The position numbers were made by a program, and so were the translations under genes. DNA of 64,000 nt from an uncultured Nioella sp. GTDB lineage: Bacteria > Pseudomonadota > Alphaproteobacteria > Rhodobacterales > Rhodobacteraceae. The DNA lies in contig CANMJH010000001.1 of NCBI GenBank assembly GCA_947498125.1, forward strand, positions 930,001 through 994,000, read 5' to 3'. The number at the start of each line of letters is the position of its first letter. Within the stretch, counting starts at the first letter, position 1. Shown here in pieces: positions 1 to 64,000 of the stretch. The notes under the pieces are model-generated. The model had not been told where the DNA came from. It was given only the letters and a program-made list of their open reading frames with translations, and did no database searches.

Positions 1-1
1 C

Positions 2-559
2 ATGATGCTTGCCTCGGACGCGCTCAAAGTCGTTCCGACAACAATCCATATCGCGGTTGACGCGGTTCCAGCGGCCCTAACGGCGGATCTTTTGGCGGAA
101 ACCATCGAGATAACACAGGCCGCGCTGATCCGAGATTTTGGCGTCCCCGCCCCGCGTCTGGCCGTCGCTGGCCTTAATCCTCACGCGGGCGAAGGTGGCG
201 CGATGGGCACAGAAGAGATCGAACTTATCGCGCCTGTTCTTGAGGCTCTTCGCGCCAAAGGGTTTGATATTGACGGGCCGCGATCAGCCGACACGATGTT
301 TCATGATCGTGCCCGCGCTGGATATGACGCAGCCATTTGCATGTATCACGATCAGGCGCTGATCCCCATTAAGACGCTGGATTTTGACCGGGGCGTAAAT
401 GTTACGCTTGGCCTGCCCTTTATCAGAACCTCGCCTGATCATGGCACCGCCTTGGACATTGCCGGGCAAGGAATTGCCAGCGCAACCAGCATGATTGCAG
501 CGCTTGAAATGGCCGCGAAAATGGCCACGAACCGAGGGGCATTTCATGGCCGCGATTGA
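2..559 (+). CDS. pdxA: 4-hydroxythreonine-4-phosphate dehydrogenase PdxA (C-terminal part)
   Basis: Partial gene; its start lies before the window, so the first ATG here is internal. PdxA oxidises 4-phosphohydroxy-L-threonine in the DXP-dependent pyridoxal phosphate pathway. The 185 visible residues carry the family signatures [43 protein letters not shown] and DHGTALD, which hold the metal and substrate ligands. The gene overlaps the rsmA start by 14 bp, a common pdxA-rsmA arrangement that implies cotranslation. Confidence 0.95.
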
Positions 560-1388
560 TAGCTTACCACCCTTGCGAGATGTGATTGCAACCCATGAGC
601 TGAGCGCGAAAAAGGCGCTTGGGCAGAACTTCCTGCTTGATCTGAACTTAACCGCCAAGATTGCACGCTCTGCCGGGACGCTTACCGGTTCAGATATTCT
701 GGAGGTTGGACCCGGCCCCGGCGGGCTGACGCGCGGCTTATTGGCCGAAGGCGCGCGCCGGGTGGTCGCGATTGAAAAAGACCCGCGATGTTTGCCTGCA
801 TTGGCAGAAATCTCTGCGGCTTACCCAGGCCAACTTGAGGTGCTCAATGATGACGCGCTCGAGGTTGACTGGGCTGCCCATCTGACTCCACCAATCAAGG
901 TTGTTGCCAACCTGCCCTATAATGTCGGGACTGAATTGCTGGTGCGGTGGCTCACGCCAAAATCATGGCCGCCGCAATGGTCCAGCCTGACTTTGATGTT
1001 CCAAAAAGAGGTTGCCGAACGCATCGTGGCCAAGCCCGGCAGCAAAGCCTATGGCCGTCTGGCTGTGCTGGCGCAATGGCGCGCGGCGCCCCGCATTGTA
1101 TTGACCTTGCCGCCTGAGGCCTTCACCCCACCTCCCAAAATTCACTCGGCCGTTGTGCATATCGACGCGCTGGCCGAGCCGCGATTTGCGGCCGATCCCA
1201 AGACCTTGTCACATGTCGTTGCGACCGCCTTTAATCAGCGACGCAAAATGCTTCGTGCGGCCTTGAAACCGCTCGGCAAAGATATTGAAGATCGGATTGT
1301 TGCTGCGGGGCTAAAACCAACCGACCGGGCCGAACAGGTCCCGGTCGAAGGGTTTTGTGCCTTAGCCCGCGAAGTTGCCGCAAGCTAA
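546..1388 (+). CDS. rsmA: 16S rRNA dimethyladenosine transferase RsmA (KsgA)
   Basis: This SAM-dependent enzyme dimethylates the two adjacent adenines in the 3' terminal hairpin of 16S rRNA during 30S maturation. The 280-residue protein has ALGQNFL near residue 24, the SAM-binding motif [10 protein letters not shown] at 51-60 and the catalytic NLPY at 122-125, and its length is normal for the family. The reading frame is open upstream to 495, but ATG 546 is chosen because it gives the usual N terminus and a short overlap with pdxA. Confidence 0.96.
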
Positions 1389-1399
1389 CACCATTTTGA

Positions 1400-1969
1400 T
1401 TACTCAGCGGCTTGCGTATCTTCGCTGCCGGCCTCTGGCGCTTCGCTCTTGGCGGTTTCGGCCGCTGGCTTACGCGGGGCACGGCGCGTGCGTGTACGCT
1501 TGGGTTTCGGCGCGGCTTCGGGCGTTTCCACTAAACCGCTATTGCTATCGGCACTGGTTTCAATTGGCTCGGAAAGACCCGGCTGATCGCCCGTTCCCGG
1601 CAGATCGCTTGCCACTTCTGGGGTTGCTTCGGCAGCAGCAGCGGCGGCGGCCTCTTCTTTGGCCTGACGCGCTTCGCGGGCCTGACGTTGCTGGGCTTCT
1701 TGTTCGGCGCGGCGCGCATCCTGCTCACGCTGCGCTTCGCCTAACAAACGGGTGTAATGTTCGGCATGCTGCTGAAAGTTTTCGGTCGCAACAGGATCAT
1801 TGGACAATTGCGCATCGCGCGCCAATTGATTGTATTTCTCAATGATTTGCTGCGGCGTGCCGCGCACTTTGCCCTCAGGGCCCGAGCTGTCAAAGACCCG
1901 GTTTACAATATTCCCAGAGGGACGGTTGCGGTTATTTTTGTTCCGCGAACGGTTTTTAGATGATCTCAT
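1400..1969 (-). CDS. DUF4167 family protein, probably nucleic-acid binding
   Basis: Convergent with rsmA, ending 11 bp from it. The N terminus is rich in Arg/Asn/Lys (about residues 1-20) and is followed by the conserved block NRVFDSSGPEGKVRGTPQQI, typical of the alphaproteobacterial DUF4167 family. Then come a Gln/Arg/Ala-rich segment likely to form a coiled coil, and an acidic and Pro/Ala tail broken by a basic KPKRTRTRRAPRK patch. ATG 1969 is chosen because the conserved basic N terminus begins there; the open frame runs on to 2053. No enzymatic motif is visible. The basic ends suggest RNA or DNA binding, which is inference. Confidence 0.85.
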   Translation of the reverse strand: MRSSKNRSRNKNNRNRPSGNIVNRVFDSSGPEGKVRGTPQQIIEKYNQLARDAQLSNDPVATENFQQHAEHYTRLLGEAQREQDARRAEQEAQQRQAREARQAKEEAAAAAAAEATPEVASDLPGTGDQPGLSEPIETSADSNSGLVETPEAAPKPKRTRTRRAPRKPAAETAKSEAPEAGSEDTQAAE

Positions 1970-2238
1970 AATCTTTTTTTCTATCCAGTTTTCCCGGGAC
2001 GAATGGTAGGACCCCAAGGTCTTTTGCAACGTCTCAGACACTGCCCTGATCATATTTATCGGATATCCAAGCCTGTAACGATTTTCATTAAGATGAGGAT
2101 AAACCGCGGGGGATTGGAGAATTTCCCAATCCGCGTCCGCCCTGTTTTTTACACATAGGTATTTGCAGAAAACAAGGGCAAAGAACTCAAAGATCGCGGT
2201 TTTTTAACGCAAGATGCAGATTTTCGCCGATTGAGTAC

Positions 2239-3078
2239 CTATTGAGGGGCGCGGGCAATGACTACGCGGTCCCTGTCATCAAAATCGGGTTTGATGGCAA
2301 TCAATTCAAGTCCCGCGGCTTTGGCTAGGTCAGACACCGCTTGGCCTTGGTTCGGGCCAATCTCGACCATCACATATCCCCCCGGCGTCAAATGGGCGGC
2401 GCAGTTGCTATAAATTTGACGATAAGCGCCAAGCCCATCCCCTTGATCTGTCAGCGCCATATGTGGATCGTGGTTTTTGACCTCGGGCGATAACGCATCC
2501 ATTTCGTCCAGCGCGATATAGGGCGGGTTCGAAAGGATCAGGGGAAATTGACCGCTGATATCAGCAAACCAATTTGACATTTGGCAGGAGAGTCGGGCCT
2601 CGACACCATGCCGCGCGGCATTGGATCTGGCTGTTTCAAGGCATTCTGGGCTGATGTCCGCCGCCAACGCGCGCGCATTTGGCCATTCCGCCAGCAACGT
2701 TATCGGAATGATCCCAGTGCCCGTACCAAGATCCAGAAGATCAGAGACTGGCCCAATTTCTAGGGCCGCTGCGATCAAGATCTCGGTTTCTGGGCGCGGA
2801 TCAAGAGTATCCGCCGTGACCGCAAAATCGCGTCCCCAAAAAGCGCGCAAACCAAGGATCTTAGAGACAGGTTCACGGACGATCCGTCTTGCAATGTATT
2901 CTTCTACAAGAGCCATCTCAGCCGCATTCACGGTGCGATCCGGTTCCAACGCGATTTTCATTGGGGCGATGTTCAACGCTGCTGCTACAAGTGCGCGGGC
3001 ATCGCGCGGCGCGCCGTCGATCCCTGCGGCTGACAACTTAGCCGAGGCGTCAGCCAATACGCAGCGAAGCGCTGTCAT
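2239..3078 (-). CDS. prmC: Peptide chain release factor N5-glutamine methyltransferase PrmC
   Basis: PrmC methylates the Gln of the GGQ loop in release factors, raising termination efficiency. The 279-residue protein has PRPETE at 94-99, the SAM motif DLGTGTG at 116-122 and the catalytic NPPY at 184-187. Its start overlaps the stop of prfA by 4 bp (ATGA), so it is translated with its own substrate, RF1. The roughly 270 bp downstream, before the DUF4167 gene, show no gene. Confidence 0.96.
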
Positions 3079-4127
3079 TCCATTTCGGCCAGCGCACGGG
3101 CCTGATCATCTGCGGCCAGCGCGTCAACAAGCTCGTCCAGATCACCGGCAATAACTTGATCCAGCTTATAAAGTGTCAGGTTGATCCGGTGATCAGAGAC
3201 GCGGCCCTGCGGGAAGTTATAGGTCCGAATACGCTCGGACCGGTCGCCTGATCCAACTTGCGCCTTACGATCAGCGGCCCGTTCATCCGCCGCGCGCTGG
3301 CGTTCCTGATCATAAAGCCGCGTGCGCAAGACGGTCATGGCAATCTCGCGGTTGCGGTGTTGGGATTTTTCAGAGGACACCACGACGATCCCAGATGGAA
3401 TATGGGTGATCCGAACAGCGGAATCCGTGGTGTTCACATGCTGCCCGCCAGCGCCCGAGGCCCGCATTGTATCAATTCTGATGTCCTGCGCGGGAATGTC
3501 GATGTCAACATCTTCGGCTTCTGGCAATACCGCGACGGTCGCCGCCGAGGTGTGGATGCGCCCGCCGGATTCTGTGGTTGGCACGCGCTGCACACGGTGC
3601 ACCCCACTTTCATATTTCAGCCGCGCAAAAACGCCCTCACCATGGATATTTGCCACAACTTCTTTCACGCCGCCAAGCTCGGTCTCTTGGCTTTCGATAA
3701 TATCGAATTTCCAGCCTTGGGTCTCAGAGTAGCGGTGATACATCCGTAAAAGATCGCCTGCAAAAAGCGCCGCCTCATCGCCGCCCGTGCCGGGGCGGAT
3801 TTCAATTATGGCAGACCGCGCATCCGCGGCATCTTTTGGCAAAAGCGCAATTTGCAAATCTTGCTCGGCGACGGGCAATGCCTGACGCAGACGCGGCAAT
3901 TCTTCTGCTGCAAGTTCGGCCATTTCGGGATCATCCATCATCAGCTCGGCCTCTTCGAGGTCCGAAAGGATCTGGCGATATTCGGCGATTTGGTCGGTCA
4001 CAGGTTTCAGCTCGGAATATTCCCGGCTGATCGCAGCGATTTCCGATGCGTCAGGGGCCGAGTTCAACCGCGCCTCGAGGAACTCGAAACGGTCGACAAT
4101 CTGTTGAAGGCGCTCTTGCGTGATCAT
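3075..4127 (-). CDS. prfA: Peptide chain release factor 1
   Basis: RF1 recognises UAA and UAG in the ribosomal A site and triggers peptidyl-tRNA hydrolysis. The 350-residue protein has the PxT-type anticodon motif as PTT at 183-185 (in [11 protein letters not shown]) and the GGQ motif at 227-229 (GAGGQHVN). The frame is open to 4325, but ATG 4127 ([10 protein letters not shown]) gives the family's normal N terminus. It lies downstream of the pxp operon on the same strand, about 230 bp away, and is coupled to prmC. Confidence 0.96.
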
Positions 4128-4360
4128 GGGGGCTGGTGTGACGCGCAAGTTGAAGGGCGTCAAGGGTTTGGCGCGGTGTTTTGGGGGCGGAGGCTGCCTT
4201 GCACCGGGCCCAGCCAATGCGGCGGGAAAGGCGCATTTTATGTGGCCTCGGGGCAAGGCAGGCCTCCTGCACAGACCCGCCGCGCGCATGGGGGGATCAA
4301 ACGAATCGGGTGTGCCGTCCCACAATCGCAGGCAAATGATTCTAGTTCATGACAGAGGGG

Positions 4361-5128
4361 TTAATCTGGCAGGGGCCGGCACAGAGAAACGCCAGACGCC
4401 ATCAGTTTGCGTCGCACGGCCCGCGCAATTTCCAGTGCGCCGGGTGTATCACCGTGTAGACAAATGGTATCGATCCGCGCCGGAATACGCGCGCCGCTTT
4501 CTGCAATTATCGCGTTTTCGGTGACCATAGCGGCGATCCGTGTGGCCGCATGATCGGCATCATGGATGACCGCACCGGGCAAACGCCGGTCAACCAAAGT
4601 TGCGTCGTCATTATAGGCGCGATCTGCAAAAATCTCACCGGCGATACGCGCGCCAAGCGCCTCTGCTGCGCGTTCCTGCGCGGTGCCAGAGAGAACGAAT
4701 AAAATTAAGTCAGGATCGACGGATAACGCCGCCTCGTAGCACCCTTTGGCCATCGCCTCATCGCGCGCGCAATCATTGGCCAGCGCGCCGTGTAATTTGA
4801 CATGCCGTACCGAGGCCCCTTTGGCAGCCGCGATGCCTTTGAGCGCTCCAATTTGATAGCGGATCGCTTCTTGCAGGTCAGCCATAGACATATCCATATG
4901 ACGCCGCCCAAAGCCTTGCAGATCCGGATAGCCGGGATGCGCGCCAATCGCGACATTGTTTTCCATTGCGTGTTCGATTGACCTGGCCATCGTGCTGGGA
5001 TCACCGGCATGAAACCCGCATGCCAGATTGGCCGAGGTTATGACGGTCAAGACGGCGCTGTCTTCGCCCATGACCCAAGGGCCAAAGCTTTCGCCCATAT
5101 CCGCATTCAGATCAATTGACTGTGCCAT
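4361..5128 (-). CDS. pxpA: 5-oxoprolinase subunit A (LamB/YcsF family)
   Basis: With PxpB and PxpC it hydrolyses 5-oxo-L-proline (pyroglutamate), a damage product of glutamine and glutamate, to glutamate using ATP. The 255-residue protein shows the family signature LNADMGESFGPW at the N terminus, then ANLACGFHAGDP and GAHPGYPD. It is the third gene of a compact pxpB-pxpC-pxpA operon, 5 bp after pxpC. Confidence 0.94.
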   Translation of the reverse strand: MAQSIDLNADMGESFGPWVMGEDSAVLTVITSANLACGFHAGDPSTMARSIEHAMENNVAIGAHPGYPDLQGFGRRHMDMSMADLQEAIRYQIGALKGIAAAKGASVRHVKLHGALANDCARDEAMAKGCYEAALSVDPDLILFVLSGTAQERAAEALGARIAGEIFADRAYNDDATLVDRRLPGAVIHDADHAATRIAAMVTENAIIAESGARIPARIDTICLHGDTPGALEIARAVRRKLMASGVSLCRPLPD

Positions 5129-5133
5129 CGGCC

Positions 5134-6153
5134 TTATCCCCAGTTTTCATCATCATGGGCCGAGATCATGCCGCCGACAAGCTGATGGGCCAGCAGATCC
5201 GCCATGTCAGACGGATTACGCACCGCCGCTTGGCACCGCGCTGGTAGGGCGGACCGATAGACCTGAACCGCTTTTCGCGCAGCAAGGGCCGCATTGCGAT
5301 CAATGAAGGCAAAGCGCAGGGTTGTGCCCGGCGCCGCTTGGGCCACTTTGACCAAATCTGCGGAAATGACCGTGGCAATGCGAGGATACCCCCCCGCAGT
5401 TTGGCATTCCCCCAGCAACACATAAGGCTCGCCCGTGCCCACCAATTGGATATCTCCGGGTATGATGGTTTCTGACAAGATCGTGCGCCCTGCCTCGCTT
5501 TCAAAGCGATCGCCGCCCGCGTCAAGACGCGCGCCCATACGGTTGGCATCTTGCGTCTTTGCGAAAATGCCAGCTTCAAACCGAGCAATTGTTCCGGCGT
5601 CAAAGGCGCTGATCTGAACTGACGGCAGCACACGAATCAAACCACCCTGAAATCGGTCCTCGACCGGTAGGGTCAGACCATCGCCCTGCCCCGATGCCTG
5701 CGCAGTGAACTGATCGCCAGCGTGAAGCGCGCCAACCAGACCCGCAGCAAGATGCGCCCCGCGCGCGCCCATAACTTCAGGCGCAGTCAGCCCTTTGACG
5801 GATAAATAGCCATAAATTCCAACTTGCGCCGTGCCGATGGTCAGCTCTGCACCTTTTGGCAGAATATGCGTGCCATTCCAGATCACAGATCGCCCGTCGA
5901 TTTTTGCTTGCATGGGCGCGCCGGTCAGAGCGATCAAAAGATCGCCGCCATCTGCGCGAAACCGTCCGCCAACGCCTGCCATTTCAATCGCAAGTGCCTC
6001 GTCAGACGGTGTCTTTAATAGGGCGCTTGCCTCGGCCAAGGCCAGTCCATCCATCGCGCCGCCACGCGACAGACCTTGCGCCAAATAACCGGGACGCCCC
6101 CAATCTTGCAGACACATTCCCGGGCTGGCCGAAAGGACATGCAATTGCGCCAT
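5134..6153 (-). CDS. pxpC: 5-oxoprolinase subunit C (biotin-dependent carboxylase-like)
   Basis: This is the PxpC/KipA-like subunit of the bacterial 5-oxoprolinase. The 339 residues begin with GMCLQDWGRPGYLAQGLSRG, the family's N-terminal motif, and contain LTGAPMQAKIDG and LLGECQTAGGYPRIATV. The ATG overlaps the pxpB stop by one base (TAATG), indicating translational coupling. Family names such as 'urea amidolyase-related' or 'allophanate hydrolase subunit 2' refer to the same fold; the pxpA neighbour settles the role. Confidence 0.93.
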   Translation of the reverse strand: MAQLHVLSASPGMCLQDWGRPGYLAQGLSRGGAMDGLALAEASALLKTPSDEALAIEMAGVGGRFRADGGDLLIALTGAPMQAKIDGRSVIWNGTHILPKGAELTIGTAQVGIYGYLSVKGLTAPEVMGARGAHLAAGLVGALHAGDQFTAQASGQGDGLTLPVEDRFQGGLIRVLPSVQISAFDAGTIARFEAGIFAKTQDANRMGARLDAGGDRFESEAGRTILSETIIPGDIQLVGTGEPYVLLGECQTAGGYPRIATVISADLVKVAQAAPGTTLRFAFIDRNAALAARKAVQVYRSALPARCQAAVRNPSDMADLLAHQLVGGMISAHDDENWG

Positions 6154-6893
6154 TACGCCTGACCTTTTGCATAGGCGAGCGCCTGCCCGGCCTGAAACGC
6201 CGCCCGCGCTGCATCAAACTCAGAGGCGGTGGCGGGTTGAAAAATCACTTGATCGCCAGGGTTCAACACGAACGGCATGTCTGTATGGGGTGTGAACGGC
6301 AAAAGGCTGGTGCGACCAATCCAGCTCCAGCCCGTTTTCGACGGGCGCGGGAAGACAACAATTTGCCGAATTGCAAGGCCAAGCGCACCTTCGGGAAGGA
6401 ATGCCGATAATTCCGGACGGCGCGGCATGTCAAAACTTTCGCCAAGCCACCCCAGATAAGGCAGCCCCGGCGCAAATCCAATTGTAAGGACGGTTAGGGG
6501 CGCGGCTGAAATCTCGGCGATCAGATCCGCCTCGGAGCGGCCAATGTAAGCCGCAAGGTCAGGCAATTGCGGCCCATCATCGCCGCCAAACAGCGTCGGA
6601 ACCCGCCAAACCCGAGAGTTGCTTTGCACAGGCCCAGCCCACTCTTCCGCCGAAAGACGCGTTTCAATGCCCTTGCGCAGTTGTTCGATAGAAACAGTAT
6701 CGGGATCGAACCGAAGAAAAACCGATTGAAGCGAAACCGAGCTTTCTTGGACACCGGCCACTGGCTCGGCCTTAAGACTGGCGCGCAATCTATTCGCTGC
6801 GGCATTGGGTTCTAAAGCTGCCCCTGCCCCAAACGTGACAAGCAGCCCGTCCTCTCCCATTTCTCGCAACGTGGCGCCGCGCGGCCCTGCCAT
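6153..6893 (-). CDS. pxpB: 5-oxoprolinase subunit B (KipI-like)
   Basis: First gene of the pxpBCA operon. The 246-residue protein carries the KipI/PxpB signature IGFAPGLPYLGW followed by a conserved PRRPE and a GWSWIGRT segment. In Bacillus the homolog KipI also inhibits a sporulation kinase, but here, next to pxpC and pxpA, the 5-oxoprolinase role fits best. The 142 bp upstream separate it from the tRNA-Thr gene and should hold its promoter; no clear site was identified. Confidence 0.92.
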   Translation of the reverse strand: MAGPRGATLREMGEDGLLVTFGAGAALEPNAAANRLRASLKAEPVAGVQESSVSLQSVFLRFDPDTVSIEQLRKGIETRLSAEEWAGPVQSNSRVWRVPTLFGGDDGPQLPDLAAYIGRSEADLIAEISAAPLTVLTIGFAPGLPYLGWLGESFDMPRRPELSAFLPEGALGLAIRQIVVFPRPSKTGWSWIGRTSLLPFTPHTDMPFVLNPGDQVIFQPATASEFDAARAAFQAGQALAYAKGQA

Positions 6894-7035
6894 AACCTGT
6901 CTCGAATGTCCTTAACGTCAGTGCCCTATCGTGATGGGCTTTGCGGCGCGATGCAACCCAACTGCCCGAGACGAAATTTCTCGAAATATCCCGATTGCGC
7001 TTTCGAAACGAACCCGCTAAATCACCTTCTTGAGT

Positions 7036-7111
7036 GCCGGTCTAGCTCAGCTGGTAGAGCGTTTGATTTGTAATCAAGGGGTCGGGGGTTCGAGTCCCTC
7101 GACCGGCACCA
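7036..7111 (+). tRNA. tRNA-Thr (anticodon UGU)
   Basis: A 76-nt cloverleaf. The acceptor arm GCCGGTC pairs with GACCGGC (7036-7042 with 7101-7107), CCA is encoded at 7109-7111, the D arm contains AGCTCAGCTGGTAGAGC, and the T arm contains GGGTTCGAGTCCC. The anticodon loop reads TTTGTAA with TGT at 7069-7071, which decodes ACA. A T-rich tract follows at about 7112-7140. It stands at the left edge of the accessory sugar block. Confidence 0.97.
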
Positions 7112-7543
7112 CTTTCCTCCTTTTTTCTTTTAATTTTGTTGCACTAGTCGACGACATGTCGAGTTAACCCACCTTTTGGGCCACCCTCGTAACCGTGCTG
7201 CATTTCCCTGAACATACACTGATTCAGCCTAGGCTTTTGTCATACCTAGGGGCATCGCGATGGTCTTCGACTATGGAGAGATAGAGTTCAAACACTTTCA
7301 GAGCGCTCGCTCCAAGAGTTGGTCCTCTCCCCCACAACATGTCGCATGGCGGCAGAAGGCAGTCCAATACTCCATCAAAATCGTTCGAAAACGCGATCTC
7401 GTACGTTGAGACGGCGCAAAACGTCGCCGTTCGGCCGCAAGACATGTAGAACATCCTTAAGCACTACGAAATTGACCGGGCCGCAATGCGGGGTGACAAA
7501 GGGGTTGGCTCGGTATGGCGCATAAAGCAACGAGGATACCGAC
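7112..7543. other. Intergenic region upstream of the AraC-type gene
   Basis: No convincing gene. Short open frames occur on both strands but lack ribosome sites and recognisable motifs. Just after the tRNA is a T-rich stretch that may aid termination. Two CCTAGG hexamers lie 17 bp apart at 7228 and 7245; their meaning is unknown. The promoter of the downstream regulator should lie here. Confidence 0.5.
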
Positions 7544-8617
7544 ATGACTTCCATTCCCGTGGTGTGGCTTATTTCAATCTTTGCGCTGCTATTGGCCGCG
7601 ATCATTGCTCGTCTGGTTCGGATGCCGGTGTTTGCAAGGATGTGCTTCTGCTTTGGATTGTTCTCAATTTCTGTTGTCACCGTTTTTGTCGGGGTTCGGT
7701 TTCAATTCAATGATCCAGCTTTCATCGTTTTGCAGCCGTATCTTGCCGTGACTATGGCCCCGGCACTTTGGCTGGGCTTTCACACACTCACGACGCAGAC
7801 GGGCATTCCGGGAACTGGCATCGTGCAAGGTCTGGCGGGCTTCGTTGTCGCCGCATGGGTGATCATTACCTTGCCCTACCCTTGGACGGCGACTGCGTCG
7901 GTTATTCTCGTCAACACCTTGCTTAGTGCGCGTCTGGCCTGCCTTTTGCGCCTGCCCGCTGAAAGGTTCGTCCATATCGCACCGCAGGCGTTTCCCAAGT
8001 TGCGCATCGCGCTTTTTGGTTGTTTGGCGTTCCTAGTGCTTTTGATCGTCATCGATATCAGTGTTCTGGGCACATTCCTGACCGCCGGCGAGGCGCAGGC
8101 CATGGCTTTGCTGTCTGATGCTGCTGTGATGGGTGTCATCGCGATCTCGCTCGGGGTCGCCGCGGGCCTATCGCTTTTGGCCGGGACAGGCCCTCCGATC
8201 GAAGACCAAGCACAAGTCGAGGCCCGGCCCTTGGAAGAAGATCACGCGGTTTTTGCCCGGCTTGACGCCTTGATGAGGCAGACCACCCTTTTTCGAGACC
8301 CGGAACTCACCGTTGCCCGCCTTGGGCGGCGCTTGGGAGTACCGGCGCGATCGGTGTCCTCGGCGGTGAATCGCGTGACCGGAGAAAACACGTCCCGCTA
8401 CATCAATGCATTGCGCGTGCAACATGCTGCCCATCTTTTGGAGAATTCGAGCCTTCCAGTGACGGACGTGATGCTGGAGTCGGGCTTCATCAGCAAATCA
8501 AGTTTCAATACAGAGTTTCGCCGGATCACCGGCACAACGCCGTCGGAGCACCGAAAATCACACAGTCCTGGTTCTTCAGAAGTCCGAAAACACGCATCCA
8601 AACGTTCGAATTCGTGA
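7544..8617 (+). CDS. Membrane-anchored AraC-family transcriptional regulator
   Basis: The 357-residue protein has two parts. Residues 1 to about 215 contain about seven hydrophobic segments, a membrane sensor-like domain. Residues from about 235 to 340 form an AraC-type double helix-turn-helix: LTVARLGRRLGVPARSVSSA, then SRYINALRVQHAAHLL, DVMLESGFISKSSFNTEFRR and TGTTPSEHR. A GAGG-type ribosome site precedes ATG 7544. Membrane-bound AraC regulators are known; the signal is not predictable here. The next gene, on the same strand 89 bp away, encodes a secreted protein and may be its target or signal partner (inference). Confidence 0.85.
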   Translation: MTSIPVVWLISIFALLLAAIIARLVRMPVFARMCFCFGLFSISVVTVFVGVRFQFNDPAFIVLQPYLAVTMAPALWLGFHTLTTQTGIPGTGIVQGLAGFVVAAWVIITLPYPWTATASVILVNTLLSARLACLLRLPAERFVHIAPQAFPKLRIALFGCLAFLVLLIVIDISVLGTFLTAGEAQAMALLSDAAVMGVIAISLGVAAGLSLLAGTGPPIEDQAQVEARPLEEDHAVFARLDALMRQTTLFRDPELTVARLGRRLGVPARSVSSAVNRVTGENTSRYINALRVQHAAHLLENSSLPVTDVMLESGFISKSSFNTEFRRITGTTPSEHRKSHSPGSSEVRKHASKRSNS

Positions 8618-8706
8618 ATTAGGGCGCGCTGCGTTGCCCGATGTCCTTTGTCCTATGTGACGCCCTCAATGTCGGGGGCGATGACAAAGCAAAGGAATAG
8701 ATACCG

Positions 8707-9222
8707 ATGACACAATTTTCAGAACCAACCCGCCGCGCAGGCAAATGCATAATATTGGCGGCCGCGGTTGCCCTTACGGGCTTTTCGACACAACTCGCAG
8801 CTCAAGATGTAGGTGTCCACCGCGCTGTAATTACGATTCCGAACCCGCGTACGGCCAACTTGTTGCAGTTGCGCGGGCTTGGCGGACGGGGCACGGCGCT
8901 CATCCAGATCGGCGAGACCTGTCACAGCTTACGGGTACGTTTCGTCGCCGGCGATTTTTCGGGAGCGAGCATTGATGTTCGGCGAACCGGTCCCATCGTC
9001 ATCGAACTAAGGGATCCGCAAACCGTGGTTGCGCTTTTGAACGGGGAGGACATCGTCAGTGACGAAACCGCAGGCATCGTCATCCATTCTGGCCTTTCTG
9101 CAGAAACCGGGTTTGTCGTCAATCCGGGCCGCAATATCTCGGCAGATCTTTTCGGCGCGCAGGCTTCGGGCATTCCTTGTGACGCCCAAGACGAAAGCCC
9201 GGCACCGGGAACGGGCGGCTGA
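8707..9222 (+). CDS. Small secreted protein of unknown function
   Basis: The family was not recognised. The 171 residues start with a basic stretch and a hydrophobic core (CIILAAAVALTGF) and a likely cleavage site near TQLAAQD, so the protein should be exported. The mature part is rich in beta-strand-like segments and has two cysteines (GETCHSL and GIPCDAQ) that could form a disulfide. The tail is Pro/Gly-rich. An AAAGGAATAG ribosome site precedes the ATG. It follows the AraC-type gene on the same strand; a functional link is only inferred. Confidence 0.7.
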   Translation: MTQFSEPTRRAGKCIILAAAVALTGFSTQLAAQDVGVHRAVITIPNPRTANLLQLRGLGGRGTALIQIGETCHSLRVRFVAGDFSGASIDVRRTGPIVIELRDPQTVVALLNGEDIVSDETAGIVIHSGLSAETGFVVNPGRNISADLFGAQASGIPCDAQDESPAPGTGG

Positions 9223-9684
9223 CCGCCCCTGAAACTCAGTCTTCAGCCTACCGCGCTTTGCTGATCATTGGTTGCGTTAAGTCAAATGACAATGCGGCAG
9301 ACGGCAGCGTAATTGTATGGGTCGCTCACTCCAAAGAGTTTTCAAAATGATGAAAAGAATTCGACCAAGTATATCGGAAGGATCGCAATCTGCGCGGCAT
9401 TGATCAGTGCTTCAATCTATAAGTTAATGATCAATGCCACGTGCGCCCATATCAAGGATGTCTCCGGGCTCATCCCCTTTGATGTTCCGCCCCTCGCGTA
9501 TCCTCGGCAAAGGAGTTGCTTGCCGATTAGTCTGCAGTACGCGTTGCGTGAAATGGCGATCAGCGCATTCAGATAAAGAACGGAAAACAGATATTCACGG
9601 TCAAAAGGCGACCGTAAGAACATAAAAACAAAGGCCATCGTCCTAAACGGTCTTAGCGTCGCTCAAAGAAAATAAGGTCAGAGA
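9223..9684. other. Gene-free stretch between a secreted protein and a lactonase
   Basis: Short open frames (for example 9313-9576 on + and 9417-9638 on -) have atypical composition, no convincing ribosome site and no motif. No terminator with a T-run was identified, although the flanking genes converge here. Nothing further is supported. Confidence 0.4.
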
Positions 9685-10869
9685 CTAGAGTATCACCGGT
9701 CCAAATGCGAAATCGACTGGCGTGGGGCATTGTTGCTGATTGAAATTCCCATCCAGAGCGCCGCTTTGTTGGTCGATTGCAAAATTCACAATCAAATCAC
9801 TGTTTTGGTTGCCAACAAACAAAAGTGATCCGCTCGGGTCGATGGCCAACCCGCGTGGAATCTTGCCCCTAGTCGGAACCCAGCCTTGAGATTGCAATCG
9901 TCCGGTGACGGGGGCGATCTTAAAGATCGCGACCGTATCTGATCCGCGATTTGTGGTATAAAGCCACTCGCCTGAAGGATGCATGACGATGCCTGCTCCG
10001 GTATTTCCCTTTGCAGGGATGCTACCGGGGTTATCGGCATCAAATCTTGGACGCTCAAATTCTGTGTCCTCAGGCAAGGTTGAAATGGTCTGAGCCCATA
10101 TGAGCGAAGGATCATCCGCGCCAACCCGGAACACATCAATCGTCGACGACAATTCGTTTAAGACGTAAGCCAGTTTGTCGCTTGGGTGAAAAACCATATG
10201 GCGAGGCCCGCACCCTCCGGCGACGTTGGTCGCCGGGGTGTTGCACGGCTCCAAAACGCCGGTTTCCGGGTGCAGTGTCCAGGCAAAGACACTGTCCGCC
10301 CCAAGATCGACCCCAACGACAAACCGACCCTCTGGATCATGGCACACCATATGCGCATGGGGCCCGTCTTGCCTTGCCTTATCAGGGCCAGAGCAGCCCA
10401 GCCCGGGCGTAACAACATGCGTTTTCTCACCTATGCGTCCATCGTCATTGATTGGGAAAATGGCAAAACTCCCCGAGCCATAATTCGCAACCAAGAGATG
10501 CCGATCGGCCGGATCGACACTACAGTGGCACGGCCAAGTTCCTTCGCTGTATTGCGTGTTTATGAACGACAGCTGACCCGTTGTTGGATCGATGTCATAT
10601 GCGCTGACAGAGCCTTGCAATCCATTGTCTGGATCATCTGCCAACTCATTCACGCAATAAAGGCGCGTGCCCGTGCTGTTCACTGTCAGGAATGACGGAT
10701 TATGGGCTGGAACAACCTGAATAAGCGACAGGGACTGATCCGCTTCCATCCTGTAAACATAAATGCCTTCGGCGCGACTGGGTGCGGTCGCGCCGGGCGC
10801 GGTATTCGGTGCAGAATAGGTTCCGATATAGACAATCTGACCGTCCGCCGTCTCTGTATTTTGGTGCAT
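9685..10869 (-). CDS. Lactonase family protein (6-phosphogluconolactonase-like beta-propeller)
   Basis: The 394-residue cytoplasmic protein belongs to the seven-bladed propeller lactonases (YbhE/Pgl type). Repeated blade motifs are visible: YIGTYS at the N terminus, NPSFLTVNSTGTRLYCVNE, DPADRHLLVANYGSGS, GPHAHMVCHDPEGRFVVGVD, GPRHMVFHPSDKLAYVLNE and PSGEWLYTTNRGSDTV. Such enzymes hydrolyse sugar or sugar-phosphate lactones. It is the last gene of the ABC operon read leftward from 15750, 77 bp after the permease. A lactone formed from the imported sugar is a plausible substrate, but this is not proven. Confidence 0.88.
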   Translation of the reverse strand: MHQNTETADGQIVYIGTYSAPNTAPGATAPSRAEGIYVYRMEADQSLSLIQVVPAHNPSFLTVNSTGTRLYCVNELADDPDNGLQGSVSAYDIDPTTGQLSFINTQYSEGTWPCHCSVDPADRHLLVANYGSGSFAIFPINDDGRIGEKTHVVTPGLGCSGPDKARQDGPHAHMVCHDPEGRFVVGVDLGADSVFAWTLHPETGVLEPCNTPATNVAGGCGPRHMVFHPSDKLAYVLNELSSTIDVFRVGADDPSLIWAQTISTLPEDTEFERPRFDADNPGSIPAKGNTGAGIVMHPSGEWLYTTNRGSDTVAIFKIAPVTGRLQSQGWVPTRGKIPRGLAIDPSGSLLFVGNQNSDLIVNFAIDQQSGALDGNFNQQQCPTPVDFAFGPVIL

Positions 10870-10946
10870 AGATACGAAACCTCATATTTTTCGGAACCAA
10901 TGATAGGCAACATTGCCTGCACTATACCAAGGCCGCAATAAGCATC

Positions 10947-12992
10947 CTATGTCGCCGGTGCCGCCTTCAATCCACTAAGCCGCAGCGAAGCCAGCACTCT
11001 GCGAATGCCCGGTGAGGATTGTGACAGCAGGATCAGCAAAAGGATCACGCCATAAAGGATCTGGCGCCACGCGGACGGCATTTGAACAACGGCAAGCGTG
11101 CTTTGCAACAATGTGACAACCACAACGCCCACCAAAACCGCAAGCAGACTACCACTACCGCCCGTAATGCGCGTCCCGCCAAGAACGACAGCCGCAATCG
11201 CCGGCATCAAATAGGCACTTCCCATGTCTTGAAAGGCGCTGCCCGAGTAGCCGGTCAGCATCGCAGCACCAAAGCCATAACTGATGCCTGCCAAGACAAA
11301 GACACCGATGATCACCAATGGGGTCCGAATGCCGGAAAGGTAAGAGGCACCTTCAGCGAAACCAATCGCCTCAATCTCGCGGCCAATCCGCGACCGGATC
11401 AGAACAAAAACAAGCAAAGCAACGGCAATAAGAGTGGCAATAATCGAGTTTGGAAGCCCGGGAATGCTGCGTGTGGCCCCTAAAAATATCATCGCATCCG
11501 ATGCCCCGGTCGATGGTGCAAAACCACCTGTCAAAAGCACCATCAACCCTAGCAAGATTGAATTCACTCCCAAGGTGAAAATGATGGACGGAATTCGCAA
11601 CAAGGCCACTCCGATACCGTTCACCAACCCAATCAAGGCCCCAATCCCAAGCGCAACTGGGATAGCAGCCGCGCCGCCAACCATTGTGCCGATCATAGCG
11701 CAAGCGGTGATGGCCCAAGGCAGTGATAGATCGATCTGCCCAAGTTTGATGACCAGAAATGCGCCCACGGCAAACATCGCCAAGAACGACGCAGATTGCA
11801 GTTGGAGCAACAGGAAGGACGGCGAAAAGAAGGGCGGAGTTTCCCCGCGCTGAAGCAGGATCACACTTGCGATCGCCATCAGAACTCCGACGACAAGAAT
11901 ACTCAGACCGACAGCGGCCCAGATGTCATGTGTTTCGCGGGATCTGTCGGCCTGGCCCAGAATACTTAAGCGGTTTTTCGTTCTCAATGCCTGCGCCGCG
12001 CCGATGGTAATCGCCAAAAGCAATACTGTGCCTTCAAAAAGCGGCTGGATGAGAGGGCTGGCTTCGATGATCCAGAAAATCCGGTCGGTGACACGAATGA
12101 TGCTGCCCACCATGCTCAGCAAATAGGCGCCAAAGACAGCGCCAAGGACCCCTCCGACGCCGCCTGCCAAGGAAACGCCGCCGATTACGGATGCGGCCAA
12201 GGAATTGAGCGTATAGAACCCCGATTGAACTGCATTGGCATCCCCGGTAAGTGTTAGCGCCGCAAGGAAAATGCCGCCAAAAGCAGCAAAAAGACCGGAA
12301 AAAGAATATGCGAGAATAATCGTACGTTTTACCGCGATTCCTGAAATCTCTGCTGAGTTTCGGTTAGAGCCAACGGCAATGATGGCCCGGCCCAACATGC
12401 CAAAACCCACAGGTGCCCAAACGACCAGAACGACAATCGCGATACACATGACAACACTTGGAATATTGCCAAGAAACGTGTCTGCCAAAAAGCTCGGCAG
12501 CCAAATATCAATCTGATACGTCAGATAATCGGCCAAGACAAAGTCAACATCCCCGCCCGGTTGAGGGCGCAAAGCAAGGGCTGCTCCGGAATAGACCGCG
12601 CCCGTCGCAAGGGTCGCAATGACGGGCTGAATTCGCCCGTAGACCACAATCAATCCGTTAATTGCGCCCGCCGCGGTACCTGCAGCCAGGCACAGGCCAA
12701 GCCCCAGAGCAATTTCAATGGGCGATCCATTAAGCACATGAGAGGCAACGGATCTCACCAGGACCATAATCGCCCCAATCGAAAGGTCGATCCCGCCTGA
12801 CAAAAGCACAATTGATTGCCCAATGGCGGCAAACGCAAGCGCACCACCCTGATTTGAATTGGTGGTTATTGTGTTGGTGGAAAACCCGCTTGGATGGAGG
12901 TTCGCATAGATACCGTATGCCACGATAAGCAAGATTGCGGCCATGAGCCCTTGGCCCAAAATCGATTGCGGTATTTGAATAAGGCGTTTCAC
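10947..12992 (-). CDS. Fused double permease of a sugar ABC transporter
   Basis: The 681-residue inner-membrane protein is two ribose/xylose-type permease domains (BPD_transp_2 fold) joined head to tail, about residues 1-335 and 355-681. Each half has the family hallmarks: in the first, GQSIVLLSGGIDLSIGAIM and ASVIGGVSLAGGVGGVLGA; in the second, GAFLVIKLGQIDLSLPWAI and AAVVLGGTRITGGSGSLLA. Most members of this family are single-domain proteins of about 330 residues that pair as homo- or heterodimers, so this gene encodes the whole channel in one chain. It sits 35 bp after its ATPase and precedes the lactonase. Confidence 0.92.
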   Translation of the reverse strand: MKRLIQIPQSILGQGLMAAILLIVAYGIYANLHPSGFSTNTITTNSNQGGALAFAAIGQSIVLLSGGIDLSIGAIMVLVRSVASHVLNGSPIEIALGLGLCLAAGTAAGAINGLIVVYGRIQPVIATLATGAVYSGAALALRPQPGGDVDFVLADYLTYQIDIWLPSFLADTFLGNIPSVVMCIAIVVLVVWAPVGFGMLGRAIIAVGSNRNSAEISGIAVKRTIILAYSFSGLFAAFGGIFLAALTLTGDANAVQSGFYTLNSLAASVIGGVSLAGGVGGVLGAVFGAYLLSMVGSIIRVTDRIFWIIEASPLIQPLFEGTVLLLAITIGAAQALRTKNRLSILGQADRSRETHDIWAAVGLSILVVGVLMAIASVILLQRGETPPFFSPSFLLLQLQSASFLAMFAVGAFLVIKLGQIDLSLPWAITACAMIGTMVGGAAAIPVALGIGALIGLVNGIGVALLRIPSIIFTLGVNSILLGLMVLLTGGFAPSTGASDAMIFLGATRSIPGLPNSIIATLIAVALLVFVLIRSRIGREIEAIGFAEGASYLSGIRTPLVIIGVFVLAGISYGFGAAMLTGYSGSAFQDMGSAYLMPAIAAVVLGGTRITGGSGSLLAVLVGVVVVTLLQSTLAVVQMPSAWRQILYGVILLLILLSQSSPGIRRVLASLRLSGLKAAPAT

Positions 12993-13027
12993 TTTTCTTA
13001 TCCCGAATTTTTTAAGGCACTTGGGTG

Positions 13028-14626
13028 CTAAGGCGATTGAAGAGGCAGATTGAACGCTGCGTTGATGAGATTATTCTCGGTCAACATGTCACCTTCTAGC
13101 TGGTGACTGATTTTGCCCTCGTAAAAGACCAAAACCCGATGGCAGCAGTTGGACAATTCCTGATAATCCGAGCTGTAAAGAAGTATGGTACAGCCTTCTT
13201 GCGCAAGCTCGTTCAAGAGAAGAAAAATCTCTTGCTTCGTGCCAACATCAATCCCCCGTGTCGGGTCATCCAACAAGAGAATATCCGGCATTTCAGACAA
13301 CCATTTTGCCAAGACAACTTTTTGCTGATTTCCGCCTGACAATGCAAACACAGGCTGCCGATGACTTGTCACCTTTATCTTCAGCCGCTCAATGGCATCC
13401 TGCAGCCGTTTGCTGTCTTTGCCTTTCGGGCGCAGGAAATTTTTTAGATAGCTGCCCTTGTCGACCAGCAAAATATTCTCGCCAACAGACATCTGCTGCA
13501 CCAAACCATGGACACCGCGATCTTCCGGAACATAGGCCATCGTTGGGCCGCTGCGAATGCTATGGGATGGCCGTTTATCGGCGCGCATCTCACCGGCAAG
13601 ATGCACTTCGCCCTCTAGGCCTTTCAAGACGCCAAAGAGCGCCAAAAGGAAATCATGCTGACCTTGGCCGTCCAGCCCGCCGATCCCCAGAATTTCACCC
13701 TTGCGGACGGTGGCCGAGATATCAGTCAGGCTTTGATCCCAAGCAAGATCTCGCGTCTCGATCACAATGGGGGCGTCTGGTTTTGGTTCACTTTTGGGGG
13801 GAAATGCCGCTTCGATGCTGCGTCCAAGCATCATTTCGACAATGTCGCTATCGCTTTGAGTATCTGCGGCGAAAGTTTTGATTTTCCGACCATCCCTGAA
13901 AACAGAACATTCGTCCGCGAGGGTCCGGATTTCTGACATTCGGTGGGACACATAAAGGATCGCCAGCCCATCGTCCCTAAGCGCCCTCACCAATTCGAGA
14001 ATATGCTTGGTGTCTTGATTGGTCAGAGCCGACGTGGACTCGTCCAAAATCAAAAGGCGGGGATCAAAGGCAAGCCCTTTGGCAATTTCAACAAGCTGCT
14101 TTTTGGATAGGGGTAGGTCGCGCACCATTGTGGCCGGGTCCAAGTCCCCTGCCCCAACGCGGTCGAGCAATTTGGCTACTCGGTTTTTTTGGGCGGTCCG
14201 GTTCACGATACCAAACCGGCGCGGCGGATTAAGCAGCAGAATATTTTCGGCGATGCTCAGATCAGGGATAAGAGACATCTCTTGAAAAACACATGAAATG
14301 CCTGCAGCCTGCGCCTGTTGCGCTCCTGAAAAATCGCAAGGCTCGCCTTCTATTTCAAGATGGCCGGTCGACGGTTTCCGAATGCCGGCAATCGCCTTGA
14401 GAAGCGTGGATTTACCAGCGCCATTTTCACCAATAATCGCGTGGATGCTTCCGGGATGGATGTCCAAATCCACATCTGAAAGCGCCTGAACCGGCCCATA
14501 GTTCACACTGACCTTGCGCAGGCTCAAAATGGCGTCTTTGCGCTGATCCAGGCCGGACAGCTCGTCTATTTCTAGTGTAGAGATTGGATTGGCCCCAAGG
14601 GCCAATCCATTCGTTTCAAGCGTCAT
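13028..14626 (-). CDS. Sugar ABC transporter ATP-binding protein (two ATPase domains)
   Basis: The 532-residue protein is of the RbsA/XylG type with two ABC domains. Domain 1 has Walker A GENGAGKST at about 66-74 and Walker B LLILDESTSAL, in which Ser replaces the usual Pro of DEPT. Domain 2 lacks a good Walker A (GIGGLDGQGQHD) but keeps LSGGNQQKVVLAKWL and Walker B ILLLDDPTRGID, as is usual in this family. The first 33 residues form an extension before the domain. Its start overlaps the stop of the binding-protein gene by 4 bp. Confidence 0.94.
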   Translation of the reverse strand: MTLETNGLALGANPISTLEIDELSGLDQRKDAILSLRKVSVNYGPVQALSDVDLDIHPGSIHAIIGENGAGKSTLLKAIAGIRKPSTGHLEIEGEPCDFSGAQQAQAAGISCVFQEMSLIPDLSIAENILLLNPPRRFGIVNRTAQKNRVAKLLDRVGAGDLDPATMVRDLPLSKKQLVEIAKGLAFDPRLLILDESTSALTNQDTKHILELVRALRDDGLAILYVSHRMSEIRTLADECSVFRDGRKIKTFAADTQSDSDIVEMMLGRSIEAAFPPKSEPKPDAPIVIETRDLAWDQSLTDISATVRKGEILGIGGLDGQGQHDFLLALFGVLKGLEGEVHLAGEMRADKRPSHSIRSGPTMAYVPEDRGVHGLVQQMSVGENILLVDKGSYLKNFLRPKGKDSKRLQDAIERLKIKVTSHRQPVFALSGGNQQKVVLAKWLSEMPDILLLDDPTRGIDVGTKQEIFLLLNELAQEGCTILLYSSDYQELSNCCHRVLVFYEGKISHQLEGDMLTENNLINAAFNLPLQSP

Positions 14627-15750
14627 TGCTCAGCGTCCTGCGACATGATTTCTTCTGCAGTGAAGTTCACGTTACAGGGTGGGAACTCATTTGGCGTGAA
14701 GAAATTATCGTCAAGATTTGACCAATAGTTTTCACCATCAACAAGCTCGTCAGAATATGCGACAGGCAATGGGATCGAAATCAACTGAGGAAGCGCCTCG
14801 CCGTCCAGAGCAGCAATTGCAGCACTGACACCGATTGCACCCAAAGCAGGCGAGTATCCGACCGAGATGACCTCAAGCCCGTCATCGCTCAGCTCTGCAG
14901 CCATTCGACGGAACCCGTTTTCTGCTTCTGCGGCCATCGGCACAAGCGGATGATCAGCGTCAAGGATCGCGCGCAATGCGCCGGTCGAACCAGCTTGAAC
15001 AGCAAATCCGTCAAACGAGCCATAAGTCGCAATGGCGTCAGCGACAACGTTCTGTGCCGTGCCGTCATCCCAATTGCCCACTACCTCGATGACTTCTATT
15101 CCATCATGCTGATCAAGAACGGCGCGCAGGCCGTCATGACGGTCAATGTCGACGGAAATGCCAGGCAAGCCACGAACTTCCAAGACGCGACCAGTCGTTC
15201 CCATCCGTTCAACAAGGAAATCACCCTGCAGACGTCCAAACTCGATGTTGTCCGAGCTAAGCTGCATCACGCGGTCCGTGTTAAGCACATTGTCAAAGGT
15301 CAGGATCAGGGTCTCTGCGCGTTCGCCTGCGCGGATAACACGGTCAAACCCGTCCGTGCTCATCGCGTTGGCCAAAACTGCGTCGTAACCTTGGTTGATG
15401 AAATCTTCCATCGCGGCAATCTGTGCCGAAACATCCGTCCCGGTGGAAATGACCCGCAATTCTGAAATTCGGCCCTCCATTTCCGGAGTTTCGGCGAAGG
15501 CCAGCAGGGTTTTCAACATTTGGATGCGCCACGTATTACCTGTGAAGCTGTTGACCACAGCAATCCGGTAAGGCCCCTCTTGGGCTTCGTGGACCCAAGT
15601 TTCTGTATCTGCACTCCATGAACGGAAGCATTCAGGTTGGAATCCTTCTGCGTCTGAAACTTCGCGCCAATCAGCATGAGCTGCTGTCGCCATCGCCCCT
15701 AGGGTCAATGGAAAGAGAGTGCTCTTCAATAAGGTCTTAAGGGTCTTCAT
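14623..15750 (-). CDS. Periplasmic sugar-binding protein of ABC transporter I
   Basis: Solute-binding protein of the periplasmic-binding-protein-like I fold (ribose/galactose type). A signal peptide is evident (KTLLKSTLFPLTLGAMATAAHA), and the mature part includes PYRIAVVNSFTGNTW, MEDFINQGYDAVLANAMST and IEVVGNWDDGTAQNVV. ATG 15750 is chosen over the upstream ATG at 15771 because an excellent Shine-Dalgarno (CGGAGGAA) precedes it. First gene of the binding protein-ATPase-double permease-lactonase operon. The natural ligand is unknown. Confidence 0.92.
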   Translation of the reverse strand: MKTLKTLLKSTLFPLTLGAMATAAHADWREVSDAEGFQPECFRSWSADTETWVHEAQEGPYRIAVVNSFTGNTWRIQMLKTLLAFAETPEMEGRISELRVISTGTDVSAQIAAMEDFINQGYDAVLANAMSTDGFDRVIRAGERAETLILTFDNVLNTDRVMQLSSDNIEFGRLQGDFLVERMGTTGRVLEVRGLPGISVDIDRHDGLRAVLDQHDGIEVIEVVGNWDDGTAQNVVADAIATYGSFDGFAVQAGSTGALRAILDADHPLVPMAAEAENGFRRMAAELSDDGLEVISVGYSPALGAIGVSAAIAALDGEALPQLISIPLPVAYSDELVDGENYWSNLDDNFFTPNEFPPCNVNFTAEEIMSQDAEQ

Positions 15751-16443
15751 GTGGTTCCTCCGAGTATTCATTTGAGTTTTTCGAATTGGTTCAGCGCGCG
15801 TCAGGTTTGCTTCTCATCGTTGGTTTTTTGTTTGGAAATCAAAAACGCCGCGCTTTGAGGAGAGGAGATTGCGTAAATCACAACTGTGAGCCGCAATTCC
15901 AAAAGTGACGGGACTTCAGAAAATTTTTTTCCGGAATCTTAGGACAGGTTTGAGTAGGTTTACTTGCCGTTTGGCAGGGCAAGTGAATCCCTTTTGATTT
16001 TCCTGACATTGTGCCCGCCTCCCAAAGCTCAATACTTCGCGATATATCGCTCAGTGATATCTGATATACCAGATCGAATAAACCCAATCAACCCCCTCCT
16101 TTGGGTTGACTCACAAACGGCGCATAATCCCAACTTTTGAGCCTTGGTTTAGCCAGGAGAAAAGCGCCCGTGACCGTTCGCCGGATCTACTTCGTAGCCG
16201 ATCTATCTCTGATACAGTGCGGATTTTGGTGGAAAATTTTAAGGGCGGTTGAGCGATGAGTTTTTTAGGTCGCGCATTTTCACAACGAAAAAACGGTTGC
16301 TGATTGCCTTAGTCGATTAGGAACCAAAGGCTTCGACCGTCGTCCTTACACGCCTGAATGCTTTGCTACACGGCCCCACTTGGCCTCAAGCTGACTTTGA
16401 CGGAAATTGGTTTCGATTGGGCGGCCCGCCTGTTGCCCTGTAG
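15751..16443. other. Long leader/promoter region of ABC operon I
   Basis: About 690 bp between the binding-protein start and the stop of the larA-like gene, both on the minus strand. It holds a GntR-type operator at 16059-16074 and a perfect 12-bp palindrome GCGATATATCGC at 16039-16050. No gene is supported; the small minus-strand frame at 15878-16087 spans the operator and has no ribosome site. Nothing else was recognised. Confidence 0.6.
16059..16074. promoter_or_regulatory. GntR-type operator upstream of ABC operon I
   Basis: ATCTGATATACCAGAT, an almost perfect 16-bp palindrome. It is the exact reverse complement of the site at 20651-20666. It lies about 310 bp upstream of the binding-protein ATG. 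FCD-type GntR proteins bind such TCTG-N-CAGA palindromes. The recurrence at four promoters in the block supports a real operator; which of the two GntR proteins binds it is unknown. Confidence 0.75.
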
Positions 16444-17736
16444 TTAAGTCAATTTCCCCGATGGCAAAAATTGCATCTGGGCGGGCGGCCCGATCTCATC
16501 TAGTCGTTCGTTTGAGTCCACCCAGACCCTTAATGCTGGCGATATTTGGACTTGGTCCAGTTCGAGCGTGTTCTTGATCCTAACGATCTTGGCGTCCTGC
16601 GGCTGAATGCGGTTGCACGTCTTCAATGCAACGCAAATCGCATCATGATCAGAGTTTAGGATCATCGGCAATTTTGCAGGTTCAAGGATCGTGGCCGTAA
16701 TCGCGTTTGTGTACATGGCCCCAAGATTGATTTTCTCGACACAGCTCCGGGTTGTCAGGTCAGCACTGCCAATCCCAACTCCGTTACCTTTGGATTGCGG
16801 TGTCAGGTCCAAAGCAACGATTTTCTGAATGCTGGGTGCATCAAACCCTGGCAACCGAGATCCCGGTCGTCCGGTGACATTCGGGTCCATCCCCTCCCCG
16901 CTAATATTCTTGCCAATCTCATCGACAATAAGCACGTCAATTTCAGGAAATTGAATGCGGCCGATAGATGATTTGGCAAGTTTAAGAAGCTCTTTTTCGC
17001 GGGCCAGAATCTGACCCGTAGGGATGATTTCGATCTGCATAAGATCATCAAAGGCATTTTCGAGAATGGCCAACCCAAACACAACTGGCAGGCGTGCGAG
17101 CAACACCTCGGCTGCACGTGGCAGCAACTCAGCGAAGCGCCCAAAACCATGATCGTGCAATGCAACCGCGCCTTTGTGTTTGCCCAGCCCAATGCACAGC
17201 ATTTTGACCAACCCGCTTTCGTACTGACCTTTGAAATCAGCATGAGGTTTCACCTTGTTGGCGATGACAATCCCATCAGCTTCAAAGGCAATCTTGTCGA
17301 TGAAAAGCGGTGTTCCATCGCTTAAGCGGTCAACCTCAACAACCTCCATCGAAGATCGAATAGGCGCGCCAACGCTTTCTGGCGTGATGCCGTAACCCTC
17401 CAGAACTTTGATCTGCCCTTCGGCTGTTGCCCCGCCATGGCTTCCCATTGAAGGCACGATAAAGGGATCAGCGCCAAGGTCACGCAAGTTTCGGACGAGG
17501 GATTGAATGATTTCTGGCAGGTTTGCGATCCCGCGGCTGCCCACAGTGATTGCAATGGATTTGCCCGCAACGTCATCGCGGGCAATTTTCTTCATTTGAT
17601 CTTTCATCTCGACTTCGACGTTGGTCAATCGGGGTCGATCAAAGCGCTGCGCAACCGGAATAAGGGGCGGGAACGGATAATGCATCCCGCCCTCAATATT
17701 CACATCAATTGGTCCCAAATCCATCTGCGTTACCAT
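16444..17736 (-). CDS. LarA-like nickel-pincer racemase/epimerase (DUF2088)
   Basis: The 430-residue protein belongs to the LarA superfamily, whose characterised members racemise or epimerise 2-hydroxy acids with a nickel-pincer nucleotide (NPN) cofactor. Visible motifs are MGSHGGAT around H100, NKVKPHADFKG around H165, ESGLVKMLCIGLGKHKGA with K178, and HDHGFGR with H194/H196. By eye these match LarA's two catalytic His, the cofactor-binding Lys and the Ni-binding His. The sequence is far from the classic lactate racemase, so the substrate is open. It is last in dctP-dctQ-dctM-larA and overlaps dctM by 7 bp. The NPN synthesis genes lie just across the divergent promoter. Confidence 0.85.
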   Translation of the reverse strand: MVTQMDLGPIDVNIEGGMHYPFPPLIPVAQRFDRPRLTNVEVEMKDQMKKIARDDVAGKSIAITVGSRGIANLPEIIQSLVRNLRDLGADPFIVPSMGSHGGATAEGQIKVLEGYGITPESVGAPIRSSMEVVEVDRLSDGTPLFIDKIAFEADGIVIANKVKPHADFKGQYESGLVKMLCIGLGKHKGAVALHDHGFGRFAELLPRAAEVLLARLPVVFGLAILENAFDDLMQIEIIPTGQILAREKELLKLAKSSIGRIQFPEIDVLIVDEIGKNISGEGMDPNVTGRPGSRLPGFDAPSIQKIVALDLTPQSKGNGVGIGSADLTTRSCVEKINLGAMYTNAITATILEPAKLPMILNSDHDAICVALKTCNRIQPQDAKIVRIKNTLELDQVQISPALRVWVDSNERLDEIGPPAQMQFLPSGKLT

Positions 17737-19013
17737 AGCGAGGGAAGCGCCAACGACAGCGCAGGCACGTATGTCACAAGCAACAGCAGAACCAGCATTC
17801 CGACAAAGAACGGAAGGATAGCAAGGCTGAGGCGTTCAATAGAAACACCCGATATCCCACTGGCAACAAAGAGGTTCACGCCAAGCGGAGGTGTGCAAAA
17901 TCCAATTGCCAAATTGACCGTCAAAATCACGCCGAACACAATCGGATCAACACCCAATGCTGTTGCAACAGGCAAAAGAATTGGCGTCATGATGATGATC
18001 GATGAGATCGTCTCCATGAACATACCAATGACAAGCAGCAGCAGATTGATGAGCAGCAAGATCAGGATCGGATTGCTGGAAAAGCTTGTGATCGCCTCGG
18101 CAAGTTGCGTGGGAATTTGCGCGAGAGTCACAACACGTCCGAACGCAGTTGCCATGATCACCAGAATTAGGATTGTGCCACTGGTCAGCGCGCTTTGTGC
18201 CAGAATGCTCGGCAATTGTGAGAGCCTGATATCGCGATAGACGAAAAGGCCAACGAACGCTGCATAGACCACCGCAACAGCCCCCGCCTCGGTTGGGGTG
18301 AACATCCCGCTATAGATACCGCCTAAGATAATCACGGGGACCAGCAATGCCCAAAACGAAGACCGAAAGGTCGACAAAACCGTGCCGCCCGAAAAGGCTT
18401 CGCTTGTTTCGGTGATCGAGGTTTCTTTGCGAAGAATGAACCGCGCGACGGCCATGAACATGACTGCAAACAGGATGCCAGGGACGACACCTGCAAGAAA
18501 CAATTTCCCGATCGAAACTTCAGCCGTAACGCCGTAGATAATGAAGGGGATGCTTGGCGGGATCATCACGCCGATCATTCCAGACGACGCCGTCAAAGCG
18601 CTGCTAAACCGGCGGCTATATCCTGCTTTTTCCATCTCGGGGATCATGTTGGATCCGATAGCTGCAACAGTTGCAGGCGAAGAGCCCGAGATCGCAGCAA
18701 AGAATACACAAGCCAGAACATTCACATAAGCCAGCCCTGCCCGGATATGACCCACAAGGGAATTGGCAAACCCGACGATGCGGCGCGACATGCCGCCATG
18801 CTGCATAAGATCACCCGCCAAAACGAAAAGCGGCACGGCGATCAGAGGGAAAGAATCCGCTCCGGTCACAACTGACCGGGCAAGGATAACAGCGGGCGGT
18901 CCGCCATCAGCAAAAAAGATCACGGCCATAGTTGCAAGGCCGAGGCAAATTCCAATGGGCACGCTGAAGAACAGCAGCCCGGCCAAGGAAGAGAAAAGAA
19001 TGGTTGCAATCAT
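17730..19013 (-). CDS. dctM: TRAP transporter large permease (DctM)
   Basis: The 427-residue protein, with about 12 hydrophobic segments, is the ion-coupled translocator of a tripartite ATP-independent transporter. Motifs: GICLGLATMAVI, FPLIAVPLFVLAGDLM, FSSALTASSGMIGVMIPPSI, FTPTEAGAVAVVYA and GFCTPPLGVNLFVASGI. It overlaps dctQ by 4 bp and the larA-like gene by 7 bp. TRAP systems usually carry organic or sugar acids, matching a hydroxy-acid racemase. Confidence 0.94.
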   Translation of the reverse strand: MIATILFSSLAGLLFFSVPIGICLGLATMAVIFFADGGPPAVILARSVVTGADSFPLIAVPLFVLAGDLMQHGGMSRRIVGFANSLVGHIRAGLAYVNVLACVFFAAISGSSPATVAAIGSNMIPEMEKAGYSRRFSSALTASSGMIGVMIPPSIPFIIYGVTAEVSIGKLFLAGVVPGILFAVMFMAVARFILRKETSITETSEAFSGGTVLSTFRSSFWALLVPVIILGGIYSGMFTPTEAGAVAVVYAAFVGLFVYRDIRLSQLPSILAQSALTSGTILILVIMATAFGRVVTLAQIPTQLAEAITSFSSNPILILLLINLLLLVIGMFMETISSIIIMTPILLPVATALGVDPIVFGVILTVNLAIGFCTPPLGVNLFVASGISGVSIERLSLAILPFFVGMLVLLLLVTYVPALSLALPSLW

Positions 19014-19522
19014 TGGGCCACCTCGTCGGACGTTGGAGAAACCTCAGCGCCAGCGATGGCGCGCACAGTCCGGATCATGTTTTGAATAACCCGAATGGAG
19101 GATAGCGCAGCGCCAAATGGAGCGGACGCATATAAGATTGGAATTGGAAGGCCCAAAACGACAGAATTTTGCATTGCGACAAAGGGAAGTCGGATCAACT
19201 TGACGCATTCGAGTACGACAAATCCAAGCAGGATCAGGACAAGAATGTCGACGATGAGATCGATGAAAAGCCTGGCGCGTTTAGGCAGCAAATCGCGAAA
19301 CACGGTAATTCGAATGTGCCCGGCGCTGCGAAAACCGTAACTGACCGCAATCCAGATGAACCAGACAAATGTCCAAAGTGTCAGTTCTTCCGCCCATGAA
19401 AGTGACGCGTTGAAGACATATCGCATCACAACATTGACGCTGATCAGAAGAACGATGAAAGCCAACAAAGCTGCGACCAACATGCGTTCGATATTGGCAT
19501 CAAGCCAACGAAGAATTGACAT
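19010..19522 (-). CDS. dctQ: TRAP transporter small permease (DctQ)
   Basis: The 170-residue membrane protein has four predicted helices and the DctQ signature SLSWAEELTLWTFVWFIWI followed by VSYGFRSAGHIRI. It acts with DctM in the inner membrane. It is coupled to dctM by an ATGA overlap and lies 83 bp downstream of dctP. That gap shows no clear terminator. Confidence 0.92.
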   Translation of the reverse strand: MSILRWLDANIERMLVAALLAFIVLLISVNVVMRYVFNASLSWAEELTLWTFVWFIWIAVSYGFRSAGHIRITVFRDLLPKRARLFIDLIVDILVLILLGFVVLECVKLIRLPFVAMQNSVVLGLPIPILYASAPFGAALSSIRVIQNMIRTVRAIAGAEVSPTSDEVAQ

Positions 19523-19605
19523 TAGGACCTCCCCTTTAATGTCGAGGGCCGACCGATGAATTGGTTTCGCGGTCGGCCCAGATAGTGCTTGTCAGATCCG
19601 AAGCA

Positions 19606-20604
19606 TTACATCGCCGAGGCAGCTGCAACCGCAGCGACCCAAGCGTCATAAGTTTCGGCACCAACTTCATCGCGATACTGCAGGCGCACGCTTTCTGTTT
19701 GCTCTGCGAAAAGCAGACGTTCTTCGGCAGACAGTTCATAAACCTCAACACCTGCGGCGCGGATTACATCCAACTGGTCCGCTGATTCAGATGTTACCAA
19801 CTCTTGCTGGTAGACGGTTGCTTCTGCGATGGAGTCGCGGATCAACTGCTGATGCTCGTCCGAAAGACCTTCTAGGAAGCTGGTGCTCACAACTGGAATA
19901 TAAACCGCAAACACGTGACCTGTGGTCGAAAGATAGCTCTGCACTTCGTAGAACCGCTGCGACGTGATAATCGCCAACGGGTTTTCTTGCCCATCAATCA
20001 CGCCCTGCTGAAGCGCCGAATACACTTCACCAAAATTCATCGGCGTAGGGTTTGCACCAAGCGAAGAGAACGTCGCCACATGTGCAGGAACCTGCATTGT
20101 CCGAAGTTTCACACCTTCCAGATCGGCAGGCGAAATAACGGGGCGAATGTTGTTGGTGACATGACGCACACCCAGTTCCATCCAGCCCAGACCAGTCAGG
20201 CCCTGCGCTTCGAGGCGCTCTAGCATGCCATCGCCGGCTTCACCGTTAAGGACATCGAATGCGATTTCGGTGGACGCATACATATAAGGCAGTTCGATCA
20301 CCGCAAACGCCGGATCCCAGCCAGCAAAGAAGGACGAAGGTGGCATCGCCATATCCAAAACGCCCGTCTGGACGCCTTCGATCATTTCGCGGTCTGGACC
20401 CATTTGCGACGAAGGAAAGATCTGAACGTCAATCTCTCCATCGGAACCTGCCTCGACAAGTTCTTCAAATCGCAACAACGCACGATGCATGTGAAACGTT
20501 TCGCTGGCACCGTGGCCAATACGCATGATTGTATCTGCGGTTGCGGCTGTTCCTAGGCCAATGGCAGCGATTGCCCCGGCGGTGACAGCTAATTTCTTGA
20601 GCAT
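19606..20604 (-). CDS. dctP: TRAP transporter substrate-binding protein (DctP)
   Basis: The 332-residue periplasmic receptor has a signal peptide (MLKKLAVTAGAIAAIGLG...ATA). The family core includes FPSSQMGPDREMIEGVQTG, the carboxylate-binding Arg in EGVKLRTMQVP and the signature NFGEVYSALQQGVIDGQENP. The conserved Arg implies an organic acid or sugar acid ligand. AGGAGGATACC precedes the ATG. The gene starts 47 bp from the operator at 20651-20666. Confidence 0.94.
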   Translation of the reverse strand: MLKKLAVTAGAIAAIGLGTAATADTIMRIGHGASETFHMHRALLRFEELVEAGSDGEIDVQIFPSSQMGPDREMIEGVQTGVLDMAMPPSSFFAGWDPAFAVIELPYMYASTEIAFDVLNGEAGDGMLERLEAQGLTGLGWMELGVRHVTNNIRPVISPADLEGVKLRTMQVPAHVATFSSLGANPTPMNFGEVYSALQQGVIDGQENPLAIITSQRFYEVQSYLSTTGHVFAVYIPVVSTSFLEGLSDEHQQLIRDSIAEATVYQQELVTSESADQLDVIRAAGVEVYELSAEERLLFAEQTESVRLQYRDEVGAETYDAWVAAVAAASAM

Positions 20605-20650
20605 GGTATCCTCCTATTAAGCTCGAAATGTCGTCAATTCGTAGCGTGAC

Positions 20651-20666
20651 ATCTGGTATATCAGAT
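20651..20666. promoter_or_regulatory. GntR-type operator between dctP and gntR
   Basis: ATCTGGTATATCAGAT, a 16-bp near-perfect palindrome in the 122-bp divergent region. It is 46 bp from the dctP ATG and 60 bp from the GTG chosen for gntR, well placed to control both directions. It is identical to the 16059 site read on the other strand. Confidence 0.8.
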
Positions 20667-20726
20667 CGTATATATACAAACAACGTTTTATTCGTTATGA
20701 TTATCCAAGAGTTGGAGGAGACGACC

Positions 20727-21413
20727 GTGAACGAGTTTAAATCTAAGGCGTTACGGCGACCGATCGCACTTGCTGACACGGCCGCTGGCACTATTCGACG
20801 GGCCATTATTGAAGGAGAATTTGCTCTTGGTGATCCGCTACCCGAGACTTTGCTCTCGAAAAAACTGGGAATCAGCAAGACGCCGATTCGAGAGGCATTG
20901 TCGCTTCTCAAGAAAGAAGGTTTGGTAGTCAGCATTTCGCAGCGCGGCAGCTTTGTATTCACCCTTACGATAGATTGCATTCACCAACTTTGCGCCTATC
21001 GCTATGCCATCGAGACGCTCGCTATCGACATGGCCTTGGCACATGCCGAAGACCAACTGATATCGGATTTGGGTCAAATCTGCGAAGATATGGTGCAGGC
21101 GCATTCCGAAGGGGATTTTCACGCCTATTTGGAACTGGATAGTGCCTTTCATGACGCGTTCTTTGCCAATTCAGGCAACGGTTATCTCAAAGCCTCCTAC
21201 CAGGCTATCTCGAGCAAAATCGCGACGATTAGAACCCATCTTTCACGCGGCCATAGCCGGACGGATCTTTCGCTAAAAGAGCATTTGAAAATCTACGAAC
21301 ACCTGCAGTCCGGCAACGTTCGCAGCGCCCGCTCGATCCTCAAAAAGCAAATTTTTCGCGGACATGAAGTTTACCCAGAGCTCATCCCCGCTGCGAACGC
21401 CGGAGCGCGCTGA
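20727..21413 (+). CDS. FCD-type GntR regulator, first in the lar operon
   Basis: The 228-residue protein has an N-terminal winged helix (TIRRAIIEGEFALGDPLPE, then LGISKTPIREALSLLKKEGL) and a C-terminal FCD ligand domain with likely metal ligands in LDSAFHDAFF and HLSRGHSRTDLS. GTG 20727 is chosen because GGAGGAG lies 6 bp before it; longer versions would run across the operator. The larC ATG follows one base after its stop. It is a clear paralog of the GntR at 34556. The likely effector is a substrate or product of the TRAP/LarA pathway. Confidence 0.9.
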   Translation: MNEFKSKALRRPIALADTAAGTIRRAIIEGEFALGDPLPETLLSKKLGISKTPIREALSLLKKEGLVVSISQRGSFVFTLTIDCIHQLCAYRYAIETLAIDMALAHAEDQLISDLGQICEDMVQAHSEGDFHAYLELDSAFHDAFFANSGNGYLKASYQAISSKIATIRTHLSRGHSRTDLSLKEHLKIYEHLQSGNVRSARSILKKQIFRGHEVYPELIPAANAGAR

Positions 21414-21414
21414 A

Positions 21415-22596
21415 ATGCATATTCACTTAGATATCGTGGGCGGCATATCGGGCGATATGTTTTCCGGGGCGCTGCTAGACCTCGATCCTTCCAAAGAGGT
21501 TCTTATCAAAGAACTGCCATCACTTCTGGGATTGGACAGTGACGCATCGCTTAGACGAGAAGATCGGGGCGATGGCGTTCTGAATGGGTCTGGGCTTTCG
21601 GTGAAATTGACATCGGCCCCTAGCGATCACAATCACACCCATTTCGGCACAATACGCGACATGATCTACCGGTCCGGGCTGTCCCAACCGGTTAAAGATC
21701 GCGCCCTAGATATTTTTCTACGGCTGGCAAAAGCGGAAGGCCACGTCCACTCAATCGAAATTGAAAAGGTCGCCTTTCACGAAGTTGGCGCATTAGATTC
21801 GATACTGGATATCGCCGCCGCCGCCACCCTGATCGACGCATTCGGCGCGTCGTCATGGTCAATGTCACCAATCCCAATCGGCTCGGGACGCATCAATTCA
21901 CAACACGGGGTTCTACCGGTTCCGGCGCCGGCCACCTTACTTCTGCTGGCCGGAATGGACGTGTTTGATGATGGTGTCTCGGGGGAACGCATCACACCAA
22001 CGGGCGCTGCAATCCTTGCACATCTTTCTCCTGAGGGCGGCATGCCATCCAGGCCGATGAACCTCACTGCCTCTGGTATGGGTTTTGGCGAAAGAAAACT
22101 GGACGGTGTCCCTAATATCCTGAGGGCAATGTCGTTAAGCCCCCACCACGATTGGCAAAAAGAGCAAATGCTGAAACTTGCCTTTGAGGTGGACGATCAA
22201 ACGCCCGAGGATTTGGCCGCTGGCATAGAAGCACTTCGCCAAACCGACGGCGTCATTGATGTGATGAGTTCCAACACGATTGGAAAAAAGGGACGCCACG
22301 CCTTTTCCGTGCAGGTATTGTGCGATCCAATCAAAGAGAACGACGTCATAAGGGCTTGCTTTGCGCAGACCACGACGCTTGGAATACGTAGCCAATTCGT
22401 GGGTCGGCATATTCTTAAGCGGCATCAAGTTACCGTCGACGGCGTAGGCGTAAAGCTCGCCAATCGCGGCGGAACACTTACGGCCAAGGCCGAATTTGAC
22501 GACATCAACCGACTTTCGGACGACAGCGCCAGCCGTTCGCGCTTGGCTTCACGGTCTCGCGACGCGGCACTTGCGCAGGAAGGGGCGATATCATGA
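21415..22596 (+). CDS. larC: Nickel insertion protein LarC
   Basis: LarC is the CTP-dependent nickel cyclometallase that inserts Ni into the pincer cofactor, the last step of NPN synthesis. The 393-residue protein begins with HLDIVGGISGDMFSGALLDL and has the His-rich stretch DHNHTH at 71-76, KVAFHEVGALDSILDI and RITPTGAAILA. In Lactiplantibacillus it is made by programmed frameshifting between larC1 and larC2; here it is one continuous frame. ATG 21415 comes directly after the gntR stop. It overlaps larE by 4 bp. Confidence 0.93.
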   Translation: MHIHLDIVGGISGDMFSGALLDLDPSKEVLIKELPSLLGLDSDASLRREDRGDGVLNGSGLSVKLTSAPSDHNHTHFGTIRDMIYRSGLSQPVKDRALDIFLRLAKAEGHVHSIEIEKVAFHEVGALDSILDIAAAATLIDAFGASSWSMSPIPIGSGRINSQHGVLPVPAPATLLLLAGMDVFDDGVSGERITPTGAAILAHLSPEGGMPSRPMNLTASGMGFGERKLDGVPNILRAMSLSPHHDWQKEQMLKLAFEVDDQTPEDLAAGIEALRQTDGVIDVMSSNTIGKKGRHAFSVQVLCDPIKENDVIRACFAQTTTLGIRSQFVGRHILKRHQVTVDGVGVKLANRGGTLTAKAEFDDINRLSDDSASRSRLASRSRDAALAQEGAIS

Positions 22597-23372
22597 AACG
22601 TCAACGCCTAGAGGCGATATTGCAATCGATTGGACCCGCCGCGCTGGCCGTGAGCGGTGGCATCGACAGCCTGACACTTGCGACTGTGGCATGTGGATTG
22701 GACAAGACCAGCACCGTCTTCCATGCGATTTCACCCGCTGTACCGAAAAAAGCAACAGATCGGGTCAGGCGATTGGCACAGCAAATGTACTGGCCTCTGG
22801 TCGAGATTGATGCGCGCGAGTTTCAAGATACCGACTACCGCGCGAACCCCGTAAATCGTTGCTTTTATTGCAAACAGAACCTCTACGGCACGATTTCCGT
22901 ACATACGGAAATGCAAATTCTGTCTGGTACAAATCTTGATGACATAGACGACTACCGCCCGGGCCTGCAGGCCGCCAGCCAGCAAGGTGTGCGCCATCCC
23001 TTCGTCGAGGCCGGCTTAGACAAAAACGATATACGCGCGCTTGCCAAAGATATCGGCCTCGACGAAATCTCGTCGCTTCCGGCGTCTCCCTGCCTTTCCA
23101 GCCGCGTGACAACGGGGATCCGTATTGATCCAATGGCTTTGGTCGCGATTGACCGAACAGAAGAAAACCTGCGCAATCATTTTTCCGTTGAAACGTTGCG
23201 TTGCCGGCTTTCGCCAGAAGGATATCGGATCGAGATTGACGCCAATAGCCTAGCGAAACTGGACGCGGCCGCTGTCGTTATCGCCGCTCAGAAAGCCCTG
23301 GGATCAGAATTTGAACAGGTGACCGTGGCACCTTACGAGCAAGGCAGTGCCTTTGTCGGGAGCCCCAGATGA
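22593..23372 (+). CDS. larE: Sulfur transferase LarE
   Basis: LarE activates the carboxylates of the pincer precursor with ATP and donates sulfur from its own cysteine. The 259 residues show the PP-loop SGGIDS at 21-26, NRCFYCKQNLYG with C90 and C93, and PASPCLSSRV with C167, which by position matches the sacrificial cysteine of the founding member. The ATGA overlaps with larC and larB indicate tight coupling. Confidence 0.93.
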   Translation: MKRQRLEAILQSIGPAALAVSGGIDSLTLATVACGLDKTSTVFHAISPAVPKKATDRVRRLAQQMYWPLVEIDAREFQDTDYRANPVNRCFYCKQNLYGTISVHTEMQILSGTNLDDIDDYRPGLQAASQQGVRHPFVEAGLDKNDIRALAKDIGLDEISSLPASPCLSSRVTTGIRIDPMALVAIDRTEENLRNHFSVETLRCRLSPEGYRIEIDANSLAKLDAAAVVIAAQKALGSEFEQVTVAPYEQGSAFVGSPR

Positions 23373-24052
23373 CCCTTAACGCCGACATCATCATGGATGA
23401 GGAAAGACGGTCGAGGGTCGGCGTCGACGAGGCGGTACTCTGCGAACAAAAATCGCCCGAACAGATCACGCAAATTGTTCGATCGAGTATTGAACATCGA
23501 AAGCGGCGTCTGTTCACCAGAATTTCCAACGATAAATTCCTGTCGCTTCCCCAAGACATTCAGAGCGATCTCAAATTTGACGGAATATCCCGCACTGCAG
23601 TTCTGGGAAGTGACGTTCGTTGTGAAGGAAAGCCAAAGGTCGCAATCGTTTCTGGTGGGTCTTCCGACGCGCCAGTGGTCGCCGAAGCCCAGACAACCCT
23701 CGCGTTTCACGGTATTCCCAGCTTGATTATTTCCGATGTGGGTGTCGCTGGCCTTTGGCGCCTGATGTCACGTGTTGACGAGATCGCAGAAATACCGATC
23801 GTGTTGGCCGTGGCGGGGATGGATGCCGCGCTTCCGACTGTCTTGGCGGGTCTTGTTCCGTCCGTGGTGATCGGCGTTCCGTGTTCAACGGGCTATGGCG
23901 CATCCCATCATGGGCAGACCGCTTTGAACGCCATGCTTGCAAGTTGCGCGCCGGGGCTGACAGTCACCAATATCGACAACGGGTATGGCGCGGCCTGTGC
24001 AGCTATACGCGTTGCCAATATGCTAAATCTTGCGGCACACCCCGGCGATTAG
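23369..24052 (+). CDS. larB: Pyridinium biscarboxylic acid synthase LarB
   Basis: LarB carboxylates and hydrolyses nicotinic acid adenine dinucleotide, the first step to the nickel-pincer cofactor. The 227-residue protein has a C-terminal PurE-like domain with VAIVSGGSSDAPVVAEAQ at about 91-108, GVPCSTGYGASHHGQTAL, SCAPG with C193 (likely the adduct cysteine) and NIDNGYGAA. Last gene of gntR-larC-larE-larB. Its stop is only 7 bp from the stop of the convergent cupin gene, with no terminator between them. Confidence 0.92.
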   Translation: MTLNADIIMDEERRSRVGVDEAVLCEQKSPEQITQIVRSSIEHRKRRLFTRISNDKFLSLPQDIQSDLKFDGISRTAVLGSDVRCEGKPKVAIVSGGSSDAPVVAEAQTTLAFHGIPSLIISDVGVAGLWRLMSRVDEIAEIPIVLAVAGMDAALPTVLAGLVPSVVIGVPCSTGYGASHHGQTALNAMLASCAPGLTVTNIDNGYGAACAAIRVANMLNLAAHPGD

Positions 24053-24059
24053 TTTTTGG

Positions 24060-24587
24060 TCAACGGATGAACTGATCTACATAATCGGCACCAAGGCCGA
24101 CCTCTTCATAATGTTTGCGGCACAGGTCGATCTTGGTGAAAACATCCTCGTAGCCCAAGACTTCTCCATAGGGGTCAACGTAGCACATCACGCCGTTCAC
24201 CTGAAAATAGGTGATCATCTCTTCGACCCCGTCGGGTACGACAAGTGTGTGCGTTTCGCCGGGGGGTTCATACACATATGAGCCCGGTGTCGCTTCCCAA
24301 TCATGTTCAAGATAGTGCCAGCGCCCTTTCAGAACCCAGCCGTGCACCTCTTGAGGATGCCGGTGGCGCGAAAGCACCCCGGCTTTTTTGACCTTCAAGA
24401 GGTTCATCCAATAGCCTTGCGACCGATTAAGGCACAAAGGCCGGAACCAGACATTTTCGGCCTGTGGAACCCAAATGCGATCATCATCCGGCACCGCGTC
24501 AGGGACGACGATTTCGGACAAGGCATCCTTGGGAAATGGAAGTTGATAGGGTGTGCGGGGGTCGTGATCATTCTTTTGGATTGGCAT
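24060..24587 (-). CDS. Cupin protein, dihydroxyacetophenone-dioxygenase-like
   Basis: A 175-residue single-domain cupin. Metal ligands are visible in SRHRHPQEVHGWVLKG (His, His, Glu) and in PPGETHTLVV (His). The flanking WVPQAENVWFRPLC and VDPYGEVLGYEDVF resemble proteins annotated as 2,4'-dihydroxyacetophenone dioxygenase family. In this sugar-acid operon a role in aromatic ring chemistry is unlikely; an isomerase or oxygenase acting on a pathway intermediate is more plausible, but unknown. ATG 24587 is chosen (GAGGA upstream); it is last in the 12-gene operon. Confidence 0.75.
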   Translation of the reverse strand: MPIQKNDHDPRTPYQLPFPKDALSEIVVPDAVPDDDRIWVPQAENVWFRPLCLNRSQGYWMNLLKVKKAGVLSRHRHPQEVHGWVLKGRWHYLEHDWEATPGSYVYEPPGETHTLVVPDGVEEMITYFQVNGVMCYVDPYGEVLGYEDVFTKIDLCRKHYEEVGLGADYVDQFIR

Positions 24588-24594
24588 GAGGTCC

Positions 24595-25299
24595 TCACAT
24601 TGCGCTGTAGCCGCCATCGACGGGATAGACAGAGCCGGTTACAAAACTGGCGGCATCTGACACCAGCCAGGCCACCAGCTCACTGACTTCGTTTGGTTCG
24701 CCCCATCGGCCCATAGCGGTTCGGGCCATTATCGGGTCATTACGAGATGGATCGGCCTGCAACTGTTCGGTCATTTCGGTTGCAATCCAACCGGGGGCAA
24801 TTGCGTTCACTCTGACGCCATCACTTGCCCAACGTCCTGCAAGCGCCTTGGTCAGCTGAGCCACCCCGCCCTTTGACGCGGAATAGGCCGGAACCAAAGG
24901 CCCGCCAAAATAGCTGAGCATTGACGCGGTGTTCACAATGGACCCACCGCTTTGTGACAACAGTGGATGTGCTGCCAGACATGCGCGCATCGTGCCTGTT
25001 AAATTGATGTTGATGACGGTTTCGAATACGTCGATTTCATATTCCAGACCGCGCCGAAGGATGCCTGCGCAATTGACAAGCGCATCTAGCCTATCAATCC
25101 CCGCAAACAGTTTCTTAAGCGATGTCATGTCGCGCACATCGGCCAAGGCCAGCGTAATTTCCGAAGGCCCATCAAAGGCGTCGATTTCTGTCTGGGAGGC
25201 AGACGCCGCGATCACATCCCAACCTGCGTCATGAAGCGACTTTGCGACCGACGCACCGATACCTCGCGTACCTCCTATAACAACGGCGGTTTTGCTCAT
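24595..25299 (-). CDS. SDR-family oxidoreductase
   Basis: The 234-residue short-chain dehydrogenase has the cofactor motif GGTRGIGASVA, NCAG, a Ser in VNTASMLS and catalytic YSASK. It ends with FVTGSVYPVDGGYS, as in FabG-like and sugar dehydrogenases. It overlaps dgoA by 4 bp, so it likely oxidises the sugar or a keto-deoxy intermediate of the same pathway. Substrate unknown. Confidence 0.9.
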   Translation of the reverse strand: MSKTAVVIGGTRGIGASVAKSLHDAGWDVIAASASQTEIDAFDGPSEITLALADVRDMTSLKKLFAGIDRLDALVNCAGILRRGLEYEIDVFETVININLTGTMRACLAAHPLLSQSGGSIVNTASMLSYFGGPLVPAYSASKGGVAQLTKALAGRWASDGVRVNAIAPGWIATEMTEQLQADPSRNDPIMARTAMGRWGEPNEVSELVAWLVSDAASFVTGSVYPVDGGYSAM

Positions 25300-25928
25300 A
25301 CCTGTGCCGCCTTTGTCATGGCGGCGACGAAGTTTTCAGCCGCTCGTCCAACCTCTTCGGAACTTTTTCCTGGTTTATAAAGCGCGGATCCCAGTCCAAA
25401 ACCATTGGCACCGACCGCGATGTAATCGGCAATCGTTTCTGGTGAAACTCCGCCAACGACGGCAATCAAAGCGTCTTGAGGAAGCACCGCACGCATGGCT
25501 TTCACGACATTCGGGGGAACCAATTCAGCGGGAAATATCTTGAGAACGGAAGCACCCAGTTTAAGCGCCTTGAAGGCTTCGGTTGGGGTCATTATGCCCG
25601 GGCACCACGCTACATCCAGATCGACCGACCGGCTGCCAACCTCTTCTTCGACATTGGGTGAGACGATAACTCGGCCACCAGCTGCAACCACCTCTTCGAC
25701 CTGCGTCGCGGTTAGTACGGTCCCTGCCCCAACGATCATCTTGTCACCCAACGCGTCAGCGATGCGCCGGATTGAAACAAGCGGCTCAGGCGAGTTTAGC
25801 GGGACTTCAACGATGCGAAAGCCAGCGTCATAAAGAGCTTGAGCCATTTCCACGGCTTCATCCGGGTTCAATCCTCGGAGAATCGCAATCAGCGGGTTTG
25901 CCGTTATGGCTTCGTTCCAAGAAATCAT
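25296..25928 (-). CDS. dgoA: 2-dehydro-3-deoxy-6-phosphogalactonate aldolase
   Basis: It cleaves 2-keto-3-deoxy-6-phosphogalactonate to pyruvate and glyceraldehyde 3-phosphate. The 210-residue KDPG/KDPGal aldolase has PLIAILRG at 12-19, EVPLNSP with catalytic Glu41, GAGTVL and the Schiff-base lysine K130 in VLKIFPAE. The 'EVPLNSP' wording and the dgoK neighbour favour the galactonate over the gluconate type. Overlaps of 4 bp on both sides show coupling. Confidence 0.92.
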   Translation of the reverse strand: MISWNEAITANPLIAILRGLNPDEAVEMAQALYDAGFRIVEVPLNSPEPLVSIRRIADALGDKMIVGAGTVLTATQVEEVVAAGGRVIVSPNVEEEVGSRSVDLDVAWCPGIMTPTEAFKALKLGASVLKIFPAELVPPNVVKAMRAVLPQDALIAVVGGVSPETIADYIAVGANGFGLGSALYKPGKSSEEVGRAAENFVAAMTKAAQV

Positions 25929-26839
25929 GACAGAACCCCGGCGGATTTAGCGATTGCAAATTGCCCCATTGCGGCGGCGTCAGCGCTCGCCCTTTCTGTC
26001 GCGATGCCCGCGATCTCCAACGCGACTTCGTACCTGCGCGTCAGCTCGTCATTTGCAACGATTGTAACCTTTTTCGTTTTCGGAATTCCGGCCAAAGCTG
26101 CGGCGATTTCTGACCCAATCAAAAGACCCGAAAGATAGTCACCGGTCTGCTCTTTCGAGATTTTTTCGAATAGAGCGAGAGTACGAACATGAAAAAGCCT
26201 TTCCAAAAGCTTTACCGATCCGTCAAGTCCAGCGGAAACCCCAAGGCGAAACCCTTCATCACTTTCAGGTCCATCTTCCACAAACGTTCCGAGGATCGTG
26301 TGGTTTTTGAGTGCAGCAAAGACATCGCCGGTCATAAAGGTCGAGAAATTCTCGATACGGCCATCTTGAACGGTTACCCATTTGCTGTGCGTGCCGGGCA
26401 TGACGAATACCCCATCGCCCTGCGCCGAAACGCCCACAATTTGAGTTTCCTCGCCCCGCATCACATCCGGAGCGCCGTCGTTTTCAGTCGAGAGGCCCGT
26501 AATGAAATTGATCGTAACGCCCGAAGTGGTGGTCAGTGGCACAAGCGCTTTTGCGAATTCCACCGGACCGGCCGGCGCAGACTGGTAGGGCGTTTCCAGC
26601 CAACCGTTGCGGCTTGTGATCATGCCAGAGGCAACGACAGGCACGTCGTGACCGTCGAGCCAATCGCTGACCAAACGTTCGAAAGCGGTTTCAAACGCTC
26701 CGTTTTTCACGGACATAATTCCTGAAGGTTCGTAGCGGGATTCCAAGACCTCTCCGTCACCCGACAACAGGAACGCCCTCAACGAGGACGTCCCCCAATC
26801 TAACCCGATCAGGGCAGGATCAGATACGACCGAATTCAT
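25925..26839 (-). CDS. dgoK: 2-dehydro-3-deoxygalactonokinase
   Basis: DgoK phosphorylates 2-keto-3-deoxygalactonate at C6 with ATP, producing the substrate of DgoA. The 304 residues begin with LIGLDWGTSSLRAFLLSGDG, the phosphate-binding motif, and contain GMITSRNGWLETPY, FVMPGTHSKWVTV, FMTGDVFAAL and GLLIGSEIAAAL. The start overlaps the upstream RraA-like gene by 20 bp. No galactonate dehydratase (dgoD) lies in this window, so its substrate must come from a gene elsewhere or from a different route. Confidence 0.92.
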   Translation of the reverse strand: MNSVVSDPALIGLDWGTSSLRAFLLSGDGEVLESRYEPSGIMSVKNGAFETAFERLVSDWLDGHDVPVVASGMITSRNGWLETPYQSAPAGPVEFAKALVPLTTTSGVTINFITGLSTENDGAPDVMRGEETQIVGVSAQGDGVFVMPGTHSKWVTVQDGRIENFSTFMTGDVFAALKNHTILGTFVEDGPESDEGFRLGVSAGLDGSVKLLERLFHVRTLALFEKISKEQTGDYLSGLLIGSEIAAALAGIPKTKKVTIVANDELTRRYEVALEIAGIATERASADAAAMGQFAIAKSAGVLS

Positions 26840-27506
26840 TCAACAAATCCTCTACGGTCTTGCCCTTAGCTACCCATTTGCGGGTTTCTTCTTCGCGGTC
26901 AGCCTGTTCCTGAGCAAGTTTTACGACCTCTTCCGCCTTCGCCAGCGGAACAACGACAACACCCATCAGGTCCGCGACGATAAAATCACCGGGGTTCACC
27001 ACCACGCCGCCACAGGCAATAGGAACGTTAATCGAGAGCTCTTCCTTGCGACCTGAGAACATCGTGTGAGTTCCGCGCGGCGTAATTGAGCGGGTCCAGA
27101 TCGGCCATTTGATATCTTCCAGCTCGTCCGTATCGCGCCCGGCACCGTCGACAATCATGCCGCGGATGCCACGGTTCTGGGCCAAGCCGCCCATCAGACC
27201 GCCGCAGACAGATGTGTTTTCACCACCTGCATCAACCACAATAACATCACCTTCACTTCCCATCTCAAGGGCGCGAAGTGGATCCACGAGGTCGCCTTTA
27301 GACAGTTGAACCGTGATCGCTTGTCCGGTGACTTTCGAGCGGAAAGCCGGCTTGATGCCACTATCCATTACATTTGTGCGGTACTGAACATCTGCAAAAA
27401 TCGCAGCGGCTGAGTAAGCCTGAATGACTTTGTCGAATTTTGCGAGCAAGTCGGGGCGACGCTCAAAGTCATTGAAGACTTTAAGATCTGTGCAAACTTC
27501 TGGCAT
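26820..27506 (-). CDS. RraA-like protein (HMG/CHA aldolase superfamily)
   Basis: The 228-residue protein belongs to the RraA/'dimethylmenaquinone methyltransferase' superfamily. Catalytic members are divalent-metal aldolases or decarboxylases of 4-hydroxy-2-oxo acids; E. coli RraA instead regulates RNase E. The signatures VVVDAGGENTSVCGGLMGGL, RGIRGMIVDGAGRD and PIWTRSITPRGT hold the expected substrate Arg and metal-binding Asp. It sits between a hydroxyacid dehydrogenase and dgoK, so a lyase, dehydratase or decarboxylase step is more likely than RNase regulation. Confidence 0.85.
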   Translation of the reverse strand: MPEVCTDLKVFNDFERRPDLLAKFDKVIQAYSAAAIFADVQYRTNVMDSGIKPAFRSKVTGQAITVQLSKGDLVDPLRALEMGSEGDVIVVDAGGENTSVCGGLMGGLAQNRGIRGMIVDGAGRDTDELEDIKWPIWTRSITPRGTHTMFSGRKEELSINVPIACGGVVVNPGDFIVADLMGVVVVPLAKAEEVVKLAQEQADREEETRKWVAKGKTVEDLLNEFGRI

Positions 27507-27520
27507 TTCTTTGAACTCCT

Positions 27521-28552
27521 TTAGGATGTAGCTTCGAGCAATGCATCAGCATTGACCGGAAAATCGGGGGCCTGCCCGGTGAGGACTTTGGCCACTTGTG
27601 TTGCCGCGCCAACGCGGGCGGCACGTATGGATTCTTCGGAATAATAGGCAGCGTGTGGGGTCACGATGACGTTCGGCAACGTGAAGATGGGGTTGTCATC
27701 TGGTGACCATTGCGCCCGCTTTGCCGGTTCCTCTTCGGGATCATCAAGGCCTGCTGAGGCGAGGTGCCCTTCTGTCAGAGCGCGGTAAAGCGCCTGATTA
27801 TCTACAGTAGGTCCACGGCCGGTATTGACGAGAATTGCCCCCGGTTTCATCGACGCAAATTCAGCATCCGATAGGAAGTGGCGGGTTTCAGGCGTCATAG
27901 GCGCCTGCATCAAGATGTAGTCCGAACGGGCAAGCAGTTCAGATTTCGAAACCAGCTCGGCACCATGTTGCGCCGCGACCTCTTCCGACAAAAACGGGTC
28001 AAAAGCGATGACATTCACACCGAATGATTGGGCCCGCGCCGCAATCGCCTGTCCAATCTTCCCAAACGAGACGACACCCATAGTGCTGCCGCGTAAGCGT
28101 TTGACCGGTTGCCCGCTTTGCCACTTCCAAATGCCTGCATGCGTCGCGCGATCATAATCCGGCAATTTGCGAGCAAGAGTCATCCAAAGGGCAATGGCGT
28201 GATCGGCCACTTCTTCGGTGCAATAATCCAGAACATTCGTCACAAGAATGTTGTGCTGGGTCGCGCATTTGACGTCGACAATATCGACACCGACACCATA
28301 ACGCGCGATCACTTCGCATTTTTCCATGCGGGAAATCGTTTCCCTACCAATGCGCGCATATTGATTCATCATCGCCGCGCAATCCTTGGCGGCCTCAAAA
28401 AGGTCAGCCTCGGATTTGGCCTGCAAGGCGATCACTTCTGCACCAACCTTTTCCAGGATGGCACGCTCGATATCGACATCACCGTAATCGTAATCCGTGA
28501 TCACGACCTTTGGGCGGTCCTCTCGGTATCCTATGACGGTTTGATCAGACAT
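27521..28552 (-). CDS. D-2-hydroxyacid dehydrogenase (phosphoglycerate dehydrogenase-like)
   Basis: A 343-residue NAD-dependent dehydrogenase of the SerA/CtBP type. It has ARYGVGVDIVDV, a nucleotide loop GVVSFGKIGQAIAARA (Ser in place of the usual second Gly), the catalytic Arg in LVNTGRGPTVD, Glu in LDDPEEEP and His in TPHAAYYSEES. The YYSEES ending is CtBP-like. It probably interconverts a 2-hydroxy acid and its 2-oxo acid in this pathway. It overlaps the VOC gene by 8 bp. Confidence 0.9.
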   Translation of the reverse strand: MSDQTVIGYREDRPKVVITDYDYGDVDIERAILEKVGAEVIALQAKSEADLFEAAKDCAAMMNQYARIGRETISRMEKCEVIARYGVGVDIVDVKCATQHNILVTNVLDYCTEEVADHAIALWMTLARKLPDYDRATHAGIWKWQSGQPVKRLRGSTMGVVSFGKIGQAIAARAQSFGVNVIAFDPFLSEEVAAQHGAELVSKSELLARSDYILMQAPMTPETRHFLSDAEFASMKPGAILVNTGRGPTVDNQALYRALTEGHLASAGLDDPEEEPAKRAQWSPDDNPIFTLPNVIVTPHAAYYSEESIRAARVGAATQVAKVLTGQAPDFPVNADALLEATS

Positions 28553-29039
28553 AGGCGCCTGCCGAATAGGTTAGTTCATAGGAGTGGCTGTAAAGCTCAA
28601 AGATGTTGCCCCATGGGTCTTCCATATAGACCATGCGATAGGGCTTTTCGTTGGGGTAGTAGCTGCGCACCTTGTTCATGCGTTGCTTACCGCCAAGGCT
28701 TTCGATGATCTTTACCCGTTCTTCGACATTTTCGTCCTGAACGCAGAAATGGAAAAGACCGCGGCGCCAATATTCAAACGGGCGTTCTTCTTCGACCGTG
28801 TTCGGGAATTCAAAAAGTTCGATGCCGATGCCATCGGCAAGCGCCAGATGGGCAATGCGGAATGAACCCCAACCTTCACCAAAAACGTCATCACACATCT
28901 GACCGATGGCGCTTTCGTCATGCTGAACTTCGGTCGGCCCCATGATGACGTAAAGACCGAATGCCTTGGAATAAAACTCGACCGCTTTATCCAGATCTGG
29001 AACGGTTATGCCGATATGAGAGAATGTAAGCGCAACCAT
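28545..29039 (-). CDS. VOC-family metalloenzyme (glyoxalase-like)
   Basis: The 164-residue vicinal-oxygen-chelate protein contains two beta-alpha-beta-beta-beta modules: FSHIGITVPDLDKAVEFYSK at the N terminus, then FHFCVQDENVEERVKIIESL and MEDPWGNIFELYSHSYE. The His in SHIGIT, His in FHFCV and Glu in FELY are likely metal ligands. Family members include glyoxalase I, dioxygenases and epimerases. Its place inside the operon suggests a pathway step such as isomerisation or lactone handling; not resolvable from sequence. Confidence 0.85.
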   Translation of the reverse strand: MVALTFSHIGITVPDLDKAVEFYSKAFGLYVIMGPTEVQHDESAIGQMCDDVFGEGWGSFRIAHLALADGIGIELFEFPNTVEEERPFEYWRRGLFHFCVQDENVEERVKIIESLGGKQRMNKVRSYYPNEKPYRMVYMEDPWGNIFELYSHSYELTYSAGAYV

Positions 29040-29068
29040 TTCGGTGCTCCTTCTTATATGATTGAGAG

Positions 29069-29857
29069 TTAGAGGATGCTGCGGATGATGCCGCCCTCGA
29101 TGCGATAACCACCGCCATTTGCGGCGGGGTTTGTGGCTGTGGTGACGATCATGCGAGCCACTTCAACTGGCTCGACAAAACGCTGGATTAACGATGTGGG
29201 TTCGTCGGATTTGAAGTAATTTGCGATGATGCTTTCCATCGCTTCGCCCTTTTGCTCGGCAAGCCCATGGAAATAGGCCTCGACGCCTTCGGTCCAAGTC
29301 GGACCAGGAAGGACCGAATTTACGCGGACCTTGGTACCCTTGGTCAGCTCGGCCAATCCCCGTGACAGCCCCAATATTGCGGTCTTGGTCACAGAATAAT
29401 GCACCATCTGCGGCAACGGCTTTACCGCCGCCTCGCTGGCCAGATTGATGATAGAACCGGTGCCGCGCTTGAGCATCGCCGGCAAAAACTCACGGCTCAT
29501 ACGTACAGCGCTGAGGACATTGATGTCGAAATAGGACAGCCATTCCTCATCGGTCAGATCCTCGAACGGTTTGACCGAGAAAATGCCGACGTTATTGATC
29601 AGGTAGTCCACCTGCCCCAGCCCATTGGCAAAGGCGCATAGGGCCGCCACATCCGCAGGCTTGGAAAGGTCGCCGGGCTTGCCATGCACGTCACCAAGCG
29701 GCGACAAATCCGCAATACATGCCGAGACCTCAGCCTCTGTCAGTGCGTGAACGATGACTCGCGCCCCTTCCTCAAGAAAGGTCTTGGCGGTCGCTTTACC
29801 AATGCCCGAGCCCGAGCCGGTGACAAGAACGAGTTTGTTGTGAAGACCCAAATCCAT
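29069..29857 (-). CDS. SDR-family sugar or sugar-acid dehydrogenase
   Basis: The 262-residue short-chain dehydrogenase has GSGSGIGKATAK, NNVG, the Ser in INLASEAA and YSVTK. The C-terminal part (ANYFKSDEPTSLIQRFVEPV, then GGGYRIEGGI) is typical of SDR proteins in sugar operons. It is 6 bp from the permease stop. With the SMP-30 lactonase it could form an oxidation-lactone hydrolysis pair giving an aldonate (inference). Confidence 0.9.
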   Translation of the reverse strand: MDLGLHNKLVLVTGSGSGIGKATAKTFLEEGARVIVHALTEAEVSACIADLSPLGDVHGKPGDLSKPADVAALCAFANGLGQVDYLINNVGIFSVKPFEDLTDEEWLSYFDINVLSAVRMSREFLPAMLKRGTGSIINLASEAAVKPLPQMVHYSVTKTAILGLSRGLAELTKGTKVRVNSVLPGPTWTEGVEAYFHGLAEQKGEAMESIIANYFKSDEPTSLIQRFVEPVEVARMIVTTATNPAANGGGYRIEGGIIRSIL

Positions 29858-29863
29858 GATTGC

Positions 29864-30844
29864 TCACCGCGCCGATTTTGTCGCGCCGCCGCGGAGCCGC
29901 GACAGAAAGCGAGAAATTTCGGCCCGCCACATGTCGATGCCGACGGCCAATAGGATGATCAGGCCCAAAACCACGTTCTGAACCGATGAGGGGGCCGCAT
30001 TCAGATTGAGGCCGTTTTGCACGATGACGATCGTCATTGCGCCCATGAGCGTGGCCAGGACATTGCCACGACCACCAGCAAGGCTGGCCCCACCGACAAC
30101 AGCGGCGGCAATGGCCTGCAATTCGAGTGTCTGACCATAATTGGGGGAGCCAGAGTTCAAACGTGCCGACATCAAAATTGCGCCAACGGCAGTCATGAAA
30201 CCTGCAATGGCAAAGGTGATAGCTTGAACTTTCTTGACATTAATACCCGTCAAAACAGCCGCTGCGGGGTTGCCGCCCACTGCGTAGATCTCGCGGCCGA
30301 GCTTTGAAAAATTCATGACAATCGCAGCCATTGCGTAGAAAAAGACGAGATAGAAGAACGGCAACGGCAAGCCGAAGAGGCGCCCGTAGAACACTGTTTC
30401 GAGCGCCGGATCGAGGGAAAAGATCGGAGAGCCGTTATTGAACGTTAGGGCCAGACCCCGAAAGGCGATGAGGGCAGCCAACGTCGTGATAAAGGACGGA
30501 ATGCGCCCGTAAGCTGTGATAATTCCCAAGCCAAAACCCAAAAGCGCGCCAACAAGCAAGATTGCGGGAAGCGCGACGAAAATCGGGATGCCAGCAAATT
30601 TAAGCATCTGGGCAAAAATCATCGTCAACAGGGCAACCATAGAGCCTGCGGACAGATCGATACCGGCCGCAAAAATCACGATCGACGATCCGATCGCAAT
30701 CAAGGCCACGATGGAAACCTGAAGCGACAGGTTCGACAGGTTTCCGGGGTCCAGAAACCGGTCGGTGGTCAGGGCGACGATCAACGCGACAATCAACATT
30801 GCTGCGAATGGCCCGATGAGTTGTGAATCAAATACGCGTCTCAT
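29864..30844 (-). CDS. Sugar ABC transporter permease II
   Basis: The 326-residue single-domain inner-membrane permease of the ribose/xylose type has about eight to ten helices and the signatures GSSIVIFAAGIDLSAGSMVA and AAAVVGGASLAGGRGNVLA. It overlaps the ATPase gene by 4 bp and would act as a homodimer. Contrast with the fused double permease at 10947. Confidence 0.93.
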   Translation of the reverse strand: MRRVFDSQLIGPFAAMLIVALIVALTTDRFLDPGNLSNLSLQVSIVALIAIGSSIVIFAAGIDLSAGSMVALLTMIFAQMLKFAGIPIFVALPAILLVGALLGFGLGIITAYGRIPSFITTLAALIAFRGLALTFNNGSPIFSLDPALETVFYGRLFGLPLPFFYLVFFYAMAAIVMNFSKLGREIYAVGGNPAAAVLTGINVKKVQAITFAIAGFMTAVGAILMSARLNSGSPNYGQTLELQAIAAAVVGGASLAGGRGNVLATLMGAMTIVIVQNGLNLNAAPSSVQNVVLGLIILLAVGIDMWRAEISRFLSRLRGGATKSAR

Positions 30845-32421
30845 TGGATCGCCTCTGCTGCTAGAGATTCATTGGAATTTGTTTGGATGCGCGCGGCGGC
30901 CGCGGCTGGGCGCGCATCACCTGCATCGCCATATGATGAGGCCCTGACGAGGTCGTCATGCGACAACTCTCCAGCGCCAACGACGCGATTGATGTGGCCG
31001 TGCTGAACAACCGCGATACGATCGCTCATAGCCAAAAGCTCGTCGTGATCCGAGCTAATCAAGATGATCGATTTGCCAGCGCGAGTCAGGGCGTTCATCA
31101 GTTTGTAAACGGCGATCTTTGCCCCGATATCAATGCCTTGGGTAGGTTCATCAAAGATCAAGATGTTCGCTTCGGAAAATAACCAGCGGGCGATCACGAC
31201 CTTCTGCTGGTTTCCTCCTGACAGGAAATTTACGGTCTTCTTTTCGGCTTGAGGCGAGATTTCCAGCTCGTTCATCAGCCGTTCGGTACCTTTGGCTTCG
31301 GCCGCGAGATCCAAAAACCCTCGGCGCGCGATGCGCGGTAGGGCCGCGGCTGTTATGTTGCCGCTGGCCCGGAAATTGAAGAAAAGCCCATCATATTTCC
31401 GGTTTTCCGGGACCAATGCGAAACCGGCATTGATTGCCTGCATTTCGTTTTTGATTTCGATTTTTTTGCCATTTAGCAGCAGCGCGCCATCGGTAAGCTT
31501 GTCGACGCCGAAAATTGCATGTGCAATTTCAGTGCGACCGCTGCCCAAAACGCCGCCAAGGCCAAGAACTTCGCCCTTTCGCAAGTCAAAACTGGCCCCA
31601 TTGACGCCAAACCGTGTGCGCAGGTTTTGGCACTCGAAAACAACGTCATCGACACTGTTGTTTTCCTTTGGGTAATGCTCGGACACATCCTCGCCAACCA
31701 TGGCGGCGACAATCTCACTTACGTTAATTTCAGTCTCACCGCTTTCGCGCACAACCTTGCCGCTGCGCAGAATGGTGACTTCATCGACAATGCGCTCAAC
31801 CTCATCGAGGCGATGGGATACATAGAGGATCGAGGTGCCCTGAGCGCGCATCTTGCGCAAAAGAACGTGCAATTGCTCGATCTCATGTTCACCCAAAGCC
31901 GCAGTCGGCTCATCAAGGATCACCATTTCAGCATCCATCGCGACGGCCTTGGCAATTTCAACAAGCTGCTGTTCGCCCACCGAAAGGCTTCCGGTAATTG
32001 TTTCGGGCGAAAGCTCGATATCGAGCTTTTTCAAAACCCTTGCAGACGCGTCGTTGACGGTTTTCCAGTCGATTAAACCAAGCCGGTTTCGGGGCATGTT
32101 GCCGAGGAAGATATTCTCGCCGACCGACAGCGTTGGCACGATGGAAAATTCCTGAAAAACAGTCGCGACACCGCGCCGACGGGCATCATCGGGATCGGCG
32201 ATGCGAACCTCTTTGCCCTTGTGCAGGATCTGACCGCTATCGGGTTGCTGTACGCCCGACAACGTCTTAATCATTGTCGATTTTCCGCACCCGTTTTCAC
32301 CAAGCAACCCATGGATCGACCCGGGCATAAGCTTGATGCAAACTTTGTCATTGGCCAGCACGCCGGGATAGGCTTTGCTGATATTTACAAATTCCCAAAG
32401 CGGGCTGTCATTGGCAGACAT
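30841..32421 (-). CDS. Sugar ABC transporter ATP-binding protein II
   Basis: A 526-residue RbsA/MglA-type double ATPase. Domain 1 has Walker A GENGCGKST at 41-49, LSVGEQQLVEIAKAV and Walker B MVILDEPTAALGEHE; domain 2 has LSGGNQQKVVIARWLF and ILIFDEPTQGIDIG. The frame is open to 32628, but that upstream part is unlike any family N terminus, so ATG 32421 (MSANDSPLWEF) is taken; the ribosome site is weak. Confidence 0.92.
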   Translation of the reverse strand: MSANDSPLWEFVNISKAYPGVLANDKVCIKLMPGSIHGLLGENGCGKSTMIKTLSGVQQPDSGQILHKGKEVRIADPDDARRRGVATVFQEFSIVPTLSVGENIFLGNMPRNRLGLIDWKTVNDASARVLKKLDIELSPETITGSLSVGEQQLVEIAKAVAMDAEMVILDEPTAALGEHEIEQLHVLLRKMRAQGTSILYVSHRLDEVERIVDEVTILRSGKVVRESGETEINVSEIVAAMVGEDVSEHYPKENNSVDDVVFECQNLRTRFGVNGASFDLRKGEVLGLGGVLGSGRTEIAHAIFGVDKLTDGALLLNGKKIEIKNEMQAINAGFALVPENRKYDGLFFNFRASGNITAAALPRIARRGFLDLAAEAKGTERLMNELEISPQAEKKTVNFLSGGNQQKVVIARWLFSEANILIFDEPTQGIDIGAKIAVYKLMNALTRAGKSIILISSDHDELLAMSDRIAVVQHGHINRVVGAGELSHDDLVRASSYGDAGDARPAAAAARIQTNSNESLAAEAIQ

Positions 32422-32506
32422 TGCATTGGCTTTCGTTGAAAATCTCTGTTTCGGGAGGGGTCTCGACAACACGCGAACGCGCCGCCAAGACCCTGGGGGG
32501 GAGAGC

Positions 32507-33541
32507 TCAGTAACTTTGGCTCGGCTGCGGGAACAGCATTTCGGGGTGCTGCAGAACCGAGATGGCACCGTCCTGATCTTCGATCGACGTCGGCGTTTCG
32601 ATCCAGCCGCCGGGGTAAGTGCCCTCAAGCGCGTCCAAAGTGGCGTGCATTGCCGCCTGCCCCATCAAGAACGGAGAGGTGTTGACAGTTGCGGTGATGC
32701 TCCCTGCTGCGATCTCTTCCAGCCCCGAAGTATCGCCATCATTACCCAGTAGAACGATATCTGAGCGGCCAAGCGCACGGGCGGCAAAAGACGCGCCGAT
32801 GATCATGTAGTCATTCGCCGCAAAGATCAGGTCCAGATCAGGATGAGATTGCAGGATGTCCATGCCGGCGGTGTTACCGCCTTCAACATTCCAGCCACCA
32901 TTGATCGACACAACCACGTCGAAATTCTCGTTGCCATCGATCCCGTCGAGGAAGCCGCCGACACGCTCGGTCGAGTGGTAGCCCGGCTGGCCTTCAATAA
33001 TGCCAACCTGCAGCGGCTCATTGCCATAGGTTTCAATGGCCCAATCAGCCAAATTGTGGGTGCCGCTGCGTTGCGAATAGCCGACAACGCCGTGGATTGG
33101 CGTCGGGAAGTTCGGAATATCCGAGTTGATCATGACGACCGCAATCCCGCGATCCACTGCTTGCTCGATCAGGGGGGCTGCGGCGAATTCATCATGTGTA
33201 CCGAAGATGATTGCATCCACATCCTGAGTCAGCACGTCCTGAATCATACCCATCTGGCCGTTGATATCGGCGCCCGATTGCGGAGCGAGCATGAAGACGT
33301 CCACGCCTTCCGCCTCGGCGACGGCTTCGATCCCTGCGCCGATTGCGATGTAGTAATTAAATTCAGTCGCCGGTGGCATATAAGCGATGCGGAATGTTTC
33401 ATTGGTGGGTGTGATCGCGTCAATGGGCGCTTGAGCGCCTTCCTGCAACGGAACTGGCGTTGGGTAATCGTCGGCATACGCCGCGAGAGCCAGCACAGAC
33501 AGGCCAGTGGCCAGTGCGAATTTGGTAGCAGTTTTGATCAT
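32507..33541 (-). CDS. Periplasmic sugar-binding protein II
   Basis: The 344-residue binding protein has signal peptide MIKTATKFALATGLSVLALAAYA and the PBP-I fold markers FRIAYMPPATEFNYYIAIG, DVDAIIFGTHDEFAAAPLIE, VVMINSDIPN and DIVLLGNDGDTSG. ATG 33541 is chosen because AAGGAGGAG lies 3 bp upstream; a longer frame starts at 33571. Ligand unknown, probably a monosaccharide. It lies between the lactonase and the ATPase in the operon. Confidence 0.93.
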   Translation of the reverse strand: MIKTATKFALATGLSVLALAAYADDYPTPVPLQEGAQAPIDAITPTNETFRIAYMPPATEFNYYIAIGAGIEAVAEAEGVDVFMLAPQSGADINGQMGMIQDVLTQDVDAIIFGTHDEFAAAPLIEQAVDRGIAVVMINSDIPNFPTPIHGVVGYSQRSGTHNLADWAIETYGNEPLQVGIIEGQPGYHSTERVGGFLDGIDGNENFDVVVSINGGWNVEGGNTAGMDILQSHPDLDLIFAANDYMIIGASFAARALGRSDIVLLGNDGDTSGLEEIAAGSITATVNTSPFLMGQAAMHATLDALEGTYPGGWIETPTSIEDQDGAISVLQHPEMLFPQPSQSY

Positions 33542-33567
33542 TTTCTCCTCCTTGATCAAAAAGTCGT

Positions 33568-34437
33568 TCAACCGTTGAACGGTGAATCTTCAACGCCCTT
33601 AAACCCGGGCTTTACGGCAAAAAGCCCGCCCGAAAGTGGTTCGGCGGCTAAGGCTGCATCGTCGCTCAACAGGCGCGATGTCGTGATGTAGAGAGTGTCC
33701 AATTCCGGCCCACCGAAAGCGCAACAGGTGGGCTTCCAAACTGGCACCTCGATGATCGTATCAATGGTGCCATTTGGCGCGATGCGGACAACACGGCGGC
33801 CTTCCCATTCAGCGTTCCAAACGCCGCCATCCGCATCAACGCATGAGCCATCTGGCAAGCCAGGTTCATTTTCAAAACTTGCCAATTCTTGGCGGTTGGA
33901 CAGGCTTCCTGTGGATCCGTCGTAGTCATAAGCGACGATTTCGCGCTCGGGCGTATCTGCGAAATACATCGTCTTTCCGTCTGCAGAAAAACACGTTGAA
34001 TTTGCGCAACTTACGCCGTGAATTACTTCCGTAACGCCAAGGTTTTCATCGATAGAAATTACAGAAGAATTCGGCGCGCCCGATGCTTCATTCATCCCGC
34101 CAACAACAAGGCGACCCTGACGGTCCGTACGGCCGTCGTTCAGCCGTGTTTCTGGGTTGCCGGCTTCAAACTCGCACACAAGGGTTTCGTCACCGCCCAA
34201 CTGGTCGAGAATTACGACACGGTCTGCATATGCAATGATGAGACCGCCGTTTTTACGCGGCGCAAAACAGCAGACCCGCCCAGACATTGAGTGGCACTTC
34301 GATTTGGCCGTGGCGGGCTCATAAGACCACAGCGCGCAGCCTTCGATATCCGTCCACCAGACCTTCTGGTCCAAGGCATTCCATAGAACGCCCTCTCCAT
34401 GTTGGTTTTGGCAGTCGAGAATCAAGTCAGCTTGCAT
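33568..34437 (-). CDS. SMP-30/gluconolactonase family lactonase
   Basis: A 289-residue six-bladed propeller lactonase. Metal ligands are visible in the family positions: Glu in HGEGVLWN, Asn in RLNDGRTDRQG, Asn in CANSTCFSADG and Asp in PDGSCVDADGGVW. Members hydrolyse aldono-lactones such as gluconolactone or arabinolactone. ATG 34437 has GGAGGAG 9 bp upstream; the open frame beyond it would overlap the operators. It is the promoter-proximal gene of the 12-gene operon. Confidence 0.92.
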   Translation of the reverse strand: MQADLILDCQNQHGEGVLWNALDQKVWWTDIEGCALWSYEPATAKSKCHSMSGRVCCFAPRKNGGLIIAYADRVVILDQLGGDETLVCEFEAGNPETRLNDGRTDRQGRLVVGGMNEASGAPNSSVISIDENLGVTEVIHGVSCANSTCFSADGKTMYFADTPEREIVAYDYDGSTGSLSNRQELASFENEPGLPDGSCVDADGGVWNAEWEGRRVVRIAPNGTIDTIIEVPVWKPTCCAFGGPELDTLYITTSRLLSDDAALAAEPLSGGLFAVKPGFKGVEDSPFNG

Positions 34438-34472
34438 TGGGCCCTGCTCCTCCAAAAACAGAATCATCTGAT

Positions 34473-34510
34473 ATCTGATATACCAGCTTGCACGACATGG
34501 TGTATCAGAT
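34473..34510. promoter_or_regulatory. Tandem GntR-type operators between the lactonase gene and gntR
   Basis: Two 16-bp sites in the 118-bp divergent region: ATCTGATATACCAGCT at 34473-34488, with one arm imperfect, and ACATGGTGTATCAGAT at 34495-34510, with only its right arm well conserved. Their centres are 22 bp apart, about two helical turns, so cooperative binding by two dimers is possible. They lie close to both start codons. Confidence 0.7.
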
Positions 34511-34555
34511 ATTATGTTACACGCAATACGTTTTTGGATAAGTTTTGGAGATGAG

Positions 34556-35209
34556 ATGCCGATTGAACGCCCTAAATCCCTCAAAGAGCTGGCTCTCGAA
34601 CACCTTCGTACCAGCATTGTCGAAGGAAGTTTGCCAATGGGTCAAACCCTGTCAGAACGGGGAATTTCCGATGAACTTGGCGTTTCCAAGTCCCCAGTCC
34701 GCGAGGCATTGGCGCAATTGCGCGATGAGGGTCTTGTCATTATTGAGCCCCAGAAGGGGGCACGGGTTTTCTCTTTAAGTGTTGAGGAAGTTGAGCAGAT
34801 TTGCGATTTCCGCCAGTCCATTGAAACAGCGGCGTTTGAATTGGCGTTGAAACGCAATCCTGAAGCGCTTGCTAAGGATATGGAAGAGGTCGTGCGAGAA
34901 ATGCAGGCAGCGCAGCAAAAGGGCGATATGCGTGAGTATTTGTCACTTGATACAGAATTTCACGAATTGATATTCAAGCATTGCGGAAACATTTATCTAT
35001 CCGCGAGCTATTCTCGCTTTGTTGGAAAGATCGCAGCACTTCGGACTCATTTGTCTGCCCTGCCACGCCATACAGATCTGTCCTTTGAAGAGCACAAAAA
35101 ACTGGCGGATGCCGCCCGCCAACGAGATATGGAGCAGATTCAAAAGCTGCTCATCGAGCACATTGATCGCACGCGTCAGGCTTATTCCAACACGGTGACG
35201 AATGCGTAA
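34556..35209 (+). CDS. FCD-type GntR regulator of the sugar-acid operon
   Basis: The 217-residue protein has an N-terminal winged helix (HLRTSIVEGSLPMGQTLSE, then LGVSKSPVREALAQLRDEGL) and an FCD domain with LSLDTEFHELIFKHCGN and LRTHLSALPRHTDLSFEEH. It closely parallels the GntR at 20727 in both domains. ATG 34556 is preceded by GGAG; longer frames would run into the operators. It is divergent from the lactonase operon and tandem with ABC system III, so it is placed to control both. Confidence 0.92.
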   Translation: MPIERPKSLKELALEHLRTSIVEGSLPMGQTLSERGISDELGVSKSPVREALAQLRDEGLVIIEPQKGARVFSLSVEEVEQICDFRQSIETAAFELALKRNPEALAKDMEEVVREMQAAQQKGDMREYLSLDTEFHELIFKHCGNIYLSASYSRFVGKIAALRTHLSALPRHTDLSFEEHKKLADAARQRDMEQIQKLLIEHIDRTRQAYSNTVTNA

Positions 35210-35344
35210 ATCCCGTAGATTAGCCAGCTGCTTTCCGCGATAGTACTTAGTTGGATCCCCGCGACTTATTAGGTTTATCGTTTAAAATTAAGTCTTTAAC
35301 CTAAAAAAATCAGGTTAAAGATCAGCCAGTCATTTCTTGTTGAC

Positions 35345-35360
35345 ATCTGACATATCAGAC
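35345..35360. promoter_or_regulatory. GntR-type operator upstream of ABC operon III
   Basis: ATCTGACATATCAGAC, matching the block-wide 16-bp palindrome in 14 of 16 positions against ATCTGGTATATCAGAT. It ends 25 bp before the ATG at 35386, where bound repressor would block transcription or the leader. The preceding bases from 35210 on are AT-rich and gene-free. Confidence 0.72.
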
Positions 35361-35385
35361 ACCACGTTTGCCGCGGGAGGACGAT

Positions 35386-36957
35386 ATGCACTATGATTCT
35401 ACAATTACTCGATGTGGCCAGACCAAAATCGAACCGATTATTGCACTCTCGGGCATCACAAAGAGCTTTGGCCCAACTCAGGTCCTTTCTCATGTGGATT
35501 TCGATGTGCGTCCGGGCGAAATTCATGCCTTGGTTGGGGAAAACGGCGCAGGAAAATCGACCTGCATCAGCCTGCTATATGGCTTGAACAAACCAACAAC
35601 GGGCGAGATCCTGTTCGATGGTGCCCAAACCCAAATTCAAAGCCCCGCTCATGCACAACAATTGGGAGTCGGGTGCGTCTTTCAGGAATTGAGTCTGGCC
35701 GGATCATTATCTGTTGCAGAGAACATTTTTGCCGGACGTGCCCCATCAAAATTTGGCAAGGTAATATGGTCAGAGCTTCGCGCCCGGGCCGAGGCACTTT
35801 TGGCTGAATTCGACCTGACGGTCGACGTTTCAAAACCCGTCGACAGCCTGCCCATCAGCTCACGTCAAATCGTGGAAATCGCCAAGGCGCTTTCGCTGGA
35901 TTCGCGCGTTTTACTGCTGGATGAACCAACTTCAGCCCTGACACCTGACGAAGTTGAGGGACTGTTCTCGGTCCTTCGGAGCCTTACGCAGAAGGGCATT
36001 GGCATTGTTTATGTCAGCCATCATATGTCCGAAATATTCGAGATCTCAGATCGCATAACTGTCTTGCGGGACGGCCAAACGATCACAACTGAGAGCACAG
36101 CGGAAACCACACAGGCCCATATTGTTTCAAGCATGATCGGCAGTGCCCACCCAGGCGATGTGGAACACTCAGAAGACCAATTGGGTGATGTTTTGATGCG
36201 CGTCACAAATCTTACCGACGGAACGCATTTCGAAGATGTGTCCTTTGGTATTCGGCGCGGCGAGATCGTTGGTCTTGCGGGTCTATTGGGATCACGCCGA
36301 AGCGAAATAGTGCGCAGTCTGATCGGACTCGGCGGCAGTGTCACAGGTAAAATCGAATACAAAAGCCAAGAGGTTTCGTTCAACAATCTTCGGGCTGCAA
36401 TGGATGCAAATATTGGTTTCGTTCCAGAGGAACGAAAGACCGAAGGCCTGTTTCTGGATTACCCCATCAGCACAAACCTGGCGGCGGCGAACCTCGAAAA
36501 ACATACGCGATTGGGGATGTTAAACGGACGGTCGATCGACGAGGCCAGCCGGGACGCAATCGATGCGTTCTCAGTTAAAACAGGCGGGCCGGATGATATA
36601 GTCGGATCATTGTCCGGCGGAAATCAGCAAAAAATTCTTCTTTCGAAATGGCTCGAACGGGAGCCGGAACTGCTCATCATCGAAGAGCCCACAAAAGGCG
36701 TCGACGTTGGCGCGAAATTCCAAATCCATACTGAACTCAAGCGCCGTGCGGCGGCCGGGACGGCGATCATTATCGTGTCGTCAGATTTCCCTGAGCTTGT
36801 GGCCCTGTCGAACCGAATTCTCGTTGTACATCAAGGCCATGTTGTGGCGGACGTTTTGGCCTCAGAGGCCGACGAGGACGGATTGATCAGGATGGCTGCC
36901 GGTCTTCCCGCACCAACGGACGCATCTTCTAATCTCTACGAAGGAACACCAACGTGA
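35386..36957 (+). CDS. Sugar ABC transporter ATP-binding protein III
   Basis: A 523-residue double ATPase. Domain 1 has Walker A GENGAGKST at 51-59, and VLLLDEPTSALTPDE; domain 2 has LSGGNQQKILLSKWLEREPE and LLIIEEPTKGVDVG, with Glu in place of the usual Asp of Walker B. ATG 35386 has GGGAGG 6 bp upstream, better than an in-frame TTG at 35368. First gene of an ATPase-permease-binding protein operon, an order different from systems I and II. Confidence 0.93.
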   Translation: MHYDSTITRCGQTKIEPIIALSGITKSFGPTQVLSHVDFDVRPGEIHALVGENGAGKSTCISLLYGLNKPTTGEILFDGAQTQIQSPAHAQQLGVGCVFQELSLAGSLSVAENIFAGRAPSKFGKVIWSELRARAEALLAEFDLTVDVSKPVDSLPISSRQIVEIAKALSLDSRVLLLDEPTSALTPDEVEGLFSVLRSLTQKGIGIVYVSHHMSEIFEISDRITVLRDGQTITTESTAETTQAHIVSSMIGSAHPGDVEHSEDQLGDVLMRVTNLTDGTHFEDVSFGIRRGEIVGLAGLLGSRRSEIVRSLIGLGGSVTGKIEYKSQEVSFNNLRAAMDANIGFVPEERKTEGLFLDYPISTNLAAANLEKHTRLGMLNGRSIDEASRDAIDAFSVKTGGPDDIVGSLSGGNQQKILLSKWLEREPELLIIEEPTKGVDVGAKFQIHTELKRRAAAGTAIIIVSSDFPELVALSNRILVVHQGHVVADVLASEADEDGLIRMAAGLPAPTDASSNLYEGTPT

Positions 36958-37946
36958 CCATGATCAGTAGCCAAAATCAGCAGGTTCGAACGTCGTTCTT
37001 ACGATCGATTGGTCGCGCATTTGTCGACATTCGGGAACTCACGCTTTTGGTTCTCATCCTTGGCATCGTGGTCGTAATGTCCTCGATCAACCCATATTTC
37101 CTATCACTGGCAAACTTCCGCGCGGTGGCGGTCGGGATGGCGCCGATTGCCGTTATCGTCATCGGCATGGCAATTTTGTTGGCATCTGGCGGATTTGACC
37201 TTTCCGTCGGTTCTGTCATGGCCCTGTCATCGACGATCGTCGCTATGTTGCTGGTCGCGGGGGGGTCCATCCCGCTGGCCGTTCTTGCCGGTCTGATTTT
37301 GGGTGCCGCCGTCGGGTTTGTGAATGGGATGTTGGTAACTCGTCTCGGTATCAACCCGCTGATTGCGACGCTCGGCACAATGTCGATTGCACGCGGCGCG
37401 GCGCTTGTACTGACCGAAGGGTTCTCGGTCTCCAGCTTGCCTGCTGAATACGCCTGGCTGGGCCGCGCAAGTTTCGGCGGCATTCCCGCAATTGTCATTT
37501 TAATGCTGGCAATGGTTATCGTCTTTGATCTGGCAATGCGCCACACCCGGTTTTTCCGTCAGGTCTATTTCATCGGCGCAAATGAAAAAGCCGCGATGTT
37601 GTCAGGCGTCCGTGTCGATCGAGTCCGCATCACAGCCTACGTATTGACTGGAATTCTGGCTGCATTAGCCGGCGTTCTTTTGTCCTCTCGTTTGATGAGC
37701 GGCACCCCCACCGCAGGCAATGGCATTGAGCTGCAAGTTCTGGCTGCTGCCGTGATTGGCGGGGCGTCCTTGCGGGGCGGTGAAGGCACCATTTTGGGCG
37801 CCTTTCTTGGTGTCGTTTTCGTGGCTCTCGTCAACAACTCCATGACCATGCAAGCCGTCTCGATCTATTGGCAGATGGTTGTAACCGGCTCGGTTCTGGT
37901 CAGCGCCGTGGCGCTAGACATGCTGATCCGCAACGGTCGGACCTGA
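36954..37946 (+). CDS. Sugar ABC transporter permease III
   Basis: The 330-residue ribose-type permease has GMAILLASGGFDLSVGSVMA and LAAAVIGGASLRGGEGTIL. The GTG at 36954 overlaps the ATPase stop by 4 bp (GTGA) and has GAAGGA upstream at a suitable distance; ATG 36960 is a possible alternative. Single domain, so presumably a homodimer. Confidence 0.93.
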   Translation: MTMISSQNQQVRTSFLRSIGRAFVDIRELTLLVLILGIVVVMSSINPYFLSLANFRAVAVGMAPIAVIVIGMAILLASGGFDLSVGSVMALSSTIVAMLLVAGGSIPLAVLAGLILGAAVGFVNGMLVTRLGINPLIATLGTMSIARGAALVLTEGFSVSSLPAEYAWLGRASFGGIPAIVILMLAMVIVFDLAMRHTRFFRQVYFIGANEKAAMLSGVRVDRVRITAYVLTGILAALAGVLLSSRLMSGTPTAGNGIELQVLAAAVIGGASLRGGEGTILGAFLGVVFVALVNNSMTMQAVSIYWQMVVTGSVLVSAVALDMLIRNGRT

Positions 37947-37983
37947 TCTTCAGAAATCAAATAAAGGGAAGGAAACCAACACT

Positions 37984-38970
37984 ATGACTATCAATAGAAG
38001 AAAGCTCCTCGCCGGTGGTGCCGGTTTGGGATTGGCCTCAGGGTTTGGATTGCCGCCGCTCTCCGGTCAGGCACGCGCTCAGGCAGCGGGAATGGAATAT
38101 GTATTCCTTTCTATCGTCACCCAAGTGCCGTTCTGGGTCGATTACCGCAACGCGATGACCGACTTGGAAGAGCAAATGGGCATCCGTGCGACCTTCACCG
38201 GTCCGCTTGATTTCGACACCGCCGCACAGGCGCGCCAGCTTGACGAGATTATTGCCCGTCGCCCGGCAGGGATCATGATATTCCCGGGTGACCCGGTAAC
38301 TTTGGCCCCCGGTGTGCAACGCGCAGTTGAGGCTGGAATTCCTGTCACCACCTGTATTGGCGATATTCCCGACAGCCCCCGCTCTACTTTCCTCGGCATT
38401 AACGGCGTCCAAGCGGGTCGCGTTGGCGGTGAAATGCTTGCACAGGCCATTGGCGGGCGTGGCAAAGTCCTTTTGGGCACTTTCCCGGCGCCATCTACCC
38501 TTGAACGCGTTGAAGGCTACCAACAGGTTTTCGCCGAACGCTACCCTGATATCGAAGTGGTCGACATCGTCAATGACCGCGCCGACCCTGCATACGCCCC
38601 CACCGCTTACCTTCAGGCCTTGCAAGCAAACCCAGACGTTGTTGGCATTGGTGGAACAGACGGAGACAGCGGGAAAGGTGCCGCAATCGCCGTCCATGAA
38701 GCAGGCCGCGCAGGTGACGTTAAGATCGTTGCCATGGACCGAAATGACGACATGCTGCCCTATATCCAGGACGGAACGATCTACGGCGCGGTCGCGCAGA
38801 AATCCTATCTGGAAATCTATCTGGCGTTCCACATGATGCATTGGCAAAACACGGATGCGCTTCGGGTTCTGCCTGATTGGCGCGCCGCCGGCATCAACCC
38901 TCTGCCCGAGCGTGTCGAAACTGGTGTGATGCAGATCACCGCTGAAAACGTCAGCCAGTTCGTCCACTAA
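37984..38970 (+). CDS. Periplasmic sugar-binding protein III, probable Tat substrate
   Basis: The 328-residue PBP-I-fold protein has INRRKLLAGGAGLGLASGFG at its N terminus, a twin-arginine-like signal, unlike the Sec signals of the other two binding proteins here. The mature part shows FWVDYRNAMTDLEEQMGIR, RRPAGIMIFPGD, GINGVQAGRVGGEML and GIGGTDGDSGKGAAIAVHEA. A 9-bp-stem hairpin follows the gene, typical of the mRNA stabilisers after binding-protein genes. Confidence 0.9.
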   Translation: MTINRRKLLAGGAGLGLASGFGLPPLSGQARAQAAGMEYVFLSIVTQVPFWVDYRNAMTDLEEQMGIRATFTGPLDFDTAAQARQLDEIIARRPAGIMIFPGDPVTLAPGVQRAVEAGIPVTTCIGDIPDSPRSTFLGINGVQAGRVGGEMLAQAIGGRGKVLLGTFPAPSTLERVEGYQQVFAERYPDIEVVDIVNDRADPAYAPTAYLQALQANPDVVGIGGTDGDSGKGAAIAVHEAGRAGDVKIVAMDRNDDMLPYIQDGTIYGAVAQKSYLEIYLAFHMMHWQNTDALRVLPDWRAAGINPLPERVETGVMQITAENVSQFVH

Positions 38971-38978
38971 ATCAAACG

Positions 38979-39006
38979 CCCGGCGCATCCCAACAATTGC
39001 GCCGGG
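38979..39006 (+). other. Stem-loop after binding-protein gene III
   Basis: CCCGGCGCA pairs perfectly with TGCGCCGGG across a 10-nt loop, 8 bp past the stop codon at 38970. No T-run follows and the next gene starts 17 bp later, so it is more likely an mRNA-stabilising or attenuating hairpin that raises binding-protein dosage than a full terminator. Confidence 0.65.
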
Positions 39007-39023
39007 CCAATGAACGATAAAAG

Positions 39024-39884
39024 ATGTCAGTTTGGACCACATACGACTTAAGATCAGATGATCTTGTGCTCACATGTCTTCCCGGCGTTGGGGGGCGTTT
39101 GTGGGATATTGTCTATAAGGGCCAATCGCTTCTTTGGCAAAACCCCGACTTGGCCGGATGCATTCCAAACCTGTCAAAACTAACCGAACTTCCGACCAAA
39201 TCGCCTCAATTCAAGTTTCCGCTTTGGGGTGGAGAAAAAACGTGGATTGCTCCGGATAAAGACTGGCAAAGGCAAGCGCCCTACCCTGTTTTGGATTCCG
39301 GTCCATATGAGCATAGTCTTTTGCAGGACCATACGATCATCATGACAAGCCCGATTTGTGAGATCTCAAAATTACAGGTCGAACGAAAGATTACCCTAAT
39401 AGGATCACGATCATGGCAAGCGTCGCACCGGGTTATCAACCGTGGCGAGCAGGCGCGCACGGTTGGAGCTTGGCCAGTTATGATGCTTAAACGCCCTGCC
39501 CGTGTTTCCATTACCATGCCAGATGGTGACGCGCCGGCAGACGTATTCGGACGCTCTGACGGAATGATCAATGTTACGGGGAACTCGGTGACCGCTGCAA
39601 TTGATCGCCCCCAAGAATTCAAGGTGGGGCTAAACTCGGCTGATGGCGCGGTGTGCATTGAACTGCGCGGGCGAGATCGCCCGATATTTTTGTCAGCTCG
39701 GGTTCCAAATCATTCAACGAATGCCAGCTTCGCACACGGGCATGGCTTCGAACTCTTTAACTCAGCCGATTACCCCTATTGGGAGGCTGAATGGCACAGC
39801 CCGATTAAACAGCTGGAGCCCGGAAGCGCGTTGGATTTTGTTCAGGAGTTCGAACTAATCGAGCCTGCGCAACAGGCCAGTTAG
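39024..39884 (+). CDS. Aldose-epimerase-like (galactose-mutarotase-fold) protein
   Basis: The 286 residues resemble the mutarotase superfamily: CLPGVGGRLWDIVYKGQSLL near the N terminus, WGGEKTWIAPDKDWQ, a central beta-rich domain, and FAHGHGFELFNSADYPYWEA near the end. The classic galactose mutarotase His/Glu pair cannot be placed with certainty; it may belong to a DUF4380- or DUF4432-like branch. In operon III it may interconvert anomers or isomers of the imported sugar. Function is inferred from fold and context only. Confidence 0.65.
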   Translation: MSVWTTYDLRSDDLVLTCLPGVGGRLWDIVYKGQSLLWQNPDLAGCIPNLSKLTELPTKSPQFKFPLWGGEKTWIAPDKDWQRQAPYPVLDSGPYEHSLLQDHTIIMTSPICEISKLQVERKITLIGSRSWQASHRVINRGEQARTVGAWPVMMLKRPARVSITMPDGDAPADVFGRSDGMINVTGNSVTAAIDRPQEFKVGLNSADGAVCIELRGRDRPIFLSARVPNHSTNASFAHGHGFELFNSADYPYWEAEWHSPIKQLEPGSALDFVQEFELIEPAQQAS

Positions 39885-39917
39885 AAACTATCGCCAAACA
39901 GGATTGGAAAAAATCAG

Positions 39918-40727
39918 ATGCATATCCTTGTGACTGGCGCCGGCGGCCATTTGGGCCGCAAGCTCTTTGATTTTCTGGCTGAGAAAGACGGGTTGACGGT
40001 GTCAGGCTTAGATATCCGGTCAGTCGATCACCCTGATATTCATGTTGCGGATTTCGGCGCCGAACCTGACTGGGCAAAACATTTTGATGGCGTGGATGTT
40101 ATCGTTCATCTGGCGGGCGACCGGGAACCTGGTGCGACGTGGGAGTCAGCAATTCGCAACAATATGGACGCAACGATGATGCTTTACCATCACGCCGTTG
40201 AGCGCGGCGTGCGCAGAGTTGTCTTGGCCAGCTCAAACTGGCTTCACGGGAATAAAAGGTTTACGTCTGAAACACTCGGAAAAGATACAGCCCCCGGGCC
40301 GGTAAACGCTTATGGCATGTCCAAACTTTTCTGCGAAAGAACCGGGGAGTATTTCGCACGCCTAAAAGGTCTTGAAGTGATTTGTCTGCGCATCGGGTGG
40401 ACACAATGGACGCATGGCAACCAACCGGGGCCTCATATGGCAATGGGCAGATGGGGACAGGAAATGTGGCTTAGCGATCGCGACTTCTTGCACGGGGTCG
40501 ATGTTGCCGCGACTGCGCCGAATATCGACTTCGCAGTCTTGAACCTTATGTCCGACAACCCCGGAATGCGTTGGGATATCTCGAACACCAAGTCGCTATT
40601 GGGATATAGCCCTCAGGACGGCGCCAAGGCTCAAGTTGGGGTAATAATTTCTCTAAAATCATGGATTAAGAAAGTTGCGACCATTGTCATTCCGCAATTT
40701 TTTGAACGACATTTTCCAGAATGGTGA
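39918..40727 (+). CDS. NAD-dependent epimerase/dehydratase, uronate-dehydrogenase-like
   Basis: The 269-residue extended SDR has GAGGHLGRKL at 7-16, HLAGDREPGATWE, Ser105/106 in LASSNW, catalytic Y132 and K136 in AYGMSK, and LMSDNPGMRWDI. These match uronate dehydrogenase-like proteins, which oxidise uronic acids to aldaro-lactones. After GYSPQDGAK the last 28 residues (ending QFFERHFPEW) look unlike the family, so the C terminus may be altered. It is the last gene of ABC operon III. Confidence 0.85.
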   Translation: MHILVTGAGGHLGRKLFDFLAEKDGLTVSGLDIRSVDHPDIHVADFGAEPDWAKHFDGVDVIVHLAGDREPGATWESAIRNNMDATMMLYHHAVERGVRRVVLASSNWLHGNKRFTSETLGKDTAPGPVNAYGMSKLFCERTGEYFARLKGLEVICLRIGWTQWTHGNQPGPHMAMGRWGQEMWLSDRDFLHGVDVAATAPNIDFAVLNLMSDNPGMRWDISNTKSLLGYSPQDGAKAQVGVIISLKSWIKKVATIVIPQFFERHFPEW

Positions 40728-41053
40728 CCAGCGGTTTTGGTATTGGTCCCTACAACTTGTCCCATGCCGTGAAGCAATCCGACATTATCAACGACACAGC
40801 AGATGTATTTGTTTCCACAGCTTGCCAATCATCCCCATCGTCATTTTTTTCTTTGCAGCCATTGGCTGGGTTTTGGAGGTCTTCGTCGCGATTGTAGCTA
40901 AGCCACTTGGGGTAAGCCCCCACCACGAGCGGATAGATCCAGCCAGCGCATTCTATGGGTAAGGATCTTGGCCCTTTCCATCCACCGTCCAAAATTGATG
41001 ACCTGCAGGCCCAAATGCGCTACGCATTTGCTTTCACAACGAAAGTTACCGGC
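40728..41053. other. Gene-poor interval before the MATE gene
   Basis: An open frame of 95 codons (40675-40962, +) with one hydrophobic stretch occupies most of it, but it overlaps the previous gene by 53 bp, has no ribosome site and matches nothing recognised. It could be a decayed remnant. No terminator was found. Confidence 0.35.
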
Positions 41054-42427
41054 ATGCGCGACATAGACCTAACAACCGGTCCAATAGGCGGCCATTTTCG
41101 GACGCTGGCCGTTCCCGCGGCTATGGGGATGCTGTTTTCGACGCTCTATAACGTTGTGGACGTCTATTTCGCCGGTCAGATTTCGACAGACGCGCAGGCG
41201 GGGCTCGCAATCGGGTTTCAAGCATTTTTTATCTTGATGTCGATAGGGTTCGGAATCGGGGCTGCGATGGGCGCGTTGGTGGGCAATGCTCGGGGACGCA
41301 AAGATGACGCCGACGTCCGGCGCGTGGCAATGCAAGGCTTGTCTTTTGCCATTGTCACGACTGCCGTACTGATTGCGCTTGGCGTTGTGATCGGGCCCCT
41401 CCTGATCAAACTGGTGTCACAGCCGGGGGCTTACCGAGACGCGGCAAATGGATATTTTTATTGGCTGCTGGCGGCGCTTCCGGGGTTTCTTATTGGGTTC
41501 ACCGGTAACGGCATTCTGCAGGCCCATGGGGATAGCGTGACCATGCAGCGGGCCATGATGGTCGCTTTCGTGGCAAATATTGGTCTAAACCCCCTCTTTA
41601 TCTACGGCATCCCCGGTCTCATTCCGGGAATGGGATTTAACGGGATCGCCCTTGCGACGATTCTGTCGCAAACCGGCGTCATGCTATTCGTTCTGCGAGC
41701 CGTTCTAAATCTTCGGGTCATCAAAGGCGCACAACGATCTGAGCTTCGCCCAGATTTGCCGTCCTTCCGAGAGATCCTTGTGCAAATGGCCCCGACATCT
41801 TTGTCTTTCACGGTGCTTTTCATCTCAAGCTTTGTGGTTCAATTCGCGCTGAGCCAATTCGGAGGCTACGCGATTGCTGCCTATGGCATTGCCTTACGGA
41901 TCGAGCAGATCCTGCTTTTGCCGGTGTTGGGCATGACTGGTGCGTTACTTCCTATCGCGGCGCAGAACTTTGGCGCCGGACATCACGACAGGGTGCGGGC
42001 CTCGGTCTGGTTTTGTTGGAAGCTTGGCTTCCTCATGACGATCGGCGCCGCCCCGGTTTTGTGGTTCGGCGGCAGCTTCGCGATGAGTCTTTTCACCGAC
42101 GACGCTCAAGTGATCGCGGTCGGGCAATCTTATTTGCGAGTCGATAGTTTTCTCTTCGTCATCTATATGATGCTGTTTTCCATCAATTCGCTGCTGCAGG
42201 CCTTTAAGCGCCCCATCTGGACGCTGTGGATCTCGATTTACCGGCAGGGTTTTGGCGTGGCATTTTTCATATGGCTGTTGATTGGCGTCTTTGGAATGGA
42301 TGTGTGGGGCGTTTGGCTGGGTATTGGTATTGCGGTCAGTACTGGCTGGGTGATTGCACTGGTCGTTGTCACGCAGCTTGCCAAGCAAGAAATCGGCGGC
42401 CTTCGGCAAACGTCGCGCGCGCCATAG
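41054..42427 (+). CDS. MATE-family efflux transporter
   Basis: A 457-residue, 12-helix exporter of the multidrug and toxin extrusion family. Motifs: LAVPAAMGMLFSTLYNVVDV, YFAGQISTDAQAGLAIGFQA, GNGILQAHGDSVTMQRAMMV, GLNPLFIYGIPGLIPGMGFN and GMTGALLPIAAQNFGAG. The frame is open to 40955, but ATG 41054 (MRDIDLTTGPI) gives the usual N terminus; no strong ribosome site separates the options. Substrate unknown; the link to the sugar block is only positional. Confidence 0.88.
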   Translation: MRDIDLTTGPIGGHFRTLAVPAAMGMLFSTLYNVVDVYFAGQISTDAQAGLAIGFQAFFILMSIGFGIGAAMGALVGNARGRKDDADVRRVAMQGLSFAIVTTAVLIALGVVIGPLLIKLVSQPGAYRDAANGYFYWLLAALPGFLIGFTGNGILQAHGDSVTMQRAMMVAFVANIGLNPLFIYGIPGLIPGMGFNGIALATILSQTGVMLFVLRAVLNLRVIKGAQRSELRPDLPSFREILVQMAPTSLSFTVLFISSFVVQFALSQFGGYAIAAYGIALRIEQILLLPVLGMTGALLPIAAQNFGAGHHDRVRASVWFCWKLGFLMTIGAAPVLWFGGSFAMSLFTDDAQVIAVGQSYLRVDSFLFVIYMMLFSINSLLQAFKRPIWTLWISIYRQGFGVAFFIWLLIGVFGMDVWGVWLGIGIAVSTGWVIALVVVTQLAKQEIGGLRQTSRAP

Positions 42428-42541
42428 ACGCACGTTTAAGATAGGCAGCGCCCTTTTCGCGAGTCGGGCGGGCGAATCTTTGGTCAAAATAATCGCGAAT
42501 CTCTGCTCAATTCACCGCGGCTATCGAGTCGCCTGAGTCAT

Positions 42542-42560
42542 TTAAGTGTACTTTTTACAC
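42542..42560. promoter_or_regulatory. Curli-locus motif, copy 1
   Basis: TTAAGTGTACTTTTTACAC contains the inverted repeat GTGTA-CTTTT-TACAC (42546-42560). It matches 17 of 19 bases with TTAAATGTAATTTTTACAC at 43899-43917, ahead of the second curlin gene. It lies about 395 bp upstream of the first curlin ATG, after the MATE gene. A shared operator for one regulator is the simplest reading; the regulator is unknown. Confidence 0.65.
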
Positions 42561-42566
42561 GTAAAT

Positions 42567-42775
42567 GGATGTTATCAGCCTGTCATCACTCATACCGGTT
42601 GTTATCGCCAAATAGTTTTTCGGAGCGCGCGCGTCACTCATGGCGGTTACCCCAAGGGAAGTGTGTGTAGAGCGTTTTTATCTAATTTATTGTAATAAAA
42701 CAAAATAAACACCTTTGTTATCAGATAACATTCAATAGTTAGTGTTGGATATCCGATTACACAACGGATGTTATC
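42567..42775. promoter_or_regulatory. GTTATC-motif cluster upstream of the major curlin gene
   Basis: Four GTTATC elements at 42571, 42601, 42715 and 42768. Two lie in an identical GGATGTTATCA (42567-42577 and 42764-42774), and one forms the perfect palindrome GTTATCAGATAAC (42715-42727). The region is AT-rich and gene-free from 42428 to 42954. Such iterated sites suggest binding of a regulator along the curli promoter. Confidence 0.6.
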
Positions 42776-42954
42776 ACCTTTCTTTCCACCGATATTGTCT
42801 GACGAGGGTGTTTGGGGCCAAGTGTTGGTCATCGGCAAACGCAACACCATGCAAACGCCGCACCAAACCCGAAACGCGAAACCCGCAACATCATTATTTA
42901 AACCACTCTAAAACGTCCCAACCGGGACAATTTCAAAACCAAAGGACTTTTAAA

Positions 42955-43395
42955 ATGACCATCAAATCTGCACTCAAAATCGCTGCCGTCGCTCTTACCG
43001 CAACTCTGCCCCTCGCTGGTGCAGCCATGGCCGGTGGCTCTTATGTAAACGTAGAACAGTATGGCGTTGGTAACGCAGCTGGCGGCGCACAGGCCGGTTT
43101 CTTTAACGGTATGACAGTCTATCAGGACGGCTGGAGCAACACTGCGATTGCCACTCAGGACGGCAACTGGAACCAGACTGTTATCGGCCAGACCGGTTGG
43201 GACAACTCTGCCAGCTCCTCCACATTCGGTTCGGGCAATGTCACTGGCATCGCTCAGATGGGCGGCAACAACTCTGCTGACACGACACAGTGGGGCAACG
43301 GCAACGCAGTTGGCGTGATCCAGGTTGGCAACGGCAACTCTGCCTCTTCGACCCAGGTTGGTACCGGCAACGTTGCGGTTATCGTCCAGAACTAA
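42955..43395 (+). CDS. Curlin-like amyloid subunit (CsgA type)
   Basis: A 146-residue secreted protein with signal peptide SALKIAAVALTATLPLAGAA and mature start near AMAGG. It then has repeats of the curlin form Q-x-G-x-x-N: VEQYGVGNAA, YQDGWSNTA, TQDGNWNQT, GQTGWDNSA, AQMGGNNSA, TQWGNGNAV, IQVGNGNSA and TQVGTGNVA, ending in VIVQN. Rich in Gly, Asn, Gln and Ser, and without Cys. AAAGGA precedes ATG 42955. Such subunits polymerise outside the cell into amyloid fibres. The curli secretion genes csgG, csgE and csgF are not in the window. Confidence 0.88.
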   Translation: MTIKSALKIAAVALTATLPLAGAAMAGGSYVNVEQYGVGNAAGGAQAGFFNGMTVYQDGWSNTAIATQDGNWNQTVIGQTGWDNSASSSTFGSGNVTGIAQMGGNNSADTTQWGNGNAVGVIQVGNGNSASSTQVGTGNVAVIVQN

Positions 43396-43411
43396 GACCC
43401 ACAGCAAAAGA

Positions 43412-43429
43412 CCCCCCGGGCGCGGGGGG
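43412..43429 (+). other. G/C hairpin between curlin and csgH-like gene
   Basis: CCCCCC, loop GGGCGC, GGGGGG: a strong 6-bp stem 16 bp after the curlin stop, with no T-run. It may attenuate read-through so that much more major curlin than CsgH-like protein is made. Confidence 0.55.
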
Positions 43430-43501
43430 CCCCTCCCTCCCTACTCCGTCTTCCAAGCCACCTGCGCCCGGCCCTAATTTTAGACCCAAAGGATACCTCC
43501 C

Positions 43502-43891
43502 ATGACTGCCTCTATCGCCCCAAAAACCCGCCGGATCCTGCTGCCCGCAATGATCCTCGCCGGTGCCGGCCTGGCAGCTGCTTGTAACAGCACAACGGCC
43601 AGCCCGGTTTCCACAACTGCCCCTTTTGCCTGTGACATCGCTGTTGAAGAAGATGGTCGCATGGTGAATTTCCAAGGCCGCGTCCAAGCTTCCGAAGCGA
43701 TCTCGGGTTCGTATAATCTGCACCTTTCTGGGCGCGGCACGAACATTCGCCAAGGCGGCCCGTTTTCAGCCCGCGCCGGTGAGATTGTCACTCTTGGCCA
43801 GTCCCGCCTTTCCGGTGCCCCCGAAAGCTTTGACGCTGAATTGTCCATCACCGTTGACGGAACTGAATTTTCCTGCCCCGTCAGCATTTAA
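43502..43891 (+). CDS. csgH: CsgH-like curli chaperone/assembly inhibitor
   Basis: The 129-residue exported protein starts with a signal (RRILLPAMILAGAGLAAAC), which could be a weak lipobox. The short beta-sandwich-like domain includes PFACDIAVEEDGRMVNFQGR, SGSYNLHLSGRGTNIRQGG, FSARAGEIVTLGQS and a final SCPVSI. This matches the alphaproteobacterial CsgH/CsgC-like proteins, which hold curlins soluble in the periplasm. Two Cys (FACDI and FSCPV) may be paired. AAGGATACCTCCC precedes the ATG. Identification rests on motif pattern and position between two curlin genes. Confidence 0.75.
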   Translation: MTASIAPKTRRILLPAMILAGAGLAAACNSTTASPVSTTAPFACDIAVEEDGRMVNFQGRVQASEAISGSYNLHLSGRGTNIRQGGPFSARAGEIVTLGQSRLSGAPESFDAELSITVDGTEFSCPVSI

Positions 43892-43898
43892 TACTTGC

Positions 43899-43917
43899 TT
43901 AAATGTAATTTTTACAC
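43899..43917. promoter_or_regulatory. Curli-locus motif, copy 2
   Basis: TTAAATGTAATTTTTACAC, with the perfect palindrome TGTAA-TTT-TTACA at 43904-43916, lies 7 bp after the csgH-like stop and about 40 bp before the second curlin ATG. It matches copy 1 (42542-42560) at 17 of 19 bases, suggesting a separate but co-regulated promoter. Confidence 0.65.
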
Positions 43918-43955
43918 TAACTTAAGAATCATATTAAAACCAAAGGAATAGACCC

Positions 43956-44351
43956 ATGATCCGCAAGACACTTACCGCCGCAGCACTCGTAGCATCCACC
44001 CTCGCCGGCACGGCCGCAATGGCCGGAGGCACAATCAGCTTCGAAGTAAACCCAACAAACGCAGACGAAGCCGCAGCAATCCAGTTTGGCCTCGCCCTTT
44101 ACCAGATCGCCAATGGCGCAGATCCCGCACATGTTTACCAGAACGGTAACGGCAATGGCGCAGGGATCGGTCAGACCGGTGGCGGCAATAACGGCGTCAT
44201 TCATCAGGAAGGCAATGGCCACCACGGCACGCTGAGCCAGAACGGCTGCGACAGCTACGGTATCTTCCAGTTCGGCAATGGCGCAAACGCCAACGTCGCT
44301 CAGGGCAATGGCTGCCAGACTGGCCTGCTCTTCCAGGTTGGCCTCGACTAA
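43956..44351 (+). CDS. Second curlin-like protein (CsgB/minor-subunit candidate)
   Basis: The 131-residue secreted protein has signal IRKTLTAAALVASTLAGTAA and then an unusual helix-like N domain (PTNADEAAAIQFGLALYQIA). Five curlin-type repeats follow: YQNGNGNGAG, GQTGGGNNGV, HQEGNGHHGT, SQNGCDSYGI and FQFGNGANANV. Two Cys occur in the repeats (QNGC and GNGC), rare for curlins. The extra domain and position fit a nucleator or minor subunit, but that is inference. AAAGGAATAG precedes the ATG; a strong terminator follows. Confidence 0.82.
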   Translation: MIRKTLTAAALVASTLAGTAAMAGGTISFEVNPTNADEAAAIQFGLALYQIANGADPAHVYQNGNGNGAGIGQTGGGNNGVIHQEGNGHHGTLSQNGCDSYGIFQFGNGANANVAQGNGCQTGLLFQVGLD

Positions 44352-44390
44352 TAGGAAATTTCCTGGTCCCCACCTCAGTCGGGCCTGCAC

Positions 44391-44425
44391 CGCGCCTCTT
44401 TCGCAAGAAAGGGGCGCGAATTTTA
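44391..44425 (+). terminator. Rho-independent terminator of the curli locus
   Basis: CGCGCCTCTTTC pairs with GAAAGGGGCGCG (12 bp with one G-U) around a GCAA tetraloop at 44403-44406, followed by AATTTTAT. It stops transcription of the second curlin gene before the opposing tRNA-Leu. Confidence 0.85.
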
Positions 44426-44447
44426 TCATCGTATATGAAGATGCGTG

Positions 44448-44532
44448 TGGTACCCGAGGTCGGACTCGAACCGACAAGCCTTGCGGCGGGGGATTTTGAA
44501 TCCCCTGCGTCTACCAATTCCGCCACTCGGGC
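44448..44532 (-). tRNA. tRNA-Leu (anticodon CAA)
   Basis: An 85-nt class II tRNA on the minus strand: acceptor GCCCGAG pairs with CTCGGGT, CCA is encoded at its 3' end (44448-44450), the D arm contains GAATTGGTAGACGC, a long variable arm is present, and the T arm contains GGTTCGAGTCC. The anticodon loop TTCAAAA gives CAA, which reads UUG codons. It lies between the curli locus and the housekeeping block. Confidence 0.96.
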
Positions 44533-44808
44533 ACGCCGGATGGGTCTAATATCGCCCCGCGCCAAGGTCAACGCGCAAAATGATGGAAAATGCACGTCAT
44601 ATGAAGACGAGTCGCGTTGGCCGGGCGAAAGCTTCGAATTTTCATCAATTGGCACCAATCCTGCAGCGAACAAAGGATTGTTCCCAACCACACAAACATG
44701 CCGCAAAAAAACCGGGCGGAATTCCGCTTTCTGGCCGCTGTGGTGCCTTACTCGTCACGCAAATTTAGCCTATATTAATGATTGAATTGAGGAGCTGAGC
44801 CCACCGCC

Positions 44809-45747
44809 ATGACCGACTTTAACGCCCCACAGACCGACGCGCCTTTGTCTCGTGACGCTTGGCTGGACCGACTTGGGCAAATCGGCGAAATGCACGGGTT
44901 CTTTGATCGCCTCGGCAAGGATCACCACGCCCTTTATGTCCAAGAGGGCGATACGCTTTTGGTGACTTTCGACGGGGCTGAGCGAATCCTTAAGCAAGGA
45001 CTTGATCAACTGCCTGTTGGCTTTGAAGCGGTTCAAAAGCGCGAATGGTCGATGTTGTCGATCATTGCCGACGGACAAACATGGTTTCGAGATCCTGCCA
45101 TCTACGCCTTTTTCGACCGGCTGGTTGACGAAGATTTTTTCGATAGTTTTGAAAAGGTTATCTTTGTTGGCGCCGGACCGATGTGCGGCTATGCAGCGGC
45201 CGCTTTTTCAGTGACGGCACCCGGTGCGACGGTTCTGTGCCTGTCGCCCGCGTCAACACTGGACCGCGAGGCTGCCCCGTTCGAACTGCGCTACCGTCAT
45301 GCATGGCGCAAGAATTTCACAGATCGGTACGGCTATGCCCCCGATATGTTGGATGCGGCCGAAGCGGCCTATATCCTTTTTGATCCGTTGGATTTGCTGA
45401 ACGCGGCTCATGCTGCAATGTTCCGCGGCAAACGTGTGAATCGCATACGGTTTCGCGGCGCTGGCGCGGATCTGTTGGCCCTGTTGGAGCCCTATAATAA
45501 CTTTGATCGCATCCTTAAGGCCGTTAGCAATGACCGCTTTGGGCCCTTACGATTTGCCCAAATTCTGCGTCGTTTCAGAAAGAATAATCCCGCCTATCTG
45601 CGCCGACTTTTGGCCCGTGCAGAACAGCGCGGCGGTGATCGCCTGACGCGGATTGTGGCACAGCATGGGACCAACCTTGGCGGTATGCCTATCTTTGCCC
45701 GCAGGCTGGCCGAGATTGATGCACGGCTCAGCCAACCTGCTGAATAA
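44809..45747 (+). CDS. Conserved cytoplasmic protein of unknown function
   Basis: A 312-residue protein without signal or membrane segments. It contains KVIFVGAGPMCGYAAAAFS, a small-residue loop after a beta strand as in Rossmann or alpha/beta-hydrolase folds, then PGATVLCLSPASTL and a C terminus with ARRLAEIDARL. Homologs in Rhodobacterales are sometimes labelled phosphoadenosine phosphosulfate reductase, but no such active-site motif is visible, so that name is not used. It is convergent with the next gene, 4 bp apart. Confidence 0.75.
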   Translation: MTDFNAPQTDAPLSRDAWLDRLGQIGEMHGFFDRLGKDHHALYVQEGDTLLVTFDGAERILKQGLDQLPVGFEAVQKREWSMLSIIADGQTWFRDPAIYAFFDRLVDEDFFDSFEKVIFVGAGPMCGYAAAAFSVTAPGATVLCLSPASTLDREAAPFELRYRHAWRKNFTDRYGYAPDMLDAAEAAYILFDPLDLLNAAHAAMFRGKRVNRIRFRGAGADLLALLEPYNNFDRILKAVSNDRFGPLRFAQILRRFRKNNPAYLRRLLARAEQRGGDRLTRIVAQHGTNLGGMPIFARRLAEIDARLSQPAE

Positions 45748-45751
45748 TAAC

Positions 45752-46504
45752 TTACTTACCTGTTGGCGCAGCCGGAGCTGACGGCGCAACAGGGGCCGGA
45801 GTGGGCGCCGCCGGAACCGGCATCGGCGCTTGCGGAGCGGCACTAGGTGGCGCGCTGGCCAAAAGCTGTCCATTTTCATTCATGAAAGGCGGTTCGGTTG
45901 AAATGGCGACAGGCTCATCTCGGGTAAAGGCCTCTCCTTGTCCGGCCCCGCCATGATAGATCGCAATCCCAAGCGCTGGCAGATAGGTCAACTCATCAAC
46001 GAACACTTCGTTAAAAGCCGTGTTGACGGTCGTGACCACAACAGGCCAAGCGCTCAGGGAACACGCCCCCAAGGAAAGGGTTTGAGCGGCAGCCACATCA
46101 ACCATAACGGTTTCTTGATTCACGTCCCCGCCCTCGTGGGTGCGCACCGTGTTGCCCTGCCAGCTTTGGCCCGGAGCCAACAATGGCAATGCGCTCAAGC
46201 CATCAAGATATTCAGTCGTTTCATTGGATCCAGCAATAATCGCGCCAAATCGCGTGTCTACGCTTTCCACCACATAGGCCCCATGCAGCGATACAAACCG
46301 CACGCCGTCACCGCTATCGGAATAGAATTCCTCTTCAATTACCATGCCATCGCTTTGACGATCATAGCGCACGTGAAAATCGGAAAATATGACGTGAACG
46401 CCATCGGCTGTGTCAGCCAAAGATGTCGGGCAATTGGCCGATACCGCGCTTGCAAAGGTAAGCGCAGGCAGGGCCATAGCCAGTGATAAAAGTTTGGGAT
46501 CCAT
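45752..46504 (-). CDS. Secreted protein with proline/alanine tail, function unknown
   Basis: The 250-residue protein has a signal peptide (LLSLAMALPALTFASAVSA). The mature domain has Cys in SANCPTSL and GACSLSAW, strand-rich segments such as HVIFSDFHVRYDRQ and GVRFVSLHGAYVVES, and then a Pro/Ala-rich tail of about 45 residues that could span the periplasm or cell wall. Family not recognised. GAGGAAACC precedes the ATG. Convergent with the gene at 44809. Confidence 0.75.
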   Translation of the reverse strand: MDPKLLSLAMALPALTFASAVSANCPTSLADTADGVHVIFSDFHVRYDRQSDGMVIEEEFYSDSGDGVRFVSLHGAYVVESVDTRFGAIIAGSNETTEYLDGLSALPLLAPGQSWQGNTVRTHEGGDVNQETVMVDVAAAQTLSLGACSLSAWPVVVTTVNTAFNEVFVDELTYLPALGIAIYHGGAGQGEAFTRDEPVAISTEPPFMNENGQLLASAPPSAAPQAPMPVPAAPTPAPVAPSAPAAPTGK

Positions 46505-46653
46505 AGGGTTTCCTCCTCAAAAATCGTCTCGTTTCAAAAAACATCACGGGCAAGCATACACATCGCCCTCGCCGCACCAAAGCGTTGATTAGGCGCCTCG
46601 ACCCTCATTTTTTGCCTTTGCAAGCAGCGTCCATTCATTGTAGCGGAGGGCGC

Positions 46654-47694
46654 ATGACCTCCTCGCTTACGATCCGCCGCCCCGATGACTGGCATTTGCA
46701 CCTGCGCGACGGCGCAATGATGAACGCCGTTTTGCCTGAAACCGCCCGCCATTTTGGCCGCGCTATTATTATGCCGAATCTGGTTCCGCCGGTCGTGACC
46801 TCGGATGATGCCCGTGCCTATCAGGCCCGCATTTTGGCCGCCTTGCCCGATGGCATGGATTTTGAGCCTCTTATGACGCTCTACCTGACCGAAAATACCG
46901 ACCCCGAAGACGTTGCCGCCGCTTATGCCGACGGGCTTATCCATGCGGTGAAGCTCTATCCGGCGGGCGCCACAACCAACTCGGCCTCTGGCGTGAAGAA
47001 TTTCGACAATGTGCGCAACGTCCTTGAAAAAATGGCCGAGATTGGCCTGCCGCTGTGTTTCCACGGCGAGGTGACCACTGATGAGGTCGATATTTTCGAC
47101 CGCGAGCAGGTGTTTTTGGAGACCGTCCTGGACCCTCTTCGCCAATCAATGCCCGAGTTGAAAGTCACGCTTGAGCACATCACCACCAGCCACGGCATTG
47201 ATTATGTTGCCGGGGCCTCGGGTGACATCGCCGGAACGATTACAACTCATCATTTGATGATCAATCGCAACCACATCTTGGTGGGCGGAATAAAACCGCA
47301 TTACTATTGCTTACCGGTTGCAAAGCGCCGCGAGCATATGGAGGCGTTGCGCGCCGCCGCCACCTCAGGCAATCCACGGTTCTTCCTTGGCACAGACAGC
47401 GCCCCCCACACCGATGACACCAAAGAAAATGCCTGTGGCTGCGCAGGATGTTTCACTGCGACCAACACGATGAGCCTTTTGGCCCATGTGTTTGAAGAGA
47501 TGGGCGCGCTGGACAAGCTGGAAGGCTTCAGCTCACTTTTCGGCCCTGCCCGCTATGGCCTTGCACCCAACGACGCGACCATCACATTGGTCAAAGAGGC
47601 CGCCGCCGTCACTTTCCCTGAAAAAATCAACACCCCAGTTGGCCCCGTGACTGTTTTTAACCCCGGCCACCCTGTGCACTGGCGCGTTGCCTGA
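46654..47694 (+). CDS. pyrC: Dihydroorotase
   Basis: Catalyses ring closure of carbamoyl aspartate to dihydroorotate in pyrimidine synthesis. The 346-residue type II enzyme has the metal motif WHLHLRDG, the carboxylated Lys in [14 protein letters not shown], His in CFHGEV and LEHITT, and Asp in [11 protein letters not shown] 46654 is chosen with GGAGG 4 bp upstream; the frame is open from 46585. It is 30 bp upstream of pyrE, forming a pyrimidine operon. Confidence 0.95.
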
Positions 47695-47724
47695 TCCCTG
47701 CCCCGACCAACGAAGAGACATGAC

Positions 47725-48399
47725 ATGATTCCCAGCACCTACCCTGACCAAGCCACCATCGCGCAGCTTTCTGCAAAAATGCTCTTGGATATCAAGGCGG
47801 TGCACTTCAACGCGGTGGAGCCTTTCGTGCATTCGAATGGCAAAGAAGCGCCAACTTATGTCGATTGCCGCAAGCTGATCTCTTACCCGCGCATCCGCTC
47901 GACCTTGATGGATTTCCTGACCTGCACGCTGATGCGCAATGCCGGGCTTGAAGCGTTTGACAACGTCGCGGGCGGCGAAACGGCGGGTATTCCTTTTGCG
48001 GCATTGGTTGCAGAACGCATGGCTCTGCCCATGACCTATGTGCGCAAGAAGCCGAAAGGCCATGGCCGCAATGCCCAGATCGAAGGCGACATGGCCGAAG
48101 GCGACCGTGTTGTTCTTATCGAAGATCTGACAACCGATGGCGGGTCCAAGCTGAAATTCGTCGATGCGATCCGTAAAACCGGCGCGGAATGTGGTCACAC
48201 GGCGGTGATTTTCTATTACGGCATCTTTGAAGAAACCATTCCGACCCTGCGCGCGCATGGCGTTGAGCTGCATTACCTTTGCACCTGGTGGGACGTACTG
48301 GCCGAAGCACGCCGGGGTGAATATTTCGACACCGAAACACTCGACAGCGTCGAAAGCTTCCTCAAGGATCCCGAGGCTTGGCGCGCCGCCCGCGCCTGA
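47725..48399 (+). CDS. pyrE: Orotate phosphoribosyltransferase
   Basis: Joins orotate and PRPP to form OMP. The 224-residue protein has the PRPP-binding motif [14 protein letters not shown] and the upstream [19 protein letters not shown] loop containing the catalytic lysines. GAAGAGACATGAC precedes ATG 47725; a second ATG at 47720 is out of frame and stops at once. It follows pyrC by 30 bp. Confidence 0.95.
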
Positions 48400-48577
48400 T
48401 TTAGTCTCAGATAGTTCAACAAACTTACCAATATTTAGGTATACTGCACCCGGATGCGTCAACATCTAGGGTCTCGCAGATTACTCACAGGCTATCCACA
48501 GGATATCCAGATTGCCCCGCCGCGGGCCGGTTTGCTAAGAGCAAGCCTCAGGGACCACAGGGATTGGGAGAAATACA

Positions 48578-50074
48578 ATGAACGAGATCAGCACAATTCC
48601 GGGCACCCTCCCCCAAGCCGCTGAAACCGTTGATCTTCCTCATAACGTTGAAGCCGAACAACAGCTTCTTGGCGCGATTCTTTCTTCCAATGATGTGTTG
48701 GACCGCGTTGATGATCTGGTGAAGCCTGAACATTTCTACGATCCCGTTCATGCAGAGATTTTCGCACTCTCCTCAAAACGCATCACCGGCGGATTGCAGA
48801 CCGATGCAACGACGTTGAAGAACTTCATGTCCGATCATGAAGGTCTAAAGGCGCTTGGTGGTGTTGAATATCTTCTGCGTCTGCAGCTGTCTGCCATCGC
48901 GACCAACGCCGCGCGCGATTATGCCCAACTGATCCATGATCTGGCGCTGCGGCGGGAACTTATTGCCCTTGGTAAAAACATCGCCGACCAAGCACAGGCC
49001 GTGCGCGATGAAAGCAGCCCCGATGATCAAATCGTCGAAGCCGAGGCGCAGCTTTTCCAATTGGCCTCAACCGGGACCGCCTCAAAAGGCTTCCAAAGCT
49101 TCCTGCGCGCGCTGACAGACGCCGTTGATATCGCCAATGCGGCCTATAACCGGGGTGGCGGTCTGGCGGGCATTTCGACGGGCTTGGCTGATCTCGATAA
49201 AAACCTCGGGGGCCTTCACGAAAGCGATTTGCTGATCCTTGCCGGACGTCCCTCGATGGGGAAAACGTCGCTGGCGACCAACATCGCCTTTAACGTCGCG
49301 AAAACCTTTAAACGCGGGCCAAAACCTGACGGCAGTGACGGAACCATTTCTGGCGGCGTTGTCGGTTTCTTTAGCTTGGAAATGTCGGCCGCTCAGCTTG
49401 CCCAACGTGTGCTTTCAGAAGCCGCCGAGGTTCCTTCGGAACTGATCCGTAAGGGCGACCTTAATGAGCAGGAATTCCAACGCTACCTTCGCGCCGCGCA
49501 AGAACTTGAAGCCTGCCCGCTTTACATTGATGACACGCCAGCTTTGCCGATCAGCCAGGTTGCGGCCCGCGCGCGGCGTCTGAAACGCTCAAAGCTTGGG
49601 CTGGATGTTTTGATCATCGACTATCTTCAGTTGCTGCGCGGCTCGGGCAAGAACGAAAACCGAGTGAACGAAATTTCTGAGATTACCCAAGGGCTTAAAG
49701 CCATCGCGAAGGAACTGAACATCCCCGTGATCGCCCTCTCGCAGCTTAGCCGTCAGGTCGAAAGCCGCGAAGATAAACGCCCGCAATTGTCAGACCTTCG
49801 GGAATCCGGCTCGATCGAGCAGGACGCCGATGTGGTGATGTTCGTCTATCGCGGCGAGTATTATAAAGAGCGTGAAAAGCCCGGTGAAGAGAACCTGGAA
49901 GCGATGGCGAAATGGCAGCAGGATATGGAAAGCCTGCACGGCAAAGCCGAAGTAATTATCGGCAAGCAACGCCACGGGCCGGTTGGCACGGTTGAGTTGA
50001 GCTTCGAAGGCCGCTTCACCCGCTTTGGCAACCTCGTCAAACCGTGGCAGCAAGGCGAAGATAACGGGTTCTGA
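48578..50074 (+). CDS. dnaB: Replicative DNA helicase DnaB
   Basis: Hexameric 5'-3' helicase that unwinds the replication fork and binds primase. The 498-residue protein has an N-terminal domain starting LPHNVEAEQQLLGAIL, Walker A AGRPSMGKTSLA, Walker B VLIIDYLQLL and the QLSRQVESREDKRPQLSDLR region with the Arg finger. GGGAGAAATACA precedes the ATG. The 180 bp upstream include CTATCCACA (48492-48500), one mismatch from a DnaA box. No intein is seen. Confidence 0.96.
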   Translation: MNEISTIPGTLPQAAETVDLPHNVEAEQQLLGAILSSNDVLDRVDDLVKPEHFYDPVHAEIFALSSKRITGGLQTDATTLKNFMSDHEGLKALGGVEYLLRLQLSAIATNAARDYAQLIHDLALRRELIALGKNIADQAQAVRDESSPDDQIVEAEAQLFQLASTGTASKGFQSFLRALTDAVDIANAAYNRGGGLAGISTGLADLDKNLGGLHESDLLILAGRPSMGKTSLATNIAFNVAKTFKRGPKPDGSDGTISGGVVGFFSLEMSAAQLAQRVLSEAAEVPSELIRKGDLNEQEFQRYLRAAQELEACPLYIDDTPALPISQVAARARRLKRSKLGLDVLIIDYLQLLRGSGKNENRVNEISEITQGLKAIAKELNIPVIALSQLSRQVESREDKRPQLSDLRESGSIEQDADVVMFVYRGEYYKEREKPGEENLEAMAKWQQDMESLHGKAEVIIGKQRHGPVGTVELSFEGRFTRFGNLVKPWQQGEDNGF

Positions 50075-50075
50075 G

Positions 50076-50486
50076 GTGATCAGCAGCCTGAACCACATCA
50101 CCCTTGCGACCCAAGATTTGGACCGCGCTATTGAGTTCTATCGGGATGTGCTGGGCGCAAGTCTGGCCGCAAAATGGCAGGCCGGGGCCTATGTCGAACT
50201 CGGCGATATCTGGATCTGTCTTGAGCTGTCCAAGCAAGTTTCCGCGCGCGAAGATGACAGCCATATCGCGTTTTCCTGCGCTTCGGATGACTTTGAGAAC
50301 ACCGCTGCGCATATCCGCGCCCATGCCCGGATCTGGAAAGAAAATAAGTCCGAGGGCGCCTCGGTCTATTTTCTGGATCCGGACGGCCACAAGTTTGAAC
50401 TTCATGATGGTTCGCTGGCCTCCCGTCTTGCCCATTACCGCGCCAATCCAGAAAATGGCGTGACGGTCTTTCCTACCGCCGAATAA
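50076..50486 (+). CDS. FosA-like VOC thiol transferase
   Basis: The 136-residue VOC protein resembles FosA, the Mn-dependent glutathione transferase that inactivates fosfomycin. From the GTG start the metal ligands fall at H7 (SLNHITLA), H62 (DSHIAFS) and E108 (HKFELH), near the FosA positions H7, H64 and E110. T9, K90 and R116 sit where substrate residues are expected. GTG 50076 is one base after the dnaB stop. The true substrate may be an unrelated metabolite. The next gene, alr, is 81 bp on. Confidence 0.82.
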   Translation: MISSLNHITLATQDLDRAIEFYRDVLGASLAAKWQAGAYVELGDIWICLELSKQVSAREDDSHIAFSCASDDFENTAAHIRAHARIWKENKSEGASVYFLDPDGHKFELHDGSLASRLAHYRANPENGVTVFPTAE

Positions 50487-50567
50487 TGCCCAATTTTCTG
50501 CCGGTCTTCGGGGCCCGAGACATCTCACCTCTTGACCCTACTCGTTCCAGACGCCACTCAAAGCGAC

Positions 50568-51611
50568 ATGGGTACCGGAACGCTACATATCGATCTTGAC
50601 GCCGTCGCCGCCAACTGGGCCGCGCTGGACGCAAAAACCTCTGTTGAAACCGCCGCTGTTGTGAAAGCGAACGGCTATGGCCTTGGTGTCTCGCAAGTCG
50701 CGCTCCGACTTGCGCGCGCGGGTGTGCGCCGGTTTTTCGTCGCGACGGCCGAAGAGGGCGTCGTGCTGCGCGCCGCATTGGGCCACGGCCCTGAGATCAA
50801 CATTTTTTCAGGCCATATGGACAGTGACACCCCGCTTTTGCGTGAGGGCAAACTGACCCCGATGCTCAACAGCGCCGAACAATTTGCCCAACATCAAGCG
50901 CGCCTGCCCGGCCATAGCTATGGCGTGCAGCTTGATACGGGCATGAACCGTTTGGGGGCCGAACCTGCCGAATGGGCCAGTTTCCGGGCCGAGGCTGAGA
51001 CCGGCCCGCTGACGCTGATCATGTCACATCTGGCCTGCGCTGATGATCCCGCGCATCCGCAAAATGCCGCTCAGCTCGCCGCCTTTATCAATATGACCCA
51101 AGGCAGTTCCGCCAAGCGCAGTTTCGCGGCCACCGGTGGTTTGCTTCTTGGCCCTGACTATCATTTCGACCTGTGCCGCCCCGGTGTCGGCCTTTATGGC
51201 GGCGCGCCGTTTTCTGAGGCGCACCATACCATCCGGCTTTCTCTTCCGGTTGTGCAAACGCGTGACGTGGCGGCGGGCGAATCCGTTGGCTACTCCGCCA
51301 CATGGATCGCAGAGAGCCCTTCAAAAATCGCAACAGTGTCAGCCGGTTACGCTGATGGCCTGATCCGATTCATGAGCGACAAAGCCCGGCTTTTCGCGGG
51401 TAATATCCCGTGTAAACTGGCCGGTCGCGTTTCGATGGATCTTTTGACCGTTGACGTTACCCATTTGGATGAAATTCCAGATCACCTCGACATTCTTTGT
51501 CCCCATCAAAGTGTGGATGCGCTGGCGGATGAAGCCGGAACCATCGGCTATGAAATCCTGACATCTCTCGGCCAACGCTATCACCGAATATATAAAGGAG
51601 AGGTCTTTTGA
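50568..51611 (+). CDS. alr: Alanine racemase
   Basis: PLP enzyme that makes D-alanine for peptidoglycan. The 347 residues have the PLP lysine K33 in [27 protein letters not shown], and the catalytic Tyr region in [10 protein letters not shown], with the conserved AGYADGL. ATG 50568 ([13 protein letters not shown]) is taken over an in-frame TTG at 50532 because it gives the normal N terminus; the ribosome site is weak for both. Its stop overlaps mlaE by 4 bp. Confidence 0.94.
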
Positions 51612-52390
51612 TCCTCCTATCGCCCCTCGCGGCAATTGGCCGGTCCACCATGGCGATGCTCTCGGCCATTGGCCGGGTGACGCTGTTCATGGTCAGCGCC
51701 ATTCGGCATCTGTTGACCCCACCTTGGTATCCGCGTGAGTTCTTTACCCAGCTTGTGCATATTGGCTGGCTCAGCCTGCCGGTCGTTGGCCTCACGGCGC
51801 TTTTCACCGGCGGCGCGCTGGCCTTGCAGATTTACGCAGGTGGCAGCCGGTTTAACGCCGAGGCCGTGGTGCCCTCGATCGTTGCCATTGGCATGGCGCG
51901 AGAGCTGGGCCCGGTTCTGGGCGGTCTGATGGTGGCGGGGCGGGTTTCAGCCGCAATTGCCGCCGAAACCGGCACGATGAAAGTGACCGAGCAAATCGAC
52001 GCGCTGGTCACGCTATCGACCCATCCGATGAAATACCTCACCGCACCGCGATTGGCCGCAGCAACGTTGTGCTTGCCCATTTTGGTCGCCGTGGGCGATT
52101 CCATCGGCATCTTTGGCGGCTACCTTGTTGGCACCACGCGCCTTGGTTTTAATCCGGCCAATTACCTTGCCAACACGGTCGATTTTCTTGAGTTTTGGGA
52201 TATCGCCAGCGGCCTGATCAAGGGCGCGGTCTTTGGCTTTATCGTTGCGCTTATGGGCTGTTATCACGGGATGAACTCAGGGCGCGGGGCGCAAGGCGTG
52301 GGCCGGGCAACGACCAATGCGGTTGTATCGGCCTCGATAATGATCCTCGCCGCAAATTACCTCCTGACGGAGCTTTTCTTTACAGCATGA
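51608..52390 (+). CDS. mlaE: Phospholipid-transport ABC permease MlaE
   Basis: The 260-residue inner-membrane permease of the MlaE/Ttg2B family works with MlaF to move phospholipids between the membranes. Motifs: [54 protein letters not shown] and [14 protein letters not shown]. The start is TTG (51608), overlapping the alr stop as TTGA; AAGGAGAGG just upstream supports it. It overlaps mlaF by 4 bp. No MCE-domain (mlaD) gene is in the window. Confidence 0.93.
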
Positions 52391-53133
52391 TCGATATCTC
52401 ATCCCTTCATAAATCCTTTGGAAACAACCACGTATTGACTGGCGTTGATCTGTCCGTTGCCAAAGGCAGCTCCACCGTGATCATTGGCGGATCAGGCACC
52501 GGCAAGTCGATCCTGATCAAATCGGTGCTGGGTCTGGTGAGGCCAGATAGCGGCTCAATCCTTGTCGACGGCGAAGACGTCACCCGCGCCGAACGTGATG
52601 CGTTTCTGGCGCGTTTCGGCATGCTTTTTCAGGGCGGCGCGCTTTTCGATTCCATGCCCGTCTGGCAAAACGTCGCCTTTCGCTTGTTGCGCGGCTCACT
52701 GAAGCGCCCCACCGCCGAGGCCCGCGAAATCGCGGTCGAAAAACTCCGCCGCGTTGGGCTTTCCCCCGATGTCGCTGACCGCTTGCCCGCTGAGCTTTCT
52801 GGCGGCATGCAAAAACGCGTCGGCCTTGCCCGCGCCATCGCCGCAGAGCCAGAGATTATCTTTTTCGATGAGCCTACTACGGGCCTCGACCCGATCATGT
52901 CCGGCGTCATCAATGAGTTGATCCGAGAGATCGTCACCGAAATGGGCGCGACCACCATGACCATCACCCATGACATGTCCTCGGTCCGCACCATCGCCGA
53001 CCGGGTTGCGATGCTGCATGGCGGCAAAATCAGATGGGAAGGCCCAGTGGGCGAGATGGACGCCTCGGGCGACCCCTACCTCACTCAGTTTATCACTGGC
53101 GCGGCTGACGGGCCGATTGAGACGGTGAGATAA
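52387..53133 (+). CDS. mlaF: Phospholipid-transport ABC ATPase MlaF
   Basis: The 248-residue ATPase has Walker A GGSGTGKSILIK, Q-loop FGMLFQGGALFDSMP, signature LSGGMQKRVGLARA, Walker B IIFFDEPTTGLDP and the switch His in ITHDM. The 'GGALFDSM' loop is characteristic of MlaF. ATG 52387 overlaps the mlaE stop. Two small membrane proteins follow, the first only 2 bp later. Confidence 0.94.
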   Translation: MIDISSLHKSFGNNHVLTGVDLSVAKGSSTVIIGGSGTGKSILIKSVLGLVRPDSGSILVDGEDVTRAERDAFLARFGMLFQGGALFDSMPVWQNVAFRLLRGSLKRPTAEAREIAVEKLRRVGLSPDVADRLPAELSGGMQKRVGLARAIAAEPEIIFFDEPTTGLDPIMSGVINELIREIVTEMGATTMTITHDMSSVRTIADRVAMLHGGKIRWEGPVGEMDASGDPYLTQFITGAADGPIETVR

Positions 53134-53135
53134 GA

Positions 53136-53744
53136 ATGGAATTAATTGCGGTTGTCGTAGAAGTTTTCATCGGCCTGGTTGCTTTTATCCTTCAAGTCCT
53201 TTTTGAAGCCGTCGCATTGTTTTCATCCAGTTCAATGCTTGCCGCGCGCAGTCGCGGGCTCAGCCGGATGTTTTATGCGATCTCTGCCATTGCCGCAATT
53301 TACGTCATTTTCGGATTGCTACGCGGGTTCATTCCCGCGCTGGCGTCGCCCGAAATTGGTCAATTCTTTTCGCTATGGTCAATTGCGCTTGTAGGGGCAA
53401 TAGCGATCATCTTCAGCTTTTTGCCCTCAGCGTTGCAATCACGCGTCGAACAATTGAAGTCGGCTGACAACGAACCCGGTCGCGAAAGGCTTTCTGCCAA
53501 ATCTCATCTTTCCGACCGCACAATGCGCAGTCTCGGCTATCTTTTGGCAATTGGTTTTGTCATCATCTTGGGGTCAGGCTGGACCCATCAAACGCGTGTC
53601 CCGACAATGGAAGAACGGTTTTGTACTGCCTTGCTTGACCACGCCGATCCCGAATTGGTCGATACCGTGACAGGCTTTGCAGAAACCCTGTTTGGCGAGG
53701 ATCTTGAAAACCGGTTTCTGGACGGATGTTTGCGTGCCAATTAA
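53136..53744 (+). CDS. Predicted membrane protein of unknown function
   Basis: The 202-residue protein has four hydrophobic segments (about residues 3-30, 47-68, 83-102 and 133-149), a charged segment between the last two, and a periplasmic or cytoplasmic tail with two cysteines (RFCTALL and DGCLRAN). It begins 2 bp after mlaF, suggesting cotranscription. No family recognised; a role with the Mla system is possible but unsupported. Confidence 0.65.
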   Translation: MELIAVVVEVFIGLVAFILQVLFEAVALFSSSSMLAARSRGLSRMFYAISAIAAIYVIFGLLRGFIPALASPEIGQFFSLWSIALVGAIAIIFSFLPSALQSRVEQLKSADNEPGRERLSAKSHLSDRTMRSLGYLLAIGFVIILGSGWTHQTRVPTMEERFCTALLDHADPELVDTVTGFAETLFGEDLENRFLDGCLRAN

Positions 53745-54160
53745 CGTGCGGAAGTCAACAAATCAATGATACCCTCGCCACAGCAACTTTGTTCCCGCCG
53801 GTAGTTCTACAAATTCTGGCTTACATTGCGTTTGCGATTTTCCTCATCACGCCGGCTATTCGCCTTAGAAAGGGATTAGGGGACCGAATAATACATTTAT
53901 CATTTTATGGTTTCGTCCTGTTGGTATGTGCTTGCGCCGCATTCCTCACCATGCTCGGATCGGGCGGCATTACAGATTGGGTACCTTTGAGGCTCGGCGG
54001 CCTCGCATATATTGCGATCTGGCCACTCTTATTTCTGTGCGCCATTTCCCAGGTGTTTGGTGCATTGAGCGCGCGGTTCAGGCCCGCCTCCCTCGATTTT
54101 TCTTTGCTGCTTTGCATCGGCGCACTCACCGTTAATTGGATCATCATAGGGTCGTATTAA
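53726..54160 (+). CDS. Small hydrophobic membrane protein, unknown function
   Basis: The 144-residue frame overlaps the previous gene by 19 bp and has four hydrophobic segments (LFPPVVLQILAYIAFAIFL, FYGFVLLVCACAAF, YIAIWPLLFLCAISQVFG and FSLLLCIGALTVNWIIIG). The start is uncertain: ATG 53726 has no clear ribosome site. It is tandem with the membrane protein at 53136. Confidence 0.5.
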   Translation: MFACQLTCGSQQINDTLATATLFPPVVLQILAYIAFAIFLITPAIRLRKGLGDRIIHLSFYGFVLLVCACAAFLTMLGSGGITDWVPLRLGGLAYIAIWPLLFLCAISQVFGALSARFRPASLDFSLLLCIGALTVNWIIIGSY

Positions 54161-54196
54161 CAGCCTCTTTCATTTTCCCAAAATACCTCGGGGAGC

Positions 54197-54241
54197 GCGA
54201 GGGGCAGCGCCCCTCGCCCCGGTCGGATGGCCGAAGGCCAT
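54197..54241. repeat. Pair of intergenic hairpins
   Basis: GCGAGGGGC-AGC-GCCCCTCGC (54197-54217, 9-bp stem, 3-nt loop) and, 9 bp later, ATGGCC-GAA-GGCCAT (54227-54241). There is no T-run, so they are not typical terminators. They look like the short GC-rich intergenic palindromes (REP-like) found in many Rhodobacteraceae genomes. They lie between the hydrophobic protein and the pqiA-like gene. Confidence 0.6.
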
Positions 54242-54286
54242 ACGAAACCCCTTGCAAGCCTGCCTCAAACCCCACATCTCATCCCC

Positions 54287-54748
54287 ATGACCGTCAAGAC
54301 TCTCACCTTTCTGAACCTCTCCCTCCTTATCCTCTTCCCAATCTCTTGGGTCGCGCCTCTGATGCGCGCAGGTCTCCTTCCGCTTTTCAGCTTGGATGAA
54401 ATCTCAGTCCTTTCGGGCCTTTGGGCGCTCATAGAAGATCAGGAATGGCTGCTCGCCATCGCCATCACGCTTTTTGCCCTCATCGCCCCGATCTTGAAAA
54501 CCGTCGGGCTGGCGCTTGTTCACTTACAAAAAGCATCGCCCAAATGGCTGCCTTCGCTGGCCACAATGGGCAAGCTTGCGATGGCCGATGTCTTCCTCAT
54601 TGCCATCTACATCACATTGGCCAAAGGCATTGGCGTCGGCCGGGTGGAAACCGCATGGGGGCTGTGGCTCTTTACCGCCTGCGTTTTGGCCTCCTTTGTG
54701 GTCTCGCTGCTCACATCCCGTCTGGTCAAAGAAGGGCGGCTCGGCTAA
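54287..54748 (+). CDS. Paraquat-inducible protein A-like membrane protein
   Basis: The 153-residue protein has four membrane segments and the PqiA-domain pattern: SLLILFPISWVAPLMRAG, FSLDEISVLSGLWALIEDQE, LAIAITLFALIAPILKTVGL and MADVFLIAIYITLAKG. PqiA-like proteins are linked to envelope lipid transport, so the closeness to mlaEF is notable. ATG 54287 is used because the frame upstream runs into the hairpin region. Stop is 10 bp before radA. Confidence 0.85.
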   Translation: MTVKTLTFLNLSLLILFPISWVAPLMRAGLLPLFSLDEISVLSGLWALIEDQEWLLAIAITLFALIAPILKTVGLALVHLQKASPKWLPSLATMGKLAMADVFLIAIYITLAKGIGVGRVETAWGLWLFTACVLASFVVSLLTSRLVKEGRLG

Positions 54749-54758
54749 GCCATTTGCC

Positions 54759-56126
54759 ATGGCAAAACCCGTCACACAATTCATCTGCTCCAGCTGCGGC
54801 GCCGTCCATAAAAAATGGTCGGGGCGCTGCGATGATTGCGGCGAGTGGAACACGATCATTGAAGAAGCGCCTTTGTCGGCGGGCCCGGGCAAGAAAACCC
54901 TCGGTGCGCGCAAGGGCAAAGGCATGGCCCTGACCGATCTGCGCACCGAAGAAGCCGCGCCCGAGCGCGACACCTCGGGCCTGAACGAGCTGGACCGCGT
55001 GCTTGGCGGTGGGCTTGTCGCCGCCTCGGCCACGCTGGTGGGCGGCGATCCCGGCATCGGCAAATCCACCCTGCTTTTGCAGGCCGCAGGCGCCTATGCC
55101 AAAGCGGGGCTCAACGTTATCTACGTCTCAGGCGAGGAAGCCACCGCGCAAGTCCGAATGCGCGCGCAGCGGTTGGGACTGGCCGATAGCCCCGTAAAGC
55201 TGGCTTCCGAGACCAATTTGCGCGAAATCCTGACGACGCTGGACGCTGAACGCCCTGATCTTTGCATCATCGATTCTGTTCAAACTATGTGGCTGGATAC
55301 GGTCGACAGCGCCCCCGGTTCTGTCAGTCAGGTCCGCGCGTCGTGCCATGAGCTGGTCAGTTTTGCCAAACGCAAGGGCGTCAGCATCATGCTTGTCGGC
55401 CATGTCACCAAGGATGGCCAGATCGCGGGGCCCCGCGTTGTCGAGCATATGGTCGACACCGTGCTTTATTTCGAGGGCGAGCGCGGGCATCAGTTCCGCA
55501 TCTTGCGCTCGGTCAAAAACCGGTTTGGTCCAGCAGATGAAATCGGCGTGTTTGAGATGACCGGCGCGGGTTTGGCCGAAGTGCCAAACCCCTCGGCCCT
55601 GTTCCTGTCAGATCGCGACGAACGCGCGCCGGGATCGGTCGTCTTTGCCGGGATCGAAGGCACGCGGCCCGTTCTGATCGAAGTGCAAGCGCTTGTGGCA
55701 CCCTCTTCGCTGTCTCAACCCCGCCGCGCAGTAGTCGGCTGGGATAGTGCCCGCCTGTCGATGATTTTGGCCGTGCTCGAAGCGCGTGTCGGGATCAGTT
55801 TTCAGGGCCTGGATGTCTATCTGAATATTGCGGGCGGTATGCGCATCAAAGAACCCGCCGCTGATCTTGCCATTGCGGCCGCACTTTTGAGCGCACGAGA
55901 AGATTCTGCGCTGCCCGCAGCCAGCGTTGTTTTTGGCGAGCTTTCTCTTTCCGGTGCGTTAAGACCGGTCGCTCAGGCCGAAAACAGGTTGAAAGAGGCG
56001 CAAAAACTTGGTTTTTCACAGGCTATCGCGTCTAAAGGGTGCAAAATCACCGACAAGGCGGGTATGGATTTAAAATTGATGCCCGATTTGGCGGCATTTA
56101 CCGGCGAAATTTTCGGCGCGGGCTAA
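54759..56126 (+). CDS. radA: DNA repair protein RadA (Sms)
   Basis: RadA aids branch migration in recombination. The 455-residue protein has a zinc finger (FICSSCGAVHKKWSGRCDDC), a RecA-like ATPase with Walker A GDPGIGKSTLLLQ, the RadA-specific VKNRFGPADE and a Lon-like C-terminal domain with GLDVYLNIAGGMRIKEPAAD. ATG 54759 gives the usual MAKPVTQF start; the longer frame overlaps the pqiA-like gene. It precedes cvpA by 25 bp. Confidence 0.96.
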   Translation: MAKPVTQFICSSCGAVHKKWSGRCDDCGEWNTIIEEAPLSAGPGKKTLGARKGKGMALTDLRTEEAAPERDTSGLNELDRVLGGGLVAASATLVGGDPGIGKSTLLLQAAGAYAKAGLNVIYVSGEEATAQVRMRAQRLGLADSPVKLASETNLREILTTLDAERPDLCIIDSVQTMWLDTVDSAPGSVSQVRASCHELVSFAKRKGVSIMLVGHVTKDGQIAGPRVVEHMVDTVLYFEGERGHQFRILRSVKNRFGPADEIGVFEMTGAGLAEVPNPSALFLSDRDERAPGSVVFAGIEGTRPVLIEVQALVAPSSLSQPRRAVVGWDSARLSMILAVLEARVGISFQGLDVYLNIAGGMRIKEPAADLAIAAALLSAREDSALPAASVVFGELSLSGALRPVAQAENRLKEAQKLGFSQAIASKGCKITDKAGMDLKLMPDLAAFTGEIFGAG

Positions 56127-56151
56127 CCGGCGCAAAAAGGATAAAGACACC

Positions 56152-56718
56152 ATGGAAGGGTTCACCATTTTCGACGGGGTGGTCGCGGGTATTATCGTGA
56201 TTTCCGCTATTTTGGCCTATTCACGCGGCTTCGTACGCGAGACATTGTCCATTGCTGGCTGGATTGCCGCCGCGATCATCGCGTATATTTTCGCGCCTAA
56301 CGCGAAAGAGCTGATGCATGAAATTCCTTATGTAGGAGACCTCTTGAACGGCTCGTGCCAATTGGCGGTCATTGTGGCCTTCGCCGTTTTGGTTGCGGTG
56401 TCGTTGGTTGTCATTTCGCTCTTCACGCCCTTCTTCGCTTCTGCGGTGCAACGCTCGGCCATTGGCGGTTTGGATGCAGCGCTTGGGTTCCTATTTGGGG
56501 TCGCTCGCGGCATTCTATTGGTTGTTGTGGCGTTGATCGTCTATGATCGGGTCGTCGGAAACGAGCCGATAGCAGTCATTTCTGAAAGCCGCTCGGCCGA
56601 AGTATTCGCCTCATTCCAGACGCGGGTTGAAGAAGAAATTCCAAGCGATGCACCCGGATGGATCATGCAGCGTTATGAAGGTCTTATGGACAGCTGCACG
56701 ATCGAGAGCGACGCCTAA
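56152..56718 (+). CDS. cvpA: CvpA family membrane protein
   Basis: The 188-residue inner-membrane protein of the colicin V production family begins FTIFDGVVAGIIVISAILAY, then has SRGFVRETLSIAGWIAA with three further helices, and GGLDAALGFLFGVARGILLV. CvpA homologs affect envelope integrity and biofilm; the exact role is not settled. It is often found before purF; here a hydrolase gene and small genes separate them. GGATAAAGACACC precedes the ATG. Confidence 0.93.
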   Translation: MEGFTIFDGVVAGIIVISAILAYSRGFVRETLSIAGWIAAAIIAYIFAPNAKELMHEIPYVGDLLNGSCQLAVIVAFAVLVAVSLVVISLFTPFFASAVQRSAIGGLDAALGFLFGVARGILLVVVALIVYDRVVGNEPIAVISESRSAEVFASFQTRVEEEIPSDAPGWIMQRYEGLMDSCTIESDA

Positions 56719-56719
56719 A

Positions 56720-57916
56720 TCAGGCAAACTCCTCGGCCAGAAACCGATCGAAATCATCCACACAAGGGCCCCAGATGGGGTCACTTGGGACCACAATGTG
56801 ATTAGGAGAATCGCAAGGGATGAACTCGGCCTCTTGGATGCCGCGTGCGATGTGTTTTGACTGCGCAGGCGATTGAACCGCATCGCCCGAGCAATGCATG
56901 ATCAGGGCGGGCGCTGTGACCAATGGCAATATGGCGCTGACATCTATCTCGCCCACAACCCGGCGAATTTCAGCTGCAATTTCCGGACTGGCCGACACCT
57001 CTTGCATATGCACCAGCGAGTCCAGTTCTTCAGGGGTCGAGCGCGGCGCAAAAACCGTGGCAATCGCCTTCATGAACGGGCTGCCGGCAATCCCCCATCC
57101 TGACTTGATCATCGCCACCATTGTGGCGGTTTGCTCTGGGTGGCCTTGCGCGGTTGAGCCTTGAACCAAACCGTTATTGAGGATCATCCGGCTTACGCGA
57201 TCTGGATGGCGCGCAGCAAAATTCAGTGCCACGGGGACGCTCTGCGAAATTGCGTAAATCGCAAAGCGATCCAGGCCAGCAGCATCGGCCACCGCCTCCA
57301 AGTCATCTGTCATGGTTTCAATAGTGACATGGGAATAATCGACATCGCGATCCGACAGGCCAGTGCCACGTGGATCGTACCGAATGAGGCGGCGATGCGC
57401 CGATTGGCGGGCCAGCAACGGCTCCCAAATCGGGCTTTTTAAATCCTCTTCAAGATGGCTTAGCCAATGCCCGGCCCGCAAAAGCGGCGGTCCCTCACCC
57501 ATCTCGGCCCAAGCAAGGCCCACCCCATCGGGGGCAGATGTATAGCGAATCTTCTGAGTTAAAGCGCGGGCGGGCGCCGTTGCGGTGGGCGCATCCCCCT
57601 GCCCGTCTTCGGTCGTGATTTCGGCAATCAGTTGCACCCCGCGGCGCGGAACGGTCTTGATCACCTCTTGGCGCCGCCCACTATCCCCCAAGGCACTGCG
57701 CGCCGCACTGACGCGCGCCGAAAGCGTGGCATCCGACACGATCCGGCCCTTCCAAATAGCCTCGATCATCTGGTCATAACTGACAAGATCAGGAGCAGAC
57801 ATCGCAAGCAGCGCAATAAGGTCAAAGACTTGTGGTTCCACATGGACGTCGCGCCCGGCCACTTTCAGGTGGTGGCCCGCCACGTCCAACTCGCAATTGG
57901 CAAATCGATAGATCAT
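56720..57916 (-). CDS. Winged-helix DNA-binding domain fused to an alpha/beta hydrolase
   Basis: The 398-residue protein begins with an OmpR/CadC-type winged helix (residues about 1-95, with VEPQVFDLIALL, SDATLSARVSAARSALGD and VIKTVPRRGVQLIAE), but it has no membrane segment. After a linker follows an alpha/beta hydrolase with the oxyanion region RYDPRGTGLSDRD, nucleophile Ser in AISQSVPVAL, Asp in MHCSGDAV and His in SPNHIVV. Start ATG 57916 has AAAAGG upstream. The fusion suggests a ligand- or ester-sensing transcription factor; it is divergent from the small gene at 58068. Confidence 0.85.
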   Translation of the reverse strand: MIYRFANCELDVAGHHLKVAGRDVHVEPQVFDLIALLAMSAPDLVSYDQMIEAIWKGRIVSDATLSARVSAARSALGDSGRRQEVIKTVPRRGVQLIAEITTEDGQGDAPTATAPARALTQKIRYTSAPDGVGLAWAEMGEGPPLLRAGHWLSHLEEDLKSPIWEPLLARQSAHRRLIRYDPRGTGLSDRDVDYSHVTIETMTDDLEAVADAAGLDRFAIYAISQSVPVALNFAARHPDRVSRMILNNGLVQGSTAQGHPEQTATMVAMIKSGWGIAGSPFMKAIATVFAPRSTPEELDSLVHMQEVSASPEIAAEIRRVVGEIDVSAILPLVTAPALIMHCSGDAVQSPAQSKHIARGIQEAEFIPCDSPNHIVVPSDPIWGPCVDDFDRFLAEEFA

Positions 57917-58067
57917 CGGTGCCTTTTCCCCTGATTTGCCAAAAAAATCCATGTTCCAAAGAAAAAACCAGCAGTTCTACAGGGTTTCTTTAGATCGTCT
58001 TCAAGCGCCATCCTCATCCCGGTGGCACAGTTGATGCAACGCAAATGTGAAGATGAGGACCAAAAAG

Positions 58068-58265
58068 ATGACCCATACCCCTGAAATCCGCACCAATGCC
58101 GATGGCTCGATCAACACCGCTCATTACATCGCCCTTGGCCGTAACGCCCGCAGCGCCCAAGCCCATCATCTGACCCATAAAGTTGCGCGCACAACCGTGC
58201 TGACATTGCCCCGTCTGACAGGTGTGATTGTCCTTGCAGTCCTTTTGCTTCCCCTTGCCTTATAA
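58068..58265 (+). CDS. Small single-span membrane protein
   Basis: A 65-residue protein: a polar N terminus (THTPEIRTNADGSINTAHY), a His-rich part and a C-terminal hydrophobic segment (VIVLAVLLLPLAL). GAGGA lies 8 bp before ATG 58068; an earlier ATG at 58047 is less well placed. It is divergent from the winged-helix hydrolase gene, sharing its promoter region, so it may be that regulator's target. Confidence 0.6.
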   Translation: MTHTPEIRTNADGSINTAHYIALGRNARSAQAHHLTHKVARTTVLTLPRLTGVIVLAVLLLPLAL

Positions 58266-58284
58266 GCGGCAAGAGCGGCGCATC

Positions 58285-58503
58285 TCACGCGCCAGAGGCA
58301 ATTAAGTCGCGGACTTTTATCGCTTTTTCGAAGTGATCTAACTTGTGGGTCATGATCCACCATTCAGCCGCTTCCATCAGCAATTCAGGATCATCATTCT
58401 TGTTTGCGAAAAAGGCGTAAAAGGACAAACCGACGCCGTCGCCCTTTTTGGCAAGCTTGTCGTTACATATTGAAATGGCTTTGGCTCTTTGGGCGGGTCT
58501 CAT
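58285..58503 (-). CDS. Small conserved cytoplasmic protein (DUF6500-like)
   Basis: A 72-residue protein with a conserved look: GDGVGLSFYAFFANKNDDPE followed by LLMEAAEWWIMTHKLDHFEK. It probably belongs to the DUF6500 family (name from memory, not verified). It converges with the small membrane protein gene, 19 bp apart. No function is known. Confidence 0.65.
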   Translation of the reverse strand: MRPAQRAKAISICNDKLAKKGDGVGLSFYAFFANKNDDPELLMEAAEWWIMTHKLDHFEKAIKVRDLIASGA

Positions 58504-58782
58504 GAATGTCTCGATTTCCTTGTTTTTTGTAAGAACAGAATGTGAACGCTCACCATCAAAACCGCAACCTAGATAACAAAACGGGCGACAAACTTATCGG
58601 CTTTTGCCGTGTTGGCACCCCAAATGCTGATCATCAAATGACCACAACCGCAGGTGCACATTCCAAAGGGCATCTGGGCAACGTCCGAACACAATTTGGT
58701 TTTACAAAACTGTCACGGGTGACTTTACCCGGCGCGCGGTCTATACGGACGCGGAATCGGTAGCAGCGGAGCCCTCCCCCCC

Positions 58783-60261
58783 ATGCTTGAAAAGAGCAAG
58801 CCCTTCCTGAGCCATCCCTTCGATGATGATAAGCTTAAGGAAGAATGCGGTGTATTTGGTGTCATTGGCGTCAAGGATGCCGCAAATTTCGTAGCTCTGG
58901 GCCTGCATGCCCTACAGCACCGCGGACAAGAGGCAGGCGGCATCGTCAGCCATGATCCTGTACACGGCTTTAACTCAGCACGCCGTTTTGGCTATGTCCG
59001 GGATAACTTCACCAAGCAATCCCTGATGGAAACGCTGCCCGGACCGGTCTCAATCGGCCATGTGCGCTATTCCACGGCAGGATCGAAAGGCCAAACCGCG
59101 ATCCGCGATGTACAGCCCTTCTTTGGCGAATTTGCCATGGGCGGCGCCGCAATTGCACATAACGGCAATATCACCAATGCCGAAGAGCTGAAGCGCGAGT
59201 TGATTGAACGCGGCTCGATCTTCCAAAGCTCCTCTGACAGTGAATGCATCATTCATCTGATGGCCCGCAGCCTGCAACGCAACATCCCTGAGCGGATGAA
59301 AGACGCGCTGCGCCGGGTTGAGGGCGCTTTTTCAGTTGTGGCCATGACCCGCACCAAGCTGATTGGGGTGCGAGACCGTTTGGGCGTGCGCCCGCTGGTT
59401 CTGGGCAAATTACCCGATGGCGGTTCGGTCCTCAGCTCGGAAACCTGTGCGCTGGATATCATCGGCGCCGAATTTGTGCGCGAGATTGAACCGGGTGAGA
59501 TGGTGGTGATCACCGCAAAAGGCATCGAAAGCTTTAAACCGTTTGAGCCTGCCCGCCCCCGGTTTTGCATCTTTGAGCATGTGTATTTCTCGCGTCCCGA
59601 TTCGATCCTAGGCGGACGTTCGGTTTATGAAACGCGGGAAAATATCGGGCGCGAACTGGCCAAGGAAAGCCCTGTGGATGCTGATCTGGTCTGCCCTGTT
59701 CCCGATAGCGGCACGCCAGCAGCGATTGGTTTTTCGCTGGAAAGCGGCATTCCCTACGCAATGGGCATCATCCGCAACCAATATATGGGACGGACCTTTA
59801 TTGAGCCGACCGAGCAGATCCGAAATATGGGTGTGCGCCTGAAGCTGAACGTGAACCGGAAGCTCATTGAAGGCAAACGTGTGATTCTGGTCGACGATTC
59901 CGTGGTGCGGGGCACGACCAGCCGCAAGATTAAAGAGATGATCCTTGATGCCGGCGCTGCCGAGGTCCATTTCCGTATCGCGTCTCCGCCCACCGCTTGG
60001 CCTTGCTTTTATGGCGTCGACACGCCGCAGCGCGAGAAATTGCTTGCCGCGACGATGAGCGAGGAAGAGATGCGCAGCCATCTTGAGGTCGATAGCTTGA
60101 AATTCATCTCTCTGGATGGCCTCTACCGCGCTGTTGGTGAAGCAAATGGCCGCGATCCCAAGGCACCAGCCTATTGCGACGCCTGTTTCTCGGGCGAGTA
60201 CCCGGTCCGGCCATCGGATATGGTCGCCAAAGGGTTCGAGATGTTGGAGCCTGCCGAATAG
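58783..60261 (+). CDS. purF: Amidophosphoribosyltransferase
   Basis: First committed step of purine synthesis: PRPP plus glutamine to phosphoribosylamine. The 492-residue protein has a 21-residue propeptide before the nucleophile C22 (KEECGVFGVIG), the glutaminase domain and the PRPP motif VILVDDSVVRGTTS. Cysteines in RPRFCIFEH, AWPCFYGVD and CDACFSGEYP fit the Fe-S-cluster (Bacillus-type) enzyme. The 280 bp upstream hold no gene and no clear riboswitch. Confidence 0.96.
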   Translation: MLEKSKPFLSHPFDDDKLKEECGVFGVIGVKDAANFVALGLHALQHRGQEAGGIVSHDPVHGFNSARRFGYVRDNFTKQSLMETLPGPVSIGHVRYSTAGSKGQTAIRDVQPFFGEFAMGGAAIAHNGNITNAEELKRELIERGSIFQSSSDSECIIHLMARSLQRNIPERMKDALRRVEGAFSVVAMTRTKLIGVRDRLGVRPLVLGKLPDGGSVLSSETCALDIIGAEFVREIEPGEMVVITAKGIESFKPFEPARPRFCIFEHVYFSRPDSILGGRSVYETRENIGRELAKESPVDADLVCPVPDSGTPAAIGFSLESGIPYAMGIIRNQYMGRTFIEPTEQIRNMGVRLKLNVNRKLIEGKRVILVDDSVVRGTTSRKIKEMILDAGAAEVHFRIASPPTAWPCFYGVDTPQREKLLAATMSEEEMRSHLEVDSLKFISLDGLYRAVGEANGRDPKAPAYCDACFSGEYPVRPSDMVAKGFEMLEPAE

Positions 60262-60497
60262 CAGATTTCGCCGCAGATTTCTGCGACGACCGGGGGCGGG
60301 CCGCGTCAGGCAGCGCTGCTGCCCTCCTTGGCCCGCGATGCGCTGAAAATAGTCTTAGAAGTGTGGCGAGGCCCTGTGCCCGCGCATGATCGCGGCTTGC
60401 ATCTGTGATGCGCCGACGATCCTAGGGACGTGGTGCAAAGCGACGGAAGTGCCGGCGTAATCTCGCAATCCTTTTAAGCCTAGTGTAGACAGAGCAC

Positions 60498-60920
60498 ATG
60501 GATGATCCGGTCAAATTTCGCCCCCATCATTTCCTTTGCGCCATCGGTTTTGAGGGCAAGGGCTATTCCGACCGATTTACCGAGAATATGAGCGCAATTG
60601 TCATGGGCCGGTTGCGGGCCGCGGGCGGTGAACAAACACCTATGCAGGTTGTTGGGTTTACCGATGATATTTGCGGGCCCTGCCCGAAACGGCGCGGGCG
60701 GCTTTGCACCGAACAGCGCCAAATCGCCGCTCTGGACCGAGCCCATGCAGCCGCACTGAAATTTGACCCGCATGAACAATTGACTTGGGGCGAGGCCCTC
60801 TCGCGCATTCGGGCACATGTACAGCCCGGCGATCTTTCCACAATCTGCAAGGGCTGCCAATGGTTGGAGCTTGGCCTCTGCGAAGCCGCCCTAGAGCGCC
60901 TCCACAAAAACGTCCCTTAA
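60498..60920 (+). CDS. DUF1284 domain protein
   Basis: A 140-residue protein with the family start FRPHHFLCAIGFEGKGYSDR and Cys pairs DDICGPCPKRRGRLC and STICKGCQWLELGLC, eight cysteines in all counting CAIGF and CEAAL. This pattern suggests a metal or Fe-S site. Function unknown. It follows purF by 236 bp, in which nothing was recognised. Confidence 0.85.
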   Translation: MDDPVKFRPHHFLCAIGFEGKGYSDRFTENMSAIVMGRLRAAGGEQTPMQVVGFTDDICGPCPKRRGRLCTEQRQIAALDRAHAAALKFDPHEQLTWGEALSRIRAHVQPGDLSTICKGCQWLELGLCEAALERLHKNVP

Positions 60921-60973
60921 AGGCAAAACACAGCCCCGTGCCACAAACGCGCGGATGCCGCGGGCCGAGGACG

Positions 60974-61029
60974 GCTGCCAAAGGCAGCGTGACGAGGCGC
61001 GCCCCACGGGTCGGCGCGGCTTTGCCGCG
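60974..61029. repeat. Two short GC-rich hairpins (REP-like)
   Basis: GCTGCC-AAA-GGCAGC (60974-60988 after the DUF1284 gene) and CGCGGC-TTT-GCCGCG (61015-61029), both 6-bp stems with 3-nt loops and no T-run. They resemble the hairpins at 54197-54241 in style. Confidence 0.45.
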
Positions 61030-61077
61030 GCGAAACCGGCTTGCCAAATGCCCCAAATCCCGCCATCACCCCGCCCC

Positions 61078-61740
61078 ATGACTGAGAAAAAACTACAAAA
61101 CCGTATCGCGCTGGTCACGGGTGCTTCTCGCGGCCTTGGTGCGGCCACCGCTGAATGGCTCGCAGCGCAAGGCGCCCATGTCGTTGCGGTTGCCCGCACG
61201 GTCGGAGCGCTGGAAGAACTTGACGACCGCATTCAGGCCAAAGGGGGCGCCACCACGCTTGCGCCTATGGATGTCACCGATGAAGGGGCCATGGCGCATC
61301 TGTGCCGCGGTATTCATGATCGGTGGGGCCGCGCCGATATCTGGGTTCACACAGCGATCCACGTGACCGCCCTGACCCCTGCCCCGCATATTACCGCCAA
61401 AGATCTTGATAAGAACATCGCCACCAATATCCGCGCCACATCGCGGCTGATCGCAATGGTCGACCCGCTGATTGCGCCTTCCGACATGGCCACCGCGGTC
61501 TTCTTTGACGATTATGGCACCGAAAAATTCCCCGGGCCCTATGCCATGTCCAAAGCCGCGCAGCGCGCTTTGGTGCAATCTTGGCGCGCCGAAAGCGAAA
61601 AGACCGGCCCGCGCGTCGCGCTGTTGAAACCAGAGCCAATGGCCACGGCCACCCGTGCCCGGTTCTTCCCCGGTGAAGATCGCAGCGCCTTGGCCGATAC
61701 GCATGCAGAAGCAGCACGGCTCCTCGCGCCGCTGTTCTAA
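61078..61740 (+). CDS. SDR-family protein without the usual catalytic Ser
   Basis: The 220-residue short-chain dehydrogenase has TGASRGLGAATAEW, a normal YAMSK active-site pair and a C terminus with PEPMATATRARFFPGED. The segment before Tyr reads VFFDDYGTEKFPGPY, so the usual Ser position is held by Asp or Phe; some SDR subfamilies share this. ATG 61078 is taken because the frame upstream lies in the hairpin region. Substrate unknown. A strong terminator follows. Confidence 0.85.
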   Translation: MTEKKLQNRIALVTGASRGLGAATAEWLAAQGAHVVAVARTVGALEELDDRIQAKGGATTLAPMDVTDEGAMAHLCRGIHDRWGRADIWVHTAIHVTALTPAPHITAKDLDKNIATNIRATSRLIAMVDPLIAPSDMATAVFFDDYGTEKFPGPYAMSKAAQRALVQSWRAESEKTGPRVALLKPEPMATATRARFFPGEDRSALADTHAEAARLLAPLF

Positions 61741-61768
61741 AACTCCTGCCCTAAAAGGCGAACGCAAT

Positions 61769-61800
61769 AAGGCCCCGTCCAAAACGGGGCCTTTCGTGTT
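61769..61800 (+). terminator. Rho-independent terminator between convergent genes
   Basis: AAGGCCCCGT pairs with ACGGGGCCTT (10 bp) around the loop CCAAA, then TCGTGTTT. It ends the SDR transcript and may work the other way for zapA, whose stop is at 61816. Confidence 0.85.
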
Positions 61801-61815
61801 TCAACCTTAATCGGC

Positions 61816-62259
61816 TTACGCCTCGGCGGTATCGTCTTCTTCCAGCTCAAGCGCGAGAGATTCCGCCCGCGCGGCAATTTCCGCCAAACTATCAGCCACT
61901 GCCGACGGGATCACCGCGACCGGCACTTCGGCCGGATCCGGGGGTGGCGCCTCTTCAAGCTCAGCAATGCGGCGCGCGCGTTTGGCCAACCGGTCTTCGG
62001 CCTGCGCCAACGCGTCGTCGCGATCTTTAATCGCGGCCTCAGCACGCTGCAGGTCCTCTTCCAGACCTGCGGCTTTATCGGCCAGCATCAACCCTGCCAT
62101 AAGCAACATCCGCTCGGCTGGCATGCGTCCAATCTGACCCAGAACAACGGCTGCCTCGGTATCCAGCATACGCGCAGCCGATTGCAGGAATGGTTCTTCT
62201 CCGGGTTGGCAGGCAACGGTGAAATCACGTCCGCCAATCTCAACAATAATCTCAGGCAT
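61816..62259 (-). CDS. zapA: Cell division protein ZapA
   Basis: ZapA bundles FtsZ filaments at the division ring. The 147-residue protein has the N-terminal EIGGRDFTVACQPGEEPFLQ and the helix LQSAARMLDTEAAVVLGQIG, then a long coiled coil. An acidic tail makes it longer than the usual ~110 residues. AAGGAGGTG precedes ATG 62259. The start overlaps the coiled-coil gene by 8 bp; the two form one operon. Confidence 0.9.
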   Translation of the reverse strand: MPEIIVEIGGRDFTVACQPGEEPFLQSAARMLDTEAAVVLGQIGRMPAERMLLMAGLMLADKAAGLEEDLQRAEAAIKDRDDALAQAEDRLAKRARRIAELEEAPPPDPAEVPVAVIPSAVADSLAEIAARAESLALELEEDDTAEA

Positions 62260-63034
62260 TGGCAGCACCTCCTTCGAGAACGGGGCGAATCTCGGCCAGA
62301 ATGGCGCGCGCTTCGGCGGCTTCGGACGCGCGTTCTGCGCGCAGGCTTTCCAATTCGGCGGCCAGCGCGGATGACACAAGATCGCCGTCCACATCTGCGC
62401 CGTCGATCGACTCGCGCAATTCTTCGATGGTTTCTCGCAAGACCCGATTGCTGTCGCGAAGCCGCGCCAGTTCACTACTGACACCCGGCGCACCGCTGTC
62501 AATCTTGGCCTGCGCCTGATCGAGCTTTCCAAGCGCTTCGTCCAATTGTTCGCGCGCTTCATTGCGCTCTTCTCGTGCGGCGCTGCGTTCGGTGCGCACC
62601 CGCGCCAAGCGGCGACGCAGCACATCTTCCACTTCCCGGCGGCGTTCAAGGTCTTGTTGAACCTCTTCGGGTAATTCTTCCGAGCCAGCCCCGGCTGCGC
62701 GTGCCTCTTCCAGATCTTTTTCAAGACCCGAGATTTTCCGCCCCGCCTCATCGGCATCGGCTTGGCGCGCCGCCTCAAGCGCACGCATGCGTTCATTCAG
62801 ATCAGCATGCGCTGTTTGTTCTGCTGAAAGCGTCGCCTGAGCTTCGGCAAGGGCATTGCCCAATTCTTCGATCCGCGCGCTAGCTGCCTCAGCGGCGCGC
62901 ACGGTGTCTTCATCATCGGTTGGCTCAGACGCAGATTTGCCCCGCGCGGCCATGCCAGCCGAAATACGATCAAGCGCTGCTGTAATCCGTTCCTCAAGCG
63001 CCGCGATCTGATCCAGATCCGTCTTGTCGCTCAT
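62252..63034 (-). CDS. Coiled-coil protein upstream of zapA
   Basis: The 260-residue protein is almost wholly alpha-helical: residues about 5-120 and 130-255 are rich in Glu, Arg, Ala and Leu with heptad patterns (LEKDLEEARAAG, DVLRRRLARVRTERSAARE and LARLRDSNRVLRETIEELRE). No signal peptide. Its tight coupling with zapA suggests a division-related partner (inference). ATG 63034 starts MSDKTDLDQIAALEERI; the longer open frame is not favoured. Confidence 0.8.
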   Translation of the reverse strand: MSDKTDLDQIAALEERITAALDRISAGMAARGKSASEPTDDEDTVRAAEAASARIEELGNALAEAQATLSAEQTAHADLNERMRALEAARQADADEAGRKISGLEKDLEEARAAGAGSEELPEEVQQDLERRREVEDVLRRRLARVRTERSAAREERNEAREQLDEALGKLDQAQAKIDSGAPGVSSELARLRDSNRVLRETIEELRESIDGADVDGDLVSSALAAELESLRAERASEAAEARAILAEIRPVLEGGAANA

Positions 63035-63362
63035 TGTTTTGCTCTGCCTCTCGCTTGCTGTTCCTGCGGCATATTTTGCAATCCGCAGTGTTCCACCTTT
63101 TTTGGCGATGGCGTGAACCATTAAAAGGGGTGCCTGCCCCTGACCTTTGGGTTTTGCCGTTGCCAATCCCTGTCGCCAGCGAATCCCATCACGGGCCAAT
63201 TTGCAACCGCTACTGAACAAATTTCGAGCGCTTAGGCGGGAAAACACGCGAATTCAGCTGTCTGTCATGCATTCTCTCTTCCGCAGGCGCTTGAACTCGG
63301 GCGCTCCTCTGATATCACCCGGATCGACGCCATAAGGACCTTAACCAGGAAGGATACCCGAT
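63035..63362. other. Divergent promoter region between the coiled-coil gene and tkt
   Basis: About 330 bp between divergent genes. Small open frames are without ribosome sites. No clear operator or hairpin was recognised. It should hold the promoters of both genes. Confidence 0.45.
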
Positions 63363-64000
63363 TTGGACCTCAAAGCCCTAGCCGCCCAGAACCCAGACCA
63401 CTGGGCGCGTGCCGCCTGCATCCGTACATTGACGCTGGATGCCGTCGCCGCCGCCAATTCCGGACATTCCGGCATGCCGATGGGCATGGCCGATGTCGCG
63501 ACGGTTCTGTTTGAAAAACACTTGAAATTTGACGCCTCCGCGCCAAATTGGCCTGACCGTGACCGCTTTATTCTGAGCGCGGGCCATGGCTCGATGCTGA
63601 TTTATTCGCTTTTGCACCTGACCGGGTATGAAGCGATGACACTCGACCAGATCAAAAATTTCCGCCAATTGGGCGCGATCACCGCAGGCCACCCTGAATA
63701 TGGTCATGTGCCGGGTGTCGAAACCACCACTGGCCCTCTTGGTCAGGGCATTGCCAACTCGGTCGGGTTTGCAATGGCCGAAGAAGCCTTGCGGGCGCGT
63801 TGGGGCAAGAAGGTCGTCGACCACTTTACTTATTGTATCGCTGGCGATGGCTGCCTGATGGAAGGCATCAGCCAGGAAGCGATTACACTGGCGGGGCGTC
63901 AGCAGCTGTCAAAGCTGATCGTGTTTTGGGACAATAATGGCATTACGATTGACGGGACCGTCGACATTTCTGACCGCACCGACCAACCGGCGCGCTTTGC
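63363..64000 (+). CDS. tkt: Transketolase (N-terminal part)
   Basis: Runs off the window. Transketolase moves two-carbon units in the pentose phosphate and Calvin cycles, with thiamine diphosphate. The start is TTG 63363 with AAGGA 8 bp upstream (GGAAGGATACCCGAT); no in-frame ATG fits the family N terminus. Visible motifs: [53 protein letters not shown], and the ThDP motif AGDGCLMEG. 212 residues are visible. Confidence 0.94.

Follow-up and report, generated by a model that had tools for sequence, protein, structure and literature searches.

The window analysed here, a 64,000-nucleotide stretch of the genome of an uncultured Nioella species (G000), contains a short curli locus on its forward strand. 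It comprises csgA for a first curlin of 146 amino acids (42955..43395; Pfam Curlin_rpt, 1.6e-13), csgH for a CsgC-like curli chaperone (43502..43891; Pfam CsgH, 5.5e-13), and a csgA2 or csgB-like gene for a second curlin of 131 amino acids (43956..44351; Pfam Curlin_rpt, 2.2e-4). The association of curlin-repeat proteins with CsgH (PF07012, PF21112) identifies it as a curli locus. Despite the two curlins and CsgH, the 99.99%-complete genome has no match to the CsgG exporter (PF03783), which fits the published alphaproteobacterial picture, as in many of these bacteria only curlin subunits, plus csgH, are identifiable (Dueholm et al. 2012, PMC3521004). According to the same authors csgD is absent from Alphaproteobacteria (PMC3521004), and a preliminary description of this DNA was right in seeing something other than a CsgD arrangement here. 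A tRNA-Leu (caa) gene at 44448-44532 lies directly 3' of the locus and also adjoins it in the congener G001.

Two 19-bp elements on the forward strand accompany these genes and are predicted operators of the NrtR/AraR type: site 1, TTAAGTGTACTTTTTACAC (42542-42560, core GTGTACTTTTTACAC at 42546-42560), and site 2, TTAAATGTAATTTTTACAC (43899-43917, core ATGTAATTTTTACAC at 43903-43917). Both equal GTGT-N7-ACAC or are one base off. The preliminary description had reported that these two 19-mers agree in 17 of 19 bases and contain an inverted repeat of TGTA/TACA, and this reads in the sequence exactly as stated. It had also placed the motif before each curlin unit; both sites do precede curlins, but site 1 is located 409 bp 5' of the csgA start codon (42955), outside the proximal promoter. 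Site 2 follows the csgH stop codon (43891) and is 53 bp 5' of the second curlin gene (43956). With up to one mismatch, TGTA-N5-TACA occurs in the window at chance level (5 observed vs 5.7 expected), sites 1 and 2 being its only perfect copies, and the signal is carried by the longer palindrome TAAGTGT-N7-ACACTTA. A pooled pattern with up to three mismatches retrieves just these two sites from the 64 kb, with 0 matches in 100 shuffles. In a blind test, a 21-bp weight matrix trained on 44 sites at genes other than those for curli scored site 1 at 24.5 (rank 1) and site 2 at 22.9 (rank 2) in the window, compared with 6.3 for the next-best position and at most 12 in 20 random 64-kb windows; the information content of the matrix core is inflated because the training sites were gathered by exact GTGTN7ACAC matches, the curli sites being unused in training. 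Within the window, the two curli sites again took ranks 1 and 2 when the matrix was built exclusively from 33 sites in other genomes.

Conservation was assessed in the four species in which this curli locus is present and its upstream DNA readable, namely G000, G001, Alterinioella (G233), and the metagenome-assembled genome (MAG) CG17. In this order, site 1 lies at -409, -403, -400, and -377 relative to csgA and site 2 at -53, -51, -79, and -50 relative to csgA2, and the orthologous sites have at most one mismatch in eight core bases in all four species, with one mismatch in each curli site of G001. For the five sites of G001 and G233, 0.07-1.4% of shuffled upstream regions matched equally well in the same search range, and for csgA2 of CG17 none did; the csgA site of CG17 falls outside the range used. 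Lack of conservation at orthologous curli promoters, the outcome that the preliminary description had named as fatal to its reading, did not occur, and the sites are kept in three further species. Non-conservation at the G001 promoters was considered and rejected, as a one-mismatch scan at the orthologous positions finds both sites. Alterinioella contains an extra csgA-csgH pair (L091), and each curlin has its own operator; the site of the further csgA copy is at -75.

The regulon was compiled from pattern searches in which only near-exact sites were examined, and the same operator precedes more than 10 other genes or operons in G000 and its relatives. In G000, the motif lies a short distance 5' of genes for small secreted proteins and of others. 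These include an operon for I78-type protease inhibitors and genes whose products are a mannan-binding-lectin-like protein, a VHL-beta protein, a Sel1-repeat protein, members of a secreted family that share a conserved SYSVxAGG stretch, and the 44-aa MFCTAH peptide, the last encoded beside an FNR-type regulator gene. Another copy precedes a LacI-type gene (L067). The motif recurs before orthologues of many such targets in G001 and in the genera represented by G211 and G233. The form AGTGTAN5TACAC is present in both congeners (5 and 3 matches) and absent from all 23 other family genomes tested. Altogether, the operator is found before many non-curli genes in five genomes, including the NrtR-positive G211 and G061, neither of which has a curlin repeat detectable by Pfam; G211 holds a contig-edge piece of the second curlin.

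Some of these genes deserve a separate mention. At L042:4815-6188, four small secreted-protein genes stand behind one operator, three of them with I78 matches, and the I78 operator is kept in G001. The MFCTAH peptide is a conserved product of 44-46 amino acids with the pattern MFCTAH...FTD[WF]ASI (or AAI), found beside the FNR-type regulator gene (L043:5220-5354 on the reverse strand, L079, L100, and L116), and its promoter spacer holds one of the strongest operator copies. Members of the SYSVxAGG secreted family start with MRTL or MRTI and occur in multiple copies (L068, L073, L095, L119, and L105), several of them preceded by the operator; the one member tested has no Pfam match.

The candidate regulator is a 220-aa protein with a Nudix domain and an NrtR-type winged helix, encoded at G000:C1:187069-187728, outside the window and about 785 kb from the curli locus. 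Its gene has the motif in its own upstream region and is divergent from a gene for a TIR-WD40 protein. The N-terminal domain matches NUDIX (PF00293, 6.7e-21) and the C-terminal domain matches NrtR_WHD over the curated cut-off (PF21906, 1.1e-20) and AraR_C (2.1e-7), while the best PDB match is AraR (5bs6, 1.2e-38). Orthologues (E<1e-40) are present in 6 of 296 family genomes, each of which has exactly one NrtR_WHD protein. The ratio of AGTGTN7ACAC to a reversed-pattern control is 90:83 in these six genomes and 93:298 in 30 genomes that lack the regulator; the corresponding Fisher p of ~1e-10 is optimistic because the genomes are related and both strands of each palindrome were counted as independent. 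Within individual genomes the picture varies, as the motif is rarer than the control genome-wide in G061 (13 vs 32), and almost no motif is present in G075, whose protein is 66% identical with the same recognition helix and whose regulator gene has 137 bp of readable upstream DNA.

Putative autoregulatory sites were surveyed at nine Rhodobacterales loci (Nioella species, Alterinioella, Pseudohalocynthiibacter, and two named to family level). At eight of the nine, the motif both precedes the regulator gene and is present on the side of the TIR gene, and only a one-mismatch copy was found in the MAG locus L144. Apart from this MAG, the auto-sites have positions of about -45 to -98 relative to the regulator gene, with two sites before L146. 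More distant homologues from a gammaproteobacterial MAG (55% identical, two sites) and a Bacteroidia MAG (43% identical) have the motif just upstream as well. The recognition helix DKRNFRK is identical in all six orthologues including that of G000, and the Nudix signature GX5EX7REUXEEXGU, as read from the alignment, is intact in G000 and the orthologues. An impaired signature is typical of characterised NrtR/AraR members, although it does not define them.

The closest parallel is provided by AraR of Bacteroides thetaiotaomicron, whose co-crystal with DNA contains a 27-mer operator that includes GTGTTACTTTTACAC (PMC4666351 Table 2) and in which Asp178, Lys179, Arg180, Asn181, Arg183, and Lys184 contact DNA and are said to define GTGT (PMC4666351). 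AraR (PDB 5bs6, 5dd4, 5ddg, 5deq) and the candidate share a Nudix-like domain with a winged helix, the D-K-R-N-x-R-K helix, and a GTGT-N7-ACAC operator. The identity of this helix, combined with the same operator, pairs regulator and motif independently of genome statistics. The two differ in that the ligand of AraR is L-arabinose, its Nudix box is impaired, and it targets arabinose genes (PMC4666351), whereas the candidate has an intact Nudix box and its predicted targets are secreted proteins, curlins, and the TIR-WD40 gene. NrtR of Shewanella, Mycobacterium, and others (PDB 3gz5/3gz6; PMC6800001) also shares the two-domain architecture and autoregulation, but NrtR operators differ, e.g. GTTTTCGA-N7-TCGAAAAC in M. 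smegmatis, and NrtR targets are NAD genes (PMC6800001). Unlike classical NrtR, the candidate has no NAD-metabolism gene among the near-exact-site targets that were read, and control of NAD biosynthesis or salvage genes, by which NrtR proper is recognised, is not seen among them. On the basis of the Nudix domain, the NrtR winged helix, the contact residues and operator of AraR, and the auto-operator, the predicted protein can be assigned to the NrtR/AraR family.

The TIR-WD40 protein (L064:3298-5625 and orthologues) is ~770 aa long, and its gene is oriented divergently from that of the regulator wherever the divergent flank of a Rhodobacterales locus could be read; the contig of G075 ends at the regulator. 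The TIR domains keep the cysteine-x-x-glutamate segment in which TIR NADases have their catalytic glutamate, with the conserved glutamate in SPACRQE, and the gene product is probably NAD-cutting. A PADLOC search gave weak TIR-domain matches for the protein, and a PDB sequence search with the TIR domain gave no match. In a published survey, Nudix regulators of NAD/ADP-ribose conflict systems are predicted to sense molecules of the ADP-ribose type (PMC9503650). The Nudix-HTH conflict regulators described there likewise combine a Nudix transcription factor with a neighbouring NAD-related effector, which in this case is TIR-WD40. However, the regulon predicted here reaches far past the neighbouring locus, to curlins and secreted proteins.

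The placement of the operators relative to promoters offers an indication of how they may act. A possible core promoter of the second curlin gene (43895..43923, forward strand) consists of TTGCTT (43895-43900), a 17-bp spacer that is site 2 itself (43901-43917), and TAACTT (43918-43923); these hexamers are weak, agreeing with consensus in 3/6 positions each, and are absent from a consensus promoter scan. In the Alterinioella orthologues, which read TTGACT-17-TAAAGT and TTGACT-17-TAAATT, the palindrome is exactly the 17-bp spacer, and it likewise occupies the -35/-10 spacer in the MFCTAH promoters of G000, G001, and G233. Flanking promoter hexamers are only weakly enriched when all 49 sites are averaged, so that only some targets give a clear case of a steric block, and no convincing -35/-10 elements surround site 1. 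Since the palindrome fills the 17-bp spacer at several promoters, best in Alterinioella, repression is likely, and it is also pointed to by the known members of the family, as characterised NrtR/AraR proteins are repressors (PMC6800001, PMC4666351). In characterised NrtR members, the repressor is released by ADP-ribose (PMC6800001).

We therefore consider it very likely that both curli sites are operators of the product of G000:C1:187069-187728, a Nudix-related repressor of the NrtR/AraR family with a broad regulon. The computations show the motif and its conservation, the set of genes that it precedes, its occurrence together with a single regulator gene, and a DNA-contacting helix identical to that of AraR; binding to the sites, repression, and induction by a ligand are what we infer from the sequences. 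A regulator dimer would read GTGT and ACAC one helical turn apart via the DKRNFRK helix and, when bound in the -35/-10 spacer at the second curlin gene and several other targets, would obstruct RNA polymerase. The regulator would be released by a ligand of its Nudix domain, and the curlins would be induced together with small secreted proteins, among them the I78-type inhibitors, a cysteine-containing secreted family, the mannan-binding-like lectin, and the VHL-beta protein. Expression of the 44-46-aa peptide, of the divergently oriented TIR-WD40 gene, and of the regulator would rise as well. As for the ligand, our guess is ADP-ribose or a related compound that the TIR protein produces; a ligand of this type is made plausible by the intact Nudix box together with the C-x-x-E segment of the TIR domain. 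It is possible, though on balance doubtful, that these elements form a complete circuit from TIR to transcription. In such a circuit, triggered TIR-WD40 would generate an ADP-ribose-type product from NAD, and this product would release the neighbouring Nudix repressor. Curli amyloid, secreted protease inhibitors, and further proteins that are secreted or at the surface would then be switched on, until hydrolysis of the signal by the intact Nudix domain ended the response.

In Enterobacteriaceae, CsgD is the activator of the csgBAC operon. A transcription factor would govern curlins in both settings, but here the GTGT-N7-ACAC palindrome is used and is not confined to curli genes, and a CsgD-type regulator is not implicated. 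The preliminary description had nevertheless proposed a dedicated curli regulator. That the motif behaves as a regulator's operator and is conserved at curli promoters agrees with the proposal; dedication to curli does not hold, with more than 10 other genes or operons sharing the operator. Such a substitute for CsgD, reading the 19-bp motif at curli promoters only, would be consistent with the position and conservation of both sites before curlin genes and with a class in which csgD is not expected (PMC3521004), but because of the regulon, which includes non-curli genes in G211 and G061, a dedicated curli system is already refuted, and we regard it as very improbable. Even less weight, amounting to practically none, falls on the view that the two copies are alike by chance or through duplication of a curlin promoter. 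The two curlin genes are indeed paralogous, but the flanks of the sites and their positions (-409 vs -53) differ, shuffling yields nothing comparable, each site is independently conserved across the four species, and this view is already refuted by the matrix trained on unrelated genes, which finds both.

The identity and the action of the reader can also be questioned. Short palindromes with GTGT half-sites serve several regulator families, and with a motif copy upstream of the LacI-type gene L067, another DNA-binding protein could be the real reader of a similar palindrome, leaving the Nudix link indirect. This is quite improbable, since the motif co-occurs with one gene that is present in 6 of 296 genomes, that gene has auto-sites, each of the six genomes encodes a single NrtR_WHD protein, and the recognition helix equals that of AraR, which binds an operator with identical half-sites at the same spacing. 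Readers of the LacI/GalR and CRP types were set aside after the Nudix gene with its auto-sites was found. It is also conceivable, although unlikely, that the same NrtR/AraR-type protein serves as an activator, or that site 1 is an enhancer-like or looping site acting with site 2 or with the GTTATC boxes that follow it. The far upstream position of site 1 (about -400) at a conserved distance speaks for this, as does the first GTTATC box, whose position 24-26 bp past the start of the site 1 core holds in all four species, while the palindrome inside the -35/-10 spacer at csgA2 of Alterinioella and other targets and the repression exerted by characterised NrtR/AraR proteins (PMC6800001, PMC4666351) speak against it.

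If the two curli sites are operators of a Nudix-related repressor, then alphaproteobacterial curli without CsgD now have a named candidate regulator, an operator, and a regulon, in marine bacteria that are relatives of cultured Nioella, Alterinioella, and Pseudohalocynthiibacter strains. The NrtR family, with its roles in NAD and pentose metabolism, would come to include the control of amyloid and secreted proteins as well. That the TIR gene would share this control suggests a path by which NAD-derived signals could reach the cell surface. Our literature search found no paper connecting NrtR with curli regulation.

Finally, we note an array of GTTATC boxes upstream of csgA (42571..42775, forward strand), with boxes at 42571 and 42601, the palindrome GTTATCAGATAAC at 42717-42729, and a further box at 42770. 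In G001, the order of the array is the same and its spacing near-identical, and similar arrays occur in G233 and CG17. G026, a genome that has no orthologue of the Nudix regulator, likewise has a GTTATC box near -177 of csgA. A genome-wide regulon of GTTATCNGATAAC was rejected, and as this element shows no enrichment in G000, it looks curli-local; the sole exact G000 copy of the full GTTATC palindrome is at curli. If a curli-dedicated regulator exists, the array is a better candidate for its site than the 19-bp motif.

Follow-up and report, generated by a model that had tools for sequence, protein, structure and literature searches.

The pho box of the winged-helix regulator PhoB is described as direct repeats with tandem symmetry (PMC3348028), and the hydrolase KAI2 is described as acting as a receptor (PMC10504578). 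The regulator BzdR is thought to have arisen from a DNA-binding domain joined to an enzyme, as stated in PMC3602430, and regulators with a single target are already known, as stated in PMC8249747. For fusions of a hydrolase to a cyclase, the passages of PMC2447327 gave a reference only. Small proteins seldom have a visible regulator, and hydrolase-fused regulators seldom have a visible target; the gene pair described here offers both, together with a footprint between them. The fusion of a winged helix-turn-helix (wHTH) to an alpha/beta hydrolase (ABH) is already in public annotation. We found no description of the module in titles and abstract openings of the open-licence literature, and novelty seems to lie in the conservation of the pair, in the footprint and in the small-protein family. 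Our reading is that the two genes probably form a module, in which a soluble one-component regulator with a hydrolase domain as ligand receptor is dedicated to its small neighbour.

A winged helix fused to an alpha/beta hydrolase

In the window (the whole 64,000-nucleotide stretch that we analysed), we confirmed an open reading frame for a wHTH-alpha/beta hydrolase protein of 410 residues at 57952..56720 on the minus strand. The start is probably the ATG at 57916, giving a regulator of 398 residues (56720..57916, minus strand; from the reading frame, Pfam, alignment and model). Met occupies this position in 10 of 10 proteins of our first alignment, in which we chose the starts of the relatives, and AGGGGAAAAGG lies directly 5' of the codon. 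With this start, the gap to the divergent small gene is 57917-58067, 151 bases, as named in the first-pass annotation. The neighbours in the window are radA, cvpA, a DUF6500 gene and purF, with radA and purF named by their domains. The DUF6500 gene (58285-58503; PF20110, E 2.1e-27) is convergent with the small gene and is not counted in the pair.

The first-pass annotation had proposed a fusion of a CadC-like winged helix to a hydrolase, free of a membrane anchor and with Ser, Asp and His all present, and each of these points was borne out. A Trans_reg_C winged-helix DNA-binding domain occupies residues 33-105 of 410 (57638..57856, minus strand; Pfam E 2.9e-10) and scores 40.5 bits against a cut-off of 26.2, which places it with the OmpR/PhoB-type winged helices. 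Abhydrolase_1 is matched above cut-off at residues 178-274 of the 410-residue frame (E 2.1e-11), and the full alpha/beta hydrolase domain spans residues 122-398 of 398 (56723..57553, minus strand) by Pfam, model and structure comparison. An AlphaFold2 model of the regulator, built from 60 aligned sequences (alignment A4, with L143 left out), has a mean pLDDT of 94.2 and consists of two domains with a loose linker (residues 106-114, pLDDT <50); its winged-helix part has helices at 28-40, 47-55 and 62-75 and strands at 86-102. The linker is polar, and the 19-residue window of highest hydrophobicity (1.67) falls at residues 324-342, within the hydrolase fold. As judged by hydropathy and model, the regulator has no transmembrane helix with periplasmic sensor of the CadC/ToxR type. 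A search for related loci in genome contigs returned one remote hydrolase only. The window's own genome carries a winged-helix paralogue (L002:463-2010) with TPR repeats in place of the hydrolase.

The alignment and the confident model place the nucleophile at S236 of 410 (S224 of 398; 57245..57247), between a strand at 218-223 and a helix at 226-236 of the model, and the alignment places the acid at D357 of 410 (D345 of 398; 56882..56884) and the His at H385 of 410 (H373 of 398; 56798..56800), all on the minus strand. Fold and Ser-acid-His triad together assign the domain to the alpha/beta hydrolase superfamily. Its nucleophile elbow reads A-I-S-Q-S, not the canonical G-x-S-x-G; among 28 regulators facing a small gene of the window's kind (type I, below), the first elbow position is Ala in 22 and Gly in 2, and the last is Gly in 9. 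The triad is complete in 27 of the tree set's 28 type-I regulators, a group that includes L129, omits L127 (an insertion interrupts its match) and so differs by one from the 28 intact pairs counted below, in 20 of the 33 others and in 10 of 13 full-length regulators facing a second kind of small gene (type II, below). It has been lost throughout one clade of eight (L112 and L142-L148), seven of which are without a recognised small gene; L112 retains its small gene, so that in this one clade the loss of the triad and of the small gene coincide only in part. The divergent elbow and the case of L112 both count against the module reading. Another triad-less member, L148, retains the repeats described below.

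In structure comparisons of the model, the hydrolase part matches esterases, haloperoxidases, an enol-lactonase, D14 and RsbQ at Z of about 29-32. Its score for the PcaD 3-oxoadipate enol-lactonase equivalog (TIGR02427) is 63.9 bits against a cut-off of 255.85. The hydrolase domain also has other fusion partners, namely a class III cyclase-like N-terminus in L016 (identified by eye) and a LuxR HTH in L227, and its presence on several outputs is as expected of a portable signalling input. The first-pass annotation had suggested that the protein may sense or hydrolyse its ligand; to judge from the alignments, the kept triad would fit a receptor with slow hydrolysis as well as an active enzyme. 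The protein could be a working esterase or lactonase whose main task is turnover, which binds DNA to regulate its own gene and is assisted by the small protein at the membrane; the triad counts in both types agree with this, and esterases and the enol-lactonase 2xua are among the nearest solved folds. However, the usual elbow glycines are absent in most type-I proteins, no metabolic neighbour is common to all contexts, and the DNA-binding domain is kept in 61 aligned proteins, a count that carries a selection effect since these were chosen as full-length. We consider a working enzyme rather unlikely, and prefer a hydrolase domain that serves as receptor.

Pairing with a small divergent gene

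Divergent from the regulator is a gene for a 65-residue protein (58068..58265, plus strand), which carries the motif IRTxxDGSINTAHYxxxGRxxRS and a hydrophobic C-terminal tail; an in-frame ATG at 58053 would extend it to 70 residues. Entropy at the three codon positions is 0.84/0.83/1.24 in 26 sequences (the window's included; L112, L131, L120, L128 and L129 left out), and because positions 1 and 2 are less variable than position 3, the small gene behaves as coding sequence. Looking for co-conservation of this gene was the check that the first-pass annotation had proposed, and the outcome agreed with it. The window's small protein matched 6 of 81 genomes, its own included, and all six matches are divergent to the best regulator match. 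We built a profile from these six and ran it over 295 genomes of the same family, scoring the best 21 or fewer candidates per genome, so that all counts are lower bounds. At least 37 genomes had a match at E<=0.01, and there were at least 31 matches at E<=1e-6. Of the 31 strong matches listed, 28 stand back to back with an intact wHTH-ABH, two (L130, L131) adjoin decayed regulators, and one (L126) is an orphan without regulator. One genome (G103) holds two copies of the pair. Nine matches were weak (1e-6<E<=0.01); the two that we opened (G256 and G266) both have a divergent wHTH-ABH, interrupted in G266 by the contig end.

The gap between the divergent genes is 134-169 nt in the 28 intact pairs. 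Fifteen of these have cvpA nearby, and in 14 of the fifteen purF stands on the opposite side (the exception, L127, reaches its contig edge). The remaining 13 have no cvpA in the 8-14 kb around, which rules out pure synteny as the source of the co-occurrence; three of them (L103, L121 and L124) have one other neighbour cluster in common, so the 13 settings are not all independent. On a tree of 61 full-length regulators, on which six with a type-II gene were still scored as 'other', the type-I label takes 8 changes, compared with 20.3 in shuffles. The pair counts are therefore inflated by shared ancestry and do not amount to 28 independent events. The label is strongly clustered yet scattered across deep branches, as would be expected of an old association that was lost or replaced in some lines. 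The regulators were drawn from a family scan of the best six or fewer candidates per genome (E cut 1e-40, a subset opened), which again gives lower bounds. In this tree set, 20 of the 61 lack a recognised small gene of either type in front; five of these stand downstream in tandems and one is at a contig edge.

Across 385 genomes of the class, the small-gene profile matched at least 14 genomes (best 16 or fewer candidates per genome scored, hence a lower bound). In five of the 14, the window's own included, a wHTH-ABH is divergent beside the small gene; in one the type-I gene lies beside a wHTH-TPR protein (L217), in one beside the hydrolase-LuxR fusion (L227), and in seven the members are distant, with neither domain within 1.5 kb. 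A regulator profile over 385 class genomes drawn the same way found at least 13 full-length wHTH-ABH proteins (best four or fewer candidates per genome, E cut 1e-85, again lower bounds). Six of the 13 listed have a divergent type-I gene (G000, G474, G350, G334, G500, G666). Of the seven that have none, three lie opposite a protein of some 310 residues (G432, G349, G554), one opposite an OsmC protein (G441), one opposite a second hydrolase (G049) and one opposite a 65-residue ORF with a different sequence (G075); for G386 the search used found no divergent ORF. These seven of 13, like the 20 of 61 in the tree set, count against the module reading, as do the type-I genes that occur without the hydrolase fusion, beside wHTH-TPR in L217 and beside neither domain in the seven class genomes.

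Proteins of 303-319 residues are divergent to a wHTH-ABH at L239:288-1247, L241:2876-3808 and L242:2928-3839; no Pfam match was found for them (2 of 3 scanned), and by eye their E-E-x-x-H stretches resemble a di-iron site. An OsmC protein (PF02566) is divergent to a wHTH-ABH at L244:690-1256, and a similar protein was seen by eye in L030.

Among 28 further loci (L132-L159), we found 14 cases of a type-II small gene, a divergent ORF of 57-71 residues with another N-terminal motif; the motif is our own pattern, and the count of 14 is not independent of it. Type-II genes occur in a subclade, 136-165 bases in front of the regulator, which in one of the 14 (L138) is frame-broken. Homology between type-I and type-II proteins was rejected, with no profile signal (probability 0.2); by eye, the type-II proteins of L136 and L137 end in a hydrophobic tail, like some type-I proteins. 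Four wHTH-hydrolase genes stand in tandem behind one type-II gene at L139:5311-10115 (G311), two in L150, and two in L138, the first being the frame-broken one. A third kind of small protein at the same position is possible, in L133 (G075) and L264 (Acuticoccus); the two proteins have a common C-terminal motif, PxWxGQWxLLxYL. Plasmids carry such pairs as well: in the three records described here, out of 95 with a match, the gene beside the regulator is type I in Shinella sp. HZN7, type II in Ruegeria conchae, and a 61-residue gene of neither type at the same position in Acuticoccus sp. MNP-M23. All three small genes are annotated 'hypothetical protein', and the regulators 'alpha/beta fold hydrolase' or 'winged helix-turn-helix domain-containing protein'.

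The pairing would also suit a small protein that acts mainly as a partner, binding the regulator and feeding back on it as an anti-regulator or membrane tether. Strict pairing of the two genes argues for this, as do L130, where both genes are broken, and L131, where the regulator is broken and the small ORF, though open, has lost motif residues. Small DUF1127 proteins that bind the kinase PhoR, as described in PMC12501420, are a precedent, but they belong to a different family, and the orphan small gene of L126 speaks against a partner role, which we regard as doubtful. That orphan (L126:288-476, in G213) is an intact type-I gene with repeats upstream by eye; another wHTH-ABH of G213 (L143) has lost the triad. 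A small protein that serves as the regulator's dedicated output is the reading that we keep.

The first-pass annotation had called the small product a membrane protein, a description that stands for the window's lineage and fails for the family. The last 17 residues of the window's protein are hydrophobic, and a hydrophobic 17-residue stretch (>1.9 Kyte-Doolittle) occurs in only seven of the 28 intact pairs (the window, L100, L105, L107, L109, L114 and L116). The predicted membrane tail is lineage-specific, and the conserved part is the N-terminal motif, a block of about 30 residues. Alignment A5 omits L112, L120, L128, L129 and L131. A model of the small protein is a single long helix from residue 17 (pLDDT 90.5, pTM 0.48), which says little on its state in the cell. 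Type-I proteins carry a net positive charge, and their non-hydrophobic tails are mostly basic. In L120 the small ORF extends to 147 residues, a possible sign of damage. A toxin-like peptide silenced by the regulator, comparable to small hydrophobic toxins, would also fit the small size, the net positive charge and the hydrophobic tail of some members. However, the tail is confined to those seven pairs, an orphan small gene exists in L126, and the 15 pairs near cvpA lie in DNA that is not visibly mobile, so that we judge a toxin highly improbable.

The type-I family is related at a distance to the RSP_7527 family (NF046098; profile-profile probability 80%, pairwise P 1.5e-5), in comparisons that left out L128, L129 and L131 and trimmed L120 to 40 residues. 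Against the RSP_7527 cut-off of 26 bits, one of four members tried scored 11.7 bits and the window's gave no match; three paired genomes (G014, G081, G122) hold an above-cut-off RSP_7527 gene elsewhere than in the pair. In Rhodobacter sphaeroides, the RSP_7527 mRNA yields the sRNA UdsC and the protein is called hypothetical, as described in PMC9779115. Folding of the regions downstream of the small genes, inspected by eye, revealed no common UdsC-like RNA or terminator element. A phage or plasmid origin was set aside: two of two small proteins tried had no PHROGs match, and the window's had no plasmid match at E<=0.01, though the Shinella plasmid carries a type-I gene.

Direct repeats in the gap

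The gap holds an operator-like footprint, AACCAGCAGTT CTACAGGGTTT CTTTAGATCGT CTTCAAGCGCC (57966..58009, plus strand), whose units stand in 11-bp register. Across 29 gap regions (L112 left out, its gap being identical to that of L111, and L131 left out as decayed), AAG cores are spaced by 11 bp in 36 cases and by 12 bp in 26; dinucleotide shuffles gave 2.6 and 2.7, respectively. TCAAGC is the last unit in 24 of the 29 regions, and five have no exact match. The last repeat starts 60-73 nt ahead of the ATG of the small gene. A conserved GGCA follows 25-28 bases downstream of that starting point and may belong to the promoter. The 14 type-II gaps have repeats as well: AGG 11 bp apart 15 times (1.4 in shuffles), AAG 11 bp apart 9 times (1.4) and AAG 13 bp apart 7 times (1.3), each count being reached in 0 of 300 shuffles. 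The suggestion that the small gene is the regulator's natural target thus gains strong comparative support, from co-occurrence and from a direct-repeat footprint in the very gap that had been named, and stands as a prediction on those grounds.

In the window and its own genome, the three-unit match at 57977-58005 is the only exact one; allowing one mismatch adds one further site in that genome, compared with two in the control. A form of the repeat pattern that omits the 12-bp last step found no match, and with that step the site matches exactly. Across 27 genomes, the pattern CNNNAGNNNNTCTTCAAGC gave 52 matches, compared with 91 for the reversed control, and a broad regulon was rejected. The pattern caught 19 of 28 pair sites and is therefore not sensitive; of the remaining 33 matches elsewhere, 15 were inspected, and one (G282:C3:62568) has a plausible further unit. 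A wider regulon with weaker sites may exist.

We also inspected 12 loci with a related winged helix and no hydrolase. By eye, CAAG-like repeats precede the divergent genes in seven (L023, L024, L025, L028, L029, L035 and L217, the last with a type-I partner), four are without such repeats (L026, L027, L031 and the window's own paralogue L002), and L030 is doubtful. The repeats often track the winged helix whatever its partner, which is our best hint that wHTH-ABH reads them. Another regulator could be the reader of the footprint, and the absence of repeats from L002 by eye counts against the module reading. A footprint that belongs to another regulator or a sigma factor, with wHTH-ABH acting elsewhere, is favored by the four hydrolase-less loci lacking repeats and by the distantly related RSP_7527, whose promoter is described as RpoHII-dependent (PMC8625941). 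Several tandem units are unlike a sigma promoter, however, and the seven hydrolase-less loci show similar repeats whatever gene is divergent, L030 being doubtful; we find a foreign reader improbable and favor wHTH-ABH itself.

A proposed mechanism and its relation to known systems

From the fusion, triad, co-occurrence, divergent arrangement and footprint, as they appear by comparison, we propose the following. The PhoB/CadC-type winged helix would bind the row of direct repeats between the divergent start codons, with the regulator sitting on them as tandem subunits, as PhoB does on the pho box. It would most likely switch on the small gene and adjust its own expression; the position of the last repeat, 60-73 nt upstream, is about that of a PhoB-like activator and favors activation. 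The hydrolase domain would most likely receive the ligand: an ester, a lactone or some comparable small molecule might bind, or be slowly turned over, at the Ser-Asp-His site and so alter the DNA binding or dimerisation of the regulator. The small protein would serve as the dedicated output, acting perhaps at the membrane, perhaps on another protein. We infer both the ligand-to-DNA step and the step from small protein to phenotype. With regulator, target and footprint together, ligand screening is directly testable by a one-promoter reporter.

The regulator has the Trans_reg_C winged helix in common with CadC/ToxR and PhoB/OmpR, and CadC (5ju7) and PhoB-type models are among its sequence matches. 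In sequence, its gap also resembles the pho box, with conserved head-to-tail repeats at 11-12 bp steps adjoining the regulator gene. CadC/ToxR have a membrane anchor, however, and PhoB a receiver domain; this regulator has neither, and its effector domain is an alpha/beta hydrolase. LipJ/Rv1900c hydrolase-cyclase and hydrolase-LuxR fusions (L016, L227) likewise join a related hydrolase to a signalling output (NF058673, E 2.6e-19), whereas the output here is a winged helix, and the LipJ score is 69.3 bits against a cut-off of 800, with no cyclase match. BzdR, whose enzyme-derived domain is shikimate-kinase-like, differs in its domains from the winged helix and alpha/beta hydrolase here. Proteins of the RSP_7527 family are small, mostly basic and helix-like, as type-I proteins are, and the relation is only distant.

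RsbQ (1wom, Z 29.1) and D14/KAI2 (D14 5dj5, Z 29.9) have the same fold as the hydrolase domain, a likeness of fold only, at 16-17% identity; they are stand-alone proteins, whereas the hydrolase here shares a chain with a DNA-binding domain. Should it act as a receptor, bacteria would be shown to couple hydrolase-type perception directly to DNA. More tentatively, and as something short of probable, we suggest a widespread alphaproteobacterial module, in which a hydrolase-receptor on a winged helix controls, through tandem repeats, a single private small-protein output (types I and II, with III as a possible addition); such a module would parallel, within one bacterial protein, the perception of hormones by hydrolases.
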